Source of the DNA: Phycisphaerae bacterium | GTDB taxonomy: Bacteria > Planctomycetota > Phycisphaerae > UBA1845 > Fen-1342 | NCBI GenBank assembly: GCA_030612705.1 | Contig: JAUWNI010000002.1 | Span: 1-64,000, forward strand | DNA length: 64,000 nucleotides | Direction: 5' to 3' | Shown: one piece after another, positions 1-64,000 of the stretch | Numbering within the stretch: position 1 is the first letter of the stretch | How the letters are laid out: the number at the start of each line of letters is the position of its first letter | Made by a program: the position numbers and the translations under genes | The notes under the pieces: generated by a model | Databases searched by the model: none | Told to the model about the DNA's origin: nothing | What the model saw: only the letters and a program-made list of their open reading frames with translations

Positions 1-93
1 GGGGTGCGCGGGCGGGGGCCGCGGGGGGGCCCCGCCCCCCGGGGGGCTCTTCGCGGATTCCCGTAGTCGACGTATTTGTGAAATAGAGCGCTA
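1..93. repeat. Partial B-type TIR element at window edge, preceded by G/C low-complexity sequence
   Basis: 'cgtatttgtgaaatagagcgctag' at 71-94 matches the right end of the element at 12647-12858 ('cgtatttgtgaaacggagtact'); bases 1-50 are almost pure G/C. Confidence 0.55.
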
Positions 94-268
94 GACAGCC
101 GCCGCGAGCGTTGGATGCACATAACAGCCCTCCTCTCTCCAGACCCAGCCCGACAGCGTACCGTCGGCAAGCCGCAACCGCCAGCCCGCACGGCGGTATT
201 GAGAATGAGCGAGGGCTGCATAACCCTCTTGTACATCGGGTGATAGAGTCACTAGACTGTTTGCTGAG

Positions 269-1090
269 ATGACGGCTGAAACGACCGACACGACGACGCT
301 CGCGGCATCTGCCGCGGTCGACAGCGGGCTGCGCTGCCCGGAGTGCGAATACAACCTGACCGGGCTGACCGAGCCCCGCTGCCCGGAATGCGGCGTGGTG
401 TTCGACTGGGAGGAAGTCCGACGGGCGGTCGCAAACCCACCTCGAATCGCATTTGAACGTGCCAAGCGTTGGAACAAAGTGCCGGCGTTCTTCGTCACCT
501 GGGTGACCGTACTGTTTGCGCCCTGGATCTTCGCCCGACAGATCGTGCAACACGCGAGTTTGCGACACGGACTGGCATTCGCGGGTATCTGCTTCGTAGG
601 TACCTCGCTGAGCTATTTCGCCGGGATGGACTGGGAGTTTCAAGTAACCTGGCTCCTGACCGCGCTGATTTACATCCCGCTGCAAGCGCTTTGGCTATCC
701 GCACTGGATCCCGCCGGCTGGCGCAAGACGGGCAAGACGCTCCGGTTCTGGCTAATAACGGGGTGCTATACGTCCGCGGTGATGCTGACAGAGGTCGTGC
801 ATGGCCCGCCGCTTCTGTTGCTCGGAGACCTCTTGGAATTCGTCATGACCGGTCGCGTGAATTCCTGGCTCGATGAGCTCTACGAGTTCAGCACCGAATC
901 GGTGTTGTTGTGGACACAACTCGGCCTGTGGATCATCGTGCTGTGCTGTGTCTATGCCAAGCGGGTCACAAAGCGGCCACATGCAGCGCTTGTTGCCATC
1001 CGGACGGTCGTCGTCGGAGCAAGCCTGTTGGTGCTGTACGGTGCCGCGGTGCAATGGATCGGCGCGGCAGTTTGCAACGTGTTTGACTAG
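269..1090 (+). CDS. Zinc-ribbon membrane protein, hypothetical
   Basis: N-terminal CPECEYNLTGLTEPRCPECG zinc ribbon followed by several hydrophobic segments. Confidence 0.75.
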   Translation: MTAETTDTTTLAASAAVDSGLRCPECEYNLTGLTEPRCPECGVVFDWEEVRRAVANPPRIAFERAKRWNKVPAFFVTWVTVLFAPWIFARQIVQHASLRHGLAFAGICFVGTSLSYFAGMDWEFQVTWLLTALIYIPLQALWLSALDPAGWRKTGKTLRFWLITGCYTSAVMLTEVVHGPPLLLLGDLLEFVMTGRVNSWLDELYEFSTESVLLWTQLGLWIIVLCCVYAKRVTKRPHAALVAIRTVVVGASLLVLYGAAVQWIGAAVCNVFD

Positions 1091-1114
1091 CAGTGGGGAT
1101 TTGCTTGGACGGCT

Positions 1115-3268
1115 TCAGACGCGCGTGGCGAATTGCGTCTCGCACAGTTTGACGTAGAACGGGCAGGTTTCGAGCAGTTCGGCGTGTTTGCCGTACGAGA
1201 TGATGCGGCCTTCGTTGAGCACCACCGTGACGTCGGCGCGGGCGATGGTGCTGTAGCGGTGCGCGATCACGAACGTCGTGCGGTTGCGCGTGACATCCTC
1301 GAGCGCCTCCTGAATCTTGCGCTCCGACTCGCTGTCGACCTGGCTGGTGGCCTCGTCGAGGATCAGGATCGGCGGGTCACGCAGGATCGCGCGGGCCAGC
1401 GCCAAACGCTGCCGCTGGCCGCCGGAGAGCGAGCGGGTGCTGATGAATGCGTCGTAGCCGTGCGTTTTGCGACCTTCGTGAACGACCGACAAACTTTGGA
1501 TGAAGTCGTCGATGTGGGCACGTTTGGCCGCTCGGCGGATGATTTCATCGTCCAAGACACCATTTGCTCCATACGCGATGTTCGCTCGAACGGTGTCGGC
1601 AAAGATGACGGCTTCCTGCGTGACCAGGCCGATTTGCGAGCGCAGCGATTCGAGAGAAAACTGTGTGATATCGCGACCGTCGATCAAAATCCGGCCGCGC
1701 ATCGGCTCGTAGAATCGCAGCAGCAGTGACATCAGCGTGGTCTTGCCCGAGCCGTTCGGGCCAACCAGCGCGATCGCCTGCCCTTTCCTGACCCTCAAAT
1801 CGACGCCGTCGAGGACGAGCTTGTCGGCGTGTGAGGGGTACGCGAACGAAACGCCGCGGAATTCGATCGCGCCGGCCAGCGGCGGCAAGTCCGGCCGCGG
1901 AGTACGAGAAATAGCCGGTTCCTCGGTGCGAACGTCTCTCAATTCGAGCAGGCGACGGGCCGAGACCTCGGCGGCCTGCAAACGGTTGTTGACCTTGCCC
2001 AGCTTGCGGACCGGATCGAACACGCCGCCGAGACAGACGATCGCGGCGAAGAACAGGTGCGGCTCTAGCTGCTGGTTAAAGACGCGAGTGGCACCGTAGA
2101 CTACGAAACCGGAAACGGCCAGCATCGCCAAAACTTCGAGCGCGGGTTTGGTGGCGGCGTCGACCAACTCGATGTGAGTCTGGGCGCGGGTCAGCGTGCG
2201 ACCTTCGCGTTCGAAACGTTTACCCTCGGCGGCTTGCATGCCGTAGGCCTTGACGACGCGGATGCCGGCGATCCTTTCGCTAAGGTGATCGAGCAGGCGG
2301 CCCCAGGATTCCGAGGCGCGCTTCTGCGAACGTTTAACCAGCCGGCCGAAGGTCCCCATCACGAGCAGACCGATCGGCAGGCCGAGCGCCGCCACGATCA
2401 GCAAACGCCAATCGATCAAAACGGTGAGGGCCAACACGCCGGCGGCCTTCATCGGCTCGCGCACGGCGCGGCCGAAGAGCGTGGTGAGGCCGACCTCGAC
2501 TTTGTTGATGTCGGTGGCGAAGCGACCGAGCGTGTCGCCGGGCGGCTGGGCGCCGTGCCATTGCATGGGTAGTCGGAGGACGTGCTCGGCCAGTTCGCTG
2601 CGCAAATCGTGCAGGGAACTCTGGACCGCCGTCGCAATCAGCCCCTCGTTTGCCAGACGGCAAAGACCACCCAGCAGAGTAATCAGCACTAGCGTACCCA
2701 TGACGATCGCGAGGGTGTTTAGCCTACTGTCGGGATCCTTACCGGACGGGAGTAGTGCGGCAACGCGACAGAGCGCGCCCGACCACCAGTGGTAAGGTTG
2801 CAGGTGGAGTTCTATCTCGCGGCGGTTGTTGTCGGGCAGATGGACAATCGTCACTTGGATCGATTGTTCGGTAAGGCCGGCGAAACGTTGCATCAGCCCA
2901 TAGGAGCCGGGTGATTCGTCCCGGATGGCGACGATGCGGTCGCCGTCCGCGAGCACGCCGGCACTGGGTGATTCGGGGCGGACGTGTGTGATGACGAGGC
3001 CGTCGGGATCGTCGGGCAGATCGGCGGCGATGACGATGTCAAGCCGGCGCTGGGTCTCGGCGCGGTGCAGCCAATCGGCGAGCGTCTCGTGATCGGCGAA
3101 AACGACCTTCAGCAGCGGGATCACACTGGAAATGCTGAAGGTGTAAAAAACGCTCACGCCGATCGCCGCCACCAAGCCCAGAATCAACGGGCGCAGGTGC
3201 GGCCGCAGGTAGGCGATCGTGCGCCGAAAGTTCGGCAGCCAGGTTGTCGGTCGAGGCTCGCGTGACAT
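1115..3268 (-). CDS. ABC exporter (MsbA-like, fused TMD-NBD) with PDZ-like insert in the first periplasmic loop
   Basis: Walker A GPNGSGKTT, signature LSGGQ, Walker B ILILDEATS; PDZ-like GLVITHVRPESPSAGVLADGDRIVAIRDE after TM1. Confidence 0.9.
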   Translation of the reverse strand: MSREPRPTTWLPNFRRTIAYLRPHLRPLILGLVAAIGVSVFYTFSISSVIPLLKVVFADHETLADWLHRAETQRRLDIVIAADLPDDPDGLVITHVRPESPSAGVLADGDRIVAIRDESPGSYGLMQRFAGLTEQSIQVTIVHLPDNNRREIELHLQPYHWWSGALCRVAALLPSGKDPDSRLNTLAIVMGTLVLITLLGGLCRLANEGLIATAVQSSLHDLRSELAEHVLRLPMQWHGAQPPGDTLGRFATDINKVEVGLTTLFGRAVREPMKAAGVLALTVLIDWRLLIVAALGLPIGLLVMGTFGRLVKRSQKRASESWGRLLDHLSERIAGIRVVKAYGMQAAEGKRFEREGRTLTRAQTHIELVDAATKPALEVLAMLAVSGFVVYGATRVFNQQLEPHLFFAAIVCLGGVFDPVRKLGKVNNRLQAAEVSARRLLELRDVRTEEPAISRTPRPDLPPLAGAIEFRGVSFAYPSHADKLVLDGVDLRVRKGQAIALVGPNGSGKTTLMSLLLRFYEPMRGRILIDGRDITQFSLESLRSQIGLVTQEAVIFADTVRANIAYGANGVLDDEIIRRAAKRAHIDDFIQSLSVVHEGRKTHGYDAFISTRSLSGGQRQRLALARAILRDPPILILDEATSQVDSESERKIQEALEDVTRNRTTFVIAHRYSTIARADVTVVLNEGRIISYGKHAELLETCPFYVKLCETQFATRV

Positions 3269-3483
3269 CCGGAGCTATCATAGCTTGCTGGACGGCCGGC
3301 GGGCAGACGCATAATGTGATAATTGCCGCTCTCGGACATCGCCGAAGATGGCCACCAATCAGAGCCCCAAGCGCAAGCGCGGGGTTTCATGGGGGAACAA
3401 CAGGACCCGCTCGCCGGCGTTCGGGGCACTGATTCGTGCCGCGAACAATATCACGCAAGCGACGAGGGAAGCGTGAACAAGTC

Positions 3484-4971
3484 TCAGGAACCCAGGAGTG
3501 TTTCCAGCGGTCGGCGGATCAATTCCCAGGTGACACGCAACGCACCGCTACCCCCGAAAAAGATCAGCAGCGAATGCACGAAGAAGTGCATCGTAATCGC
3601 CCAGGAGAGGATTTGCGGCAGGGGACGGAGTTTGATAAACGCGCGGCGAATGACGGGTAACCGGCCGGTCGGCCTCTCATCAAGCTGCTTCATCCAGCGA
3701 ACCCAATGCTGGTTTATCACGATCATCAGGCCCATGACAACGCCCCAGGCCAACATTTGAAAGGCCAGGGCGTGCCAGACGCCGACTAGGGCAAATGTGA
3801 CGATGAGGTTGAGGCTGACGTGGCGGCGGTTTCCGCCGAGCGGGATGTAGATGTAGTCGCGGATCAGGAACGAGAGACTGATGTGCCAACGCCGCCAGAA
3901 GTCGCGCAGGCTGGTGGCGATCCAGGGCCAATTGAAGTTTTCGACCTGGCGGTAACCGAGCAGCCGGGCGATGCCGGCCGAGACGTCGCAATAGCCGCTG
4001 AATTCGAGGTAGAGCCAGAAGATCTGGATGTAGATGCCGAAGTAGAGGAAGGCATAGCTGCTGATCCGCTCGGGGTGTCCGTAGTAATCGCCGCCGCCGA
4101 TCTTGCTCGTGAGAACGGGCACGAAATACCACGTCGCGATCAGGCCCTTGGAAAGTCCCCAGGCGATCCGCGCCAGCGCGGGCGGCACGTTTCGCCAGGA
4201 TCGGCGCTGGTGGCAGGTATCCATCTCGTCCTGAAAGCGGTCGAAGCGTTCGAGCGGCCCCTGCATCAGGCCGGGGGCGTAGCAGATGTACGCCAGGAAG
4301 TTCAGCAGGCTGCGGCGCTGCCGCGGGATCGTGTCGCGTTTGAGCTCCGAGAAATAGTGCAGCATGCGCATCGCGAAGTATGCCACGCCGATGTTGTGCG
4401 GGTTCCAGAAGACGGCCTTGATCAGCGGTGCCGCTTGGCCGGTTTCGAGCTTGAAAAACTGGCCGAAGATGCGCGGCTCCCAGCCCCACTCGCGGACCCC
4501 GAGCGGGAAGACCCACTGGGCGTGTTGATATAGCCACGCGTTTAGCCCCGCCGGCAGATCGACTCTATGGATGAGCATGCCCAGCAGATACCAGCCGCCG
4601 ACGGCGGCGATGCCGGCTAGCGGCGGACCCCACTGGAGCACGTCGGTTCGCCTGGCCTCGATCGCGAAGCGCTCGCTGATCCGGTAAAAGGTGGCCCCCA
4701 TCGCGAGCCAAAGTGCCGCGTAGGCGGCCCCGAAAACGTAAGCCAGGAACGCCAGTCCGGTGAGCACGATGCCGATTCGCAGATGCCGGCGTGAAAACAG
4801 CATCAAAAGCGGCACCAGCGGCAGGAAGTAGCAGACCACGTAACGGTCGTCGAGAATCTGCCCGAGCCAAAAGCCCCGCCAATCCGCCCAGGGTGTGTCG
4901 ACGATGGGCTGTCGGACGAAGTCCCACAGCCCGGCGACGAGTTGCGAAATGTCGGCGGTGGCGGCGTCCAC
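3484..4971 (-). CDS. MBOAT family O-acyltransferase (alginate O-acetyltransferase-like)
   Basis: Multi-TM protein with SLRDFWRRWHISLSFLIRDYIYIPLGGNR and VGVWHALAF motifs. Confidence 0.9.
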   Translation of the reverse strand: MDAATADISQLVAGLWDFVRQPIVDTPWADWRGFWLGQILDDRYVVCYFLPLVPLLMLFSRRHLRIGIVLTGLAFLAYVFGAAYAALWLAMGATFYRISERFAIEARRTDVLQWGPPLAGIAAVGGWYLLGMLIHRVDLPAGLNAWLYQHAQWVFPLGVREWGWEPRIFGQFFKLETGQAAPLIKAVFWNPHNIGVAYFAMRMLHYFSELKRDTIPRQRRSLLNFLAYICYAPGLMQGPLERFDRFQDEMDTCHQRRSWRNVPPALARIAWGLSKGLIATWYFVPVLTSKIGGGDYYGHPERISSYAFLYFGIYIQIFWLYLEFSGYCDVSAGIARLLGYRQVENFNWPWIATSLRDFWRRWHISLSFLIRDYIYIPLGGNRRHVSLNLIVTFALVGVWHALAFQMLAWGVVMGLMIVINQHWVRWMKQLDERPTGRLPVIRRAFIKLRPLPQILSWAITMHFFVHSLLIFFGGSGALRVTWELIRRPLETLLGS

Positions 4972-5183
4972 GAATCGATCCTTACATAAGCAAGCCGATC
5001 ACGCTCCCCCACTCCCTGCCGCGTAATGAAGTAGCGGCCCGCGCCTCGCGGGCCGGCCCGCCAGGAAAGCAGCACCGGTCTTGTCAACGGACTTCTGCCG
5101 GACCGGTTGTCGCAGGATAGTGCACGGCCGCTCGGGGGCAACGCGCCGAGGAGCGGAGAAGAATATTTCGCGGTGCGGGCTTT

Positions 5184-5305
5184 GTAGCGTCCGCCCCCCG
5201 TGGCGGACGTCGGGTGGCGAAAGATTTCCACATTCTACGTCCGCCGCGGGGGGCGGACGCTACGTTTCCCGGCTTACACAGCGCCCGCGAAAACTGTCAT
5301 GCACC
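5184..5305. repeat. REP/BIME-like palindromic repeat (H family), right end intact
   Basis: GTAGCGTCCGCC...GGCGGACGCTAC core followed by ACGTTTCCCGGCTTACACAGCGCCCGCGAAAACTGTCATGCACC; homologous to 14756-14915. Confidence 0.75.
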
Positions 5306-5448
5306 TGGTAAAAAATACCTTGACGAGAGACGTTTAGTGGGGGATGCTATTACTAGAGTACCGTTGTTCCTACGGAATCTGCGCGTACAGAAAGGGCAGC
5401 TTTCAGCAGGTTCCGTCGGCGGTCTTACATCAGTAGAGGTTTGGTGGC

Positions 5449-5652
5449 ATGCCAAGTGGTTCGGTAAAGTGGTTCAACGACACGAAGGGGTACGGATTCA
5501 TTCAGTCAGACGACGGACAAGACGTTTTCGTCCACCAGAGCGAGATCCAGGCTGAGGGATTTCGGTCGTTGAAGGAGGGGCAGAAGGTCGAATTCGACGT
5601 CACACAAGGCGACAAAGGGACCAAGGCAATCAATGTAAAACTCATCGAGTAG
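5449..5652 (+). CDS. csp: Cold-shock protein
   Basis: [33 protein letters not shown] contains both RNP motifs. Confidence 0.97.
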
Positions 5653-5714
5653 TTCGCCCGCGGGCAAATCCCGCTTGACGAAATTGTTGACGCACCAATT
5701 CATGAAAACACGCG

Positions 5715-5744
5715 CAACCCTCCCGACCTCGGCCGGGGGGGTTG
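5715..5744 (+). terminator. Hairpin downstream of csp, possible terminator
   Basis: CAACCCTCCCG / CGGGGGGGTTG stem of 11 bp with one wobble and an 8 nt loop; no clear T-tract. Confidence 0.35.
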
Positions 5745-5802
5745 TTGCGTTCGCGGGGCAGGCTGCTACAACAGAACGCAAGACACCTAACTACCCTTGG
5801 TA

Positions 5803-6870
5803 TCATAACGACACACGAACCTTGCCCGCTCGCCACTCCTGGACCAGCAGGCGAAACTCCTCAGTGGTCTCGGCCAGTCGGCGGAAAGTCAGGACCAGCG
5901 ATTCGTAGAGCCGATTATCCGCCAGCAGGTGGCCGATCGTGCCCTCCCCGCGGTCGACTTTTTCCATAATTGAATTGAGTCTCGTGAGGACGCGGCTGGC
6001 AATTTCCAGGTCGTCGGTGAGGGAGCGGGACACGCGTTCGACATTCCCTTCGATACGCGTGACGGCCGCGGAGGTTGTTTCGATCAGCTTCTTGGCCTCG
6101 ACCGCGGTGACGCGGGCGTCGGCGGCGGCGGCTTTCATCTCGGAAACGACGACCTTGCCATCCTCGCTCATAACGTAGAAATTATCGATCGACATTCTGA
6201 ACTTGCTCTTGACGTCGGGATCACCGAGAACGTCGTTGAAGTGCTTGAGCGCCGCGTCGAGCCGCGCGACGGCAGTCGCCAGGTTCCCGCTCGGGCCGCC
6301 GGGCTGGTCGACGACGTCGATATCGAGCGGCTTAAAAACCTCGTGCAAATCCTCGAGCACGGGGGTCAGGGCGGCGGCGGCTTCGGCGATCCGCGTCGCA
6401 GTCTTATCAAAGTTGGTGACGATCTCCTTGGGGATCAGCGATTCCATCGCCGAACTGATCTGCCCCTGGATAGGCGTTCCCGAGGCCAGCACGGGGGCGT
6501 CGGAGGGGCCGGGTATGATCCGAATCGGTGGCCGCCCCTCGCCGAGTCCCGGCTCGTTCGTCCTGGCGCGGCTGCCCTCGCGCAACACCCGGCCCTGATC
6601 GAGAATGACTTCGACGTTGACCCCCACGTCAAAACGATCGGGGTCGACAAAGTCGACTCCGCTCACGCGGCCGATCGGGAGGCCCCCGACCGTGACGATC
6701 GTTCCGGGGCGAATACCCGTGGCGCGTTCGAAACGCACGTTGATCACGTACGCATCGGCCCGGCGGGTCCAGAAACCCGTCTGGCCGAATAGGACTATCA
6801 AAACGCACAACGCCGCCATACCGACCAGTACGAACAAGCCAACCCAGAAATTCTGACGTGATTGTTTCAT
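5803..6870 (-). CDS. MlaD/MCE-domain lipid-transport substrate-binding protein
   Basis: N-terminal TM then VRFERATGIRPGTIVTVGGLPIGRVSGVDF MCE motif. Confidence 0.85.
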   Translation of the reverse strand: MKQSRQNFWVGLFVLVGMAALCVLIVLFGQTGFWTRRADAYVINVRFERATGIRPGTIVTVGGLPIGRVSGVDFVDPDRFDVGVNVEVILDQGRVLREGSRARTNEPGLGEGRPPIRIIPGPSDAPVLASGTPIQGQISSAMESLIPKEIVTNFDKTATRIAEAAAALTPVLEDLHEVFKPLDIDVVDQPGGPSGNLATAVARLDAALKHFNDVLGDPDVKSKFRMSIDNFYVMSEDGKVVVSEMKAAAADARVTAVEAKKLIETTSAAVTRIEGNVERVSRSLTDDLEIASRVLTRLNSIMEKVDRGEGTIGHLLADNRLYESLVLTFRRLAETTEEFRLLVQEWRAGKVRVSL

Positions 6871-7000
6871 GACGAGCACTCCCTGGTTTCGGGACGCCCG
6901 GCCGCGATATAATCATTGTGGCCAATCGTCCGCATCGTGCCATTGTGTCGCAACGCCGCAAATACTACACTATTTGCGCTGCCAGCAAAGGAGGTGTTCC

Positions 7001-7387
7001 GTGGCCGATTGCTTTGAAGGAAAAACGATTCTGATCGTGGACGACGATCCCGATATTCTGACGGCCATCACGACCAGCCTCGCCGACACCGGAGCCACGC
7101 TGGAGACGGCCGCCGATGGGAACACCGCCGTCGCGCTGGCCGAGGAAAAGAAGCCGGACCTGGTGATTCTCGACATCATGCTCCCACAGAAAAGCGGCTT
7201 TCTGGTGCTCGAACGCATACGTCAAGGCAAGCGGCGTGGCGAAAAGCCGCACGTAATCATGATCACCGGGAATCAGGGACGCCGCCACCGTCAGTATGCC
7301 GAGACCCTCGGGGTTGACGAGTACCTGAACAAGCCGTTCCGGATGGAGCGGCTGGTGGAAGCAACAGAGAAGCTGCTGTCGGACTGA
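7001..7387 (+). CDS. Single-domain response regulator (CheY-like), GTG start
   Basis: KTILIVDDDPDIL...PDLVILDIMLPQKSGF...NKPF; AAAGGAGGTG ribosome-binding site just before GTG at 7001. Confidence 0.93.
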   Translation: MADCFEGKTILIVDDDPDILTAITTSLADTGATLETAADGNTAVALAEEKKPDLVILDIMLPQKSGFLVLERIRQGKRRGEKPHVIMITGNQGRRHRQYAETLGVDEYLNKPFRMERLVEATEKLLSD

Positions 7388-7393
7388 CGCACG

Positions 7394-7515
7394 GGTGCAC
7401 GACAGTTTTGGCGGGCACTGTGTAGGCCGGGAAACGTAGCGTGGGCCCCCCCCGATACTGGGCGGGCGCGGCCTCCAAAACCCGGTAAACCGTCGGACTC
7501 GTAGGGCCTACGCTA
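7394..7515. repeat. H-family palindromic repeat, left half plus core
   Basis: GGTGCACGACAGTTTTGGCGGGCACTGTGTAGGCCGGGAAACGTAGCG is the inverted match of the 5'-GCTACGTTTCCCGGCTTACACAG end at 5266-5305. Confidence 0.65.
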
Positions 7516-7596
7516 CAGGAATTCGGCCGTCGAAGACTTTTACGGCGGACTGCTAACTTGACCAGTGTAGTGAGAATCTAGCCTGGAGAGAGACCC

Positions 7597-8571
7597 ATGT
7601 GGTATGTTTGGACCGCCGTTCTTTGTTTTCAATTAGCCGTGTGTCAGGCTTGTGCGCCGGGGGCGACCGTAACGCCGGAACCGACAACGCCCGAGACAGT
7701 TTCGTCACAAACGCCGCCGCCGTCATCGCCGGCGCCCAAAACCGACCAGAAAACAGAACTGGCGGATACGCCGGCCGCCCCGCCCCCGCCGAAGGAGAAG
7801 GAGCCGGAAATCACGTTGCCGACCGGACCGATGCGGGTAGAGCCGTGGGCGCTATCCGAGTCGCGGAACCGATACGATAGCGATGTGCCGCCGAATGTTT
7901 CGGAGCCGACGCTCGCCCTGCGGGCGAAGCTGACCGGCGAGCGTCTGGTGCATATGGTTGGCCGCGGCGAGTTGATCATCGAGGAGATGGTCGACGACAC
8001 CGGAGCGATACTGAAGTCGTTGGCGGACTACAAGACGCGCGAACTGACGAAGACCTACTCGATACGCGCGGGCAAGCGGATGATGATGACAGGTTTCGCG
8101 AGCCTGACCGTGAACGCGAAGGCCACCAGCCGCCAGGCACGCAAGCTCACGAAGGTCAAAGGCTACGTAAACGTGGTCTACGCGACCGAGACCGAAGAAA
8201 TCATGATCGACAACCCGCTGCAATATCTCGGAAGTTACATCGAACATCCGCGGCTAAAGGAAGTGGGGCTCAAGATCAAAGTGATCTCTCCGGGTAAGGA
8301 AACCAAGGACAGGCGCGATACCAGCGGCATGGCATTGGAATACGAGGACGGGGCCCGCAAGCACATCCGAAAGCTCGAGTTCTTCGACGCGTGGTTGAAA
8401 CCGCTGTACGCGCGGGAGCGCCCGGCGGAAAAACCGGACGGGAGTGAATACGTCTTATACAACATCGTCGCTGGGCAGATGAACGCCGACACGCAGATGC
8501 TGCTGAAGTTCTACCCGGAGATCGAGGAGGAAAAGGTCGAATTCACATTTGAAGACCTTGAACTTCCATAA
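7597..8571 (+). CDS. Hypothetical secreted protein with Pro-rich linker
   Basis: N-terminal hydrophobic segment with cysteines, TPEPTTPETVSSQTPPPSSPAPK linker, no recognised family. Confidence 0.7.
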   Translation: MWYVWTAVLCFQLAVCQACAPGATVTPEPTTPETVSSQTPPPSSPAPKTDQKTELADTPAAPPPPKEKEPEITLPTGPMRVEPWALSESRNRYDSDVPPNVSEPTLALRAKLTGERLVHMVGRGELIIEEMVDDTGAILKSLADYKTRELTKTYSIRAGKRMMMTGFASLTVNAKATSRQARKLTKVKGYVNVVYATETEEIMIDNPLQYLGSYIEHPRLKEVGLKIKVISPGKETKDRRDTSGMALEYEDGARKHIRKLEFFDAWLKPLYARERPAEKPDGSEYVLYNIVAGQMNADTQMLLKFYPEIEEEKVEFTFEDLELP

Positions 8572-8670
8572 CCATTGCGAACGGCATTTTGCCGGCAGGC
8601 GAACGCCGATCAGGCAAAATTTCCGACGGGCGTTGCGAACCGGCGGCGATAGCCGACGGAGGAGCGGCTG

Positions 8671-10062
8671 ATGTCGCCGGAGCTTCCCGTGCAAGATGAT
8701 GCCCGCGGCGGCGAAGCTAATGCGAACGCCATTGTGCCTGGCGCGGCGGACTCGCGGGGGAATTCGATCAAGCGAAACATAGTGTACGCGGTCCTGGGCA
8801 ACGGGCTGCTGAACCTTTCCCGTCTGGCGGTGCTGGCGCTGCTGGCAAAGCTCGTCTCGACGGAAATCCAAGGTATTTACACGTATACGATGATCGCGCT
8901 GGCGGGTCCGGTGGTCCTGTTCTGCGGGCTGGAATTGCGGGCGGCGTTTGTCGCGGACGCGGGGAGCGAATTCACCTTCGGCACTTACCGGGCCCTGCGC
9001 ACGGTCGGCATGGGAATCGCGGGAGTAGTGTTGCTGGCAATCGTGTTGTGGCACACTCGCAACGACGCAAGCACCCCGCTGATTTGGATGATGCTGGCGA
9101 TCTGCGCCGGCAGAATAGTCTTCTCACTGGCGGATATCTATTGGGGGGTCTACCAACGCCGCGAACGGCTCGGGTTGATGGCGTGGTCGAATGCCCTGCG
9201 CGGAGTAACGCTGCTCGTTCCGTTTGTGCTGCTGTTTCGGTGGCTGCCCGCTTGGGGAGTCATCGATCTGTCCGAGCGGGATCCCGGGCGGCTGATGCAA
9301 CTCGCCGCGGGGGCTATTTCGCTCTACGTGGTGGCCTGGGGCGCAATCTGCTGGTTCTTCGATCGGCGGCTGGTGATCGGACCCGGCGACATGGACATGC
9401 GCTGGGATTGGCGGGAGGTTTGGAAACTCGCCAAACAAACCTTTCCGCTCGGGCTGGTCTTTCTGCTGATCAACCTGTGTGAAACAGTCACGCAGTGGTC
9501 GATCAAGCGGGCGTCGGGTGGCGACGGGTGGGCCGAACTCGGCTACTTCGGCTCGATGCGCTTCATCACACTGGTCGCTATGTTTCTGGTCATCCAGGTC
9601 AACACCGCGGCCGGAAACCGGCTGGCAAATGCGTATCAGCGGGATTTGAGGACGTTCGTCCGCCTGGCGGTAAAAGTCACGGGTGTCGCGCTCGGGCTGG
9701 GAGTGGCCTTCCTGGGGGCGGCGTGGTTTCATGGCGAGTGGTTTCTCCGCACTCTTTTCACTCCCGAGCACGCCGACCACTATCCCGAGTTTCTGATCCT
9801 GGTGTTCTCCCAGGCAATCGTGCTGCTGGCGGCGGTGTTCGGGACCGTCACGACGTACATGCGGCAATTCTGGATCCAAGTGCCGGTACACATCACCGTA
9901 TTGGCGATAACGGCGATCTCGGCGATGCTGCTGGTGGGGCCGGAGAATCCGGTTCGCGGCGGGGCGCTGACCGAACTGGTTCGCAGCTTGTCGCAGGCGG
10001 TTTTGTACCTGGGTTGTGTACTGATTGGAATCCGGTGGAGAAATCGGATTACTAAGTCGTGA
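8671..10062 (+). CDS. Oligosaccharide flippase / polysaccharide biosynthesis membrane protein
   Basis: ~12-14 hydrophobic segments, Wzx-like pattern. Confidence 0.8.
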   Translation: MSPELPVQDDARGGEANANAIVPGAADSRGNSIKRNIVYAVLGNGLLNLSRLAVLALLAKLVSTEIQGIYTYTMIALAGPVVLFCGLELRAAFVADAGSEFTFGTYRALRTVGMGIAGVVLLAIVLWHTRNDASTPLIWMMLAICAGRIVFSLADIYWGVYQRRERLGLMAWSNALRGVTLLVPFVLLFRWLPAWGVIDLSERDPGRLMQLAAGAISLYVVAWGAICWFFDRRLVIGPGDMDMRWDWREVWKLAKQTFPLGLVFLLINLCETVTQWSIKRASGGDGWAELGYFGSMRFITLVAMFLVIQVNTAAGNRLANAYQRDLRTFVRLAVKVTGVALGLGVAFLGAAWFHGEWFLRTLFTPEHADHYPEFLILVFSQAIVLLAAVFGTVTTYMRQFWIQVPVHITVLAITAISAMLLVGPENPVRGGALTELVRSLSQAVLYLGCVLIGIRWRNRITKS

Positions 10063-10102
10063 CGCGGGCTCCGGTAGTTATCGGGCGTTCGCGGCAGTTC
10101 AG

Positions 10103-10129
10103 AAAAAAACCCGGCTCTCCGCCGGGTTT
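10103..10129 (-). terminator. Rho-independent terminator downstream of tRNA-Asp
   Basis: AAACCCGGC TCTCC GCCGGGTTT perfect 9 bp stem; on the minus strand followed by a T run. Confidence 0.8.
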
Positions 10130-10138
10130 CGTGAAAAA

Positions 10139-10212
10139 CGAGGCCGACGGGACTCGAACCCGCAACCTTCGGATCGACAGTCCGATGCTCTAGCCAATTG
10201 AGCTACGGCCCC
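10139..10212 (-). tRNA. tRNA-Asp (anticodon GTC)
   Basis: Minus strand GGGGCCGTAGCTCAATTGGCTAGAGCATCGGACTGTCGATCCGAAGGTTGCGGGTTCGAGTCCCGTCGGCCTCG; cloverleaf with anticodon loop CTGTCGA and T-loop GGTTCGAGTCC; CCA not encoded. Confidence 0.95.
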
Positions 10213-10408
10213 CCTTGAGCAGTTATTTCAGCATTCTACTGAGCGGGTAGAACAAGTCAAACTGAATTCCGTGGCACATGCGCCCGGCCTGTTCCGAAAC
10301 CAGGTAGCCGATTCCACCGATATCCGTCATGTATATTCATTATTCATTCGACACCATTATGAGGCTTACTGTGTCGAACGGATCCCGTGGAACTACTTAG
10401 GATAGGCC

Positions 10409-11485
10409 ATGCAAGCAAACAAAGTCCGCGTATTGATTGTCGACGACAGTAGCGTGGTGCGGGCGATCCTGAAGACCACGCTTTCGGGGCATCCGTCTAT
10501 CGAGGTCGTCGGTATCGCACGGGATGGCTTGGAGGGCCTGGCGCAGATTCAAGCCCTGCGCCCCGACGTCGTCACGCTTGACGTTGAAATGCCGAAGATG
10601 AACGGTCTACAGTTGCTGGACCGCGTGGGGGGCAAGATTCCGGTTTCGTTCGTGATGTGCTCAACGCTGACACAGGCGGGTGCCCAAACCACGTTCGAGG
10701 CGTTGGAGAAAGGGGCTTTCGACTACGTTGCCAAGCCGCAGGGAGGCTTCGCGGGAAACCCGGCATTCCGCGGCGAATTGCACGAGAAGGTCCTTGCCGC
10801 CGCCCGGGCGAAAGGGCGCGTTCGTCAAATCAAACGCGGCATGACGTCCCAGGCCGGCGTTCGACGCCTGCCGCCCAATAATGCGCGCGGGTGGGTGGTC
10901 GGTATTGGCTCGAGTTGCGGGGGCACGCAGGCGTTGGCGGCGATATTGCCGACCTTTCCGAGCAATTTCGTGCCGATAGTGGTGACGCAGCACATGCCCG
11001 CGCAGTTCACGGGGCCGTTCGCCGAGCGGCTGAACAAGACATGCGCGATGCAGGTTTGCGAGGCCCAGGAAGGGATGCCGTTAACACCGGGGACGATTCT
11101 GGTCGCGCCGGGGAGTCATCACCTGCGGCTGGTTCGGCGGGGGGTGCAGTTGTGTGTCAAGCTGGATGGCGGACCGACAGTATCCGGACATCGCCCATCG
11201 GTTGACGTGATGTTCAAGTCGCTGGCGCAAATGTGCGGATCGCGCTGTGTGGGAGCGATCCTGACGGGGATGGGCCACGACGGGGCAACGGGTATTCGAG
11301 CCCTTCACGGCGCCGGGGCTCCCACGATCGCACAGGACGAGAAAACCAGCCTGGTCTACGGCATGCCCAAGGAAGCCGTCGCGACCGGTTGTGTCGATCA
11401 GAGTGTAGCGCTGAGTCAAATCCCGCACGCGACATCGAGGCTGATGCAACGCGGAGCGCCTACCCAAGTCGCTTCCAGGAGCTAA
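10409..11485 (+). CDS. cheB: Chemotaxis protein-glutamate methylesterase CheB
   Basis: Receiver domain (RVLIVDDSSVVRAIL, TLDVEMPKMNG) plus methylesterase motifs GIGSSCGGTQAL, TQHMPAQFT, LTGMGHDGATG. Confidence 0.95.
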   Translation: MQANKVRVLIVDDSSVVRAILKTTLSGHPSIEVVGIARDGLEGLAQIQALRPDVVTLDVEMPKMNGLQLLDRVGGKIPVSFVMCSTLTQAGAQTTFEALEKGAFDYVAKPQGGFAGNPAFRGELHEKVLAAARAKGRVRQIKRGMTSQAGVRRLPPNNARGWVVGIGSSCGGTQALAAILPTFPSNFVPIVVTQHMPAQFTGPFAERLNKTCAMQVCEAQEGMPLTPGTILVAPGSHHLRLVRRGVQLCVKLDGGPTVSGHRPSVDVMFKSLAQMCGSRCVGAILTGMGHDGATGIRALHGAGAPTIAQDEKTSLVYGMPKEAVATGCVDQSVALSQIPHATSRLMQRGAPTQVASRS

Positions 11486-11809
11486 ATGCGGACGCTGGCG
11501 CCGTCGAAGTCGAGTCATGGAATAACCCGTGTAAAGTCGCGGTGTCCGATAGAAAACAGGTTGGTACGGCGGTGCGTACTGCTTTGGAATGGGGGATCGA
11601 TAGAAGTGGGGAGGAGGCAGGCCGGTGCGAGTTCAAAGTTACGTTTGATTTCCGAAACAGGCAGGCCAAATGGGACGATGTATCGTTGTGAGAAACGGCT
11701 TCACCAGCATCACGGCATGACCGGCCTGTCCGGACGGCAAGGCAACCGAGGAGTCCATGATACCACCGGCTTGAGTGCGTTGCCGGGCGGTTCGACGGAG
11801 AATGCGACA

Positions 11810-12274
11810 ATGGACGTACACTTCATCAATCCGTTTGTGGAGGGCGTTGACAGCGTCTTCCAGACGATGTTGCAGGTCGAGCCTAAGCGCTGCCCGGTGC
11901 AGGTAGGCCACAAGGGAAACGGCCACAGTGCCGCGTTGACTTCGCTGGTCGGTATCAGCGGGCAGGTGCAAGGTGTGGTGGTGTTGCGGTTTCCGCCCGA
12001 GACGGCACTTCAACTCGCGAGTCGCATGTTGGGCACAAACCTGGATACGGTCAACGACGAGGTGGTGGACGCCATTGCCGAGATCGTCAACATGGTGGCC
12101 GGTTCGGCCAAAGCCAAGTTCAATTGCGACCCGCCGCTGGATTTGGGCCTGCCGACGGTTGTACTGGGCAGTAACTACAAAGTGAAATATCCTTCCGGGG
12201 CAACCTGGCTCAAGGTGCCCTTCGAAAGCGAAGCCGGGAATTTCACGCTGGAATTGACGTTCGAATCACACTGA
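11810..12274 (+). CDS. cheX: CheX/CheC-family chemotaxis phosphatase
   Basis: MDVHFINPFVEGVDSVFQTML...NDEVVDAIAEIVNMVAGSAKAKF; internal ATG of the longer open frame. Confidence 0.88.
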   Translation: MDVHFINPFVEGVDSVFQTMLQVEPKRCPVQVGHKGNGHSAALTSLVGISGQVQGVVVLRFPPETALQLASRMLGTNLDTVNDEVVDAIAEIVNMVAGSAKAKFNCDPPLDLGLPTVVLGSNYKVKYPSGATWLKVPFESEAGNFTLELTFESH

Positions 12275-12284
12275 GGGACGGAAC

Positions 12285-12650
12285 ATGAAAGCACTGGTTG
12301 TCGACGACTCCATGACGATTCGCCGCATAGTGATTAAGGCCCTCGGGATCGCGGGCATCGCAGACACGACCGAGGCCGGCGACGGCGTGGAAGCGGTGGA
12401 CGCGACCAAAGCCGATAAGTTCGACGTCATCCTGCTCGATTGGAATATGCCGAAGATGTCCGGGATCGATACGCTGCGCGCGATTCGCCAGGCCGGGGAC
12501 AAGACCCCGGTCATCATGGTGACGACCGAAGCCGAGAAGTCGCGTGTAATCGAGGCAATCAAGTCAGGGGCGAACGACTATCTGATCAAGCCCTTCTCGC
12601 CGGATCAATTGGCCGAAAAGGTCAAAGGGGTGGTTGGGGCACCGGCCTAG
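12285..12650 (+). CDS. cheY: Chemotaxis response regulator CheY
   Basis: MKALVVDDSMTIRRIVIKAL...DVILLDWNMPKMSG...VTTEAEKSRVIEAIKSGANDYLIKPF. Confidence 0.96.
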   Translation: MKALVVDDSMTIRRIVIKALGIAGIADTTEAGDGVEAVDATKADKFDVILLDWNMPKMSGIDTLRAIRQAGDKTPVIMVTTEAEKSRVIEAIKSGANDYLIKPFSPDQLAEKVKGVVGAPA

Positions 12651-12858
12651 AGCTTTGTCTAGGTTGATTTGATGGGTAGTGTTTCTTTCGAGGCCGTGAT
12701 AATACTTGAAGAAAGCAACATACTCGAAGAGCCGCGGACTTCAGCCCGCCCGGTCCTTCGGAAAGGGTAAATTCTACTCCCCGTGGCGCCGCGCGGACTG
12801 AAGTCCGCGGCTCTTCATCGGTTCGCACAGTCGATCGTATTTGTGAAACGGAGTACTC
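12647..12858. repeat. B-type CTAG-bounded TIR element
   Basis: CTAGAGCTTTGTCTAGGTTGATTTGATGGGTAGTG left end matches 35381-35415; core GCGGACTTCAGCCCGC...GCGGACTGAAGTCCGC. Confidence 0.85.
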
Positions 12859-12934
12859 GATTCCTCCGCGCGTCCGACGTCAACAGACACGGTCGGAATG
12901 ACATTCATACGCCACCCACTTTCGTGACGCTCAC
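12858..12934 (-). repeat. A-type repeat (GAATGTCATTCCGACC family), inverted
   Basis: GATTCCTCCGCGCGTCCGACG...CACGGTCGGAATGACATTC is the reverse complement of the copies at 27647 and 40319. Confidence 0.8.
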
Positions 12935-13110
12935 CCCCACTCGCGATAAACCCCGAAGCAGTCTGGCTGTACCAATGGCGACCAGTTAAGATAAAGGATT
13001 AAAGGACTGTGAACGAGTGTTCACCGATCTTGGCACGCGCTGCAGATCGCGGCGTAACAGAATGATCTTTCCAGGTTTCCTGCGATGGGCTGACCAGAGA
13101 GAAACGTAGT

Positions 13111-14730
13111 ATGCGTCTGGTCATACTTGAAAAAAACACGCAATTAACAGAGGTTGTGTGCCTCGAGGAAGCCGTCTATATCGGCTCGGACGAGGTGTGC
13201 GAGGTCTACCTGCCCGACCCGCGGATCGCGGCCCAACTGGGGGTGATCTACGCCGATGCGGACGACGTCTGGGTTTTTGAGCAGGTCAGTAAAGCCGGGC
13301 AGGTGCAGTTGAACGGGGCAACCATCACCGACAAGGTTCAAATAAAGGTCGGCGACCAACTCAAGATACAGGACTACATCATCCGGGCGGAATCCGAACA
13401 TAAGCAACCCGTGGCGGCCGCGACGCCCACGCCCGCAAAGCGGACATCGCTGGCTCGGATGGCGCGATTCGTGCAATACCGTCTGCCGCCGGGAACGGTG
13501 GTCAAGAAGCCCACCGACGAGGTGACGGTTGGGCCGGAGCAGATAACGAGGGTCGGCCGGACCAACGTCTCGCTCGGCCAGTGCGCGACGATCGAAGAGT
13601 TGATGGAAATCGGGCTGAAGGTGCTGCTCGAATCGTTCAGCGCGCACCGGGCCTGGATGGGCGTTCGTCGGCTGTGCTACGGGCCGTTGGAATACGTCGA
13701 GGGACTCCTCTCGACCGGTCAGACGGCGGACCTGCCCGAGACGGGCGAGAACCTCAAGCCGCGCGTGCTCGATCGCGAGCAGTTCGCGCTGCTGCCATAC
13801 GGGGACGACTCGGACCACGTTTCGGTCCTGACCGGTCCGTTGAAGGGAACGGAGGGAACCTTGGGGATGGTCTTCATCGACGCGGGCGAGACGGATCGAC
13901 GTTTCGACACGCACGATCTGGACTTTTTCATCCTGCTGTTGAACACGCTCGCAGCGCAGTTGGAGGCGATCTTCGAGCAGATCGCGAAGAATCGGGAGGC
14001 AATGCTCGAGGGCGAAGTGACCGTCGCCCACGCGATCCAGACCCGCCTCACGCCGCGCAAACTGCCGCAGTGGGAACAACTACAGTTCGGTGCCTTTCGT
14101 GAAATGGGACGCGAACGCACCAGCGACATCTACGACGTAGTGCGGCTGACGAATCAGATGGCACTCTTCATGATCGCCCACACCAGTGCCGTCGGACCGA
14201 TCCCGAGCATGCTGATAGCGCAGGCCCAGGCGGCGTTTCGGGTCGCGGCAATGCACCTGGACGCGCCGCACACCTTCCTGCGTTCCCTCAACAACCTGAT
14301 GTACGACGGAAACCAGGATCATCCGCTCGACTGCTTCGTCGGCGTAATCGAGCCGCCCACCGGCAATATGCGCTTCGCCCAAGCGGGTAAGATGGGTGCT
14401 TATGTCATCTCGAACCGCGGTGAAGAACGCGTACTGGGAACCGGCGAGCCCACGCCCTCGCTCGCCACGATGAAAGATCCGGAATACAACCTGTACCCGG
14501 AGAAACTCAGGAAACGTGAAACGCTGGTCTTTTTCACGCCGGGCGTGGTCACGGCCCGCAACAGCAAAGGTGAAGCGTTCGGTGAGGACCGGTTCGTGAA
14601 CATCTTGTGCGACGGGTTCGGTCAGCAGGCTAGCAGCATGCTCCGGGAGATGCTCTCGGACTTGCGGCAGTTCACCGAGGCGGGCACGCAACCCGACGAC
14701 ATCACCGTCATCCTCGCCCATCGTTTGTAA
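13111..14730 (+). CDS. FHA domain + central GAF-like region + PP2C/SpoIIE-like domain
   Basis: FHA-like N-terminus (YIGSDEVCEVYLPD...VQLNGATI); coiled linker EGEVTVAHAIQTRLTPRKLP typical of RsbU-like proteins; C-terminal QPDDITVILAHRL. Confidence 0.8.
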   Translation: MRLVILEKNTQLTEVVCLEEAVYIGSDEVCEVYLPDPRIAAQLGVIYADADDVWVFEQVSKAGQVQLNGATITDKVQIKVGDQLKIQDYIIRAESEHKQPVAAATPTPAKRTSLARMARFVQYRLPPGTVVKKPTDEVTVGPEQITRVGRTNVSLGQCATIEELMEIGLKVLLESFSAHRAWMGVRRLCYGPLEYVEGLLSTGQTADLPETGENLKPRVLDREQFALLPYGDDSDHVSVLTGPLKGTEGTLGMVFIDAGETDRRFDTHDLDFFILLLNTLAAQLEAIFEQIAKNREAMLEGEVTVAHAIQTRLTPRKLPQWEQLQFGAFREMGRERTSDIYDVVRLTNQMALFMIAHTSAVGPIPSMLIAQAQAAFRVAAMHLDAPHTFLRSLNNLMYDGNQDHPLDCFVGVIEPPTGNMRFAQAGKMGAYVISNRGEERVLGTGEPTPSLATMKDPEYNLYPEKLRKRETLVFFTPGVVTARNSKGEAFGEDRFVNILCDGFGQQASSMLREMLSDLRQFTEAGTQPDDITVILAHRL

Positions 14731-14755
14731 CCCCCACCGATAAATAACGGCACCG

Positions 14756-14915
14756 GGTGCGTGACAGTTTGGGTGGGCTTCGGCGCGGGCCCCGTGGCGT
14801 CGGCCCCCCGCGGCCGACGTCGAGTGGCGGAAGATTTCCACATTCGACGTCCGACAGGGGCGTCGGACGCTACGTTTCCCAGCTTACACAGCGCCCGTCC
14901 AGAGTGTCACGCACC
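14756..14915. repeat. H-family element with terminal inverted repeats
   Basis: GGTGCGTGACAGTTTGGGTGGGC ... GCCCGTCCAGAGTGTCACGCACC. Confidence 0.85.
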
Positions 14916-15041
14916 CCACGGTACCCCTGTTGCCCGCGACGTGTTGGAAACTCCGTGCCGTGGCCCTATCATGCTTCACTTGGACGCGGTCATCGCACTT
15001 GTGCATCACCGGTTCACCCGTTTTCCGAGGCCTACTGCGCC

Positions 15042-16859
15042 GTGGCAACCCTTGTCCGACACGACCGTCCCCGTGACTTGCGCTGGTATCTGGCCGGGCC
15101 GATGTTTTTCGGCGATCTGGGTACCAGCCGGCTGTACGTGCTGGGCCTGGCGCTGTTTTACGCCGGCGTCGCGGCCCCCTACTACGTGGCGGCAATCTGC
15201 ACGCTGGTTCTGCTGGTCGGCTGGGCCTACACCATCGTTTGCCGGGTGAATCCGGACGGGGGCGGCGTGTACTCGTCCGGGCGGATGCTGCACCCGACGC
15301 TGGGTGTGGTCGGGGCGCTGCTGCTGTTCGCCAACTACGTGGTCACCGCCGCTATCTCGACCTACGTGGCGATGATCTACATCGGCGGCCCGTTCGGAAT
15401 GGCGCGCGAGCTGGCACCATGGCTGAGCCTGATCGCAATCGGGGCCTTGGGCGCTTTGAACTATGTCGGCTCGCGACGGGCGGGGATGTTTGCCCTGCTG
15501 GTCTGCATCTCCGCAATCGCCGTCACGGCGATCATGGCCTCGCTGACGATCACGCACGTACCCGAAGGTTGGGGGGCGGTCGCACCGCCGAGCGGGGGCC
15601 CCTGGAAGATGTGGCTGACGTTCGTGGCGGTGGTGTTGGCTCTGTCGGGCGTCGAGTCGATCGCGAACATGACCGGGATCATGGTCGAGCCGGTCAAGCG
15701 GACGTCCAGGCTATCGATCTGGCCGGTCGTCGGCGAGGTCGTGCTGCTGAACCTCATCCTGGTGTTCGTGGTTGTGAGCCTGCCGGAACTGGGCGAGATC
15801 GGCATTATCGCCGACAAAGATCCGGCCCAGATTACCGAACACGAGCACGCCTTGAAGGACCAGGTGCTGTATGTGGTGGCCGAGCGCTACATCGGCCATG
15901 CGTTCGCGACGATCGCCAGCATCGTGTTCGGCCTGTTGCTGCTGTCGGCGACGAATACGGCAATCATCGCCATGATCAGCATCCAATACGCGATGAGCCG
16001 AGACCGCGAACTGCCCGAGTTCTTTTCCCGGATCAACTTTTACGGCGTGCCGTGGTACGGGCTGATCGGGGCCTGTGCCCTGCCGGCAATCGTCTGCATC
16101 CTGGCGCAAGACGTGCAAACGCTGGCGCAGCTATACGCGATCGGCGTGGTCGGGGCGATCGCGATCAACCTCGGATCGTGTGCCTACAACCGCGATCTGA
16201 AGATCCTCAAACCCGAACGAATCGGGCTGTGGGTGCTCGGGATCTTCATGGGGATAATCTGGCTGACGATCGCGGTCACCAACCTGTGGGCGACGGTGTT
16301 CCTGAGTGTGATTCTCTCGGGCGGGATGTGCCTGCGGTATGCGGCCAAGTGGGTCGCCGCCCGCGTGCCGCCCGTGCCCGTCCCGGGAGAGCTCGCGCCG
16401 GAGTTGGCGGCCGAGCCCGTAGCCCCACTGTTGCCGTTCGACCCGGACAAGGGACGAATCCTGGTGGCAACGCGTGGGAATCTCAACCTGCTGCGTTTCG
16501 CCTTCAAGGAAGCTCGGCAGCACACGGCAAACCTGTTCGTCCTGTTCGTCCGCGACATCAACGTGCTGTTCCCGGGACGCGAGCGTCCGCTCAGCCCGGA
16601 AGAAGATGGAGAGGCGGCGTCGCTGTTTCACGCGGCCCGCGAGATGGCGCGGGAGCAAGGCGTCCCGCTACAGGACATCTACTGCGTCAGCCCCGATCCA
16701 AGCGACGTGATCCTCGATTTCGCCGCCACCTATGCCGCCGACATGGTAATTCTGGGAGTATCGCGGCGGGCCGGAGTGCTGCGAGCGTTGCGGGGCGATG
16801 TGATCAGCGGGGTGGCGGACAACCTGCCGGCGGAATCGACGCTTTTAATCCATGCTTGA
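15042..16859 (+). CDS. APC-superfamily amino-acid permease fused to a C-terminal universal stress protein domain
   Basis: ~12 TM region then RILVATRGNLNLLRFAFKEA...AADMVILGVSRRAGVLRALRGDVISGVADNLPAESTLLI; GTG start inferred. Confidence 0.87.
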   Translation: MATLVRHDRPRDLRWYLAGPMFFGDLGTSRLYVLGLALFYAGVAAPYYVAAICTLVLLVGWAYTIVCRVNPDGGGVYSSGRMLHPTLGVVGALLLFANYVVTAAISTYVAMIYIGGPFGMARELAPWLSLIAIGALGALNYVGSRRAGMFALLVCISAIAVTAIMASLTITHVPEGWGAVAPPSGGPWKMWLTFVAVVLALSGVESIANMTGIMVEPVKRTSRLSIWPVVGEVVLLNLILVFVVVSLPELGEIGIIADKDPAQITEHEHALKDQVLYVVAERYIGHAFATIASIVFGLLLLSATNTAIIAMISIQYAMSRDRELPEFFSRINFYGVPWYGLIGACALPAIVCILAQDVQTLAQLYAIGVVGAIAINLGSCAYNRDLKILKPERIGLWVLGIFMGIIWLTIAVTNLWATVFLSVILSGGMCLRYAAKWVAARVPPVPVPGELAPELAAEPVAPLLPFDPDKGRILVATRGNLNLLRFAFKEARQHTANLFVLFVRDINVLFPGRERPLSPEEDGEAASLFHAAREMAREQGVPLQDIYCVSPDPSDVILDFAATYAADMVILGVSRRAGVLRALRGDVISGVADNLPAESTLLIHA

Positions 16860-16885
16860 TGTTGTGCGATGGGTAACGACAACCT

Positions 16886-17353
16886 CCCCCGGAAATGTGG
16901 TTCATCCGGCCTTTTCGGGGAACTTGAACCGCCAAAGCGCCAAGGCGCCAAGAAAGGCAAGGCGTAAGCATTCAGCGGTCAGCAATCAGCGTTCAGCCGA
17001 AAGTCGAGCGTTTAGAGCGGTTTCAGAAATGGTGTAGCGTCCGACGCCCCTGTCGGACGTAGGATTGTGGAGGAATCCACGGCCGCCAGGGGCGTCGGCC
17101 GCTACGGAGAAAGTGAAAACGCTCTAGTGACCAGATGTCACGAATAACGTGTTCTTGGGAGCAGCGCGGGAACATGGACCAAGGCAAGGCACCTGCCCGC
17201 CTTACAACGCGAATGGCTGACCGCTGAAAGCTGATTGCTGAAAGCTTGTTGCAAACGGCTGAACTGTTACGACCAACTTAAACGCGTGGACAACCTGAAA
17301 CCCTTGGCGTCTTGGCGTCTTGGCGGTTCAAGTTCCCCGGAAATGTCCGGGGG
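16886..17353. repeat. Nested inverted-repeat island
   Basis: Outer IR CCCCCGG..GGGGAACTTGAACCGCCAA / TTGGCGGTTCAAGTTCCCCGG; middle IR GCATTCAGCGGTCAGCAATCAGC / GCTGACCGCTGAAAGCTGATTGC; inner TAGAGCG TIR and GTAGCG palindromes. Confidence 0.85.
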
Positions 17354-17603
17354 GCGACCCATGCAGTACGCCGCGATCAGCGTATTGAGAACTGCACAGG
17401 TCGCCCCCAGGCGCCGCACTGCTTTTTCACCCCGATAAATCCCGACGACCGCACGCGGACCTGACGCCGTAATGTCAGGCCGACTGTGGCGTAAGTTCGA
17501 TCACCCGCGGTTGGGCGGTGCAGTTTAAGCTGTTCGCCGCACCGCTGGTCCCTTTGCGGGTTTGCGAGTCGCCACGGATCAAGGGGCGATTAAGCACGCG
17601 TCA

Positions 17604-17765
17604 TTACTTGCGAGCTTTCTTCTTAGTAGCTTTCTTCTTCTTGGTAGCCTTCTTCTTAGTAGCTTTCTTCTTCTTGGCTACCTTCTTCTTCTTGGCTACC
17701 TTCTTCTTGGCTACTTTCTTTTTGGCAGCTTTCTTCTTCTTTGCGACTTTCTTCTTCTTTGCCAT
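17604..17765 (-). CDS. Lysine-rich H1/Hc-like DNA-binding protein
   Basis: MAKKKKVAKKKKAAKKKVAKKKVAKKKKVAKKKKATKKKATKKKKATKKKARK; GAGGTG ribosome-binding site upstream. Confidence 0.75.
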   Translation of the reverse strand: MAKKKKVAKKKKAAKKKVAKKKVAKKKKVAKKKKATKKKATKKKKATKKKARK

Positions 17766-17798
17766 GGCGCACCTCATTAAACGGTTAACGGAAATCAC

Positions 17799-20700
17799 TC
17801 ACGCCACATGTGGCGTTTCCACACGTTCCTCAAACCGGACGCTGACGCGTTTGCTGACGCCCGGCTCTTCCATCGTCACTCCGTATAACACGTCGGCGCG
17901 TTGCATCGTCCGCTTGTTGTGCGTGATCAAAACGAACTGCGACTGCGCCAAGAAATCATTCAACATGTTATTGAAACGATCAATGTTGGATTCATCAAGG
18001 GCCGCGTCAACTTCATCCAAAATTGCGAACGGCGACGGCTTGCGTTTGAAGACCGCGAACAACAGCGCTACTGCCGTCATCGTCTTCTCACCGCCCGACA
18101 GCAAAGAGATCGAACGCGGCTCTTTTCCCGGTGGTCTCGCTATGATTTCAATTCCGCACTCGAGCGGATTGTCGGGGTCTTCCAAAATGATATCGGCTTT
18201 TCCGCCTCCAAATAATTTGCGAAAGAGCTCAAGAAAATTTTCGCGTACTTCCTCGAAGCAACCCAAAAATCGCGCGCGCGACTCTTCGTCAAGCTCTTCG
18301 ATCAGTTTTTCAAGCCGCGCCACCGACGCCAACAAGTCGTCACGCTGCGTGATCAAATTCTCATAACGTGGCGATATCTCCTCGAGTTCGACAATCGCGT
18401 CGAGGTTTACGTTGCCCAATCGCGCGATCTTGCCACGCAATTCCTCGATCTCGTTCTTGATGGCCTCCCAGTCCTGGGCGGCGTGCTCGTACGACGCGTA
18501 GAGTTCGGCCAGATCGAGCGAAAGCTCCTCACTCACGCGCGCGACGAGGCTCTCCTTGCGAACCTCGATCTCACGCAGCTCAATCTCGCACTCGCGGAAG
18601 GTCTCATCGATCTTTTCGATTTCGCCGTGCAGCGCGCGAACCGCGGCCCCGCCGATTTCCATCTTTTGACGCGCGGCTTGACGCTCCTCGCGCAGCCGAA
18701 CAACCGCGGCCCGCTGCCGCTCGCACTGCTCGACCAGCTCAACCTGGCGCTGGAGACTGGCACGGCGTTCGTCCTCGGCCCGGGCAATGCGCTCGCCGGC
18801 CTCGGTGGCTTCCCGCTCGGCCCGCCGACGTTCGGCTCCCAGCGTTTCGAGCCGGGCGCGCAGCTCCTGAAGCGATTGCTCACGCGCGCCGCGCCGCTCG
18901 GCGGCGCGACCCACCTCGATCTGTGCCGCCGTCAGTTCCTGCACGAACCCGTTGACCGTGCTCTCGAACTCGCTCAGTTGACGCTCGAAGGTCTCGATCC
19001 GCGATTCATGCTTGCGATGAGTCTCCTCGATCACGTCACGCTCGACTTCGGCTTGTTGCGCTTGTTCCTTCGCCTCGGCGAGAAGCCGCTGCAATTCCGC
19101 CGACTCGCTCCGCAAGATCGTGCCTTCACGCTGCACGCGCTCGACCTCATCGCGCAAACGCACCAGTTCGGTCTGGGCGTCGGCGTGCTGCTTCTGGACG
19201 GTGGCGATCCGCTGCAAGAGCGACTCGCGCTGAAGACGCCGATCCGAAACCTGCTCTTCAAAACCCGCGCGCTCACGCGTCGCACGCTCGAGCCGCGTCT
19301 CGATCTCATCCACTTCAGCCTGGAGTTGACGAATCTGCGCCTTGCGGCTGATCAGCCCGACGACGCTCTTCGAGACGCCGACCGTCAGCCGACCGCCGCT
19401 CTCGACCGTGCTGCCGTCGAGAGTAATGAAGACGTAGCCGTCGGGAGCACCCTGGGCAAGAGCCAGGGCGCGTTCCATTACATCGACGACGATCGTTCGG
19501 CCGAGTAAACAGTCCGCGAGCGAGCGGTACTCATCGGCACAGCGCACCCACTCTGACGCCCGGGCGACGAAACCGGGCGCGTCGTGATAGCTGACGGTCG
19601 CGGTCCGTTCGACCAACCGGTCGAGGGCGATGACGCCGACCGGGCCGGGCAGTTCGCCGCGGCGGTTCAGCTCGGCGAGGAAAGCGTAGCCGTCACGGAC
19701 GACGACTTGGTTCTCGAAACGTGCGAGCACGGCTTCCAAAGTGCTGACGCGCGGATCATCAATCCGGATCACGTCCGCGACCAGGCCGACGACACTGCCC
19801 GTTGAATTCGCGTCACTCTCCCGCCATTCGAGCAGCCAACGGGCGCCCTGATCAACACCCTCCTGGCGGCGTTCGAGGTCTTCGAGCAGATCGAGTCGCG
19901 AGAGCACGCCGCTACGGACTTCCTTTTGCTCAGCGGTCTGTTGCTCGATCTGATCAATCTGCTCTTCAAGCTGGGCGAGTCGCGATTCCAAACCGCGGAG
20001 TTGCTCGGCTAGATCGCTCGACTCCTGGTCGAGCCGGCCGGTACGCTGTTCCAGCTCGACATGACGTTCGGTGAGGTCGGATTGCCGCGCCTGGACCTGT
20101 TGTCGTCGCTCGCCGGCGGAGGCAAGCCGGGCTTCGAGGCGTTGTTGACGCTGCTGGAGATTCTCCAATTCGTTGTGCAACCGGCTCGAGTGGCGGGCCG
20201 CTTCAAACGCAGCCGATCGCTCGCGCTCGAGCGCGCCGCGGGCATCGTCGAGTCGGCCGGCGGCGGCGGCACGCTCGGATTCGAGCTCGGTAATCCGACC
20301 GGCGTCTCGCTGCTCCGACTCAACCATTTCCCGCACGGATTGCTCATCATGCTGGACGCGATCGGCGAGTTCTCCGACCTGCCGAGCAGCCTCTTGAGCG
20401 TGCTGCCGGCGATGTTGCCGGGTCTCGTCGAGTTCACTCAAGCGGCGCTCGCCCTGCGTAATGCGCTCGGCGACGGCACTCTGCTCGGTTTCCAGTTCGC
20501 GCAGTTGTTCTTCGGCCTGCTGGATCTGCTCGTCGAGCGCTTGGGCGGCGTGTTCCAGCTCGGCGGCGTCGGCGTCACGCTTGGCCAACTCGGCCCGCAT
20601 CGCGTGCAACTGATCTGAATACTCGCGGCCGCGCGCCTGTTGCCGGATGAGCGCCTCTTCGAACTCGTGATACTCGGCCAGCGAAAAGGCGGAGCGCAAC

Positions 20701-21371
20701 TCTCGCAGCCGCGTGTCATATTCCTGAAAATTGCGGGCCTTGCCGGCAGCGAGCTTGACGCTGCGCAAATGTTTTCCAAGCTCCTCGGCAACATCGTTGA
20801 GCCGCAGTAGATTGCTATGTGTGCGCTCGAGTTTCCGCTGGGCCTCGGCCCGGCGAACACGATAGCGGCTGATGCCGGCTGCCTCCTCGAAGATCTCGCG
20901 ACGTTCCAGCGGACTGGCCTGGAGCAACGCATCGACGCGACCCTGCTCGATCACGCTGTAGGCGTCCACGCCGACGCCGGTGTCCAGCAGAAGATCGCGG
21001 ATATCCTTCATCCGGCAGCGTTTTCCATTCAGACGATATTCGCTGTCGCCGTTGCGATATAGAAGTCGGCCGACGATGACCTCCTCATCGTCGCGGGCAA
21101 GGAGCTGCCGGGAGTTGTCGAACGTCAGGCGCACTTCGGCAAAGTTGGCGGGCTTGCGGGAGCGCGAGCCCGCAAAGACAACGTCGAGCATCCTCGTGCC
21201 GCGAAGCGTGCGCGCGGACTGCTCGCCGAGCACCCAGCGGACGGCGTCGAGCACGTTGCTCTTGCCGCAGCCGTTGGGACCGACGATCGCGGTAAGTCCG
21301 GAGCCGAAGTCGAACTCGGTCCGATCCGCGAAGCTCTTAAAGCCGTGAAGAATGATTCGCTTAAGGAACAC
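17799..21371 (-). CDS. smc: Chromosome segregation protein SMC
   Basis: MFLKRIILHGFKSFADRTEFDF, GPNGCGKSN, long coiled coils, central hinge, LSGGEKTMTAVALLFAVF and FAILDEVDAALDESN. Confidence 0.97.
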   Translation of the reverse strand: MFLKRIILHGFKSFADRTEFDFGSGLTAIVGPNGCGKSNVLDAVRWVLGEQSARTLRGTRMLDVVFAGSRSRKPANFAEVRLTFDNSRQLLARDDEEVIVGRLLYRNGDSEYRLNGKRCRMKDIRDLLLDTGVGVDAYSVIEQGRVDALLQASPLERREIFEEAAGISRYRVRRAEAQRKLERTHSNLLRLNDVAEELGKHLRSVKLAAGKARNFQEYDTRLRELRSAFSLAEYHEFEEALIRQQARGREYSDQLHAMRAELAKRDADAAELEHAAQALDEQIQQAEEQLRELETEQSAVAERITQGERRLSELDETRQHRRQHAQEAARQVGELADRVQHDEQSVREMVESEQRDAGRITELESERAAAAGRLDDARGALERERSAAFEAARHSSRLHNELENLQQRQQRLEARLASAGERRQQVQARQSDLTERHVELEQRTGRLDQESSDLAEQLRGLESRLAQLEEQIDQIEQQTAEQKEVRSGVLSRLDLLEDLERRQEGVDQGARWLLEWRESDANSTGSVVGLVADVIRIDDPRVSTLEAVLARFENQVVVRDGYAFLAELNRRGELPGPVGVIALDRLVERTATVSYHDAPGFVARASEWVRCADEYRSLADCLLGRTIVVDVMERALALAQGAPDGYVFITLDGSTVESGGRLTVGVSKSVVGLISRKAQIRQLQAEVDEIETRLERATRERAGFEEQVSDRRLQRESLLQRIATVQKQHADAQTELVRLRDEVERVQREGTILRSESAELQRLLAEAKEQAQQAEVERDVIEETHRKHESRIETFERQLSEFESTVNGFVQELTAAQIEVGRAAERRGAREQSLQELRARLETLGAERRRAEREATEAGERIARAEDERRASLQRQVELVEQCERQRAAVVRLREERQAARQKMEIGGAAVRALHGEIEKIDETFRECEIELREIEVRKESLVARVSEELSLDLAELYASYEHAAQDWEAIKNEIEELRGKIARLGNVNLDAIVELEEISPRYENLITQRDDLLASVARLEKLIEELDEESRARFLGCFEEVRENFLELFRKLFGGGKADIILEDPDNPLECGIEIIARPPGKEPRSISLLSGGEKTMTAVALLFAVFKRKPSPFAILDEVDAALDESNIDRFNNMLNDFLAQSQFVLITHNKRTMQRADVLYGVTMEEPGVSKRVSVRFEERVETPHVA

Positions 21372-21504
21372 GCTTGTGGTCTCGTCAGCCGCGCGTCAGC
21401 GCACCCGCGTGGGTGTCGCCGCACCAATAACGCAAGATATAGTAGCTATCGACCGCGGGCAGTACAAGAAACTCCACAAAGTAATTGCGACACGACGACA
21501 ACTA

Positions 21505-22476
21505 TCAGAGTGGCAAGCGCGGCTTGGATTGCATCTCGTCCAACCGCGAAGCGTAGGTTCGCGCTTGTTCGACATCGCGGTGGAGCTGCGCGACAAGCCC
21601 GTCCGAGCTCGAAAAACGTACCTGGTCACGAATCTTGTTGAAAAAGTGCAAGCCGAGCGGCTGCCCGTGCAACTCGCCTGAGTAATTGAGCAGAAACGCT
21701 TCGACACAGGGTTGTGTTTGACCGAACGTCGGTTGCGGCCCCACGTTCACCGCCGCCAAGTGCAGCGTGTCATCCGCGAGTTGCGCGACGGCGATATACA
21801 CGGCCTGGCGCGGCAGCAGTTGCGGGATCTCGGCGAGGTTGGCGGTTGGAAAACCGAGCGTCACGCCGCGATGCTCTCCGGTGGTGACGGTGCCGGTGAT
21901 GCGATGTGGCCGGCCGAGCATGGTGTTGGCATCGGAAAGCCGACCGTCCCGCAATGCCCGGCGAATCGCGGAACTGTTGATGGCCGGATTGTCGGCAAGC
22001 TCATCGCTGTGCAGCTCCTCGACCACGGTCACGTCGAAATTGAAGCGCGGAGCGCAGCGACGAAGCGTCTCGGCGGAACCTCCGCGACCACGGCCGAAGT
22101 TAAACGTGGGACCCTCGATAATCACGCGCGGCCCGCAGGACTCGACCAACTCGCTCAGAAACTGTTCGGCGGTCTTGTCGAGCAACTCGCGCGTGCTGTG
22201 CATGACGATGGCCGCATCGACGCCGAGCGCTTCGAGCAGGGCGATCTTTTCGGATAAGGTGGTCAGGCGGGCCGGGGTACGCTGCGGGGCGACGATCGCA
22301 AGCGGGTGCGGCTCAAATGTCAGGGCGACGACGGAGGCGTTCAAGTCGCGGGCTTTCGCGCGGGCGGCATCGACGAGTCGGCGGTGCCCGAGGTGTACGC
22401 CGTCGAAGTTGCCGACCGTCAGCACGATTTCGCCGGCGGGCGGCTGATACTTTTCGATTCCCTGGTAGACTTTCAT
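21505..22476 (-). CDS. ribF: Bifunctional riboflavin kinase / FAD synthetase RibF
   Basis: LTVGNFDGVHLGHRRLV, FGRGRGGSAETL, GRPHRITGTVTTGEHRGVTLGFPTANL. Confidence 0.95.
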   Translation of the reverse strand: MKVYQGIEKYQPPAGEIVLTVGNFDGVHLGHRRLVDAARAKARDLNASVVALTFEPHPLAIVAPQRTPARLTTLSEKIALLEALGVDAAIVMHSTRELLDKTAEQFLSELVESCGPRVIIEGPTFNFGRGRGGSAETLRRCAPRFNFDVTVVEELHSDELADNPAINSSAIRRALRDGRLSDANTMLGRPHRITGTVTTGEHRGVTLGFPTANLAEIPQLLPRQAVYIAVAQLADDTLHLAAVNVGPQPTFGQTQPCVEAFLLNYSGELHGQPLGLHFFNKIRDQVRFSSSDGLVAQLHRDVEQARTYASRLDEMQSKPRLPL

Positions 22477-22499
22477 GTTTATGGAGCGCAGTGCGTTTA

Positions 22500-22991
22500 T
22501 CACTTTTTCAGCACGTCGCCGAAGCCCAGGTCCTTTGCTTTAGTGCGGAACTCGCTCTCGGGCATCCACTGCGAATTAAAATGTTCCCCGTCGAACAAGA
22601 TCACGATGCGACCGTCGGTCCGCACGAAAAACCGGACCGGTTTCTTCAGACAGCAAACCCCGACCTTCCCCTGACTGTCGTAAAACATGTTGAAGTAGTA
22701 ACGTTTACGTTCCTTACTCAGCTCTTGGGTGCTCGGAAACATCAGCGGCGGGCCTAGCCTGCTGGAATACTCTTCCTGCAAGACGGTGGCAACTACTCGA
22801 CCCTTCTTACGCTCGACACGCAACTGCTGGGTGTCACGATTGTGCAAGGCCGCCAGAATCATCACCACGGCCACGACCACAAACACGGCAAGGCGTCGCC
22901 AGAGGCGTTTGCGTCGCTGCACGAGCGTGTACACCCGGGCGCGTTGGGTAACAACCTCGTCGGTACGCGTGGCTGGTTCGGCCGTGGTCAT
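22500..22991 (-). CDS. Hypothetical single-TM protein
   Basis: One N-terminal TM helix; compact locus next to ribF. Confidence 0.65.
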   Translation of the reverse strand: MTTAEPATRTDEVVTQRARVYTLVQRRKRLWRRLAVFVVVAVVMILAALHNRDTQQLRVERKKGRVVATVLQEEYSSRLGPPLMFPSTQELSKERKRYYFNMFYDSQGKVGVCCLKKPVRFFVRTDGRIVILFDGEHFNSQWMPESEFRTKAKDLGFGDVLKK

Positions 22992-23102
22992 GCGGGCACT
23001 TTCGTGAGTTAGAGAAAAAGCAACCCCGTTTCTATTCTTCAGACAATTCTATCCGGTCGCGGTTGGGGGTAAAGTGTCGGCGGGTTGGTACGAGGTTCCG
23101 TG

Positions 23103-23309
23103 ATGCCGCTGTCGGGCACTGAACAGGTCGCGATTGTAGCCGCCGGAGCGGTCTTGACGCTGTTGTTGGGCGTGGCGCTATTGTATTGGATTGACCAGGA
23201 ATGGCGCACGCTGGACGCGCGGCAGCGGCGCGGCAGCGACACTTCGGACCGTCGCCAGGCGGAAGACGAAGCGGAGCAACCGCCGACCGATCCACCGTCA
23301 GGAAGTTGA
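23103..23309 (+). CDS. Small single-TM protein
   Basis: MPLSGTEQVAIVAAGAVLTLLLGVALLYWIDQEWRTLDARQRRG; short ORF. Confidence 0.5.
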   Translation: MPLSGTEQVAIVAAGAVLTLLLGVALLYWIDQEWRTLDARQRRGSDTSDRRQAEDEAEQPPTDPPSGS

Positions 23310-23339
23310 GGCTTCACCATCCCGGCTGATCGATATAGT

Positions 23340-24623
23340 TTGGGCGTACCGTCGTCGCCGACCGACCGCACGCCGCCCGCTTGTTTGCTCGTGCTCTCAA
23401 CGATGATGTTTTTGGAGCACGCGGTGATGGGGTCGTGGGTGCCGCTGCTGCAACTGCACCTGCAAGACCTGCACTTCAGCGGAACGCAAATCGGGTCGCT
23501 CTACGCGACACTGGCGATCGCGTCGATCATCGCCCCGTGGCTCGGGGGGCAACTTGCCGATCGAATCATGCCGGCCCAACGGGTGATGTTCATCAGTCAT
23601 CTGTGCGGGGCGGTCCTGCTGTGGTATGCGGCGGCGGCGACGCGTTACGAAACCATTTTGATCCTGCTGTTCCTGAACGCGATGGTCTACATGCCGACAC
23701 TCGCGCTGAGCAACATGATCGTGTTTCGACATCTGGCGGACCGAAATCGGGAATACGGGCGCGTCCGGCTGTGGGGGACGGCGAGCTGGATCATCGTCGC
23801 GGCAGCGCTGGGCATCTGGCTGAGCAAGCCGAGTTGGCTGCCGGGGGCCGCCAGCGCCGGCACGGTGGACAGCCTGCGGCTGGGAGCGATCGTATCCGTG
23901 ATACTGGCGTTTTTCTGTCTGGTGTTGCCCGCGACGCCGCCCGAAAACGGCACCCGTCGTTCAAATCTGGCCGCGCTGGGCGCGTTGCGGATGTTGCGCG
24001 ATCGCTCGTGCGCTGTGCTGTTGTTGGTCAGCTTTTTCCTGGCGATGGGGATGCCGTTTGTTTATCCGTTCGGCGGCTTGTTTCTGCGATCGCAGGGCGT
24101 GTCGGACGCGGGCATCTCGCCGCTGATGTCGATCGGGCAGGTGGGTGAGATTATCGTCTTTCTGCTGCTGGCATTTTCCCTGCGGCACTTGGGCTTCAAG
24201 ATAATGTTTCTGATCGGCATCGCGTGCTGGGCGATCCGGTTCGGGATCTGGTCGATCGGCGGGCCGTGGCCGCTGATCGTGGCTTCGATCACCCTGAACG
24301 GTTTTTGCTACGCGTTCGTATTCGGGCTTGGTCAGATGTTTGTCGACCAACGCTCCGATCCGGACACCCGCGCCAGCGCCCAGGCCCTGCACCAGGTCAT
24401 GACGTTCGGCGTCGGAATGTGGCTTGGAAATATGATCGGCGGCGCGGCACTCGATTTCTTCCAACACAAGCTGCCCGACGGCACGATCATCACCGACTTT
24501 ACACAGGTATACTACTGGCCGGCGTTGGGGGCGGCGGTGTGCTTCGTGATTTTCGCGCTCTTTTTCAAGACGCCCACGCCGCGCGAAGCTCGGCCAGCGC
24601 CGCCGCCTGATCTCCCCATGTAA
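23340..24623 (+). CDS. MFS transporter, nucleoside:H+ symporter-like
   Basis: 12-TM pattern with FSGTQIGSLYATLAIASIIAPWLGGQLADRI; start uncertain (23340 or ~23400). Confidence 0.85.
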   Translation: MGVPSSPTDRTPPACLLVLSTMMFLEHAVMGSWVPLLQLHLQDLHFSGTQIGSLYATLAIASIIAPWLGGQLADRIMPAQRVMFISHLCGAVLLWYAAAATRYETILILLFLNAMVYMPTLALSNMIVFRHLADRNREYGRVRLWGTASWIIVAAALGIWLSKPSWLPGAASAGTVDSLRLGAIVSVILAFFCLVLPATPPENGTRRSNLAALGALRMLRDRSCAVLLLVSFFLAMGMPFVYPFGGLFLRSQGVSDAGISPLMSIGQVGEIIVFLLLAFSLRHLGFKIMFLIGIACWAIRFGIWSIGGPWPLIVASITLNGFCYAFVFGLGQMFVDQRSDPDTRASAQALHQVMTFGVGMWLGNMIGGAALDFFQHKLPDGTIITDFTQVYYWPALGAAVCFVIFALFFKTPTPREARPAPPPDLPM

Positions 24624-27534
24624 AGCTCTGATCGTCGCGGACCAGGCCAATCCGGTCGAAGCTCACGTTCCGCTCGTTCAGCAGCGTTTCAAAACCGCGC
24701 GGGTCGGCCGTTTCAACGAGGTAGGCGGCACGGCATTCGGCAAACGGCGCGATCCGGGACGTGTCCGACACAGTCAATTCGACGCCGCGGTCGCCGGCGA
24801 TCGCCATCTCGGCCACGGCCACCAGCCAGCCGCCGTCGCTCGAATCGTGACAGGCCGCAACCAATCCACGTTTGATCGCGTCGGCAACCGCCGCGTGCAC
24901 CACGGCAGCCTCGGCCGGCGAATAATTAATCCGCGGCAACCCGCCGACCAGGTAAATTTGATTACCGGGCTGCTTGAGATCCGACGTGACACAAGTGCCG
25001 ACGTCGTCAATCAGGCTCACCGCGCTGATCAGCAACGTGCCGGGGATGCTCAGCCGACTGTTCTGACGAACTCGCCGGGCCGTGACCTCGAAAACACGCC
25101 GCCCATCGGGGAAATCGCGCTGATCACGCTCAGCATACCGCCCCATGACCTCCAACAAGTCATCAATGTCGGCGGCGTGCAGGGCGAACTCGTTATTAAG
25201 TGAGTCCTTGCCCGAGATGAACGGGACGCCATAGGCCTTGGCGGCGTCGTAGCAACCCTGGCAGGCACGGACGATGGCCCCGAGCCGGCGCGACTCGTCG
25301 CAGCTTCCCCAGCAGAAGTTGTCGAGGATCGCCGTCCGGGCCGGATCCCCCCCTACCGCAACCACGTTGCGGAGCGCTTCGTCGATCGAGGCAACCGCGG
25401 TCCAATACGGATCAACATCAGATAGGTGTGCCGCGTTGCCACAGCCGATGGCAATCCCACGCGCGGAATCGAGCCGCGGCCGCAAGACGGCGGCATCGCC
25501 CGGCCCGTTGCCGGGGCCGCCCAACGGCTTGACCACGCTGCCCCCCTGCACTTCATGGTCATATTGGCGAATAATCCATTCTTTACTAGCGACGGTCGGC
25601 CAATGCAGCAAGGACTTCAACCGCTCCAGCGTTTCACCAGCGGGCGAGACCCCCGCACCTCCTCCAGCGCTTTGTCGTTCGGCCATCTCCGGCCGCCACT
25701 CGGCGATCCTTTCACGCTTCGGCAAACCGTGGTGGAGAAAACGCATGTCGAGGTCACCAACGACGATCCCGCCATAGCGGATAATCAAGCGTGCGGCGGC
25801 GGTGTCGTCGCTGCCGAAGGTTCCGATGACGGTCGCTTCGACTTCCTCCCGGCGCATGATCTCCATGATCCGGTCGATGTTGGCGGGCGGGACTGCGAGC
25901 ACCATGCGTTCCTGGGCCTCGCTGATCCAGATTTCGTCGTAGCGCAGCCCGGCGTACTTGAGGGGGACGTTCTCCAGATCGACCACAGCGCCGGTTTCCT
26001 CGCCCATCTCGCCGACGGCACTGCTGAGCCCCCCGGCCCCGCAGTCTGTGATAGCTGTGTACAGGCAGCCGCTCTCGTGATCGCGAGCCTGGAGGATCGC
26101 GTCGAGGCAACGCTTTTCGGTGATGGCGTTGCCGATCTGGACGGCGTGCGAGAACTCGTCGGCGTGCGTATCGGTCAGTTCGGCGGAGGAGAACGTTGCG
26201 CCGTGAATACCGTCACGACCGGTGCGGCCGCCGATGAGAAGAACGAGGTCGCCCACGCGGGCGGCTTTTTGGACCTTATCGCGTGGGATGAGTCCGACGC
26301 AGCCGACGTAGACGAGGGGATTTCCGAGGTAACGAGGGTCGAAGCAGACGGCACCGTTGACGGTCGGGATGCCCATGCGGTTCCCGTAGTCGGAGACCCC
26401 GCCGACGATGCCGCGGAGGATACGTCGGGGGTGCAGAACGCCTTTCGGCAACACATCTTGTGGCCAGTCAGAAGGCGCGACGCAAAATATATTGGTATTA
26501 GCAATTGGACGAGCACCCAGCCCACAACCCATGACGTCGCGAACGCAACCGCCGACGCCGGTGGCGGCCCCGCCATAGGGTTCGATCGCCGAGGGGTGGT
26601 TGTGCGTCTCGACCTTGAAGGCGATCCCAAAGTCATCGTCGAAAGCAATGACGCCGGCGTTATCGACGAAAACCGAGAGGCATTCGGGCCCGCGCCCGTC
26701 GGCGATCAACTCCTCGGTCGCGCGCGCGATCGTATCTTTGAGGAGGTTCTCATAGCGGATTTCGACGGGTGAGCTTTGATCCGCGACAGCGCCCATCGGT
26801 GCCCCGCGATAGACGATCGCGCTTTTCAGCGTTTTGTGCACGCAGTGTTCGGACCACGTCTGTGCAAGCATTTCGAGTTCGATGTCGGTCGGGTCGCGGT
26901 CGAGATCGCGGAAGTGTTGCTGAATCGCGCACATCTCGTCCAGCGACAGAAACAGATGCCCATCTCGCGAGAGAGTTTGCAAACCGGCATCGTCGAGGTC
27001 ACGCATTCTGACGTGCCGCAATTCAAAATCGAAAACGGGCGGCTTCGGTGCGGGACGGACGCCCGCGGTACCGAGCACGACCTGCTCGATGCAATCGTTG
27101 GCCAGAACGCGTGTGACGGCGGCGAGCACGTCGTCTCCGCGGACCAAACCCGTCAGGACGTAACGCCGAGCCGTGCGAACGAGATCGACAGCGTGACCTT
27201 CGGCACGCAGTTCGGCCAGCGTGCTCTCGGCTACCGGGTCCATCACGCCGGGCTTGGGATGCACCTCGACGGAGATCTCGACCGGGTTGCATGTCGGCTG
27301 CTCGTCTTCGCCCAGTACGACGGCCAATTCGGTGACCGCGTCAACCAGGAGTCCATGAGCGATTTGTTCGGCCTCCGGGCGAGTCAGCACGCCTTCCAAA
27401 AAGAATAATCGCGACGACCGCAGGTGCTTGAGCTCGACGAGCCCCGCCTCACGAAGTTGCAGCCTTAGTGCGTCGTCGAATGCCGCCCCGAGTTGCTCGT
27501 TACGGCGGCCGATTTCGATCCGATATACGGGCAT
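24565..27534 (-). CDS. purL: Phosphoribosylformylglycinamidine synthase (PurL) with two N-terminal PurS-like segments
   Basis: AQTWSEHCVHKT, FKVETHNHPSAIEPYGGAATGVGGCVRDV, GCGAGGLSSAVGEMGE, CHDSSDGGW. Confidence 0.96.
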   Translation of the reverse strand: MPVYRIEIGRRNEQLGAAFDDALRLQLREAGLVELKHLRSSRLFFLEGVLTRPEAEQIAHGLLVDAVTELAVVLGEDEQPTCNPVEISVEVHPKPGVMDPVAESTLAELRAEGHAVDLVRTARRYVLTGLVRGDDVLAAVTRVLANDCIEQVVLGTAGVRPAPKPPVFDFELRHVRMRDLDDAGLQTLSRDGHLFLSLDEMCAIQQHFRDLDRDPTDIELEMLAQTWSEHCVHKTLKSAIVYRGAPMGAVADQSSPVEIRYENLLKDTIARATEELIADGRGPECLSVFVDNAGVIAFDDDFGIAFKVETHNHPSAIEPYGGAATGVGGCVRDVMGCGLGARPIANTNIFCVAPSDWPQDVLPKGVLHPRRILRGIVGGVSDYGNRMGIPTVNGAVCFDPRYLGNPLVYVGCVGLIPRDKVQKAARVGDLVLLIGGRTGRDGIHGATFSSAELTDTHADEFSHAVQIGNAITEKRCLDAILQARDHESGCLYTAITDCGAGGLSSAVGEMGEETGAVVDLENVPLKYAGLRYDEIWISEAQERMVLAVPPANIDRIMEIMRREEVEATVIGTFGSDDTAAARLIIRYGGIVVGDLDMRFLHHGLPKRERIAEWRPEMAERQSAGGGAGVSPAGETLERLKSLLHWPTVASKEWIIRQYDHEVQGGSVVKPLGGPGNGPGDAAVLRPRLDSARGIAIGCGNAAHLSDVDPYWTAVASIDEALRNVVAVGGDPARTAILDNFCWGSCDESRRLGAIVRACQGCYDAAKAYGVPFISGKDSLNNEFALHAADIDDLLEVMGRYAERDQRDFPDGRRVFEVTARRVRQNSRLSIPGTLLISAVSLIDDVGTCVTSDLKQPGNQIYLVGGLPRINYSPAEAAVVHAAVADAIKRGLVAACHDSSDGGWLVAVAEMAIAGDRGVELTVSDTSRIAPFAECRAAYLVETADPRGFETLLNERNVSFDRIGLVRDDQSFTWGDQAAALAELRAAWAS

Positions 27535-27646
27535 GGCTTCCCTCAGACTCCGCCGGTTTAGGTCAAACGCGCGACAGTGTCAAAGATGTGATCATACTTG
27601 TTGCGGGCGGATTCGTCGCCGGGGCGCGGCCAAGCGCTTCGGATAC

Positions 27647-27742
27647 GGGTGAGTGTCAAGAAATAGGGTGGCCACGAAAATGTGTGGTATCTGAATGTCA
27701 TTCCGACCGTGTCCACCGACGGCGGACACGCGGAGGAATCTA
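27647..27742 (+). repeat. A-type repeat
   Basis: GGTGAGTGTCA...CTGAATGTCATTCCGACCGTGTCC...CGGAGGAATCTAGTGC, same as 40319-40398. Confidence 0.8.
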
Positions 27743-27861
27743 GTGCGTTGCCACTGCTAAAGATGCGGGTTGTAGCGTCGGCTCCCTGCGGCACGTCGAC
27801 GCGCGGACGCCTCACGACAGCCTGCGTCGGGCACGGAGACCCGACGTAACGTGTGGCACCG
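27740..27861. repeat. C-type CTAG/TIR element, inverted relative to 40557-40698, right end degenerate
   Basis: CTAGTGCGTTGCCACTGCTAAAGATGCGGGTTGTAGCGTCGG...CGTCGGGCACGGAGACCCGACG. Confidence 0.85.
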
Positions 27862-27924
27862 GTTTCCATCCGGTCAGACGCCGCATTCGCTCCGCCCTCC
27901 CCCGCGCGAACACCAACCCTACAC

Positions 27925-27961
27925 AAAAACCGCCGGCGGCGACACGCGCAACCGGCGGTTT
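27925..27961 (-). terminator. Rho-independent terminator for the Kelch gene
   Basis: AAACCGCCGG ... CCGGCGGTTT 10 bp stem; minus-strand side followed by TTTTT. Confidence 0.7.
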
Positions 27962-28030
27962 CCGAGAGCTTCGACAGTCTGGGCCGAGCTCCCCATCTCG
28001 ACTCAGTACTCCTCAATCCTTAACCCGTAG

Positions 28031-29065
28031 CTATGGGCAGGTCTCGCCATAGTGCCCCAGCAACTCGGCGAGGTCAGCTAGGTCCACGTCCCCGTCGCCG
28101 TCGACGTCAGCCGACGTACAGCAATCGCCCGTGGTAAGGAGACGTTCTACGCTGGACCAAGGTCCCTCGTCAGCGCCCACACCGCCGACGGCATACACGC
28201 CGATACCGAAAGCCCCGAGGCCATGGTACATACGGTCGTAGTGCATGTCAGGGCCTTCGAGCCACCCCTCTTCTGGGGCATCGGTGTCGTAGACCCAAAC
28301 GTGGTTGTCGACCGTCGCGCTGCTGCCGGGACGTCCCCCTGTCAGGTAGATTCTGTTGCGTACATCAACCGCTGCCGGACCGTTTCGCAGCTCTGGCAAT
28401 GGACCCAGGTCAGTCCAGCCAACACCTTCCTCGAACTTCTCGAACCAGGTTTGACCCGGTGAGTCAGAGCCGCCGTGCGTAGTTCCGCCCATCACATAGA
28501 TGGCATCGCCGACAACCGCGCTGGCGCGCCGTCCACCCGCGTAAACCATGTTCGGCCCGTCGGTCCAGGTGTCTGTGTCGGGATCGTAGATGTAGGTTTC
28601 ATCGGCGGGACCAGTATCGCCACTGCGGAAACCGCCGAACAGGTAAATCTTACCGTTGAGTGCTTCGGCTGATGGGATGAACCTCGCCTCTGGCAAGTCC
28701 GCGACCTGCTCCCAGCCCTCGCCTGGCGTGTACCGTTCACAAGTAGTTCCTCCTCCAGCAAAGTAAACGGAGCCATCGAGCACAACCACACCCGGTGCCC
28801 CTTGGTGATGGTACATCGCCGCTGGGTGTGTGGTGTCAATGCCTTCCCACGGGTCGAACGACCAGATTTGATCTACAGGATCCGCGTGGAGGAAGAGCCA
28901 CAGCTTCTCTGGGCCTTGATTCATGTAGAAGCCTGTCGGTTCCGGCGTAACGTGGGTTGTGATCTTCCACCAGCATTCGTCTCCCCGCGCCGGTGCGCAC
29001 AACAGCACGACCACTACGCCGAGAACCAGGGAACCCCTGTTTACACTTGCTCTACTCCATCTCAT
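28031..29065 (-). CDS. Secreted Kelch-repeat protein with dockerin-like C-terminus
   Basis: Kelch motifs (LNGKIYLFGGF, VGDAIYVMGGT, VRNRIYLTGGR, GIGVYAVGGV); C-terminal ADVDGDGDVDLADLAELLGHYGETC; signal peptide. Confidence 0.85.
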   Translation of the reverse strand: MRWSRASVNRGSLVLGVVVVLLCAPARGDECWWKITTHVTPEPTGFYMNQGPEKLWLFLHADPVDQIWSFDPWEGIDTTHPAAMYHHQGAPGVVVLDGSVYFAGGGTTCERYTPGEGWEQVADLPEARFIPSAEALNGKIYLFGGFRSGDTGPADETYIYDPDTDTWTDGPNMVYAGGRRASAVVGDAIYVMGGTTHGGSDSPGQTWFEKFEEGVGWTDLGPLPELRNGPAAVDVRNRIYLTGGRPGSSATVDNHVWVYDTDAPEEGWLEGPDMHYDRMYHGLGAFGIGVYAVGGVGADEGPWSSVERLLTTGDCCTSADVDGDGDVDLADLAELLGHYGETCP

Positions 29066-29303
29066 CTCTTTCTCCTTTCGCTAGCATGGGACTTTGTCGC
29101 ATCCATCCGTGGCGAGCCCTTACTCGCCATAGACACCTCGCATCCACTTGGCCCGGTCTTTCTCTGAGCGCGAAATTTACTGACCTGAAAGACGTTTGGC
29201 GGTTTGGGCGAGGTGTTCTTTAGAAGCGAGTCATTCGCCGAAATCGTGGCTGCCAGCGATAGAGTTGGTGTGCCGATATGTTTGAGCTGCTATCACAGCT
29301 AGA

Positions 29304-29912
29304 ATGATTCTGATGATCACAACCACGAACCTGTCCCTGCTGGAACGTATGCGCGGCGGCAGCGACGAGCGGACCTGGCGTGAGTTCTTCCGGACTTACA
29401 GCCCGATGTTGATGTCGTTCGCCAGGCGGCTGGGTCTCTCCGACGCCGACGCCGACGACGCCGTCCAGGAAACGCTGCTCGCCGTCCACGCCGCGTTCCG
29501 CAAGATGCCCGAACCGTTCGATCGAACGAAGGGACGTTTCAAGTCCTGGTTGCGCGGGATTGCCAAGCACAAGGTCCGAGACGTTCAGCGTCGGCATCAG
29601 AAAGACGCGCGCATCGAGCAGCACGACGTTCTTGCCGGAGCCGGCGCCGACCCCGAGACGTCCTCCGAAGTCGACGCGCTGTTCGAGTTGGAGTGGCAGC
29701 GCAACCTGCTTGCCCGGGCGCTCGAGCAGGTGGCGCGCGAGGTTGACCCCGCGGTATATCAGGCGTTCGAGCTGTACGCCGTCCACGGCAACGACCCCAA
29801 CAAGGTGGCCAAGCTGCTCGGGGTCAGCCGCAACGCCGTCTATATCAGTAAGACGCGCGTCCTCAAGCGAGTCAGTCGCATCATTGTCGAGCTACAGGAG
29901 CAAGGGAGCTGA
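29304..29912 (+). CDS. ECF RNA polymerase sigma factor
   Basis: Sigma region 2 (LGLSDADADDAVQETLLAV) and region 4 HTH (DPNKVAKLLGVSRNAVYISKTRVLKRV). Confidence 0.9.
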   Translation: MILMITTTNLSLLERMRGGSDERTWREFFRTYSPMLMSFARRLGLSDADADDAVQETLLAVHAAFRKMPEPFDRTKGRFKSWLRGIAKHKVRDVQRRHQKDARIEQHDVLAGAGADPETSSEVDALFELEWQRNLLARALEQVAREVDPAVYQAFELYAVHGNDPNKVAKLLGVSRNAVYISKTRVLKRVSRIIVELQEQGS

Positions 29913-29915
29913 ACG

Positions 29916-30191
29916 ATGTCACGTTGCCCGGACAAAGAGACGCTCGAACGCTTCGCCTACGGCCGGTTGCCCGACACGGAGTGCGCCAATCTCGAAGCGC
30001 ACCTCGAATCCTGTCGGCGCTGCGCGGCAGCCCTGGCACGGCTGCCGGTGGGCGAAGAGTTACTCGAACGCATCCGTGAGTTGGAGCGGTCGCGCCAGGA
30101 AATCGCGGAATCCCTGTCAAGGCTGCCCGCGACCGAGGATAAGCTCGCATCAACCGTATTCGGAAGAGAGGATGATAAGCCGCGTCCTTGA
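29916..30191 (+). CDS. Putative zinc-finger (ZAS-like) anti-sigma factor
   Basis: CPDKETLERFAYGRLPDTECANLEAHLESCRRCAAAL with HxxxCxxC pattern, immediately after the ECF gene. Confidence 0.7.
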   Translation: MSRCPDKETLERFAYGRLPDTECANLEAHLESCRRCAAALARLPVGEELLERIRELERSRQEIAESLSRLPATEDKLASTVFGREDDKPRP

Positions 30192-30258
30192 GCCACGGAG
30201 CCTACGCAGCTACACTCTAACATATATCAATTTCAAAAGGCCTATCGGGGCACAGGGG

Positions 30259-32655
30259 ATGGAAGTTACTCGCACACACGTCACGTCGGGCGCCGCCCGA
30301 TACATTAAGGAATCCACTGCGCGCGACCCGGGAGACATCCCGAACTACGAACTCGTCGGCTTCATCAGTTCCGGCGGGTTCGGCGACGTCTGGCTGGCGC
30401 GCGAACGCGTGACCGGTGTTCGTCGAGCAGTCAAGGTGCTCCACAAACTCAACGCGGACCGGGCGGTCCGCGACATCGAAGGGGTCAAGCGCTACCAGCG
30501 CTCATCACATAACCATCCTCACCTGATTCAGATTCTGACCGTTGGCGAAACGTCGCGCTGTTTCTACTACGTCATGGAAGCCGCCGACAATCACGAGCCG
30601 GACTCCGGTCCATGCTATGAACCGATCACCCTCCGCAAGCAGTTGGACGGCACCAATCGATTCGACCCCCAAACCGCTCTGGAAATCATCGCCAAGCTCG
30701 CCGACGGCGTGGCCCGTCTGCACGCCGAAGGCTTGGCACACTACGATTTGAAGCCCGAGAACGTTTTGATCGTTGAAGGCCAGCCGAAAATCGCCGACGT
30801 CGGCTTGGTCGCACGGATCAAAGGCGACGCTCCTGGTTCGGGCACACCGGCATACATGACGCCCGAAGGGAAAGCCGACGATTTCTATGCCCTCGGGAAG
30901 ATCCTTTACGAATTGATCTCCGCGCGACCACCCGCCGATTTTCCCCGCTTGCCGCCGCGCTTGCTTGACAGGCCGTCACCGAAATCGACCGCGGCGGTTC
31001 GCATCATGAACCGTGCATGCCACGGCGATCCGCAACGACGATACCGGTCGATCGAGGAATTGACCAACGAGATTCGATCCTCGCTGCGCCCAACGCGCGG
31101 TATCCATAACCGGTTCCGCGCCGCCTCCTCGCTCGCCAGAACGCTGATTCTTGTAGGCCTTACCGTGGCGGTTGCGGCAGTGGTGAGCACTGCACACTGG
31201 CTCCGCGATGATCCGACTCCACGCCTTCTCTATGAACAACCAATCGACCTCAAAACCGCAAACTGGAACACCGCACGCCATGTTCAGGGAAGGGATGGTC
31301 GCAGACTCTATCCGTACGCGCGTCTCGGCGGGGAGCCGATACCGGCGCCGGGTGTTTACACATACTCCCTTGCCGCGTTTGATCAGCCACTCGAGAATTT
31401 CGTTGTCGATTACCACATTCGTGGCGTGCGACCAACGGGAGTGTTGAGCCTCGGTGTCGCCGGCCAACCGGACGGTCGCAACGGGGCGTTTGTCCGCCTG
31501 TACGGATGCCCGGACAATCTGGGGCTTCACAGCATCCTCACAACTATCGATGAGAATGACCACCGGGAAGAAAAACCCGACGAACGCCTCTTCGGGCATC
31601 CACAGCCCGGCCTCGAATACGTCGTGCGTCTCGCCCGCGTCCAGGACCAAGTGGTCCTGGCGATTTGGCCGCTTGCTCGCAACTCGCTCAGCCCGGGCAC
31701 GATGGCGCTACCCATCCCGCGCGGTGGCCTTGTCGCCAGATATCTCACGCTGAAGTGCTTTTCTCCCGACAGATTGAGTGAAATTGAAATCCTCGGCGGG
31801 CGCATCGCGTGTTATTCCGCACCATTGCAGCACGTCGACGAAAATGCGGATTTGCCGGACCTGGTGCGTCAACTTGCCTCCCGTGGACCGAAACCTGCTC
31901 TGGTGTCTCCGCTACCCCGGCAATTCGAACCGCCGGAAGGCAATCTGCTCACCGGGCAATGGCACCCCTCCTTCTCCAACGCTTGGATGGTCATTGGCAA
32001 CTGGGGTTGGAGACTCGGAGAGGACTGGAATGTTGTCCGCTGCGCTCCCTTCTCCACTGACCAGCGCGCCGAACACCGGCAAGCGCGAGTCTATGGTGGC
32101 CTCCAGATGCTTCGCTTCGACCGCGCCAAATATGGAGACTTCGAAGCGAAGCTGCGCGTAAGGCTGACTACACCGCCTGATACACACAGATATGACCCGT
32201 TTGTCTCCATGTCCGAAGCAGGTTCTATCGGCTTGGCGTTTCGGATGCAGGAGGAGGCCGCGCCGGGTGACGTATGGGGCTCCTGTTACATCGCCAACAT
32301 CGAGATTCAACCGCGCCTGGAAGCACCTATTTCCGCCGCCATCGGTCGGTATTCGGGGATGTACCTCGGGCACGGCGACGTCGACTTCGCTGTAGCCCCA
32401 AGGCAATCGGCGCAACACTCGTTCACTCGCATGGCGTGTTTACCCGAAGTGCTGTTCCTTGAGGTAGGCTTTCTGCTCCGACTCCGCGTCGTGCATGGGA
32501 GCGCGAAGTTGTACCTCAACGATGATCCGCGGCCGATCGTGGAATACGAGGAAGATCCAACCGACACATTGCCGGCCGGCCGTATCGCGCTTTACGCCAA
32601 GCGACTGATCGCGACGTTCGAATCCCTCGAAGTAACCCCGATCGACGCCGACTAA
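30259..32655 (+). CDS. Receptor-like Ser/Thr protein kinase with large C-terminal extracytoplasmic region
   Basis: GGFGDVWLARERVTGVRRAVKVL, LAHYDLKPENVLIV, KIADVGL, TPAYMTPE, then TM (TLILVGLTVAVAAVVSTAHW). Confidence 0.88.
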   Translation: MEVTRTHVTSGAARYIKESTARDPGDIPNYELVGFISSGGFGDVWLARERVTGVRRAVKVLHKLNADRAVRDIEGVKRYQRSSHNHPHLIQILTVGETSRCFYYVMEAADNHEPDSGPCYEPITLRKQLDGTNRFDPQTALEIIAKLADGVARLHAEGLAHYDLKPENVLIVEGQPKIADVGLVARIKGDAPGSGTPAYMTPEGKADDFYALGKILYELISARPPADFPRLPPRLLDRPSPKSTAAVRIMNRACHGDPQRRYRSIEELTNEIRSSLRPTRGIHNRFRAASSLARTLILVGLTVAVAAVVSTAHWLRDDPTPRLLYEQPIDLKTANWNTARHVQGRDGRRLYPYARLGGEPIPAPGVYTYSLAAFDQPLENFVVDYHIRGVRPTGVLSLGVAGQPDGRNGAFVRLYGCPDNLGLHSILTTIDENDHREEKPDERLFGHPQPGLEYVVRLARVQDQVVLAIWPLARNSLSPGTMALPIPRGGLVARYLTLKCFSPDRLSEIEILGGRIACYSAPLQHVDENADLPDLVRQLASRGPKPALVSPLPRQFEPPEGNLLTGQWHPSFSNAWMVIGNWGWRLGEDWNVVRCAPFSTDQRAEHRQARVYGGLQMLRFDRAKYGDFEAKLRVRLTTPPDTHRYDPFVSMSEAGSIGLAFRMQEEAAPGDVWGSCYIANIEIQPRLEAPISAAIGRYSGMYLGHGDVDFAVAPRQSAQHSFTRMACLPEVLFLEVGFLLRLRVVHGSAKLYLNDDPRPIVEYEEDPTDTLPAGRIALYAKRLIATFESLEVTPIDAD

Positions 32656-32925
32656 CGACGGGTATCGTTCCCGGCAAAAAAACAGCAGGCCTCAATAACT
32701 CGACCTGAGATATGTGCAACTGCATCCGGTGCGAAGCCCGGATGCTGGTTCCTCGCCACCATTCGGGCCATTTGCGAATCCGCCTTGCTTTCCGGGAAGG
32801 ATACCACGTAAAGATGCCACCAGGTGAACAGTATCAGGGTTGCTAATTAACGACCCGATCGATGTAAGACTTACATACGGCACGAATTAGAACGCGCGCC
32901 GGCAGCAACGGGCCGCAACTTATAA

Positions 32926-32955
32926 TTGTCGGACAGCCGGGGATTGGTCTATAAT
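32926..32955 (+). promoter_or_regulatory. Sigma70-like promoter
   Basis: TTGTCG-N18-TATAAT, 34 bp upstream of the ATG at 32990. Confidence 0.55.
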
Positions 32956-32989
32956 CGTGTTGGAGCGGCGATCAATAGCGGAGGCAACG

Positions 32990-34258
32990 ATGCTTGGCTG
33001 GCTGACCCCGCCGGGGTGCTTGAACGGCGTGTTCGCGCGAGTCTGGAGCGCGGCATTGGCCGGGGTGATCGTTGCCGGCGTGGCCATGTCCGCCCGCGGG
33101 GACATACTACACCTGAAAAACGGCGGCAGCATCGAAGGTGCGATCGTTGAACGTGACGAGCGGAGCTACAAGGTTCGCACGCTGGTGGGAACGGTCACGG
33201 TACCGGTCGAGGCGGTCGTTCGGATCGAGGAAAAGCCCTCGGTTTTGGACGAGTACGTGCAGCGGCGCGAGCAGGTCGCCGACACGCCCGCGGCGCAGGT
33301 CGAGCTGGCCACGTGGTGCGAGGAGCGGGGGTTGAAGTCGGCCTGGCGAGTGCACCTAAAACGCGCGATCGAGCTCGACTCGGATTACGAACCAGCCCGC
33401 AAGGCGTTGGGTTTCGTGCGCGTGGGAGGCATCTGGGTCGAGGGGCGTGGCCTGGAACGTCCCAAAAACCCGGGTGATGAGAAAAAAGCGGACCGGCGCG
33501 ACGCCGCGGACAAGGATAATGATAAGGTCGTGGCGGCGATTCAATCCCAGTGGAACGTTCGAATCCGCGCGATCAAGAATAATAAGCTGATGAGTGGAGT
33601 CGAGCGCCTCGTCCGGGACGGGCGCGCGCAAATCGTTCAGATTCAAGACCCGCTGGCCATTCTCCCGCTGGTACGCGTGCTCAGCAACGGCAACCGGGCG
33701 TGTCGCGAGGCGCTCGTCGAGGCGCTGAGCCACTTCCCCCAGGACGAGGCGACGATGAACCTGGCCGTGCTGGCGCTGATCGACCGGGACAAAGACATCT
33801 GCCGGCGGGCATTGCTGGAGCTCAAACGGCGAAACGATCCACGCGTGATACCACAGTTTCGACGCGCTCTGTTCAGCAACAATGATGAACTGATTCGGCG
33901 TGCGGCGATCGGCCTCGGTGCCATGGAAGCGACGTCCGCCGTGTCCGACCTGATCAACCTGCTCACGGCCCAACGGCGCAAGATGGTCGAGGTTTCCACG
34001 CGGAGTTACTTCCTCGATTACCCGATCACGTTCGACACGCCGACCGTGATTGCGCTCGGCCAGGTGTCGCAGATCAGGCACAACCCGATGCTCGGCATAC
34101 CGTCCATCGGCGCGGGGATGGTGTTCGTCGATCGCGATTACCAAATGCGGAACGTGATCGTCTTTCGCACGGAAGTGATGGAAGCGTTGAAGCGGATAAC
34201 CGGGGAGAACTTCGGATTCGATGCGGCCGCGTGGCGCCGCTGGTACGAGGAGCAATAG
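32990..34258 (+). CDS. Secreted HEAT-repeat-like protein
   Basis: Signal peptide, DILHLKNGGSIEGAIVERDERSYKVRTLVGTVTVPVEAVVRIE, then HEAT-like helices; GGAGG ribosome-binding site before ATG at 32990. Confidence 0.75.
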   Translation: MLGWLTPPGCLNGVFARVWSAALAGVIVAGVAMSARGDILHLKNGGSIEGAIVERDERSYKVRTLVGTVTVPVEAVVRIEEKPSVLDEYVQRREQVADTPAAQVELATWCEERGLKSAWRVHLKRAIELDSDYEPARKALGFVRVGGIWVEGRGLERPKNPGDEKKADRRDAADKDNDKVVAAIQSQWNVRIRAIKNNKLMSGVERLVRDGRAQIVQIQDPLAILPLVRVLSNGNRACREALVEALSHFPQDEATMNLAVLALIDRDKDICRRALLELKRRNDPRVIPQFRRALFSNNDELIRRAAIGLGAMEATSAVSDLINLLTAQRRKMVEVSTRSYFLDYPITFDTPTVIALGQVSQIRHNPMLGIPSIGAGMVFVDRDYQMRNVIVFRTEVMEALKRITGENFGFDAAAWRRWYEEQ

Positions 34259-34260
34259 CC

Positions 34261-35241
34261 ATGAGAACCGTCTCTGTGTTTGTCGTCATCGTGGGACTGG
34301 CAACCATCGGCGCGGCATCGGCCGCCGACGTTGATTATTACGGATTGATCGCGCAGTCCGCGAATGCTTCCGAAGCGAAGGAATCCGGGGATACGGGCGC
34401 GGCGGAGCGGGAGGCGCGGATCGACTTGACGTTGGCGCGGAGCCGCCTGGAGTTGGTGCTGGCCAGGAAGGCGCTGCGCAGGCATCAGATTAAGGATGCC
34501 GCGGTTCGGGCCCAACGCGTGTTGAATTTGCTAAAGGAGTTGCCGCGCGAGGTGGACGCCAGCGAATACGAATTGCAGGCGGAAGGGATTCTGGCACGGG
34601 CCGCCAAGGCGGGGGTCGACGTCGAAACATTACGCCGGCAGGTGCCGGACGACCATAGCTATCGCCCGGGCAAGGGAATCTTCGACACCGGTGCTGTTCC
34701 GGGACGCGATCGGCAACGCGATCATTACGAGGAAGCTTTGCGCAAGGCGTATTCGGCTGACGCGGCCCGGCTATTGACTGAGGCGGACGAAGCCCGTGTG
34801 GTGCCGGCCGGCGACATCGCCTATCCCGACGACTGGCCCGAGAAGGTCGCCAAGCGGGACAAGTACGCCGGCGGCCAGATCGCCCGCTCGGAGAGTTGGT
34901 ACGACCAGGACGGGCATGAATGGTATGTGGCGGTTTACGACATCTACGATCTGATATACGTCCCGCCCGATTTCCAGCCGACGTTCTGCCTGGATCCGGT
35001 GGAGGACCTGCGCAATACGCTCGATCGGCACGCGCTGCGCTTGGGGTATGGCTGCTTCGGCGGACTATACCCGTGGGACCTCAACATGACCATGCCGCTG
35101 CTGCGTTGCTTCGGCGGGGTGGACGATTACGCTTGGCGCGGACCGAAATACAGCGTCGAGCGCCAGGAGCAGATTATAGAGATGATCAAGGCATTCACGA
35201 CGAAGCCGACCGAGAGCAAGATTATCCCGCTGTCACCCTAG
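34261..35241 (+). CDS. Hypothetical secreted protein
   Basis: Signal peptide; starts 2 bp after the upstream stop; stop codon TAG lies in the D-type repeat terminus. Confidence 0.75.
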   Translation: MRTVSVFVVIVGLATIGAASAADVDYYGLIAQSANASEAKESGDTGAAEREARIDLTLARSRLELVLARKALRRHQIKDAAVRAQRVLNLLKELPREVDASEYELQAEGILARAAKAGVDVETLRRQVPDDHSYRPGKGIFDTGAVPGRDRQRDHYEEALRKAYSADAARLLTEADEARVVPAGDIAYPDDWPEKVAKRDKYAGGQIARSESWYDQDGHEWYVAVYDIYDLIYVPPDFQPTFCLDPVEDLRNTLDRHALRLGYGCFGGLYPWDLNMTMPLLRCFGGVDDYAWRGPKYSVERQEQIIEMIKAFTTKPTESKIIPLSP

Positions 35242-35383
35242 TGCTCTGTGACGCATGGAATGGTGGATAACACGAGGGGTGGCCCACCTCTTTAGAGGTG
35301 GGGGACACGAATGGGGCATCGCTTCGCGTCCCCCACGGCTAAAGCCATGGGCCACCCATCAAGCGATGTGTAACAAAGCACTA
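35239..35383. repeat. D-type CTAG/TIR element
   Basis: TAGTGCTCTGTGACGCATGGAATGGTGGATAACACGAGGGGTGGCCCACC...GGGCCACCCATC...ACAAAGCACTA. Confidence 0.9.
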
Positions 35384-35582
35384 GTGCTTTGTCTAGGTTG
35401 ATTTGATGGGTAGTGTTCCTTTCGCGACCGTGATAATATTAGGAGAAGGCAACAATACTCGAAGAGGGCAACAATACTCGAGGAGCCGCGGACTTCAGTC
35501 CGCGCGGTCCTTCGGGAAGGGTAAATTCTACTCCCCGCGACTCCTCGGGTTGAACCCATCAAAGCAACACTGACGGAGCACC
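35382..35582. repeat. B-type TIR element
   Basis: Left TAGTGCTTTGTCTAGGTTGATTTGATGGGT; right end reverse complement GTGCTCCGTCAGTGTTGCTTTGATGGGT; abuts the D element through a shared TA. Confidence 0.88.
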
Positions 35583-35731
35583 AGCGTATTGTCACGAAGC
35601 ATTTGACGGGTAGCACCGGCGAGCGGCTTTCGGATCGCAGTATAAGCAGCGTCCGGCCGGAACGAGCGCGAGTAACAATCGACAGGCCTGGCCTCGGCAA
35701 TGAAATGCTAAACGGATATAAGGAGACTTCG

Positions 35732-36343
35732 GTGCAACGACTGAGGAACGTGTGCTGTTGGAGTAGTATGCTGGCAATGCTGGTGCTGTTGACCGGATGC
35801 CCGGCCCCCGAAACCCTGACCGAGAACGGGCTGCCGGGTGATGAACAGTCGAACGCCGAAAGCCACCCCCCCTTGCCGGAAGTCGACCCGAACGACTCCC
35901 AATTGCTGTTGTTGGCCGAAGCCGAGCAGATTGTCGTGGCGGACTATCCGCAGTCAACGCTGGTCGAAGCCCGTGGGACCCCGGCCGGCGAGACGGCCGC
36001 CACGGCCGACGACATCGTTGCGTGGCAGTTCCTCTTTATGGAGAACAAGGAAGTGCCCGGGGCCGGCACAGTGACGCTCGAATACGCCAACGGCGAGTTC
36101 AGCGAACCGGTACTGTTGACACAGGGGTTGGTGGGCACGACCTATGAGCGCCTGCCGCGAACGATGACACTAACGACGGCGATCCAGTTCATGCGCGACG
36201 CCGGCCACAACGATCCCTTTTCGCAAGTGATTCTGCGCAAGCCGCTGACGTTCCCAGTCCCGCACGAGGCGTACTACATCTTCGTGATCGGCGATGCGTC
36301 CGTGCTAGTGGGCATGGCGACCGGCGAGGTCAACCAGGAATAG
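35732..36343 (+). CDS. Hypothetical lipoprotein, GTG start
   Basis: VQRLRNVCCWSSMLAMLVLLTGCPAPE lipobox; AAGGAG ribosome-binding site. Confidence 0.72.
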   Translation: MQRLRNVCCWSSMLAMLVLLTGCPAPETLTENGLPGDEQSNAESHPPLPEVDPNDSQLLLLAEAEQIVVADYPQSTLVEARGTPAGETAATADDIVAWQFLFMENKEVPGAGTVTLEYANGEFSEPVLLTQGLVGTTYERLPRTMTLTTAIQFMRDAGHNDPFSQVILRKPLTFPVPHEAYYIFVIGDASVLVGMATGEVNQE

Positions 36344-36363
36344 CAAGCATCGCCCCTCATTAC

Positions 36364-36418
36364 AGAGCCGGGCCGTCCTCGACCCGCCCGCCCGGCGTGG
36401 AGGCACGCCGGTTCTGCT
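36364..36418. repeat. AGAGCCGGGCCGTCC palindromic repeat, copy 1
   Basis: AGAGCCGGGCCGTCCTCGACCCGCCCGCCCGGCGTGGAGGCACGCCGGTTCTGCT. Confidence 0.7.
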
Positions 36419-36517
36419 GGAGAAAGAACACGTAGGTGGGCACTGCCCACCCTACTGGTCGACCCACCACCGACGAGCCGCACGACGTGATGATTGATGG
36501 AACGCCTGTGTTTGTCT

Positions 36518-36547
36518 TTGACTCGCGAAAAATCGGCGTCCTATAAT
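36518..36547 (+). promoter_or_regulatory. Sigma70-like promoter without an intact downstream CDS
   Basis: TTGACT-N18-TATAAT. Confidence 0.55.
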
Positions 36548-36836
36548 CGGGTACGAGTTTTCAGGCCCGTTGCTTTGCAAGAACGAGGCGTTGAGCCTGA
36601 CGGCTTGGGAGTCGAGCCTGTCGATAGTAATAACCATGTCGGCGAAGACGCCGTCGCATTAACAAGGAAGTGCACACGATGGTTAAATAGGGACAGTCAC
36701 CTATTTTCCACCTCTATGCTGGCTATGTTGTGTTGTTCTTCGCCAGGTGCCTTGGGGGATTGAATATCTCACGGGTGGCACGGGCATACGGCCGTATGTT
36801 TGTCCGTGATTGTGACTGCGTGCACGTCGTGTGTCT

Positions 36837-36914
36837 AAAGGGGATAAGTCCAATTATTCGGTTGCCAGGCTCCTCGCCGGCCTTCCCGTCGTCGGTATTG
36901 GACTTATTCCCTTT
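36837..36914. repeat. Imperfect inverted repeat
   Basis: AAAGGGGATAAGTCCAATTATTCGG ... CGGTATTGGACTTATTCCCTTT. Confidence 0.8.
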
Positions 36915-37069
36915 TCTTGCCTCGGAGACGCGCCGCCGACGCGACATCATGTGGGTAGGCAATGCCCAACCTATAGAATACTACTACGGACTATGGACTA
37001 TGGACTACGGACTTGGTCCCTTGGTTCTCTTGGTTGCGGCCCACGGCCGCGCTAAGAAATCTGGCAGCC

Positions 37070-37122
37070 GAGCCGGGCCGTCCCCGGCCCGGAAGTCCGG
37101 CGTGGGGACACGCCGGCTCTGC
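37070..37122. repeat. AGAGCCGGGCCGTCC palindromic repeat, copy 2
   Basis: CGAGCCGGGCCGTCCCCGGCCCGGAAGTCCGGCGTGGGGACACGCCGGCTCTGCT. Confidence 0.8.
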
Positions 37123-37136
37123 TGGAGAAATAACAC

Positions 37137-37281
37137 CTAGTGCTTTGTCACATCATAATTTTCGGGTGTCTCGGGCGTCTCGCCCGAGAATCACACGGGC
37201 GGGACGCCCGAGATTTCCACAGGCGAGACGCCTGTGCCACCCTTGATGTTATCCATCATTCCATGTGTGACAGGGCACTAG
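37137..37281. repeat. E-type CTAG/TIR element
   Basis: CTAGTGCTTTGTCACATC ... ATGTGTGACAGGGCACTAG; right end homologous over ~45 bp to D-type left end. Confidence 0.9.
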
Positions 37282-37331
37282 GATGGGCACTGCCCACCGC
37301 TCTTCTGACACAGCCGTGCAATCGCGAGGGT

Positions 37332-40202
37332 TCAACGCGATGTGCCGGCGAGCTTCTTTTTCAGATAGCGGCCCGTATGGCTGGTTGCACAGGCGGCGAT
37401 GGTTTCCGGGGGGCCCTCGACGACTACGGTGCCGCCGGCGTCGCCGCCCTCGGGGCCGAGATCGATTATCCAGTCGGCTGTCTTGACTACGTCGAGGTTG
37501 TGCTCGATGACCAGGACGGTGTTGCCCATGTCGACTAAGCGGTTCAAAACCGTCAGCAGCGTATGAATATCCGCGAAATGCAGGCCGGTGGTCGGTTCGT
37601 CCAGCACGTACAACGTATGGCCGGTCGAGGGTTTGCCCAACTCGGCGGCGAGCTTGACGCGCTGCGCCTCGCCGCCGGAGAGCGTGTTTGACGGCTGCCC
37701 GAGGCGGACGTAACCCAGGCCGACTTCGGAGAGCGCTCGCAAGCCCGCTTTGATCTTTGGGAAGTTGTCGAAGAAACGCAGGGCCTCCTCGACGCGCAGC
37801 TCAAGCACGTCCGCGATCGACTTGCCGCGATAACGCACCTCCAGCGTTTCGCGATTGTAACGCGTGCCCTTGCACTCGCCACACTCGACGAACACGTCCG
37901 GCAGGAAGTGCATCTCGATCCGCCGCGTGCCCTGACCCTGGCAGGCTTCGCAGCGACCGCCCTTGGCGTTGAAGCTGAAGCGGCTGGCGGTGTAGCCGCG
38001 GATGCGGGCCTCCTTGGTCTTGGCGTACAGGCGGCGGATTTCGTCGAACACGCCGGTGTACGTCGCCGGGTTGCTGCGTGGCGTTCGGCCGATGGGGGTT
38101 TGGTCGATCTCGATGACCTTATCGATTTCGCCGGCGCCGACCAGGCGTTCGTGCTTGCCCGGGACTTCGCGGGATTTGTACAGCCTACGGCGCAAGGCGG
38201 GCAGGAGCGTCTGTGAAACAAGCGAGCTCTTACCGCTGCCGCTGACCCCCGTAAGTGCGCAGAACACACCCAGCGGAAAGCTGACATCGATCTTCTTGAG
38301 ATTGTTCTCGCCGGCGCCGATGACCTGGAGGAAGTCGGAACGGCGCGGCGTGCGGCGCTCGTCCGGCAGATGGATTTTATATTCGCCGCGCAGGTACTTA
38401 CCCGTAAGCGAGTCGGGATTCTTGAGTACCTCCTTCGGCAGACCGGCGGCGATGATCTTTCCGCCGCGCAAACCCGCCCCCGGCCCCATGTCGACCAGGT
38501 AGTCCGCGGCACGTATCACGTCCTCGTCGTGTTCGACCACGATCACGGTGTTGCCGATGTCGACCAGTCGGCGGATCGATTCGAGCAGGCGTTCGTTGTC
38601 GCGTTGGTGCAGGCCGATGGTGGGTTCGTCGAGCACGTAGCAGACGCCGACCAGACCGCTGCCGAGTTGGGTCGCGAGCCGAATCCGCTGTGCCTCGCCG
38701 CCGGAGAGCGTCGCGCTGGCCCGGTCGAGTGTCAGATAGTCGAGGCCGACCTCGTTCATGAAGCGCAGCCGCCGGGAGATTTCGCTGACGATCGGCTCGG
38801 CTATTTGCGCGGCTTCGCCCTCGAACTCGAGCGCGTCGAACCATTCGACTGCTCGTTCGATTGAGAGTCGCGTGATTTCGTTGATGTTGTTCCCGGCGAC
38901 GCGCACCGCCAGCGCTTCGCGTCGCAGGCGTGTTCCCTGGCACGCCGCGCAAACGTGCTCGGACTGGTACGCGCTGAATTTGCCGCGGTTGGTTTCATTC
39001 CCGGCCGCTTTGGTTCGCCGTTGAAGGTTTGGGATTACGCCCTCGAAATCGACGCCGTACTGCTTCTTGTCCTTCGGCCGGGTCCCGTGCAGGATGATCC
39101 GCCGCAGGTCCTCCGGCAGGTTCTTGAAGGGCGTGGACGCTTTGGCCTCGAACGCTTCGCAGAGCCGCCGAATCAGTTGGAGATAATTGGCCGCGAGACG
39201 CTTCTTACCGCTGACCCAGGGCGAGATCGCACCGCCGGTGAGCGTCAGATTCTCATCCGGCACGATCAGTTCGGGGTCGAACCGTTGCGTGGTGCCCAGC
39301 CCGCCACAGGTCTCGCACGCTCCGTACGGCGAGTTAAAGCTGAACATTCGCGGGGCGAGCTCGGGGATAGTGAAGCCGCAGGTCGTGCAGGTGTGGTGTT
39401 CGCTGAAGGTTTCGTTGGTCCAGGTTCGGCCGTTGCTCCCGTTGGATCTTCCCGAATTCTTCCGGTCGTTGTCGCGACTGACGATCACCACCCCGTCGGC
39501 CAGCGCCAGCGAGAGTTCGACGGCATCCGCCAACCGGTGGCGCACCTCGGGTTTGAGCACGAGCCGATCGACGACCACGTCGATGTCCACCTTGCGGGTG
39601 GCGGACAGCTCGGCCAACTCCTTGACCTCGATCAGGTCGCCGTTCACCCGGGCGCGGACGAACCCCTCGCGCTGAATGCGGCGAAGGATGGGTTTGTGGT
39701 CGCCGCGGTGGCCGCGGGCCAGCGGTGCCAGCACCATCACCCGCGAATCGGCCGAGTAATCCAGGACCGCGTCCACGATCTGGTCCACCGTGCGCCGAAA
39801 GAGCGGCACGCCGCACTTCGGGCAGTGCGTTAGTCCGACACGAGCGAAGAGCAGCCGGAGAAAGTCGTAGATTTCCGTGGTGGTGGCGACGGTCGAGCGG
39901 GGATTGGGGGCGGTGGCGCGCTGTTCGATCGCGAGCGTGGGCGGCAGGCCCTCGATCCGCTCCACGTCGGGTTTGCCGATCTGTTCGAGAAACATCCGGG
40001 CGTGTACGCTCAGCGATTCGACGTACTTGCGCTGCCCCTCGGCGTATACGGTGTCGAAAGCCAGGCTGCTCTTACCCGAGCCACTCAGTCCGGTCAGCAC
40101 GACCAGTTGCTCGCGCGGGATGTCCACGTCAATGTTCTGTAAGTTGTGCTGACGTGCACCGATGATGCGAATTAGCTTCCTTTCCACGACGACTCCGTTC
40201 AC
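37332..40202 (-). CDS. uvrA: Excinuclease ABC subunit A (UvrA)
   Basis: [44 protein letters not shown] zinc module, two ABC signatures, [20 protein letters not shown]. Confidence 0.98.
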
Positions 40203-40318
40203 TGCTCATACATCGACGGTCGCAGGTGTCCGGCGGACGGACACGCGAAGCACAATCCATCAGTCTACCCGATAACCCTCTGTTCTCGCTATGCCTCGAA
40301 TACCGAGATGCCCGCGAT

Positions 40319-40398
40319 GGTGAGTGTCAGGGAAGTGGGTAACGCCTGAATGTCATTCCGACCGCGTCCGCCGTCGGTGGACGCGCGGAGGGATCTAG
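40319..40398 (+). repeat. A-type repeat
   Basis: GGTGAGTGTCAGGGAAGTGGGTAACGCCTGAATGTCATTCCGACC...GGAGGGATCTAG. Confidence 0.8.
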
Positions 40399-40556
40399 TG
40401 CTCCGTCAGTGTTGCTTTGATGGGTTCAACCCGAGGAGCCGCGGACTTCAGTCCGCCCGGCGCTGCGTGGAGTAGAATTTACCCTTCCCGAAGGACCGGG
40501 CGGGCTGAAGCCCGCGGCTCTTCATCTGGATGCGAGGCGTTATTTTTGAGGCACTA
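40395..40556. repeat. B-type CTAG/TIR element
   Basis: CTAGTGCTCCGTCAGTGTTGCTTTGATGGGTTCAACCCGAGGAGCCGCGGACTTCAGTCCGC...GGCACTA. Confidence 0.88.
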
Positions 40557-40698
40557 CTAGTGCTCCGGCACACGTAAATGTGCGGGTAGCGTCGGGTCTC
40601 CGTGCCCGACGCAGGCTGTCGTGAGGCGTCCGCGCGTCGACGTCGGCCGCAGGGGGCCGACGCTACAACCCGCATCTTTAGCAGTGGCGGCGCACTAG
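40557..40698. repeat. C-type CTAG/TIR element with GTAG-headed palindromes
   Basis: CTAGTGCTCCGGCACACG...GTAGCGTCGGG...CCGACGCTAC...GGCGCACTAG. Confidence 0.9.
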
Positions 40699-40750
40699 AT
40701 TCCTCGGCGCTACGCTTCTCGGAATGACAGCGTACCTTTGCAAATGATGG

Positions 40751-41320
40751 TCACTCGGGGTAGAACCGCGTGCCGTTGACCTCGACCATCAGCACCGTGG
40801 CGAGCCCGTCGAATTGGGCCGCTTCGAGGTAGGTCGTGCCGTCGGGCAAGAAGCTGCCGCCATCAAAATGAGCGGTGGCAAAACCAGCCCCATCATGGAC
40901 GCGGACGTATTGGAGATGGATCGGCCACCTTCCATTGAGCGGCAGACCGGCGTGGCTCGCCAGCCCGACGACGATCCCGCCGTCGAGATCAGGGCAGGGG
41001 CCCAGTTCGGGCGCGCAGCGGCGGAGCGTCTCCCATTCCTCCGCGGATCGGATCTGGAACAGGCCCAGACGTCGACCGAGCGGATAATAGAGCCCGTTTA
41101 GTTGCACCGTATCTGAGATGATTGCTCGCCGGATGAGGCGCGGCTCCACGGGCGTCGCCGCTTCCAGCGCGTGAACGCTGACCACCCGCTGGCGGTCGTG
41201 GGTGCCACAAGCCGACAACGCCCCCAACCCGGCCAGAACCGTCAACAGCAGGCCGCGGAATGCCCGGCGTCGCGCCGTGCGGGATGTCCGTGCAAGTTGC
41301 TTGCAATGGGCGCTCGGCAA
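40751..41320 (-). CDS. Hypothetical lipoprotein
   Basis: LPSAHCKQ...FRGLLLTVLAGLGALSACG; TTG start inferred because the longer ORF would overlap ald. Confidence 0.6.
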   Translation of the reverse strand: MPSAHCKQLARTSRTARRRAFRGLLLTVLAGLGALSACGTHDRQRVVSVHALEAATPVEPRLIRRAIISDTVQLNGLYYPLGRRLGLFQIRSAEEWETLRRCAPELGPCPDLDGGIVVGLASHAGLPLNGRWPIHLQYVRVHDGAGFATAHFDGGSFLPDGTTYLEAAQFDGLATVLMVEVNGTRFYPE

Positions 41321-41404
41321 CCTTACTCTCCACGCTTGTGCCGGTGTTTGAGGGGCAAACCCGGCGCGTACATCGACTAGATTTGGTATAGGCAGGAGTA
41401 TGGG

Positions 41405-42514
41405 ATGATTATCGGTGTCCCTAAAGAGATTAAGTCGGACGAGTATCGCGTGGCCGTCACGCCCGGCGGCGTGGAGCAATTAAAGCGGTACGGGCATCGG
41501 GTCTTGGTGGAACGTGGCGCGGGCGTGGGTTCCGGCCTGACGGATGAGGATTATCAGTCTTACGGCGCGGAAATCATCGGCAGCGCCGAGGAGATTTTCG
41601 GCAACGCCGACCTGATCTGCAAAGTGAAGGAGCCGCAACCGGAAGAGATTAATAAGCTGAGCGAGCGGCACGTGATGTTTACCTACATGCACTTTGCCGC
41701 CGACCGCGAACTGACCGAGGGTGTCCGTGACAGCGGGTGTATCGCGATCGCGTACGAAACGATCGAGGACCAGGAAGGCCGTCTAGCCCTGTTGGCCCCG
41801 ATGAGCGAGGTGGCCGGGCGCATGAGCATCCAGGAGGGCGCCAAGTACCTCGAAAAACCCATGATGGGCCGTGGGATCCTGCTGGGCGGGATCCCGGGGG
41901 TCGAGCCGGCGAACGTGCTGGTGCTGGGCGGAGGGATCGTCGGCAGCAACGCCGCCAAGCTCGCCGCCGGCCTCGGCGCCAACGTGACCATCATGGACAT
42001 CGATCTCTACCGTCTACGCTATCTCGACGACGTCATGCCGTCCAACGTGAATACCGTGTACAGCACCCCGGAATCGATCCGGCGGCACCTTTCCGAGGCC
42101 GATCTGGTGATCGGCGCGGTGTTGATCCCCGGGGCGCGCTGCCCCATGCTCGTTCCACGCGATTATCTCTCGCTCATGCAAACCGGTTCCGTGATCGTCG
42201 ATGTCGGCGTCGACCAGGGTGGCTGTTGCGAAACCACCAAACCGACCACCCACGGCGATCCGACCTACGTGGTCGACGGGATCGTGCATTACTGCGTCGC
42301 CAACATGCCCGGCGCGGTCGGCCGCACCAGCACCTTCGGCTTGACCAATGCGACGATGCCCTATCTACTCAAGCTGGCGGAGATGGGTTGGGAAAAGGCC
42401 TGCGCGGACGATCCCGGCCTCGCGCTCGGCGTCAACATAGTCCACGGCAAGATTACCAACGAGCCGGTCGCACAGGCGTTTGACCTGCCCTACTCGCCGT
42501 ATGAACCGAAGTAG
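41405..42514 (+). CDS. ald: Alanine dehydrogenase
   Basis: MIIGVPKEIKSDEYRVAVTPGGVEQL, VLVLGGGIVGSNAAKLAAGLGANVTIMDID, VDVGVDQGGCCETTKPTTH. Confidence 0.97.
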   Translation: MIIGVPKEIKSDEYRVAVTPGGVEQLKRYGHRVLVERGAGVGSGLTDEDYQSYGAEIIGSAEEIFGNADLICKVKEPQPEEINKLSERHVMFTYMHFAADRELTEGVRDSGCIAIAYETIEDQEGRLALLAPMSEVAGRMSIQEGAKYLEKPMMGRGILLGGIPGVEPANVLVLGGGIVGSNAAKLAAGLGANVTIMDIDLYRLRYLDDVMPSNVNTVYSTPESIRRHLSEADLVIGAVLIPGARCPMLVPRDYLSLMQTGSVIVDVGVDQGGCCETTKPTTHGDPTYVVDGIVHYCVANMPGAVGRTSTFGLTNATMPYLLKLAEMGWEKACADDPGLALGVNIVHGKITNEPVAQAFDLPYSPYEPK

Positions 42515-42604
42515 CGGGAATAGTCGCCGGTGCGGCGCGAATACTTCCACGGGGCGGCGTTGCTCACGGGTCTTGGTTGCGCGCCTTGATAGAGGAATCA
42601 CGCG

Positions 42605-43978
42605 ATGAAGAAATGGTATCTCCTCCTGCTGGTCGCCGTCGCGATCGGCGGCATCTGGTATTATTTGCGCACATACGTCCGCTACCGCCCCGAGTGGGAC
42701 AAAGCCAAGTTCGGCGAGGTGACCCGCGGCGACATCCGCGTGCCGATCACCGCTTCCGGCCTGATCGAGGCCAACGAGCGGATCAACATCAAGTCCGAAG
42801 CTTCCGGCCGGGTACTCGAGATCAATGTCGTCGAAGGTGATTACGTCAAAAAGGGTGAAGTCCTCGCCCTGCTCAAGAAGGATGACGAGGAGCGCCGGCT
42901 CGTTCAGGCCAGCGCCAACCTCGATCGCGCCAAAGCCGCGCTCGTCAAAGCCCTGGTTGCGGTCGAACAGGCCAAACAGAATATCCTCAGTGCCGAGGCC
43001 CGCGTGGAGGAGATCAAAGGGAGTGGCGAAATAATTGCCATCGATCTGGAATGGGCGGAGGATATCAAAGAAGTCGGAGGGGCCAGCGAAAAAGAACTTC
43101 GAGTACTGCGGACCCGCGCGCGGATCAATAAGGCTCAGCTACGGAATGCTGACGCGAACGTGAAAATAGCCGAGAACAACCTGCTGGATGCCGAACAGAA
43201 TGTCATTATCCAGCAGGCCGCGCTCGAGGAAGCTCGGCAGCAGGTCGAGGATGCCGAAGAGCGTCTTTCCGAGACCACCATCCGCGCCCCGCAGGACGCG
43301 ATCGTCACCGAGGTGTACGTCGCCGAGGGCGACCTGGTGCAATCGGCCACGCAGGGCTTTACCGGGGGCACCCCGGTGATGACGTTGGCGGACGTTTCCA
43401 AGCTGAAGGTAATCACGCGGGTCGACGAAGCGGACATCGGCCGGGTGTACCAGATCTCGCCGGTCGACGCGTTGCCCGAGATGCCGCAGTTGAAAGAAGC
43501 GGCCCGCGAGAACGAGGAGCTGTTGGAGAAACGCTCGGGCCGGGTGAAGCTGACGGTCGACGCGTTTCCCGACGACACCTTCGAGGGGCTGATCGAGCGC
43601 GTCGAGCCGCAGGGCAAGCTGAATAAAGGCTCGGCGATCATCCAATACGATGTGCACGTCGAGGTGATCGACGAGCACCGCTACACGCTGCCGCTCGGCA
43701 CGCAGGCCCAGGTCGAGTTCACCGTCGAAAGCGTGAGCGACGCCCTGCTGGTTCCGGCCGAGGCCGTCATGACGTTTCAGGACGAGCGCGGCGTGTGGAT
43801 CAAGACGCCGCCGCCGTCCGGCTCGCTGGATCCGTTCGGCAAGAAATTCATTCCGTCTCGTTTCGGGATTACCGATGGCGCTCATACACAGTTAATCGCG
43901 ACGGTCACCGGCGAGGAAATCAAAGAAGGACAAAGCGTTCTCACCAAGCTGCCGCGAGAACGCAAGGAAGAGGACTAG
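42605..43978 (+). CDS. HlyD/MacA-family periplasmic adaptor
   Basis: N-terminal TM, biotinyl-lipoyl-like halves, long coiled coil, RIDE-like LPLGTQAQVEFTVES; stop codon TAG lies in the D-type repeat terminus. Confidence 0.9.
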   Translation: MKKWYLLLLVAVAIGGIWYYLRTYVRYRPEWDKAKFGEVTRGDIRVPITASGLIEANERINIKSEASGRVLEINVVEGDYVKKGEVLALLKKDDEERRLVQASANLDRAKAALVKALVAVEQAKQNILSAEARVEEIKGSGEIIAIDLEWAEDIKEVGGASEKELRVLRTRARINKAQLRNADANVKIAENNLLDAEQNVIIQQAALEEARQQVEDAEERLSETTIRAPQDAIVTEVYVAEGDLVQSATQGFTGGTPVMTLADVSKLKVITRVDEADIGRVYQISPVDALPEMPQLKEAARENEELLEKRSGRVKLTVDAFPDDTFEGLIERVEPQGKLNKGSAIIQYDVHVEVIDEHRYTLPLGTQAQVEFTVESVSDALLVPAEAVMTFQDERGVWIKTPPPSGSLDPFGKKFIPSRFGITDGAHTQLIATVTGEEIKEGQSVLTKLPRERKEED

Positions 43979-44120
43979 TGCTCTGTTGCACGTGGAATGA
44001 TGGATAATACGAAGGGTGGCCCATCTCTTTAGAGGTGGGGGACACGAATAGGACTTCGATTCGCGTTCCCCACGGCTAAAGCCATGGGCCACCCATCGAA
44101 TCAAGAGAGACAAAGCACTA
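43976..44120. repeat. D-type CTAG/TIR element, copy 2
   Basis: TAGTGCTCTGTTGCACGTGGAATGATGGATAATACGAAGGGTGGCCCATC...GGGCCACCCATCGAATCAAGAGAGACAAAGCACTA. Confidence 0.92.
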
Positions 44121-44145
44121 CCCGAGAAACAAGGTCTGACGCACT

Positions 44146-45357
44146 GTGCCGCTGATCCAAATTAAAGACCTGACGAAGCTCTATCGCATGGGCGAGTCCA
44201 TCGTCCACGCGCTCGACGGGGTCGATCTGGAGATCGAGCAGGGCGAATTCGTCGCAATCACCGGAGCCTCCGGCAGCGGCAAGAGCACGATAATGCACCT
44301 GCTGGGCTGCCTGGACCGTCCAACGGCGGGAGACTACCTGCTCAACGGCCGCAACGTCGGCGACATGTCCGACCGCGAACTGGCCCATATCCGCAACCAG
44401 GACATCGGGTTCGTATTCCAGACGTTCAACTTGATCAATCGCACGACGGCACTCGAAAACGTCGGCATTCCGCTGTTCTACGCGCGAACGACGAACTCGC
44501 GGGCCCCGGCCCGGCGAGCGCTCGAACGCGTCGGACTCACCCAACGCAGCACGCACACGCCCAGCGAACTGTCCGGCGGCGAACGCCAGCGGGTTGCCAT
44601 CGCCCGCGCGATCGTCAACGACCCGGTCCTGCTGCTGGCGGACGAGCCGACCGGAAACCTCGATACCCGCACCGGTGAGCAGATCATGGAGATCTTCAGC
44701 TCGCTCAACGAACAAGGCGTCACGATCATACTGGTCACGCACGAGCACGACGTGGCGATGCGGGCCAAACGTGTCGTGCAGATGCGCGACGGGAAAATCG
44801 TCCTGGACAAGTTGACCAGAGACATTCACGTGGATGCGGGCGAATCGCCGACGGCCAGGCCCGCCGACATTCCCGCGCTTCAACCGGCGTCTGTGCCCGA
44901 AGCTCCTCCCGCGCCGGCGGAAAGCGCTCCCGGTAACGCCGAACCGCTCGAAGCCACTCCCACGGTCAAGATGAAGCCCCGGCTGGCCGCTGGGGTGAAC
45001 GGTGCGTTTGGCTGCGGCTTGGCGGCACCGCTGTTGTTGCTGCTGGGGATCGTCATGCTGATCGTGATGCAGACGCGTTTTCATCCGAGCGAGTTCTCAC
45101 CCGAGAAACCCCCACCGTTGGCGCTTGCCGTCCTCGGGATCATGTTGTTGTGCCTGTTACTGTCGATAATTGCCGGACTTATCGGTTTTTTCTGGGGACG
45201 GGCGGTCCTGAAGCGGATCCGCACCGTGCCGGGGTCATGGATCGGGAAGGGCCGTGCCCGGACGGCCTGTATTTGCGGACTGACCACCGTCCTGATCCCG
45301 CTGGCACTTTTCGGCTTGAACATCGTCGTTTGGATGACGCGGACGGCAAGAGGCTGA
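44146..45357 (+). CDS. MacB/LolD-type ABC ATPase with Pro/Ala linker and C-terminal TM segments
   Basis: GASGSGKSTIMHLLGCLDRPTAG, LSGGERQRVAIARAIVNDPVLLLADEPTGNLD; C-terminal third hydrophobic; GTG start. Confidence 0.9.
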   Translation: MPLIQIKDLTKLYRMGESIVHALDGVDLEIEQGEFVAITGASGSGKSTIMHLLGCLDRPTAGDYLLNGRNVGDMSDRELAHIRNQDIGFVFQTFNLINRTTALENVGIPLFYARTTNSRAPARRALERVGLTQRSTHTPSELSGGERQRVAIARAIVNDPVLLLADEPTGNLDTRTGEQIMEIFSSLNEQGVTIILVTHEHDVAMRAKRVVQMRDGKIVLDKLTRDIHVDAGESPTARPADIPALQPASVPEAPPAPAESAPGNAEPLEATPTVKMKPRLAAGVNGAFGCGLAAPLLLLLGIVMLIVMQTRFHPSEFSPEKPPPLALAVLGIMLLCLLLSIIAGLIGFFWGRAVLKRIRTVPGSWIGKGRARTACICGLTTVLIPLALFGLNIVVWMTRTARG

Positions 45358-45370
45358 TTGCAACAGGCTG

Positions 45371-45446
45371 GCAAGCCAGGGCCAAATCCGAACCCGAAGC
45401 GCAAGCCAGGGCCACATCCAAACCCGAAACGCAAGCGAGGGCCATG
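45371..45446. repeat. 30-bp tandem repeat, ~2.5 copies
   Basis: GCAAGCCAGGGCCAAATCCGAACCCGAAGC / GCAAGCCAGGGCCACATCCAAACCCGAAAC / GCAAGCGAGGGCCATG. Confidence 0.85.
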
Positions 45447-45909
45447 TAGCGTCCGCCAAAACTGCCATGTACTCGTTTCCGGGCCGGGGGCGGTCCGCCT
45501 CTTCCCGATGGCCGATGACGTTGCTATGATCAGGTCCGATGTGCACTTCATGAAACCCTTGGAGATATCCAGGTTTCTGGAGTGCATACGGCGAATGCTG
45601 GGCGGGTAAGTTATTCGCGCGCCGGCTTCCTCCGCCACAAACGTCTATGGGTAGCTGCGCGATTCTGGTCAAGCCATTGCCCGTAAACGTCCCAGTCGGC
45701 ACGCGCACCGCCGAATCCGCCCGGTGAGGATACCCGGAACGGTGACACATTCTCAGTGACGCAATGACGCGGCGAACCTTAGATGGCAAGCGTGACGTGC
45801 TGACAGCTCTCGATCCCAACACATCGCAACAGAGCGTAAGAGGGCCGCGGGCACCAGCGAAACGCACGGTCCGGGTTCACGATATGCGCCTGCGTGGCTC
45901 GTACGCAGC

Positions 45910-47970
45910 GTGCCGGCGAAATACGGAATTCATATGATAGTCCCGCGCTGGAGACACTCGCTGAAGTGGCGCATCGTTGCCAGCTACTCGATGATCTTGA
46001 TCGTCGGGGGGGTGTCCACCTCGCTCATCGGGATTCGCGTCACCGGTCGCGCGCTGCTTCAACAAGCCCAGTACCAGGCCAATGCCGGCCTCTCCCACGC
46101 CCACACCATCTACATGAATCGGCTCACCGAACTCCGACAGAACGTAGAGCTACTGGCCACGAGCCGACGGGTGTGTGAGGCCCTCACGAGCACTGAGCCG
46201 GCAGCCGCCCGTGACTTCGTCAGGAGCATGCGGGAGGCCCGCGACTTGGATTTCCTGTCCATCGCGGACGCTGCCGGACGGGTCGGGTTTCGAACGACGG
46301 GAACGGGTATCACCGGGGATAACGTCGCTGACCTCGCGCCGATCGCGCGAGCGCTCAGCGGTGAACCGACCGCGAGCACCGAGCTGCTCGGGCGCGCGCG
46401 GCTTGAGCGGGAAGACCCCACTCTGGCGGCGCGGATCGGCATCAAGCTGGTACAACCCTCCCCGACCGGTTCGCGGGCCGAGAGGGCCCTGGACGCCGGC
46501 TTGGTCCTGCTCGCCGCGGCACCGGTAAAGGACCAGGAGGGCCGCGTCGTGGCGGCCCTCTACACAGGTAAGCTGCTCAACGAAACCGATGCCGGCTACG
46601 ACTCGAACGAGTGTCATGGGATCGTGGATCAGATCAAGAACGAATTGTTCCCCGGCTTACAGTTCCAGGGCCGGCCCGTGGGCACCGCGACCATCTTCCA
46701 AAACGATGTCCGCATCACCACGAATGTCATGGGCGCCGACGGCCGCCGCGCCCTGGGAACACACGTTTCCCGCGAGGTTTATGACGCCGTCATGATCCAA
46801 GGCAAGACCTGGCACCATCGAGCCTTCGTCGTGAACGACTGGTACACATCCGCCTACGAGCCGATCACAAACCTGGCCGGCGAGCGCATCGGCATGCTCT
46901 ATGTGGGTCTGCTGGAACGGCCGTATACCGCCATCCGCGACAACGTCACCATGGCCTTCGCGGGAATCGCCCTGTTCTGCTTTGCTCTGATCGTCGTGGT
47001 TACCTACTTCCTCACTCGGAGCTTGATGCGGCCGCTCGAAGAGATGGTCACCGTTTCCCAGAAGATTGCCGGCGGCGATCTGAATCAGCGCGTTCAAGTA
47101 ACAGACCGGAACGAGTTTGGTCTGCTGTCCGATTCGTTTAACACCATGCTCGACCGCATCGGCGAAATGAACACCCAGCTCGAGCAATGGGCTGAGACGC
47201 TCGAACAGAAAGTCCACGAGCGCACCGAACAGCTTGCCAGGACCCAGACCGCGATGGCTCGCCAGCAGCGCCTCGCGGCCCTCGGCCAGCTTGCCGCCGG
47301 CGTCGCCCACGAGATCAATAACCCCCTTACCGGCGTGCTGACCTTTGCTTACCTGCTACGGGACAAAGAGAACGTCGATAAGCAGGACCGGGAAGACCTG
47401 GACGTGATCATCAACGAGACGACTCGGGCAGGTGAGATCGTTGCCAGGCTGCTGGATTTTGCTCGGGAAAGGCCGTCGGCGAAAGAACCACTAAGCATTA
47501 ATGATGTGATTCGACAGACCGTGCGACTTATACGCAACCAGAAAAAGGTCGAGCAGATTACGATCGAGGAACATCTGAAGGAGGATTTGCCCAAGGTAAA
47601 GGGGGACAAGAACCAGCTTGAGCAGGTCTTGCTCAATCTGTCGCTGAACGCTTGTGAGGCCATGCCCGACGGGGGCACGCTGACGATCCGCACATCGGCT
47701 CAAGATGGAAACGTGCTGGTGAAAGTGACCGACACCGGCCACGGAATCAAGAAAGAGCATCTGGACCGGGTCTTCGAACCGTTTTTCAGCACCAAACCCG
47801 TCGGCAAGGGCACCGGCTTGGGCTTGAGCGTCAGCTACGGCATCGTGCAACAGCATGGCGGTTCCTTGGAGGTTGATAGCGTGGAGGGTGAGGGGACAAC
47901 CTTTACGATTGTCCTGCCTTCCGGCCGGGAAGCACAGTCCGACAGCCGCGAGGAAAAGGTGGACGAATGA
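45910..47970 (+). CDS. Sensor histidine kinase (periplasmic Cache-like, HAMP, HisKA, HATPase)
   Basis: [28 protein letters not shown]-box [42 protein letters not shown]. Confidence 0.95.
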
Positions 47971-49406
47971 GTGTCTCAAACGTGGAACAAGAAGATCTGC
48001 CGGAACCACAGAGAATCCTGGTCATTGACGACGAGGCGGTCGTCGGCCTGGGTTGCAGGCGCTCCCTCTGCCCCGAGGGGCATGAGGTGGAGTTCCACGA
48101 GGATTCACGCGCGGGCGTTGAAGCGGCCCTGTCGGGCGGTTTTGACGTAATCCTTGTGGACCTGATGATGCCGGAAATCGACGGCCTGGAGATACTCAGA
48201 CGCGTTAAGGCGGCCGGCGTGTCCTCTGAAGTGGTGATCATTACCGGGCATTCAACGGTGGAGTCGGCCGTGGAGGCCATGAAGAAGGGCGCCGCCGACT
48301 ATCTGAGCAAACCGTTTTCGCCGAATCAGTTGAAGATGCTCCTCCGCAAGGTCTGGGAGCGTTCCGCTTTGATCCGGGAAAACGCGGCCCTGCGGCGGGA
48401 ACTCGAGGTCGATCACGGCTTTGAAGGGATGATCGGTCAGAGTCGGTCCATGGAGCGCGTATTCTCCCTGATCAAGCGAGCGGCGCCCTCCGACGGCACC
48501 GTGCTCGTTACCGGCGAGAGCGGCACTGGAAAGGAAATGGTCGTTCAGGCGATTCACCGGCTGAGCCGGCGCAGAGATCACCCTTTGCTGGCCTGTGATT
48601 GCAGCGCCCTGGTGTCCAGCCTGCTGGAGAGCGAACTGTTCGGCCACGTCAAGGGCTCTTTCTCGGGTGCGATCGCGACAAAGCAGGGACTGTTCGAGGC
48701 GGCACACAAGGGAACCCTCTTCTTGGATGAGGTAGCCAACCTCAGCCTCGAGACGCAGGGGAAGCTGCTAAGGGTTCTGGAGACCAAACGAGTAAGAAAG
48801 GTGGGGGACACGGCCGAACGCGAAGTGGACATTCGCCTGATCGCGGCGACGAATCAAGATTTGGCGGAAATGGTGACGGAAGGTACTTTTCGCGAGGATT
48901 TGTACTATCGCCTCAACGTTGTGCCGATCTATCTGCCCCCGCTCCGCGAACGGCCGGGCGACATACCGAGGCTCGTGACGGCGTTTCTAGGGCGCTACTG
49001 CAAGCGCAATAAAGTTCCAATAAAGAGCTTCACCCCGGAGACAATGTCCAGGATTGAAAGTTACCGTTGGCCCGGCAACGTGCGCGAGCTACGGAACATC
49101 CTGGAGCGAATCGCCATCCTGTGTGACTCGGATCGTATCGAACCGAGGCACTTACCGCCGGAGATCCGCGAGGCGCCCGTGCAATCGTCCGTTACACAGC
49201 TTCCCCGAAGCTGGGATGATTTCAAAAGACTCAAACAACAAGTACGTGACGCGGCCGGCCAGGAGTTGGAACGCCGGTTCTTGATTGAAGCGCTACAGCG
49301 CTCCGGAGGAAACGTCAGCAAAGCCGCGGAAGACGTTGGTATGCAACGCACCAACTTCCACGCGCTCATGCGGAAGTACGGCCTGACCTCCGACATTACC
49401 TCCTGA
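47967..49406 (+). CDS. NtrC-family sigma54-dependent response regulator
   Basis: Receiver RILVIDDEAVVGLG/DLMMPEIDG, AAA+ GESGTGKEMVVQAIH, GSFSGA loop, Fis-type HTH; ATGA overlap with the kinase gene. Confidence 0.96.
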   Translation: MSVSNVEQEDLPEPQRILVIDDEAVVGLGCRRSLCPEGHEVEFHEDSRAGVEAALSGGFDVILVDLMMPEIDGLEILRRVKAAGVSSEVVIITGHSTVESAVEAMKKGAADYLSKPFSPNQLKMLLRKVWERSALIRENAALRRELEVDHGFEGMIGQSRSMERVFSLIKRAAPSDGTVLVTGESGTGKEMVVQAIHRLSRRRDHPLLACDCSALVSSLLESELFGHVKGSFSGAIATKQGLFEAAHKGTLFLDEVANLSLETQGKLLRVLETKRVRKVGDTAEREVDIRLIAATNQDLAEMVTEGTFREDLYYRLNVVPIYLPPLRERPGDIPRLVTAFLGRYCKRNKVPIKSFTPETMSRIESYRWPGNVRELRNILERIAILCDSDRIEPRHLPPEIREAPVQSSVTQLPRSWDDFKRLKQQVRDAAGQELERRFLIEALQRSGGNVSKAAEDVGMQRTNFHALMRKYGLTSDITS

Positions 49407-49799
49407 CGACCGTATACCGGTATGGCAGTCCGCCGCAACAGGGGCGTCGGGGTGGCACGGTCTGGCCTCGCCCGAACCAGTCCGCGTCCGTGGAAAGCCC
49501 GTCCCGGCGAGGACAGGCCGTGGTTTGCAACAGGGGCGTAACGTCGCGACCGAGTAGCCACGGCCTGTCGTCGCGGTGACGTCTTCCGCCTTTCACGAGC
49601 CACCAAACGCGACGACAGACCGTGCCACCCCGGTCGCCACCAAATATGGTCATACCGGGCACGGAGGTCAGCCATGTTTGTAAGGCGCACTTTTCGCGCG
49701 GGATTGGTATGATTGGTCATAGTGGTAAGTTGTGCGACAATAAAGCAGCGGGCGTGACGGTCCGCGGGCGGCACGTCGAATGGTTCCTGCCCACGGGAG

Positions 49800-50279
49800 A
49801 TGGCCATGGTATTTATGACTCGGCCGATGAACGAGACCGACAACCTCGATCAGATTGCCGATTGGTTCGATTCGATCGGCACCGAATGGCTGCTGGACTA
49901 CGATTCGGCGCCACGTCGGCGGGAAAACAGCCGGGAACAATTACTGAACTGGATGCGCGGCGAGGACGGGCTCTCGTGTGTGCTGGTGGCCGAGGGTGGG
50001 GAGCCGGCGAAGGTCGTCGGGTTCGCGGTCTGTCTTCTGCAAACCGATCCGATCACCAACCGCAAGTACGGCACGATCAACGGCATCTACGTCGAGCCGG
50101 AGCAGCGCGGGCAGGGGCTGGGGCACACGTTGAAGGAGGCCGCCGACGAGTGGTGCCGCCAAGCCGGCGCCACGTATATGCGGGCCTACATCGGGATCGG
50201 CAACACGGCGATGCTCCGCGTCTGCAAACTGCTCGGGTACGAGCCCTGGATGGTCACCTGGGTGCGCAGATTCGACTGA
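49800..50279 (+). CDS. GNAT-family N-acetyltransferase
   Basis: INGIYVEPEQRGQGLGHTLKEAADEWCRQAGATYMRAYIGIGNTAMLRVCKLLGYEP. Confidence 0.9.
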   Translation: MAMVFMTRPMNETDNLDQIADWFDSIGTEWLLDYDSAPRRRENSREQLLNWMRGEDGLSCVLVAEGGEPAKVVGFAVCLLQTDPITNRKYGTINGIYVEPEQRGQGLGHTLKEAADEWCRQAGATYMRAYIGIGNTAMLRVCKLLGYEPWMVTWVRRFD

Positions 50280-50331
50280 GCGCCGAAGGCCCGCGAGGCG
50301 CGAATCGCCACAGCATTTCTGCCTCGGACTG

Positions 50332-51252
50332 TTAGTCCACCACCCGCTGCAACGAGCCGACGCGGGGGATGATCGTGGGATCTTCACCTCCACCTTCGAC
50401 TTGCAGAACGGCGTCGTCGACGTAGAAATCGGTGGTTCCCGATACCGTGCTGACCTTCCAAAAAGCCTGCACGAGGGTCCCACCCCACGACGGAGTCATT
50501 GTGCCGGTAATCTTCGTCCAGCCACTGTCGTCAACCGAGGTCTCCCCGGCGATAAGCCAGTAGCTGTTGGGAATTGAATCCCTTACATACATGACGAATC
50601 GCATATTGGACGTGCCTGAATCCATTTTCACCCAGGCTTCCATTTCGTAGGTGGTGCCGTTTTCGAGGAAGCCGTCAACGTCCTGGGCGGAGCCGGAGTA
50701 ATACGCGTACCGGTCATCGATTAAGAGGGATGCGCTACCGCTGTGTGCATTGGGATCCGATGCTATGTCGCAATCGTATCCGTACCAACCCGACGTCCCG
50801 CTCTCCATCCCCGGATTACTCAGCAGATTCGCCGCCGCGCTGCCGCCCTCGAACTCGAGCAATATGCTGTAAGTTCGGATGGCGTCACCGGCGTAACCCT
50901 TGCCATATAGCCGAACGGGGCTGGAGGGATCGGTCGTCAGATCGCCGTAGTACCCCTCATCCACCAGCTTCCAGGTGTAGGTACCGGTTCCAATCGGCTC
51001 GTCGGACACCCAGGTATCGTGGGTGTAGGTACTTCGCCAGTTCGAATCGTTGCTGATCGTAAACGCGCCCATCTCGATCGCCGACTGGGCATGGAGACGT
51101 GCCGCGGCAGCGTCGCCTCCGCCCTCGGTCGAACGTAGCTGAATCCGGGTCACCGCCAGGGCCGACATGCCGATGATCGTTACAATCATCGCGATCATCA
51201 GGACCGCGAGGTACATCCCGCCACGATGTTGACAACGTCGAGCACGCATCAC
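50332..51252 (-). CDS. PilX/GspK-like minor pseudopilin with CBM-like C-terminal domain
   Basis: RRCQHRGGMYLAVLMIAMIVTIIGMSALAV N-terminus; NLLSNPGMESGTSGWYG...DDSGWTKITGTMT...TDFYVDDAVLQ resembles CBM4/9-type modules. Confidence 0.75.
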   Translation of the reverse strand: MMRARRCQHRGGMYLAVLMIAMIVTIIGMSALAVTRIQLRSTEGGGDAAAARLHAQSAIEMGAFTISNDSNWRSTYTHDTWVSDEPIGTGTYTWKLVDEGYYGDLTTDPSSPVRLYGKGYAGDAIRTYSILLEFEGGSAAANLLSNPGMESGTSGWYGYDCDIASDPNAHSGSASLLIDDRYAYYSGSAQDVDGFLENGTTYEMEAWVKMDSGTSNMRFVMYVRDSIPNSYWLIAGETSVDDSGWTKITGTMTPSWGGTLVQAFWKVSTVSGTTDFYVDDAVLQVEGGGEDPTIIPRVGSLQRVVD

Positions 51253-51794
51253 TCCGTCTCCGGGCCGAATTGCATGGCGTTCGTTTTAATTGCGACCAAC
51301 GAGGCGAGGGGCACATTGTTGAGCGTGACGGTGACCGTGATCCGCTTGACGCCGGTATCGCTGCCCTGGGCTAGAGCGAGGTCCGCCGGACTGACCCAAC
51401 TGACGGCGACGCTGCGGTACCAGCCGTTGAAGTCATTGAGCACGGTGCCGTCCTTTTCCTGTGGCGGGGAGGTGGACCAGCCTTCGTAGTCGTCGACGTC
51501 GTCGAATCTGTCGCGCTTGCCGCTGTTCTCTCCCCCCTCCAATCCGATGGCCGCAGCCACGTCGTCCGGCTCGATGTAGTGTTGTCGGAGGATTTCGGTC
51601 ATCAAGTCCTGTGCCAGCAGCATGGCGCGGTTGCGGTCGCCCATCTTTTTTTGGGTAGCCTGCGAGGCGCCGACGGTGTTCAGGGCGGCGACGAGCATCA
51701 CGCCGATGATGACGAGCGAGATAGCCGCCTCGGCCAGCGTCAGTGCCCGCCCGATATGGCGACGGCTCGGATTTTGCCGTAATAAAAGTCTCAT
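51249..51794 (-). CDS. GspI-like minor pseudopilin
   Basis: RALTLAEAAISLVIIGVMLVAALNTVGASQ; ATGA overlap with the next gene. Confidence 0.75.
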   Translation of the reverse strand: MRLLLRQNPSRRHIGRALTLAEAAISLVIIGVMLVAALNTVGASQATQKKMGDRNRAMLLAQDLMTEILRQHYIEPDDVAAAIGLEGGENSGKRDRFDDVDDYEGWSTSPPQEKDGTVLNDFNGWYRSVAVSWVSPADLALAQGSDTGVKRITVTVTLNNVPLASLVAIKTNAMQFGPETE

Positions 51795-51805
51795 GCCACA
51801 CTACC

Positions 51806-53461
51806 TCACTCGCTCACGCGGATGGATACATAGTCGAATTCGGCGCTGCTCCCCGCCGACAGTATCGAGGCGAAACGGTTGTTGTGCGGGGGCGTGAACG
51901 TGTTGTAAACGAACGTGCCATAGTCCTGCCCATTGACCTTGACGTTAACAACGTCGCTGCCGGGATCGATCAGCAGGCGCAGGGTAACGAAGTCGGTCGA
52001 TAACCCGAGAACCGTCACCAGGCGCATCTTCGTCGAGCTGTCCAGCTTGTGGTAAACGGTCAGCCTCTGCGTGTTATCGGGCTGAAGCTGCAAGGATGCA
52101 ATAATTTTCGCGAAGGTCGAGCCGTCCCAGTCGGCGTTGATCCGGAAGGCCGCTCCATCGCCGCCGATGCTCGTGTTCCGAAAACACACCTCGACAGTGC
52201 TCAGCGTTGTGAAGTCGTTGTTCGGGTAGGTGTCCAGCGTGACGTCGGCATCCCAGACTCCGCCGCTGAGCGAGCCCAGGTTGAACGGCCCGCCTTCGCG
52301 AACCGCCCAGTCGTCGTTCCCGTCGCCGTTGTAGTCCAAGGTCGGATCGACGTCGAAATCGGCTTCCCACAAGCCCGAGAGCAACTCGGGGGTGTTGAGC
52401 GTCTGGGCGGCGGTGACGACGCGCGCAGCCGGATCGTCACCGGCCCGCAGCGCGATCCGGACACCGGTCACATACTGGCGTGAGACGGTCAGCGGTGAGC
52501 CGGGCACCGTATACGTACCGTATACGTAATACGACAAGGATTTACCGTCGGAATACGTCCAATTGTTACCGTTATCGTTCGTCATGAAAGAGCCGGATCC
52601 GCCGTCGTTGTCGTAACGAATATCGGCCGAGGCGGCGCCCGCGCCGGAGTGCTTCAGAACAAGGCACAAACCCTCGTTGGGAGAGAGTCCGGTCACGCTG
52701 CTGAACGAGAACTCCTCCCACTGGTAGCTGCCGCCGAGGGCGGATTCCAGCATTTCCACTTCTTCGAGCAAGGTGTCGGTCGGCTTGTTGTCGGCGTCCG
52801 GCACGCGCAACTGCACCCACGTCGACTCGACCGGATCACCGGACGCTTTCGCTTCGACCTGGACCCGCGTGACTTTCCAACCGAGGGCATTCCCAGGCAG
52901 CGTGGGCTGGAAGTACTGGCCGGGCCATTTACTCACCTCGATGTTGAAGTCCATCGGATCCACCGTCGTCGTGTAATCTGACAGCGTCGTTTCAGCGCAC
53001 TCGACCGCGGGCCCGGGGTACTCCTCCGTGACGGTTTTCAGGTCATAAACGAGAACAAACTCGTTAACGTCCTCGAGGATATCAATTTCCGCGCCCCCGT
53101 TGTATTGGCGGATAAGCGCGGTCCCTGGGGCTGACCATTTGTAGCGGATTCTTTCAGGAACCCCGTCGCTATCACGGTCGGGAACCGTGAACTCGACAAT
53201 CGTCGTGGTGTGCTGACGAATCCAGATTGCGGAGCGAAGCTCTTCCACGAGCTGGTCGGCCACCTCGGCGCTTTCGACGATCGTCATGGCCCGGCTTTCA
53301 TCGTTCGGCAGGGCGTGGCCGGCGATCATTATCGCCGAGGCCAGCCCGGTCATGAGGATACTCATGATCGCCAGGCCGAGGACCATCTCAACCAGTGTGA
53401 AGCCACGGCGGGGCAGACCGAGCACCGTGTGAACCGGACAGCATCGTCTGGACGCATTCAT
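51806..53461 (-). CDS. GspJ-like pseudopilin with large beta-rich C-terminal extension
   Basis: RRGFTLVEMVLGLAIMSILMTGLASAIMIAG; >400 aa beta-rich remainder. Confidence 0.8.
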   Translation of the reverse strand: MNASRRCCPVHTVLGLPRRGFTLVEMVLGLAIMSILMTGLASAIMIAGHALPNDESRAMTIVESAEVADQLVEELRSAIWIRQHTTTIVEFTVPDRDSDGVPERIRYKWSAPGTALIRQYNGGAEIDILEDVNEFVLVYDLKTVTEEYPGPAVECAETTLSDYTTTVDPMDFNIEVSKWPGQYFQPTLPGNALGWKVTRVQVEAKASGDPVESTWVQLRVPDADNKPTDTLLEEVEMLESALGGSYQWEEFSFSSVTGLSPNEGLCLVLKHSGAGAASADIRYDNDGGSGSFMTNDNGNNWTYSDGKSLSYYVYGTYTVPGSPLTVSRQYVTGVRIALRAGDDPAARVVTAAQTLNTPELLSGLWEADFDVDPTLDYNGDGNDDWAVREGGPFNLGSLSGGVWDADVTLDTYPNNDFTTLSTVEVCFRNTSIGGDGAAFRINADWDGSTFAKIIASLQLQPDNTQRLTVYHKLDSSTKMRLVTVLGLSTDFVTLRLLIDPGSDVVNVKVNGQDYGTFVYNTFTPPHNNRFASILSAGSSAEFDYVSIRVSE

Positions 53462-53955
53462 GGTAGGTAGGCCTCCCCCGTGTCCGGATCGACCGTGATC
53501 AGTCGTTTCTCGCCCCCGACGCCGATGAGGACCGTGCCGCCGCTGTTCGGCATCCCGTAGCCGTCGAAGGTGACTGTTTCAAAGCCGGAGAAATCGACCG
53601 AGAGGATCCGGACGCGGTACGGCTCGTCGTCCAGTTCCACAATGTACTCTACGCTGGGACGATCCTGGTCGGGCATGCTCGTCAGTTTGTAGTTGTCGTC
53701 TGAGGTCTTGAAAGCGACCATCTGGCTCGCGCTCATTTGGCGGGCGTGCCGGCGCGCGAGGTTGAGATCGGCGACCACGCGTCGAGCGGCGGCATCGACC
53801 CGCTGTTGTACCGCCGCATTCGAAAAACGCGGGATCGCCATCGCCGAGATAATCGCCAGGATAGCGATGACGGTGATCATCTCGATCAGTGTGAACGCCG
53901 GTTGCCGATGGGATACAGTCATGGCGATGCGGTCCGCAGCTTGAGTTCGCGACAC
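53458..53955 (-). CDS. GspH/FimT-like pseudopilin
   Basis: QPAFTLIEMITVIAILAIISAMAIPRFSNAAVQQRVDAAARRVVADLNLARRHARQ. Confidence 0.85.
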   Translation of the reverse strand: MSRTQAADRIAMTVSHRQPAFTLIEMITVIAILAIISAMAIPRFSNAAVQQRVDAAARRVVADLNLARRHARQMSASQMVAFKTSDDNYKLTSMPDQDRPSVEYIVELDDEPYRVRILSVDFSGFETVTFDGYGMPNSGGTVLIGVGGEKRLITVDPDTGEAYLP

Positions 53956-54322
53956 GTACAGGCAGGTCCTGCGCGAAAGGCAGACAAACCCTAACCTTCA
54001 TCTTGGTATCGACGCGCGCGGGGGTGTACTTTGTTTATACGAACGATCAGCGTTCCGCCTTTGTTTTATCGGGCGCGAAGCGCCGAAAGCGCGGGCACCC
54101 CCGCACCGGGCGGCCGTAAACCGACCTTACGCCGCTAACAGCTTGGCGCGTACGAAATTAGTCCGCGCTGACACGCGTACATTTCTTGAAGTCGTCACAA
54201 AGCCAAGACCGATTACCGGTCATAGTGAATCAGGCGGCGCGCGCGGTGTCTATTGCCCGGCGACTGGCGTCGCCGCGGGCCGCGGATCAGCCGCCTCGCC
54301 CACTGATCGAGTCCAGCAAACG

Positions 54323-56296
54323 ATGGAATCAGCTACACATCAGTCAACACCGTTCGTTGAGAAACACTTTCGCTGGTGGGCTGTCCGCCCACGTGCTTTC
54401 CACACTATCGCCCTGGCTACTCTCGTGCTGGCGTTGATCGCGTCCAACCCGGCACCGGGCGATCCACCCGTCCAGCAGACGCCCGAGCAGGAGTTCTTCG
54501 CCGAGCTGCTCGCGCAATTCCTGCCGGGTGAGACGGCCGCCCCAGGCGCGGCGACGGACGGCAATCTGTTCGATCCCGGCCCGGTCACGGAACCGCTCGA
54601 CTCCTCCTCGGTCAGCGTCAGCGATGCCGGTCTGCTCGAAGTCCACGTGCGTGACATTGAAATCGCGACCGTGCTCGAGATGCTGAGTTATCAGGCCCGC
54701 TCGAATATCGTCGCGACCAAATCGGTGCGAGGGACCATTTCGGCAAACCTCTACGGGTTGACGCTGGAGGAAACGCTCGAGGCAATCCTGACGCCCAACC
54801 AGTACGCCTACCGGCAGGTCAACAAGACGATCTTTGTCGGCACGCCGGAGGAGATCGCCGCCCAGTTGCCCCCGCCGATGACGCGCGTTTTCAAGCTGAA
54901 ATACATCACCAAACGCGAGGCGTTGAACGCCGTCACCATGGTACTCGGACCCAACGGCATCGCGGTGGCCGGGGGCGAAGAGTCGGACGGCTCCTCGTCC
55001 GAATCGGAAGATGACAATTATGCTGCCACCGAGGCGAGTTCCGATTACTTGATCGTCACCGACACGCCGCAACGCCTCGCCGCGGTCGAGGCACTGCTGC
55101 GGGACATCGACGTGCGGCCCAAGCAGGTGCTGATCGAAGCTACCATCCTGCGGGCCACGCTCAACGAGGACAACCAGTTCGGCATCGACTTCACGCTACT
55201 GGGCGGGATGGACTTTGAAGACGTCAGCAGCATCAGCATCGCCTCGTCCAACCTTCTCACGGGGCAGACCCCGTCCGCAAAATTTGAACAGACGACCTTC
55301 AACGTCAACACGAATCTGATTGGTGACAACCTGGACACCGGGTTTACCTTCGGCATCATCAAGAACAGTGTCGCGACTTTCGTGCGGGCGCTCGAGGAAG
55401 TCACCGACGTCGTGGTCGTCGCCAACCCGAAAATCATCGCGCTCAACAAACAGAAGGCCGAGGTGATCGTCGGGCGTCGTGACGGCTACCTGACCACCAC
55501 CGTTACCGAAACCGCCGCCATCCAAACCGTCGAGTTCCTCGAGACCGGCACGCAGATCCGCTTTAGACCCTTCATCAACGACGACGGAACCGTCCGCCTC
55601 GCGGTTCACCCGAAAGATAGCAACGGCGGTTTGACCGCGGCCAATCTGCCGTTCGAGGAAACGACCGAGGCGCATGCCACCATCCTGGTGGACGACGGGC
55701 ACACCGTGCTGATCGGCGGGCTGTTTCGCGAGCGGACCATCAGCTCCAAGGGGCAGATTCCCGTTCTCGGCGACATCCCCATCGCGGGCCTGCTCTTCCA
55801 GCACCACAGCGACGCCACCGTACGCGAGGAAGTCATCATTCTGCTGACGGTGCACGTGCTCAAGGACACCGACGAGGAATACGAGCGTTATGCCGCCCTG
55901 CTTGACGACGTCGAACGTATCCACGTCGGCAGCCGGATGGGTCTGCTCGGCACCGGCCGCGAGCGGCTCGCCCAGGCCTTCTACCAGGAAGCGATTCGCC
56001 AAACCGAGCAAGGCAACACCGACCGCGCCCTGCTCAATACCCGCATGACCCTGCACAACAACCCCAAGCACCTGGCGGCGTTCAAGCTCAAGGAACGGCT
56101 GCTCGGCCGGCGGCTGTGGGATAACGAGGGCACCCGCACCCGACTGTTCCTGCTCGATCTGATCCGCCAGGAGCAGACTTCACTGGAAAAGACGGACAAC
56201 TCGGCATTGCTCGGTCGCCCGCCGCTCGATTTGCGAATGCACCGCGACAAGGTGCTCGAGCTGGAGAAGGAAGCCGTGACGGAGGAGGCCCCATGA
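54323..56296 (+). CDS. gspD: Type II/IV secretin (GspD/PilQ-like)
   Basis: STN-like region VEVHVRDIEIATVLEMLSYQ; secretin core VIVGRRDGYLTTTVTETAAIQTVEFLETGTQIRFRPFI...DDGHTVLIGGLFRERTISSKGQIPVLGDIPIAGLLFQH; start inferred. Confidence 0.93.
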   Translation: MESATHQSTPFVEKHFRWWAVRPRAFHTIALATLVLALIASNPAPGDPPVQQTPEQEFFAELLAQFLPGETAAPGAATDGNLFDPGPVTEPLDSSSVSVSDAGLLEVHVRDIEIATVLEMLSYQARSNIVATKSVRGTISANLYGLTLEETLEAILTPNQYAYRQVNKTIFVGTPEEIAAQLPPPMTRVFKLKYITKREALNAVTMVLGPNGIAVAGGEESDGSSSESEDDNYAATEASSDYLIVTDTPQRLAAVEALLRDIDVRPKQVLIEATILRATLNEDNQFGIDFTLLGGMDFEDVSSISIASSNLLTGQTPSAKFEQTTFNVNTNLIGDNLDTGFTFGIIKNSVATFVRALEEVTDVVVVANPKIIALNKQKAEVIVGRRDGYLTTTVTETAAIQTVEFLETGTQIRFRPFINDDGTVRLAVHPKDSNGGLTAANLPFEETTEAHATILVDDGHTVLIGGLFRERTISSKGQIPVLGDIPIAGLLFQHHSDATVREEVIILLTVHVLKDTDEEYERYAALLDDVERIHVGSRMGLLGTGRERLAQAFYQEAIRQTEQGNTDRALLNTRMTLHNNPKHLAAFKLKERLLGRRLWDNEGTRTRLFLLDLIRQEQTSLEKTDNSALLGRPPLDLRMHRDKVLELEKEAVTEEAP

Positions 56297-57393
56297 GTCG
56301 CCGACGGGTAAACAGCCTGGTCATCGTTTTCTCGGCAACGTGGCTCTGTGCGGCGGGTTGCGAATATCCCCAGAGCCGGGCGAAGCTGGAATCGACGGAG
56401 CGCTGGAACCGGGCGCGGGCGGAAATCAAGGTGAAGCTCGCGTCGGATCAGTTGGCCACGGGGCACATCGATGACGCCGCGACCGAAATCACCTCGGCCT
56501 TTCGTCTCGATCCGTCCAATCCGGAACTGCTGATGTTGCAGGCGCGGGTCTTTCTAGCGCGTGGCGACCTGGCAGCGGCGGAGCGACTGCTCACCAACGC
56601 CCAGGCCGAGGGCGAGCGGCAAGCCGAAATCGAGTATCTGCTCGGCATCATCCAGGAACAACGCCTGCGTTGGTCGGCGGCTCTCGGGCATTATCTCCGG
56701 GCCTCCGACGTCGACCCACGGGAAGTGGCTTACCTCGTCGCGATCGTGCAGGTCATGCTGCAACTCGGGCAAGCCGAGGACGCGCTCATGCTGCTCGAGT
56801 CGTACGAGCCACAATTCGGCTGGATGGGTGCCTATCATGCCACGCGAGCCGAGTGCCGTGAGCAGCTTAAAGACTGGGAAGGGGCCGCCTCCGCCTGGCG
56901 CAGGGTGGCCGACGCCAACGACGATCCAGGAACTCGCGAACGCCTGGCAATGGCCCTGTACCGCGCCGGGGACGAATCGGAAGCTATTCGACAGTTCGAG
57001 CGGCTGATCGCCGACACCGAGACGCAGCCGCCCGCCCCGCTGCGCCTGGCACTGGCGCAGTGTCTGCTCGACGAGGGGCAGCCGACGGCGGCGCAAGACC
57101 AGATCGGCTTCGTGCTGCGCGAGGATCCGCGCAACGTGCGAGCGTTGCAGCTCGTGGCCCGCGTCTTCGCTCAACAGGGACAATTCGAGCGCGCCCGCCA
57201 AACCGCCGAGCGAGCCCTGCGGTTCGCCCCGGACAGTGTGAGCGCCCTCGAACTCGCCGCCACGCTGGCATTTCGTACCGGCGATCATGACCGCGCGCTC
57301 GCGCTGGCCGAACGCATCACGCAAGTCGCGGACAGTCCGGTCGCACGGCAAATCCTGACACGACTCTCCGCGGCAACACCCGCCGCCAAGTAA
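56293..57393 (+). CDS. TPR lipoprotein (PilF-like)
   Basis: Lipobox LCAAGC, multiple TPRs; ATGA overlap with the secretin gene. Confidence 0.82.
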   Translation: MSRRRVNSLVIVFSATWLCAAGCEYPQSRAKLESTERWNRARAEIKVKLASDQLATGHIDDAATEITSAFRLDPSNPELLMLQARVFLARGDLAAAERLLTNAQAEGERQAEIEYLLGIIQEQRLRWSAALGHYLRASDVDPREVAYLVAIVQVMLQLGQAEDALMLLESYEPQFGWMGAYHATRAECREQLKDWEGAASAWRRVADANDDPGTRERLAMALYRAGDESEAIRQFERLIADTETQPPAPLRLALAQCLLDEGQPTAAQDQIGFVLREDPRNVRALQLVARVFAQQGQFERARQTAERALRFAPDSVSALELAATLAFRTGDHDRALALAERITQVADSPVARQILTRLSAATPAAK

Positions 57394-57576
57394 CCCTGAT
57401 TAAAATTCAATCCAATTCCGCCGGACGGTTTTTGACGTGATCGGGCCGTACCGAGCGTCTCTCTTTCATTGCGCATAGTGGACGCGCGGGCGAATCAGCC
57501 GCACGATACACCGCTGACACAGCCGTGAGAGGGAAAAAGGATAACCCGCTTCTTCAACGAAAAGTTGGGAACAAAG

Positions 57577-58878
57577 ATGCGAAAACGATTGTCAGTTGCC
57601 CGAGAATATCGATTGATCCGGCTGAGCTGCGCGATGCTCTTGCTGACCGCTACCGCCGGTGTTGCCCTCGCCTCCGCGCAATGGACGCAGTGGGGCGGGC
57701 CCAACCGGGACTTCACCTGCGATTCCACCGGGCTTGCCGACCAATGGCCCGAAAACGGTCCGCGTAAGATCTGGAGCCGCGAGATCGGCGGTGGCCACTC
57801 CTCGATCCTCGTCGACGACGACATGCTCTACACCATGTGCCGCCGCGGCGACAAGGACGCCGTCCTCGCGATCAACGCCGACACCGGCGAGACCGTTTGG
57901 GAAACGCAGTACGACGCCCCAACCAAACCGAACATGGATCTCGAATTCGGCCCCGGCCCGCACTCCACGCCGCTGATCGTCGGCGACCGCGTCTTCACCG
58001 TCGGCGCGATGGTGCAATTCCACTGCCTCGACAAGAAGACCGGCAAGATTCTCTGGTCGCACGACCTGGCCGAGGAAATGGGCGCCAGCTACCTCCTCCG
58101 CGGTTACGGTGCCAGCCCGATCGCCTACCAGAACACCGTGATTCTCTGCGTCGGCCCGCGCCGGGCCGCCAAAGACCCCGCCGGACTCGCCGCCTTCAAA
58201 CAAGACACCGGCGAACTGGTCTGGAAAAGCGAAGCCTTCAGCGGCGGCTACCCCTCGCCCATCATCGTAGACTTCAACGGCCGGGATATCCTGATCGACG
58301 CGCTCGGCGCCACCCGCTTAGGCCTCGACCCCGCCACCGGCGAAGTGATCTGGCGCGCCACGGTCGATCGACAGTCCGCCGCCATCATGGCCTCACCGCT
58401 CTGGATCCCGCCCGACAAGGTCTTCTTCACCGCGGGCTACGGCGGCGGCAGCCGACTCTTCAAAATCAGCGTCAACGAGGACGGCAAGTTCGCCGCCGAT
58501 GAACTCTGGCATTGCCGTAAGATGAAAATCCACCACGCAAACGCGATTCGCATCGGCGACACGCTCTACGGCTCCAGCGGCGACTTCGGCCCGGCCTTTC
58601 TGATGGCCCTCGACATCGATACCGGGAAAATCCAGTGGCGTCAGCGTGGCTTTGCCAAGTCCTCGCTACTGCTGGCCGACGGCAAGCTCATCATCCTCGA
58701 CGAACGCGGCAACCTCGCCCTGGCCACCGCCACCCCGAAGGGTCTCGAAATCCACTCGCAAGCCAAGGTCCTCGAAGAGCTGTCCTGGACCACCCCGACA
58801 CTGGTGGGAACACGGTTATACCTGCGTGATTACCACACTATCAAGTGCCTGGATCTGAGTGCGGAAGCAAAGGAATGA
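57577..58878 (+). CDS. PQQ-like beta-propeller protein
   Basis: Repeated VLAINADTGETVWE, AFKQDTGELVWKSE, GLDPATGEVIWRA, ALDIDTGKIQWRQ motifs. Confidence 0.92.
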   Translation: MRKRLSVAREYRLIRLSCAMLLLTATAGVALASAQWTQWGGPNRDFTCDSTGLADQWPENGPRKIWSREIGGGHSSILVDDDMLYTMCRRGDKDAVLAINADTGETVWETQYDAPTKPNMDLEFGPGPHSTPLIVGDRVFTVGAMVQFHCLDKKTGKILWSHDLAEEMGASYLLRGYGASPIAYQNTVILCVGPRRAAKDPAGLAAFKQDTGELVWKSEAFSGGYPSPIIVDFNGRDILIDALGATRLGLDPATGEVIWRATVDRQSAAIMASPLWIPPDKVFFTAGYGGGSRLFKISVNEDGKFAADELWHCRKMKIHHANAIRIGDTLYGSSGDFGPAFLMALDIDTGKIQWRQRGFAKSSLLLADGKLIILDERGNLALATATPKGLEIHSQAKVLEELSWTTPTLVGTRLYLRDYHTIKCLDLSAEAKE

Positions 58879-58990
58879 AATGCATACACATAACAAGGGC
58901 TTCGAATAACACCGGTTCCTCATATTCGGGTGCTTCGATGTTATTAAAGCCGCGTTCACTTACCTATGAGGCAATTCTGGAGATCCATTC

Positions 58991-60145
58991 ATGAACCTTT
59001 TCAACCGCGGGTCATACAAGTTGACGCTGCCCATCATGTTCCTGATCTTTACAACCATCGTTTCGCGCGGAGACGTCCCCCCGCGCTCTAACGGCGGCCA
59101 AACCCTGGTGATCCCCGAAAAACACCTTGACCTGGGCGAGATTTACCACGTCACGCCCGACCTCGGCACGCAGCTCGTCTGGAACTCCGACGCCCCGCTG
59201 TTGCGCCTGATGGCCACGTGCAATCGCGTCGTCGGCTATTTCGTCACGCCCTTTGATCTCGAAGAGGGGCAGTCCCCGCTGCTGACCGGTGCCATTCGCG
59301 TTCCGGTCGCCTCGCTAAGTACGGGCTACGAGCGCTTCGACGCGGAAATCCACGGCCCGGCGATGTTCGATGCGGCCAAGTATCCGGAGATCACCTTCAT
59401 AATCACACGCGTCAGCGAGGCAAAACTGATCAGCAACGAGAACGAACGACGGAATTACACGCTGACTCTAGCGGGCGAATTCACGTTGAAAGACAAAACA
59501 ATCGAGCTGGAAATGCCGGCGAGCCTCACACTGCTGCCCTTCACCTGGCACACAATGCAGTTCAGCGTCGGCGACTTGCTCATCCTACGGGCACAAATCG
59601 ACATCAAGGCGGCGGATGTGGGCTTGCAGCCGCCCAACCCGGCCGGCAACGACTTTTCCGCCGAAGTCGTCAAGCTCGACCTGTTCCTGCTGTGCAGCAC
59701 CGTCAGTCCTGAAAAGAACCTCGATCCCACGATCAAGCACGAGCACTTTCGCAAGCAGCAACAGTTCCTCACACTCGTCCGTGATTTCAATGACCCGCGG
59801 AAGGGATATGAATACGGCCGAGCGTTCATGCGGGAAATCTGGGACGACGCGCCGGCCCTCAACCGCCTCGCCTGGGCGACCCTCACCGAAGAGGGCATCG
59901 AGACACGCGATCTGCTCTTCGCCGCCAAGGCCGCCCAGCGCGCCAACGAGCTCTCCGAGTCCAAAGACCCCAGATGTCTCAATACGCTCGCGCGGGTGTA
60001 TTACGATAAGGCGGACTTGGAATCGGCGCTCGAGTGGTCACGCAAGGCCGTCGAGAACCTCGAAGGTGTGCCGCCATACGTCGCCGCCGAAATCCGTGCC
60101 GCGCTACAACGCTATGAGGCACGGGCCAAGATGAATCAGGATTGA
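58991..60145 (+). CDS. YceI-like domain protein with helical C-terminus
   Basis: TGAIRVPVASLSTGYERFDAEIHGPAMFDAAKYPEITFIITRV. Confidence 0.8.
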   Translation: MNLFNRGSYKLTLPIMFLIFTTIVSRGDVPPRSNGGQTLVIPEKHLDLGEIYHVTPDLGTQLVWNSDAPLLRLMATCNRVVGYFVTPFDLEEGQSPLLTGAIRVPVASLSTGYERFDAEIHGPAMFDAAKYPEITFIITRVSEAKLISNENERRNYTLTLAGEFTLKDKTIELEMPASLTLLPFTWHTMQFSVGDLLILRAQIDIKAADVGLQPPNPAGNDFSAEVVKLDLFLLCSTVSPEKNLDPTIKHEHFRKQQQFLTLVRDFNDPRKGYEYGRAFMREIWDDAPALNRLAWATLTEEGIETRDLLFAAKAAQRANELSESKDPRCLNTLARVYYDKADLESALEWSRKAVENLEGVPPYVAAEIRAALQRYEARAKMNQD

Positions 60146-61212
60146 TCCACACCGGCCCCGGTGTTCTCCCGCCGAATCTCGTCGAGCCGGACGCGCTTCA
60201 ACCCGTGCCTAGTCAGCCGCAGTCGCAATGTTTCCAGCACGTAGCCGACCAGCCGCACATGGTAATACAACAATAATAGCGGAAATGATTTGACAGTCTC
60301 ACCAACGGTCTTGCCCTTGCGGAACAGGTCGTTGTACGTAATCGCCGCCAATGCCCCCGCGAAGAAAAAGACCGGCACCGCAAACAGCCAGGGATGAATC
60401 AGCGCCAGCGGCAGCGTTACATACGCCAGTAGAAACGGCAGCATGTCCAGCCGTTGCGGCAGATAATACTTGTATACTAGCCGCGCCGCCGATCGCCCCC
60501 CGCGAAACGCCTGCCGATAGAAAGATCGGCGATCCATCGGATGCTCGTGCAGCACCACCGCGTCGGGCGCCACGCGCTGCTCGCAGCCGGCCGCTCGTAG
60601 CAAAAGAAATAATCCCTCCTCGTCGCCGCGTCCGGAAACTGTGACATCCGCCCGCCCGTCCCGCGTTGGAGCCGGTGCGGCACGATCCTCGTCGAGCCGA
60701 TATTTCAGCAGGAGTTCGCGGCGAACGCACATATTCGCCGCCGTGAGCCGATGCGCGGGTCCCGCCCGGCCTAGCCGGTGCGTACCTTTGAACGTCAGCT
60801 CATAGATATTCGTCGGCGGCGGATCGACGACCAGCCCGGTCACCGCCGCCACGCGGTCGCCGGTGAAGCCCCGCATCAGCTTTTCGAGCCAGTCGGGCTC
60901 GGCGATGCAGTCGTTGTCGAGAAACGCCACGAACTCGCCGCGGGCCGCCTGGATTCCCCGATTGCGGCTCGGGTTAGCGCCGCCGCGCCGCTCGTTTCGC
61001 AGCGCCTGGAAACGCAATTCGGGATGCCGCTCGGCAAATTCCCGCAGCAGCGTCGGCGTGTCGTCCTCGGAACAATCGTCAACGACGATGATTTCAATGT
61101 TGGCATACGTCTGTCGCGCCAACGCATCGAGACAGCGCGCCAGGATCTCACTGCGATTGCAACTCGGAATGACTACGGAAACCAGCGGGTCCATGAATCC
61201 AGCCGTGCTCAA
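60136..61212 (-). CDS. Family 2 glycosyltransferase
   Basis: PLVSVVIPSCNRSEILARCLDALARQTYANIEIIVVDDCSEDDTP; EFVAFLDNDCIAEPDWL. Confidence 0.93.
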   Translation of the reverse strand: MSTAGFMDPLVSVVIPSCNRSEILARCLDALARQTYANIEIIVVDDCSEDDTPTLLREFAERHPELRFQALRNERRGGANPSRNRGIQAARGEFVAFLDNDCIAEPDWLEKLMRGFTGDRVAAVTGLVVDPPPTNIYELTFKGTHRLGRAGPAHRLTAANMCVRRELLLKYRLDEDRAAPAPTRDGRADVTVSGRGDEEGLFLLLRAAGCEQRVAPDAVVLHEHPMDRRSFYRQAFRGGRSAARLVYKYYLPQRLDMLPFLLAYVTLPLALIHPWLFAVPVFFFAGALAAITYNDLFRKGKTVGETVKSFPLLLLYYHVRLVGYVLETLRLRLTRHGLKRVRLDEIRRENTGAGVDQS

Positions 61213-61373
61213 CCTGCCACTCGGTAATCAGACGCATCCGGAGTGCGACGGTGCCATATCGTACCACGTGTAAGCAATCCGTCGCCTTGCCGCGCGGGCC
61301 CTGTGGCACATTTGACGTGAACCCTGGTTACTATATGCCAGTGCGCAATGGCAAGGCACGTAACGTTGTTCCA

Positions 61374-61430
61374 AGCAGAGCCGGCGTGTCCTCACGCCGG
61401 ATTTCCGGGCCGGGGACGGCCCGGCTCTGT
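61374..61430. repeat. AGAGCCGGGCCGTCC palindromic repeat, copy 3 (inverted)
   Basis: AGCAGAGCCGGCGTGTCCTCACGCCGGATTTCCGGGCCGGGGACGGCCCGGCTCTG, near-identical to the reverse complement of 37070-37122. Confidence 0.85.
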
Positions 61431-61532
61431 TGCGGGATCGCGCATGGCCATGTAGTCCAATGATGTAGTCCACTGATTCGCGATGCGCTACACAGAATCC
61501 CGAAACGCACGCAGCATGCAGCGGAAGCGGCA

Positions 61533-63071
61533 ATGACCGACGATTCTCCTAACACCTCGGCGGGGAAAAAACCCGGCCGTTCACAGACCGTCGAGCTCCA
61601 ACGCCGCGCGCTGCGCGGCAGCGTTCTGGCACTCGGCAACCAGGCCCTCAAGCTCGTCTCCAACTTCGTCACCACCTTCATCGTCGCGCTTTATCTGGAA
61701 CCCGAAGAGGTCGGCTTGTTCGCCGTCGCGTTTTCGATCCAGGTGCTGCTGATTATCGTGCGTGACGGCGGGTTGGCGAACTCGCTGATCCAAAAAAAGG
61801 ACCTCACCGACACTCACATCAACTCGGTTCTGTGGATCAGCGTCGGTATCAGCCTGGTGCTCATTGCCGGGCTCGCCGCCGTCGCCCGACCCCTGGCACG
61901 CTACTACGAACAACCCCAACTCGCCGCGATCCTCTGGTTGACGACCCTACCGATCGTGGCGCAGGCCGTCGGCAGCGTGCAGGAGACTTTGTTCCGTAAG
62001 CATCTGAAATTCGGCCGCCTGTTGATGGCTGACGCGGGGAGCACCCTGCTGGCGTCCATCGCCGCGATCGTCGCGGTCGTGCTCGGCGCCGGCGTCTGGG
62101 GATTGGTGCTGCGGATGGTCGCCGCCCCGGTCCTGCTGACCATCATCTGCTGGTCGCTCTCAAGCTGGCGACCGCGCTGGGAGTTCAGCTTTCAAGCCAT
62201 CCGCTCGCTCTGGGCTTTCGGCGGGTTTATGTTCCTGGCGGTCCTGACGGGCTACGGCGCGTCCCGGCTCGACAGCTTGATCATCGGCAAGCTCATCGGC
62301 GTGTCCGATGCCGGCTTGTTCTTCATGGCCCGCTACCTGACTCTCGCCTTGATCTCGGAGGCCGTCATCGCGGTCGGGCGGGTCATGTTCTCCGTCTTCA
62401 GCGCGATCCAGGACGATTTGGCCAATATCCGATCGGGCTACCTGACCGGCACGCGTTGTCTGGCCGTGCTGATCTTTCCGCTCGTCGCGGGGATCGTCGT
62501 GCTGGCGCCGGAGGCAATCCCACTCTTCCTCGAAGATACCTGGATTCCCGCCGCCCCGGTCATGCAGATCATCAGTCTGCACGGTCTGCTGCTGTGCTTG
62601 TTGAACCCCGCCAACCAGACCCTCTACGCCCTGGGCCGCAGCCGATTGGTCTTCGTCATTTCGTTGATAGCGGGGTTGGCGACGCTCGCGTCGTTTGTGG
62701 TCGGATGCCGCTGGGGCGTGATCGGTGTGGCGGTCAGTTGGACGATAGTGCGATTGATATACTGCGCGGTCATGTTGAGGTATGCGTCCCGCGAAGTGAA
62801 CCTGACCGTGAAGACCGCCGTCACGAATCTCGCCCGCCCGCTCATTGCTGCCGCGGGAGCGGCGTGTGCCGTCTTGGTTTTACACCTGATTTGGACGAGC
62901 ACGGGAGGCTCCGTCGGTTTGGTGCTGTTCTCGCTCGAGGTCCTGGCGGGATTGCTCGCGTATGCGCTGCTCTGTCGCCTTCTGCTGATGGATACGTTGA
63001 CCAAGCTCTGGCACGATGGCATGGATAGTATCAGACGACCGGGTGTCACCCGCGACGGAGCCGCGTCGTGA
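61533..63071 (+). CDS. Oligosaccharide flippase (Wzx-like)
   Basis: Multi-TM; LALGNQALKLVSNFVTTFIVALYLEPEEVGLFAVAFSIQ...YGASRLDSLIIGKLIGVSDAGLFFMARYL. Confidence 0.9.
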   Translation: MTDDSPNTSAGKKPGRSQTVELQRRALRGSVLALGNQALKLVSNFVTTFIVALYLEPEEVGLFAVAFSIQVLLIIVRDGGLANSLIQKKDLTDTHINSVLWISVGISLVLIAGLAAVARPLARYYEQPQLAAILWLTTLPIVAQAVGSVQETLFRKHLKFGRLLMADAGSTLLASIAAIVAVVLGAGVWGLVLRMVAAPVLLTIICWSLSSWRPRWEFSFQAIRSLWAFGGFMFLAVLTGYGASRLDSLIIGKLIGVSDAGLFFMARYLTLALISEAVIAVGRVMFSVFSAIQDDLANIRSGYLTGTRCLAVLIFPLVAGIVVLAPEAIPLFLEDTWIPAAPVMQIISLHGLLLCLLNPANQTLYALGRSRLVFVISLIAGLATLASFVVGCRWGVIGVAVSWTIVRLIYCAVMLRYASREVNLTVKTAVTNLARPLIAAAGAACAVLVLHLIWTSTGGSVGLVLFSLEVLAGLLAYALLCRLLLMDTLTKLWHDGMDSIRRPGVTRDGAAS

Positions 63072-63105
63072 TTATTGGTAAACATAAGCCCGCGGGCCGA
63101 TTGCC

Positions 63106-64000
63106 ATGACGGAGACCAGGCCCAACTTCTTCATCGTCGGGGCCGCCAAGAGCGGCACGACCTCGATGTACGAATATCTCCGCCAACACCCACAAATCTT
63201 CATGTCAAAGGTCAAGGAGCCGTACTTCTTCGGCCGCGATCTCGAAATCGTCCCCTACTGGTGCATCCGCGACGAGGCGAAGTACCTGAAGCTGTTCGCC
63301 GGCGCCGGCAACGCCAAACGCATCGGCGAGGGCTCGGTCTGGTATCTCTGTTCCCGGGAGGCCGCCCGGGAAATAAAGGCGTTCAGCCCCTCGGCAAGAA
63401 TCCTGATCATGCTCCGCAACCCGATCGACGTGCTCTACTCGCTGCACGGGCAGTTCCTGCACAGTTGCAACGAAGACATCACCGACTTTGGCGAAGCACT
63501 CGCCGCCCAGGACGATCGCCGCCGGGGCCGCCGCATCCCGCGCGACGCCCATTTCCCGCGAGGTCTGCTCTACACCGACCTCGTCAGCTACTCATCACAA
63601 GTGCAACGCTACCTCGAAGTCTTCGGGCGCGAACAGGTACACGTCGTCACGTTCGACGACCTCATCGACGACGCCCCCGGCGTGTATCGCCAAGTGCTCG
63701 ACTTTCTGGAGGTGGACGCCGAATTCACACCCTCGTTCGATGTGCATAACCCCGCCAAGGTGATCCGAAACCGCTGGGTCACCTCGTTCCTCAAGAAACG
63801 CCCCCGCCTCCGCCACGCTGTCCTAACCGCCGTTCCGGAATCGGCGCGGCAGCGCATCGGCGACGCCCTCGCGCTCATCTTCCGGCCCCTGCGTCGCCAG
63901 TCGAAGCTCAATCCCGCATTGCGTATCGAGTTACAGACGCAGTTCGCCCCCGAAATCGAAGCCCTCGGCAAAATCCTCGACCGCGACCTGTCTCACTGGT
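63106..64000 (+). CDS. Sulfotransferase, truncated by window end
   Basis: NFFIVGAAKSGTTSMYEYLRQHPQIFMSKVKEPYFF (5'-PSB-type PAPS motif), RILIMLRNPIDVLYSLH. Confidence 0.93.
   Translation, partial: MTETRPNFFIVGAAKSGTTSMYEYLRQHPQIFMSKVKEPYFFGRDLEIVPYWCIRDEAKYLKLFAGAGNAKRIGEGSVWYLCSREAAREIKAFSPSARILIMLRNPIDVLYSLHGQFLHSCNEDITDFGEALAAQDDRRRGRRIPRDAHFPRGLLYTDLVSYSSQVQRYLEVFGREQVHVVTFDDLIDDAPGVYRQVLDFLEVDAEFTPSFDVHNPAKVIRNRWVTSFLKKRPRLRHAVLTAVPESARQRIGDALALIFRPLRRQSKLNPALRIELQTQFAPEIEALGKILDRDLSHW

Follow-up and report, generated by a model that had tools for sequence, protein, structure and literature searches.

Genes and elements at the locus

The window, by which is meant the whole stretch of 64,000 nucleotides analysed here, contains three genes whose in-frame TAG stop codons, at 12648-12650, 35239-35241 and 43976-43978, are each the opening three bases of a repeat terminus. 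This overlap had been claimed in a first-pass annotation of the same DNA and is borne out by direct reading of the sequence at 12648, 35239 and 43976. The gene at 42605-43978 (+ strand) codes for a HlyD/CusB-type membrane-fusion protein with Pfam matches to HlyD_D23 and HlyD_3, and its end reads GAC TAG TGCTCTGT. The named relatives of this HlyD-like protein come from Planctomycetota MAGs, and the host is accordingly a probable planctomycete from an uncultured lineage. A gene of unknown function at 34276-35241 (+ strand) ends CCC TAG TGCTCTGT, and the gene for a CheY-like response regulator at 12285-12650 (+ strand; Pfam Response_reg) ends GCC TAG AGCTTTGT. All three genes are well supported by open reading frame calls, coding score and Pfam, except that the 34276-35241 gene has no Pfam match.

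The element at the HlyD-like stop, E1, is a MITE-like sequence of 141 bp (43978-44118) that runs from GTGCTCTGT to ACAAAGCAC and can be folded into a long imperfect hairpin. The TA of the stop codon (43976-43977) would be the left copy of a TA target duplication, as judged from the empty and filled sites of element E5 described below. The right TA copy is at 44119-44120 and the next base is C. An ABC transporter ATPase gene (44146-45357, + strand; open reading frame, Pfam ABC_tran) lies downstream in the same operon-like array; without E1 its start would follow the HlyD stop at a distance of only about 25 nt. Sequences related to the 146-nt copy at 43975 are numerous on other contigs.

E2 (35241-35381) is 86% identical to E1 and is flanked by TA at 35239-35240 and 35382-35383. 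The first-pass annotation needs correction here, as directly after this copy comes a second element, E3 (35384-35581), a tandem insertion at the right CTAG of E2 with a right TA that has decayed to CA (35582-35583). It also needs correction at the CheY-like gene, where E4 (12650-12856) has the left end TAGAGCTTTGT and only a probable, decayed right end, placed by the ACGGAGTACTCG at 12848. E5 (37140-37278) is inserted in a copy of another repeat, and a paralogue of this site that lacks the element is found at 36423-36451 (+ strand), where the sequence reads ..AAAGAACACGTAGGTGGGCACTGCCCACC.

Structure and distribution of the elements

The terminus pattern TAGWGCTYYGT has 221 matches in the 4.4-Mb genome versus 17 for the reversed control. 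In the 34 complete copies the ends are inverted (GTGCTYYGT...ACRRAGCAC) with TA on both flanks. These complete elements are mostly 100-210 bp long, within an overall size range of about 100-340 bp, and they have terminal inverted repeats, palindromic internal sequence and no transposase gene. The pattern is also abundant in the genome G007, which belongs to another genus (166 matches), but it hardly occurs in the congener G001 (2 matches; control 7). The counts for the relatives G001, G015 and G013 (2, 2 and 6) are not above their controls. The abundance in this genome and in G007, together with the near absence from the congener, points to a recent and lineage-specific spread of the elements.

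Many element ends lie less than 260 bp from contig ends, for example on contigs C5, C7, C27, C28, C38 and C45 of genome G000. The elements therefore probably break the assembly, and the true copy number is probably higher than the one counted. Core-only matches to the hairpin (query positions about 40-121; E1 at 43978-44118, E2 at 35241-35381 and related loci) occur in at least ten places, and with respect to the termini the core is found in either orientation. Internal palindromes seem to be exchangeable between element families.

Target site and transposase

The TA target duplication can be seen directly, as the window holds an empty and a filled paralogous site. The empty site (36423-36451) reads GAACACGTAGGTGGGCACTGCC and aligns as AACAC-GTAGG-TGGGCACTGCC. 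The filled copy (37126-37298) reads TAACACC-TA-[element]-TA-GGATGGGCACTGCC, of which the aligned part is AACAC-C-TA-[element]-TA-GGATGGGCACTGCC. The listed copies have TA on either side, 91 of the 117 pattern ends have a C before the TA, and joining the flanks gives CTAG in 24 of the 34 complete elements. Since each insertion leaves new CTAG sites, further elements can land at the same place. Tandem GCWCTAGWGC junctions were seen 18 times, including the one at 35382 in the window, versus about 1 expected (about 0.9 from base composition); the reversed-pattern control contains GATC and is misleading for this comparison (18 vs 20).

Short length, terminal inverted repeats, the lack of a transposase gene and a TA target duplication are features of IS630-derived MITEs that these elements show, and they are most likely IS630-type MITEs. 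A fragment of an IS630-type transposase is located on contig C165; it exceeds the cut-off for Pfam DDE_3 and scores 95.1 bits with NCBIfam transpos_IS630, for which the cut-off is 100. This fragment runs into an end, TAGTGCTCCATTACATCTCGATTGATGG (read inward), in which up to 24 of 28 positions are the same as in the MITE ends. On contig C67 lies a second, deleted element bounded by TAGTGCGTCGCCACTG; its N-terminus is weakly HTH-like, with a sub-threshold match to HTH_23. In this 89%-complete genome neither an intact transposase nor a complete autonomous copy was found, only the two fragments, so that any present mobility of the elements is putative.

Origin of the stop codons

The positions of the elements relative to genes were determined in a sample of 20-kb stretches that totals 1.53 Mb, about 35% of the draft MAG. 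Genes were called by a home-made caller with a codon-usage model and every terminus was then classified. An in-frame stop is hit exactly by 25 of the 117 pattern ends in the sample. Another 84 fall between genes and 7 within coding sequence, where several look like chance matches. When an end faces the 3' end of a gene, it is exactly at the stop in 25 of 60 cases.

Does the element supply the stop codon or preserve one that was already there? The flanks can be joined at 11 complete stop elements, and the joined codon is TAG in 8, TAA in 1 and TAC in 2. In 9 of the 11 cases the flanks thus already read a stop, so the element usually preserves an existing stop rather than supplying one. Orthologues were taken from the three relatives without element expansion, G001, G015 and G013, which have about 50-80% protein identity. 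The closest orthologue ends within 2 residues in 15 of 19 element-bearing genes, and the same holds for 9 of 12 control TAG genes that carry no element (p=0.15 and 0.26 in rank tests). In the window the orthologues of the CheY-like gene end at 0, +2 and +5 residues, those of the 34276-35241 gene at +2 and +31, and those of the HlyD-like gene at +1, 0 and 0. Orthologues without the element that continue past the insertion site had been named as evidence that would speak against the idea, and mostly they do not continue. Truncation as a general cause was rejected on the joined flanks and the orthologue ends.

The strongest of the alternatives is that the element truly supplies a new stop. Insertion into a Tyr codon (TAC or TAT) near the 3' end of a gene would create the stop from TA and the first G of the element, and the protein would be shortened by a few residues. 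The joined flanks of E1 read GAC TAC CCG AGA AAC AAG GTC TGA, that is, six further residues (YPRNKV) and then TGA, and the other complete stop element with TAC in its joined flanks is the one at L097:4833. As a general account this is unlikely given the TAG or TAA in the other 9 cases, and the orthologues are not biased toward greater length relative to those of the control genes. Even at 43976 the end points in the HlyD orthologues are +1, 0 and 0 rather than +6, and in HlyD relatives across the family the protein mostly stops close to this position. This speaks for a mutation from G to C in the downstream copy, where it would not be under selection. Other right TA copies have also decayed. 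The earlier statement that the repeat supplies the stop therefore does not describe the 9 cases with a pre-existing stop, and new stops could be real only at 43976 and at the one other complete element.

Possible role of the elements in the 3' UTR

The hairpins of E1 and E2 are predicted to be very stable, with folding energies of -69.6 and -80.9 kcal/mol and z values of about -8, and the stop codon is inside the terminal stem in both. It has been suggested that the elements act in termination or mRNA stability. Selection for such a use, be it to terminate transcription or, as hairpins in the 3' UTR, to stabilise or process the mRNA, would keep the elements at gene ends, and the enrichment at stops and the 3'-flank bias described in the next section agree with it, as do the stable folds. 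The other observations make this account rather improbable. An intrinsic terminator requires a hairpin and a U-tract, and no terminator-like site with a U-tract was found on the + strand between 42500 and 44600 in the window, the region around E1. A co-directional gene follows 14 of the 25 stop-overlapping elements, including E1, which lies between the HlyD-like and ABC ATPase genes. The gap between these two genes is short in relatives; in G010 and G012, for example, the ATPase gene starts at the stop or immediately behind it. A terminator at such positions would often be polar, so a role in termination is unlikely, and the claim that the elements act in this way is not upheld.

Compensatory change on both sides was found in only 1 of 31 pairs across 21 copies, which gives no covariation support for a selected RNA structure, and the near absence of the elements from the congener G001 counts against a useful hairpin. 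In a search with Rfam the only match above gathering score in the window was a tRNA, and no element was matched. The 3'-UTR hairpins would have little or no regulated role.

Enrichment at stop codons

CTAG is the insertion target and therefore CTAG sites are the fair comparison set. CTAG-type insertions are on an in-frame stop in 24 of 95 cases versus 31 of 312 noncoding CTAG sites without elements (odds ratio 3.15, p=2.3e-4), in a test that leaves out two coding-only clusters and, like the other Fisher tests here, treats insertions as independent. When divergent regions are excluded the odds ratio is 2.8 (p=0.001). In the element-rich genome of the other genus, where short loci were sampled, the numbers are 9 of 43 versus 2 of 67 (odds ratio 8.6, p=0.003). 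The stop overlap is real and statistically enriched over CTAG density, which is the excess that the first-pass annotation had proposed to look for. For sites no more than 150 nt from a stop the odds ratio is lower, 1.85, and borderline (p=0.08), and for this reason a general preference for 3' flanks, or survival there, accounts for part of the enrichment. The idea that gene 3' ends are a safe niche is supported, but part of the excess is not specific to the stop.

It may be asked if factors other than CTAG, such as transcription, terminator hairpins or DNA supercoiling, steer the transposase to stops or 3' ends. Stop CTAGs are indeed occupied more often than intergenic ones (odds ratio 3.2 overall and 8.6 in the other genus). 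Steering nevertheless has a low probability, as the excess shrinks to 1.85 (p=0.08) near stops and purifying selection against other insertions yields the same pattern. Coincidence, in which the overlap only mirrors the number of CTAGs that are stops, is very improbable: 61 of 357 TAG stops in the sample are in CTAG context and some overlap is expected, but about 10% of noncoding CTAGs are stops versus 25% of insertions, the result is repeated in a second genus, and chance overlap is rejected by the CTAG-matched comparison.

Proposed mechanism

With high probability the findings as a whole are explained by IS630-type MITEs that insert at CTAG, regenerate the stop codon and, through selection, accumulate as survivors on stops. 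A non-autonomous MITE of about 100-340 bp would be moved by a cut-and-paste transposase into the TA of CTAG, and the TA would be duplicated. With G as its first base and C as its last, the element would turn a CTAG target into C-TA-[G...C]-TA-G. If the CTAG is at the end of a reading frame (..C TAG), the left junction would still read TAG in frame and the protein would be unchanged, with the original G left after the right TA. Because the TA is duplicated and the element starts with G, an element that lands on a CTAG stop does not alter the encoded protein; the restoration of TAG that had been put forward for these stops agrees with the duplication seen in the empty and filled pair. Insertions in coding sequence would be purged while CTAGs at stop codons would be among the few tolerated targets, and survivors would for that reason accumulate exactly on stops. 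Selection and not a targeting factor would then be the cause of the enrichment.

A bolder version of this mechanism can be considered, in which a transposase lineage with CTAG specificity and a further 3'-end bias uses stop codons as a permanent refuge. Every insertion would recreate both CTAG and TAG, and one stop could take element after element with the protein unchanged. Stop targeting would then be an evolved avoidance strategy rather than a by-product of selection, a proposal that must be regarded as speculative and improbable.

Relation to known systems

The elements resemble RUP of Streptococcus pneumoniae, an IS630-Spn1-linked member of the IS630/Tc1-mariner MITEs, in being small and non-coding with terminal inverted repeats, a TA duplication, many intergenic copies and ends in common with an IS630-type transposase remnant (PMC2229807). 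They differ from RUP in their terminal sequence, their marked CTAG preference, their several exchangeable internal palindromes and their probable planctomycete host (PMC2229807). For IS630 of Shigella sonnei, TA inside CTAG is the preferred target and the TA is duplicated (Tenzen and Ohtsubo 1991, as cited in PMC2170065). IS630 shares the CTAG target and TA duplication with the elements described here but is autonomous.

Stop codons inside repeats are already on record for BOX and GTAG-REP elements, and what is gained here is not a new phenomenon but a clear mechanism together with a large data set from an uncultured lineage. The pneumococcal report on BOX stop codons is that of Croucher et al. 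2011. In S. pneumoniae 36 genes end at a stop codon that a BOX element encodes, and alignments of orthologues did not strongly indicate truncation (PMC3049150), so that both the stop in the repeat and the conclusion of no general truncation are in common with the present case, but BOX has a modular boxA/B/C structure and different termini. In a 2013 survey the termini of GTAG REP elements were found often to give flanking ORFs their TAG stop (PMC3733652). GTAG-tagged REPs are also palindromic and near gene 3' ends, but they are 20-40 bp long and associated with RAYT tyrosine transposases (PMC3733652), in contrast to the 100-340 bp, the TA duplication and the DDE-type transposase here. Identity with GTAG REPs was rejected on the length of the complete copies (mostly 100-210 bp), their inverted-repeat ends and the TA duplication.

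No paper that links IS630-type MITEs to CTAG stops was found in the part of the literature covered. The mechanism gives a testable reason why TA-duplicating, G-terminal elements gather at gene ends: as the four bases of the target restore the stop codon, the insertion is invisible at the protein level. It is also a warning for annotation, as a stop within a repeat end is usually ancestral and is not a sign of truncation.

Other repeats in the window and in the genome

A second terminal family, TAGTGCGTYGCCACTG, is present at 27740 and 40557 in the window and also at L106:12012-12474. It likewise inserts at CTAG and adjoins the first family, and its termini also occur on contig C67, on the IS630-like element with an internal deletion. 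There are three places (27691-27746, 40346-40401 and 12848-12935), one of them inverted, where another repeat, GAATGTCATTCCGACCG...CGCGGAGGAATCTAG, directly adjoins an element end at CTAG, and this repeat and the element are possibly composite units. At L106:12586-12603 a terminus is tandemly duplicated over 12 nt (TAGTGCTCTGTCTAGTGCTCTGTC) at a stop codon. A short Lys/Ala-rich repeat gene at 17604-17765 (- strand), with tandem TTCTTCTTGGTAGC units on the + strand, resembles a histone H1-like tail.

Follow-up and report, generated by a model that had tools for sequence, protein, structure and literature searches.

What is a domain of the kind carried by xylanases and mannanases doing on the last minor pilin of a filament operon? 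The question is raised by a minus-strand open reading frame at 50332..51252 of the window, by which we mean the whole 64,000-nucleotide stretch analysed, and to which all unlabelled coordinates refer. ORF detection, profile searches and an AlphaFold2 (AF2) model identify its product as a K-position minor pilin with a CBM_4_9 module. Four prepilin genes, H, J, I and K, overlap or abut on this strand: a GspH-like H-position minor pilin (53458..53955, profile matches), a 551-residue J-position one (51806..53461; profile search, AF2 and Foldseek), a 181-residue GspI/PilV-like I-position one (51249..51794, profile matches) and K, which ends the set. Start codons were assigned mechanically: counted from the GTG at 51252, the K frame 51252..50332 comprises 306 codons, and the stop codon of the I gene shares TGATG with an ATG at 51249, where translation probably begins, making a 305-residue protein the likelier product. 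On the plus strand, profile searches identified a divergent secretin gene (54143..56296; best model PilQ, E=9e-54; GspD, E=2e-50) and, overlapping it, the gene of a TPR protein (56293..57393); in one relative (L052) the TPR gene likewise abuts the secretin gene. A sensor kinase gene followed by that of a sigma-54 response regulator lies near the pilin operon (45910-49406, plus strand), and the window also encodes a Kelch-like secreted protein (28031-29065, minus strand), in which a dockerin-like repeat was recognized by eye at the end (DVDGDGDVDLADLAELLGHYG).

K is divided into three parts, all on the minus strand: a pilin module (residues 11-136, 50845..51222; AF2 and GspK profile), the jelly roll (residues 141-285, 50398..50832; Pfam, PDB sequence match, AF2 and Foldseek) and a short C-terminal tail (residues 291-306, 50335..50382), delimited by alignment, for which relatives give the consensus PGTWRREV. 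Residues 141-255 match the Pfam family PF02018 (CBM_4_9) with E=3.2e-17 and 63.6 bits, against a gathering cut-off of 25.9. In the PDB, the closest entry is CBM16-1 (2zew; E=3.9e-11, K residues 137-283) by single sequence, and the CBM22 of Xyn10C (E=2e-21) with a profile of relatives. The AF2 model, built from 15 sequences, has a mean pLDDT of 86, with values of about 85-97 in the jelly-roll block, and features a helix at residues 11-67, strands at 85-135 and the jelly roll at 141-285; its pTM of 0.57 makes the relative placement of jelly roll and pilin module unreliable. Foldseek ranks CBM22 first for this model (4xup, TM 0.82 by target length, rmsd 2.1), followed by CBM16. Residues 141-285 are, as modelled, a jelly roll of the CBM4/9 superfamily. 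The initial annotation had reported such a domain in the last gene of a pseudopilin operon, and this observation is confirmed, its place in the operon included; the residues it quoted were all found at the coordinates it gave, but on the minus strand, 50398-50829 of the plus strand not being the coding frame, and the canonical GspK alpha-domain, which it had set against the jelly roll, did not appear in the predicted structure. K contains the only CBM_4_9 domain detected in the source assembly (4.4 Mb, 89% complete), and a single-protein scan of named genomes returned CBM-like matches in only three gut-type MAGs (two Ruminococcus).

K had also been called GspK- or PilX-like, which is borne out. 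It is a K-position minor pilin, last in the H-J-I-K prepilin set, and its prepilin N-terminus (GG/MYLAV) lacks the Glu found at mature position 5 in J, I and H; K subunits usually lack this residue. The match to the GspK profile is weak, and 30 of 46 homologous pilin modules were recovered by that profile at E<=0.1 (best 3e-7). A canonical GspK it is not: K scores 19-22 bits against the GspK equivalog NF037980, far under the cut-off of 130, and Pfam finds no T2SSK alpha-domain (PF03934/PF21687) in it, the AF2 model having the jelly roll instead. A PDB profile search with the pilin module returned nothing meaningful. K does agree with the definition of modular pilins in PMC8179133, being a pilin module fused to a domain that is not pilus-specific. 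Pfam detects no N-terminal methylation signature (PF07963/IPR012902) in K, and the survey in PMC8179133, built on that signature, would thus have missed it.

A second candidate module, absent from the initial annotation, which had considered a single subunit, is found in J (P0002), whose AF2 model has a pLDDT of 89. It contains a middle beta domain (residues 161-345, 52427..52981, minus strand), delimited by AF2, which bears no Pfam name and recurs in the J of most relatives, and a C-terminal tail (residues 363-551, 51809..52375, minus strand) with a ConA/galectin-like fold according to AF2 and Foldseek. Phage fibre and baseplate proteins lead the Foldseek matches of J, followed by sialidases and galectin/ConA-like lectins, with Streptococcus sanguinis PilC (7oa7) at rank 41; the multi-domain nature of the model keeps whole-model scores weak to modest. 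Where K bears a CBM, 18 of 20 genomes have the J tail, as do both of those with another beta domain in K and the single one with LamG, and none of the 23 whose K has a beta-helix or lacks an insert (Fisher p=8e-8); these genomes share ancestry, so the p value does not establish independence from kinship, and an independent-pairs test had too few pairs to decide on a link between tail and CBM apart from ancestry. Among relatives, one J carries a PA14 domain (E=5e-28), and in relative L121 a C-terminal CBM_4_9 is located on the I-position minor pilin (6879-8087, plus strand), K being there without a detectable CBM. The I subunit of the window gave weak pilin matches only in a PDB profile search. 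Most likely, the tip carries a second lectin-fold module, the predicted J tail, beside the K jelly roll.

The machine to which these subunits belong is indicated by its partner genes. In relatives the H-J-I-K set often adjoins a secretin gene, and in L047 it is contiguous with genes for GspE, GspF, PilM, PilN, a PilO-like protein and GspG-like pilins (E-F-PilM-PilN-PilO-G-H-J-I-K). A matching cluster lies on contig C172 of the source genome, and encodes an ATPase, a platform protein, PilM, PilN, a GspM/PilO-like protein and a GspG-like pilin. This assembly ATPase scores slightly higher with the PilB than with the GspE model, both under cut-off, and exceeds the cut-off of the MshE-type c-di-GMP-binding model; the platform protein is matched best by the GspF model. 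At the inner membrane, PilM, PilN and PilO-like proteins are found instead of GspL and GspM, one part giving a weak GspM match (E=1e-4). The combination of PilM/N/O with a PilQ-like secretin is that of type IVa pili, the PilQ match of the window secretin being under cut-off. The tip adhesin PilY1 (PF05567) was not found in the source genome (89% complete), and a single weak match turned up across 41 genomes. The source genome encodes its canonical type II secretion parts elsewhere, with T2SSK_1st on contig C80 (E=7e-17) and GspL on C210, which places the H-J-I-K operon outside those sets. The system is most aptly described as a type IV filament that mixes T4P and T2SS traits. On contig C172, a STAS-domain gene, possibly regulatory, is located directly upstream of the assembly ATPase gene (L108:12836-13174, minus strand).

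K is probably the tip-capping minor pilin of this filament, its jelly roll and the J tail together forming a two-lectin-fold gripper that holds, or anchors the cell to, polysaccharide outside. We infer that K would cap a filament separate from the genome's canonical type II secretion parts, and would be displayed outside the cell. The jelly roll, of CBM4/9/16/22 type, would be held there between the pilin module and the conserved C-terminal tail, and J, in the same tip complex, would add its ConA/galectin-like tail, so that the end of the filament would present two lectin-fold grippers. Through putative glycan binding, the cell could thereby hold or anchor to extracellular polysaccharide, in adhesion or in polysaccharide capture.

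The same genes could also build a short periplasmic pseudopilus, in which the CBM and the J tail would pick out secreted proteins, or glycans bound to these, and drive them through the secretin. H-I-J-K pseudopilins are known to bind type II effectors (review PMC10191384), the pilin modules are GspH/GspI/GspK-like, the platform protein is GspF-like, and the contiguous clusters of relatives showed no retraction ATPase in the parts read. We consider this reading rather unlikely, however, since T2SSK and GspL are encoded separately, the inner-membrane parts are PilM/N/O-like, and the occurrence of several lectin-type modules, along with that of no insert at all, would be odd for a conserved substrate receptor. 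The interpretation offered by the initial annotation is hence only partly supported: with such partner machinery and its PilB/GspE-type ATPase, the type II secretion frame was not borne out, and nothing in the analysis specifically favours a substrate-recruiting piston.

The variation just mentioned, which the initial annotation had not covered, was found by comparing K homologues, with matches in 39 of 61 relatives, many of them fragmented assemblies, and in 97 of 298 genomes of a class sample, where some matches are CBM-only proteins. Aligned homologues share about 130 N-terminal residues and the C-terminal tail around PGTWRREV, the latter kept even where no insert is present, while the insert between them varies. 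No insert occurs in L047, L055, L056 and L067, and the insert is thus dispensable for assembly. Most relatives feature a beta-helix-like insert, assigned by eye, with a weak bactofilin match in 4; CBM_4_9 is found in 14 of 38 cases in the first set, with further ones in the class set, LamG in L123 (E=5e-23) and other beta domains in L044 and L122. In the K homologue of L120 (7053-9080, plus strand), CBM_4_9 is nested within the beta-helix-like insert. A tree of the pilin core, like all our trees obtained by a quick method, requires 8 state changes for the K insert and 4 for the CBM alone, 2 of the latter being forced by well-supported branches. That relatives fill this one site with lectin-like or with unrelated domains suggests exchangeable grippers on the filament. 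Repeated recruitment of the CBM from enzymes was considered and set aside: pilus CBMs fall to one side of a branch separating the enzyme CBMs (support 84, with an enzyme sample biased by having been drawn by similarity to K), which fits a single pool shuffled among pilin subunits.

A site that may be filled by a beta-helix or another beta domain, or left empty, is also what would be seen if the jelly roll and the J tail were structural, used to bulk up, stabilise or gate the tip within the secretin without binding a carbohydrate; CBM16-like domains without known ligand do exist (PMC5651945). Against this, the replacements draw preferentially on lectin-type families (CBM_4_9, LamG, PA14) and are not arbitrary folds.

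The residues of the putative binding cleft bear on the same choice. R25, W53, Y103 and E138 are what we take to be the cleft positions of CBM22; R25 and E138 mutants are visible among the CBM22 sequences of the PDB. When 22 pilus CBMs were mapped on CBM22, about half had aromatics at the positions of W53 and Y103, R25 was not conserved, and E138, as well as the CBM16 glutamines, was mostly lost. Two of the aromatic positions are kept in K itself, as Y185 and W265, and that of Y103 is Leu. Partial retention of canonical ligand residues is in line with a purely structural role, but the aromatics at W53 and Y103, kept by half of the pilus CBMs, speak against it, and we judge a structural cap unlikely.

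For tip domains gripping outside polysaccharide, the enzyme relatives hint at the ligand: within the class, related CBMs occur on proteins that bear GH30- and GH5-type domains and a GDSL esterase, partners that make plant or algal polysaccharides plausible. That the ligand is instead a polymer of the cell itself (peptidoglycan, capsule, holdfast or matrix polysaccharide), the tip anchoring or exporting its own material, is very unlikely: the MshE-type match of the ATPase would be compatible with control of matrix or attachment and K is the sole CBM_4_9 protein found in the genome, but the operon is devoid of matrix or capsule genes and the GH30- and GH5-type partners point to degradable polysaccharides.

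A broader version of the proposed role, in which I, J and K would be sockets for exchangeable lectin cassettes in a lineage-wide, polysaccharide-catching type IV filament, possibly the molecular counterpart of the polysaccharide-binding fibres seen in Planctomycetes, seems to us improbable. What a type IV filament touches is decided by the subunits at its tip. Across orthologous operons the pilin parts here stay constant and the module on display is exchanged, with two predicted lectin-type folds on one tip in the source genome. The K and J domains are defined pieces for direct binding assays, and domain exchange at the K position is documented even if glycan binding fails.

Compared with known systems, K resembles the GspK of type II secretion in position, in the missing Glu5, in having an extra domain in its globular part and in its weak profile match; it differs in that GspK has an alpha-domain, and K a beta jelly roll and PilM/N/O-like partner machinery. 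With the CBM22 (4xup, 1dyo) and CBM16 (2zew) modules that xylanases and mannanases carry, K shares the jelly roll, the resemblance to PF02018 and 18-30% identity. Those modules are enzyme-borne, whereas that of K is pilin-borne, its cleft residues are partly replaced, and a conserved PTWSGTL loop is missing in CBM22-2.

In two Planctomycetes, dextran was bound to pili-like fibres of crateriform structures, the identity of the fibre protein not being given (PMC5394234). The 16S gene of the source genome matches the planctomycete probes PLA46 and PLA886 with 3 and 2 mismatches, respectively, which suggests that the organism is probably a planctomycete. If it is one, the K/J system would be a candidate for such fibres, whose proteins that report leaves unnamed; there, polysaccharide was seen along the fibres, in other species, possibly of another class, and no data connect them to this operon.

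A close parallel is PilC of S. sanguinis, in which a tip minor pilin bears a ConA-like lectin module that binds glycans (PMC9934059): as in K and J, a lectin-fold module is mounted on a minor pilin of a tip complex, and PilC (7oa7) is itself among the Foldseek matches of J. PilC has a C-terminal lectin on a pilin with Glu5, in a monoderm type IV pilus without H-I-J-K, whereas K holds a different fold, CBM_4_9, ahead of a conserved tail, and J adds a second lectin fold. Modular pilins are widespread (PMC8179133), and no report of a CBM_4_9 minor pseudopilin was found in the open-access literature. Lectin-bearing and modular minor pilins were already known, and K is a new variant of that design.
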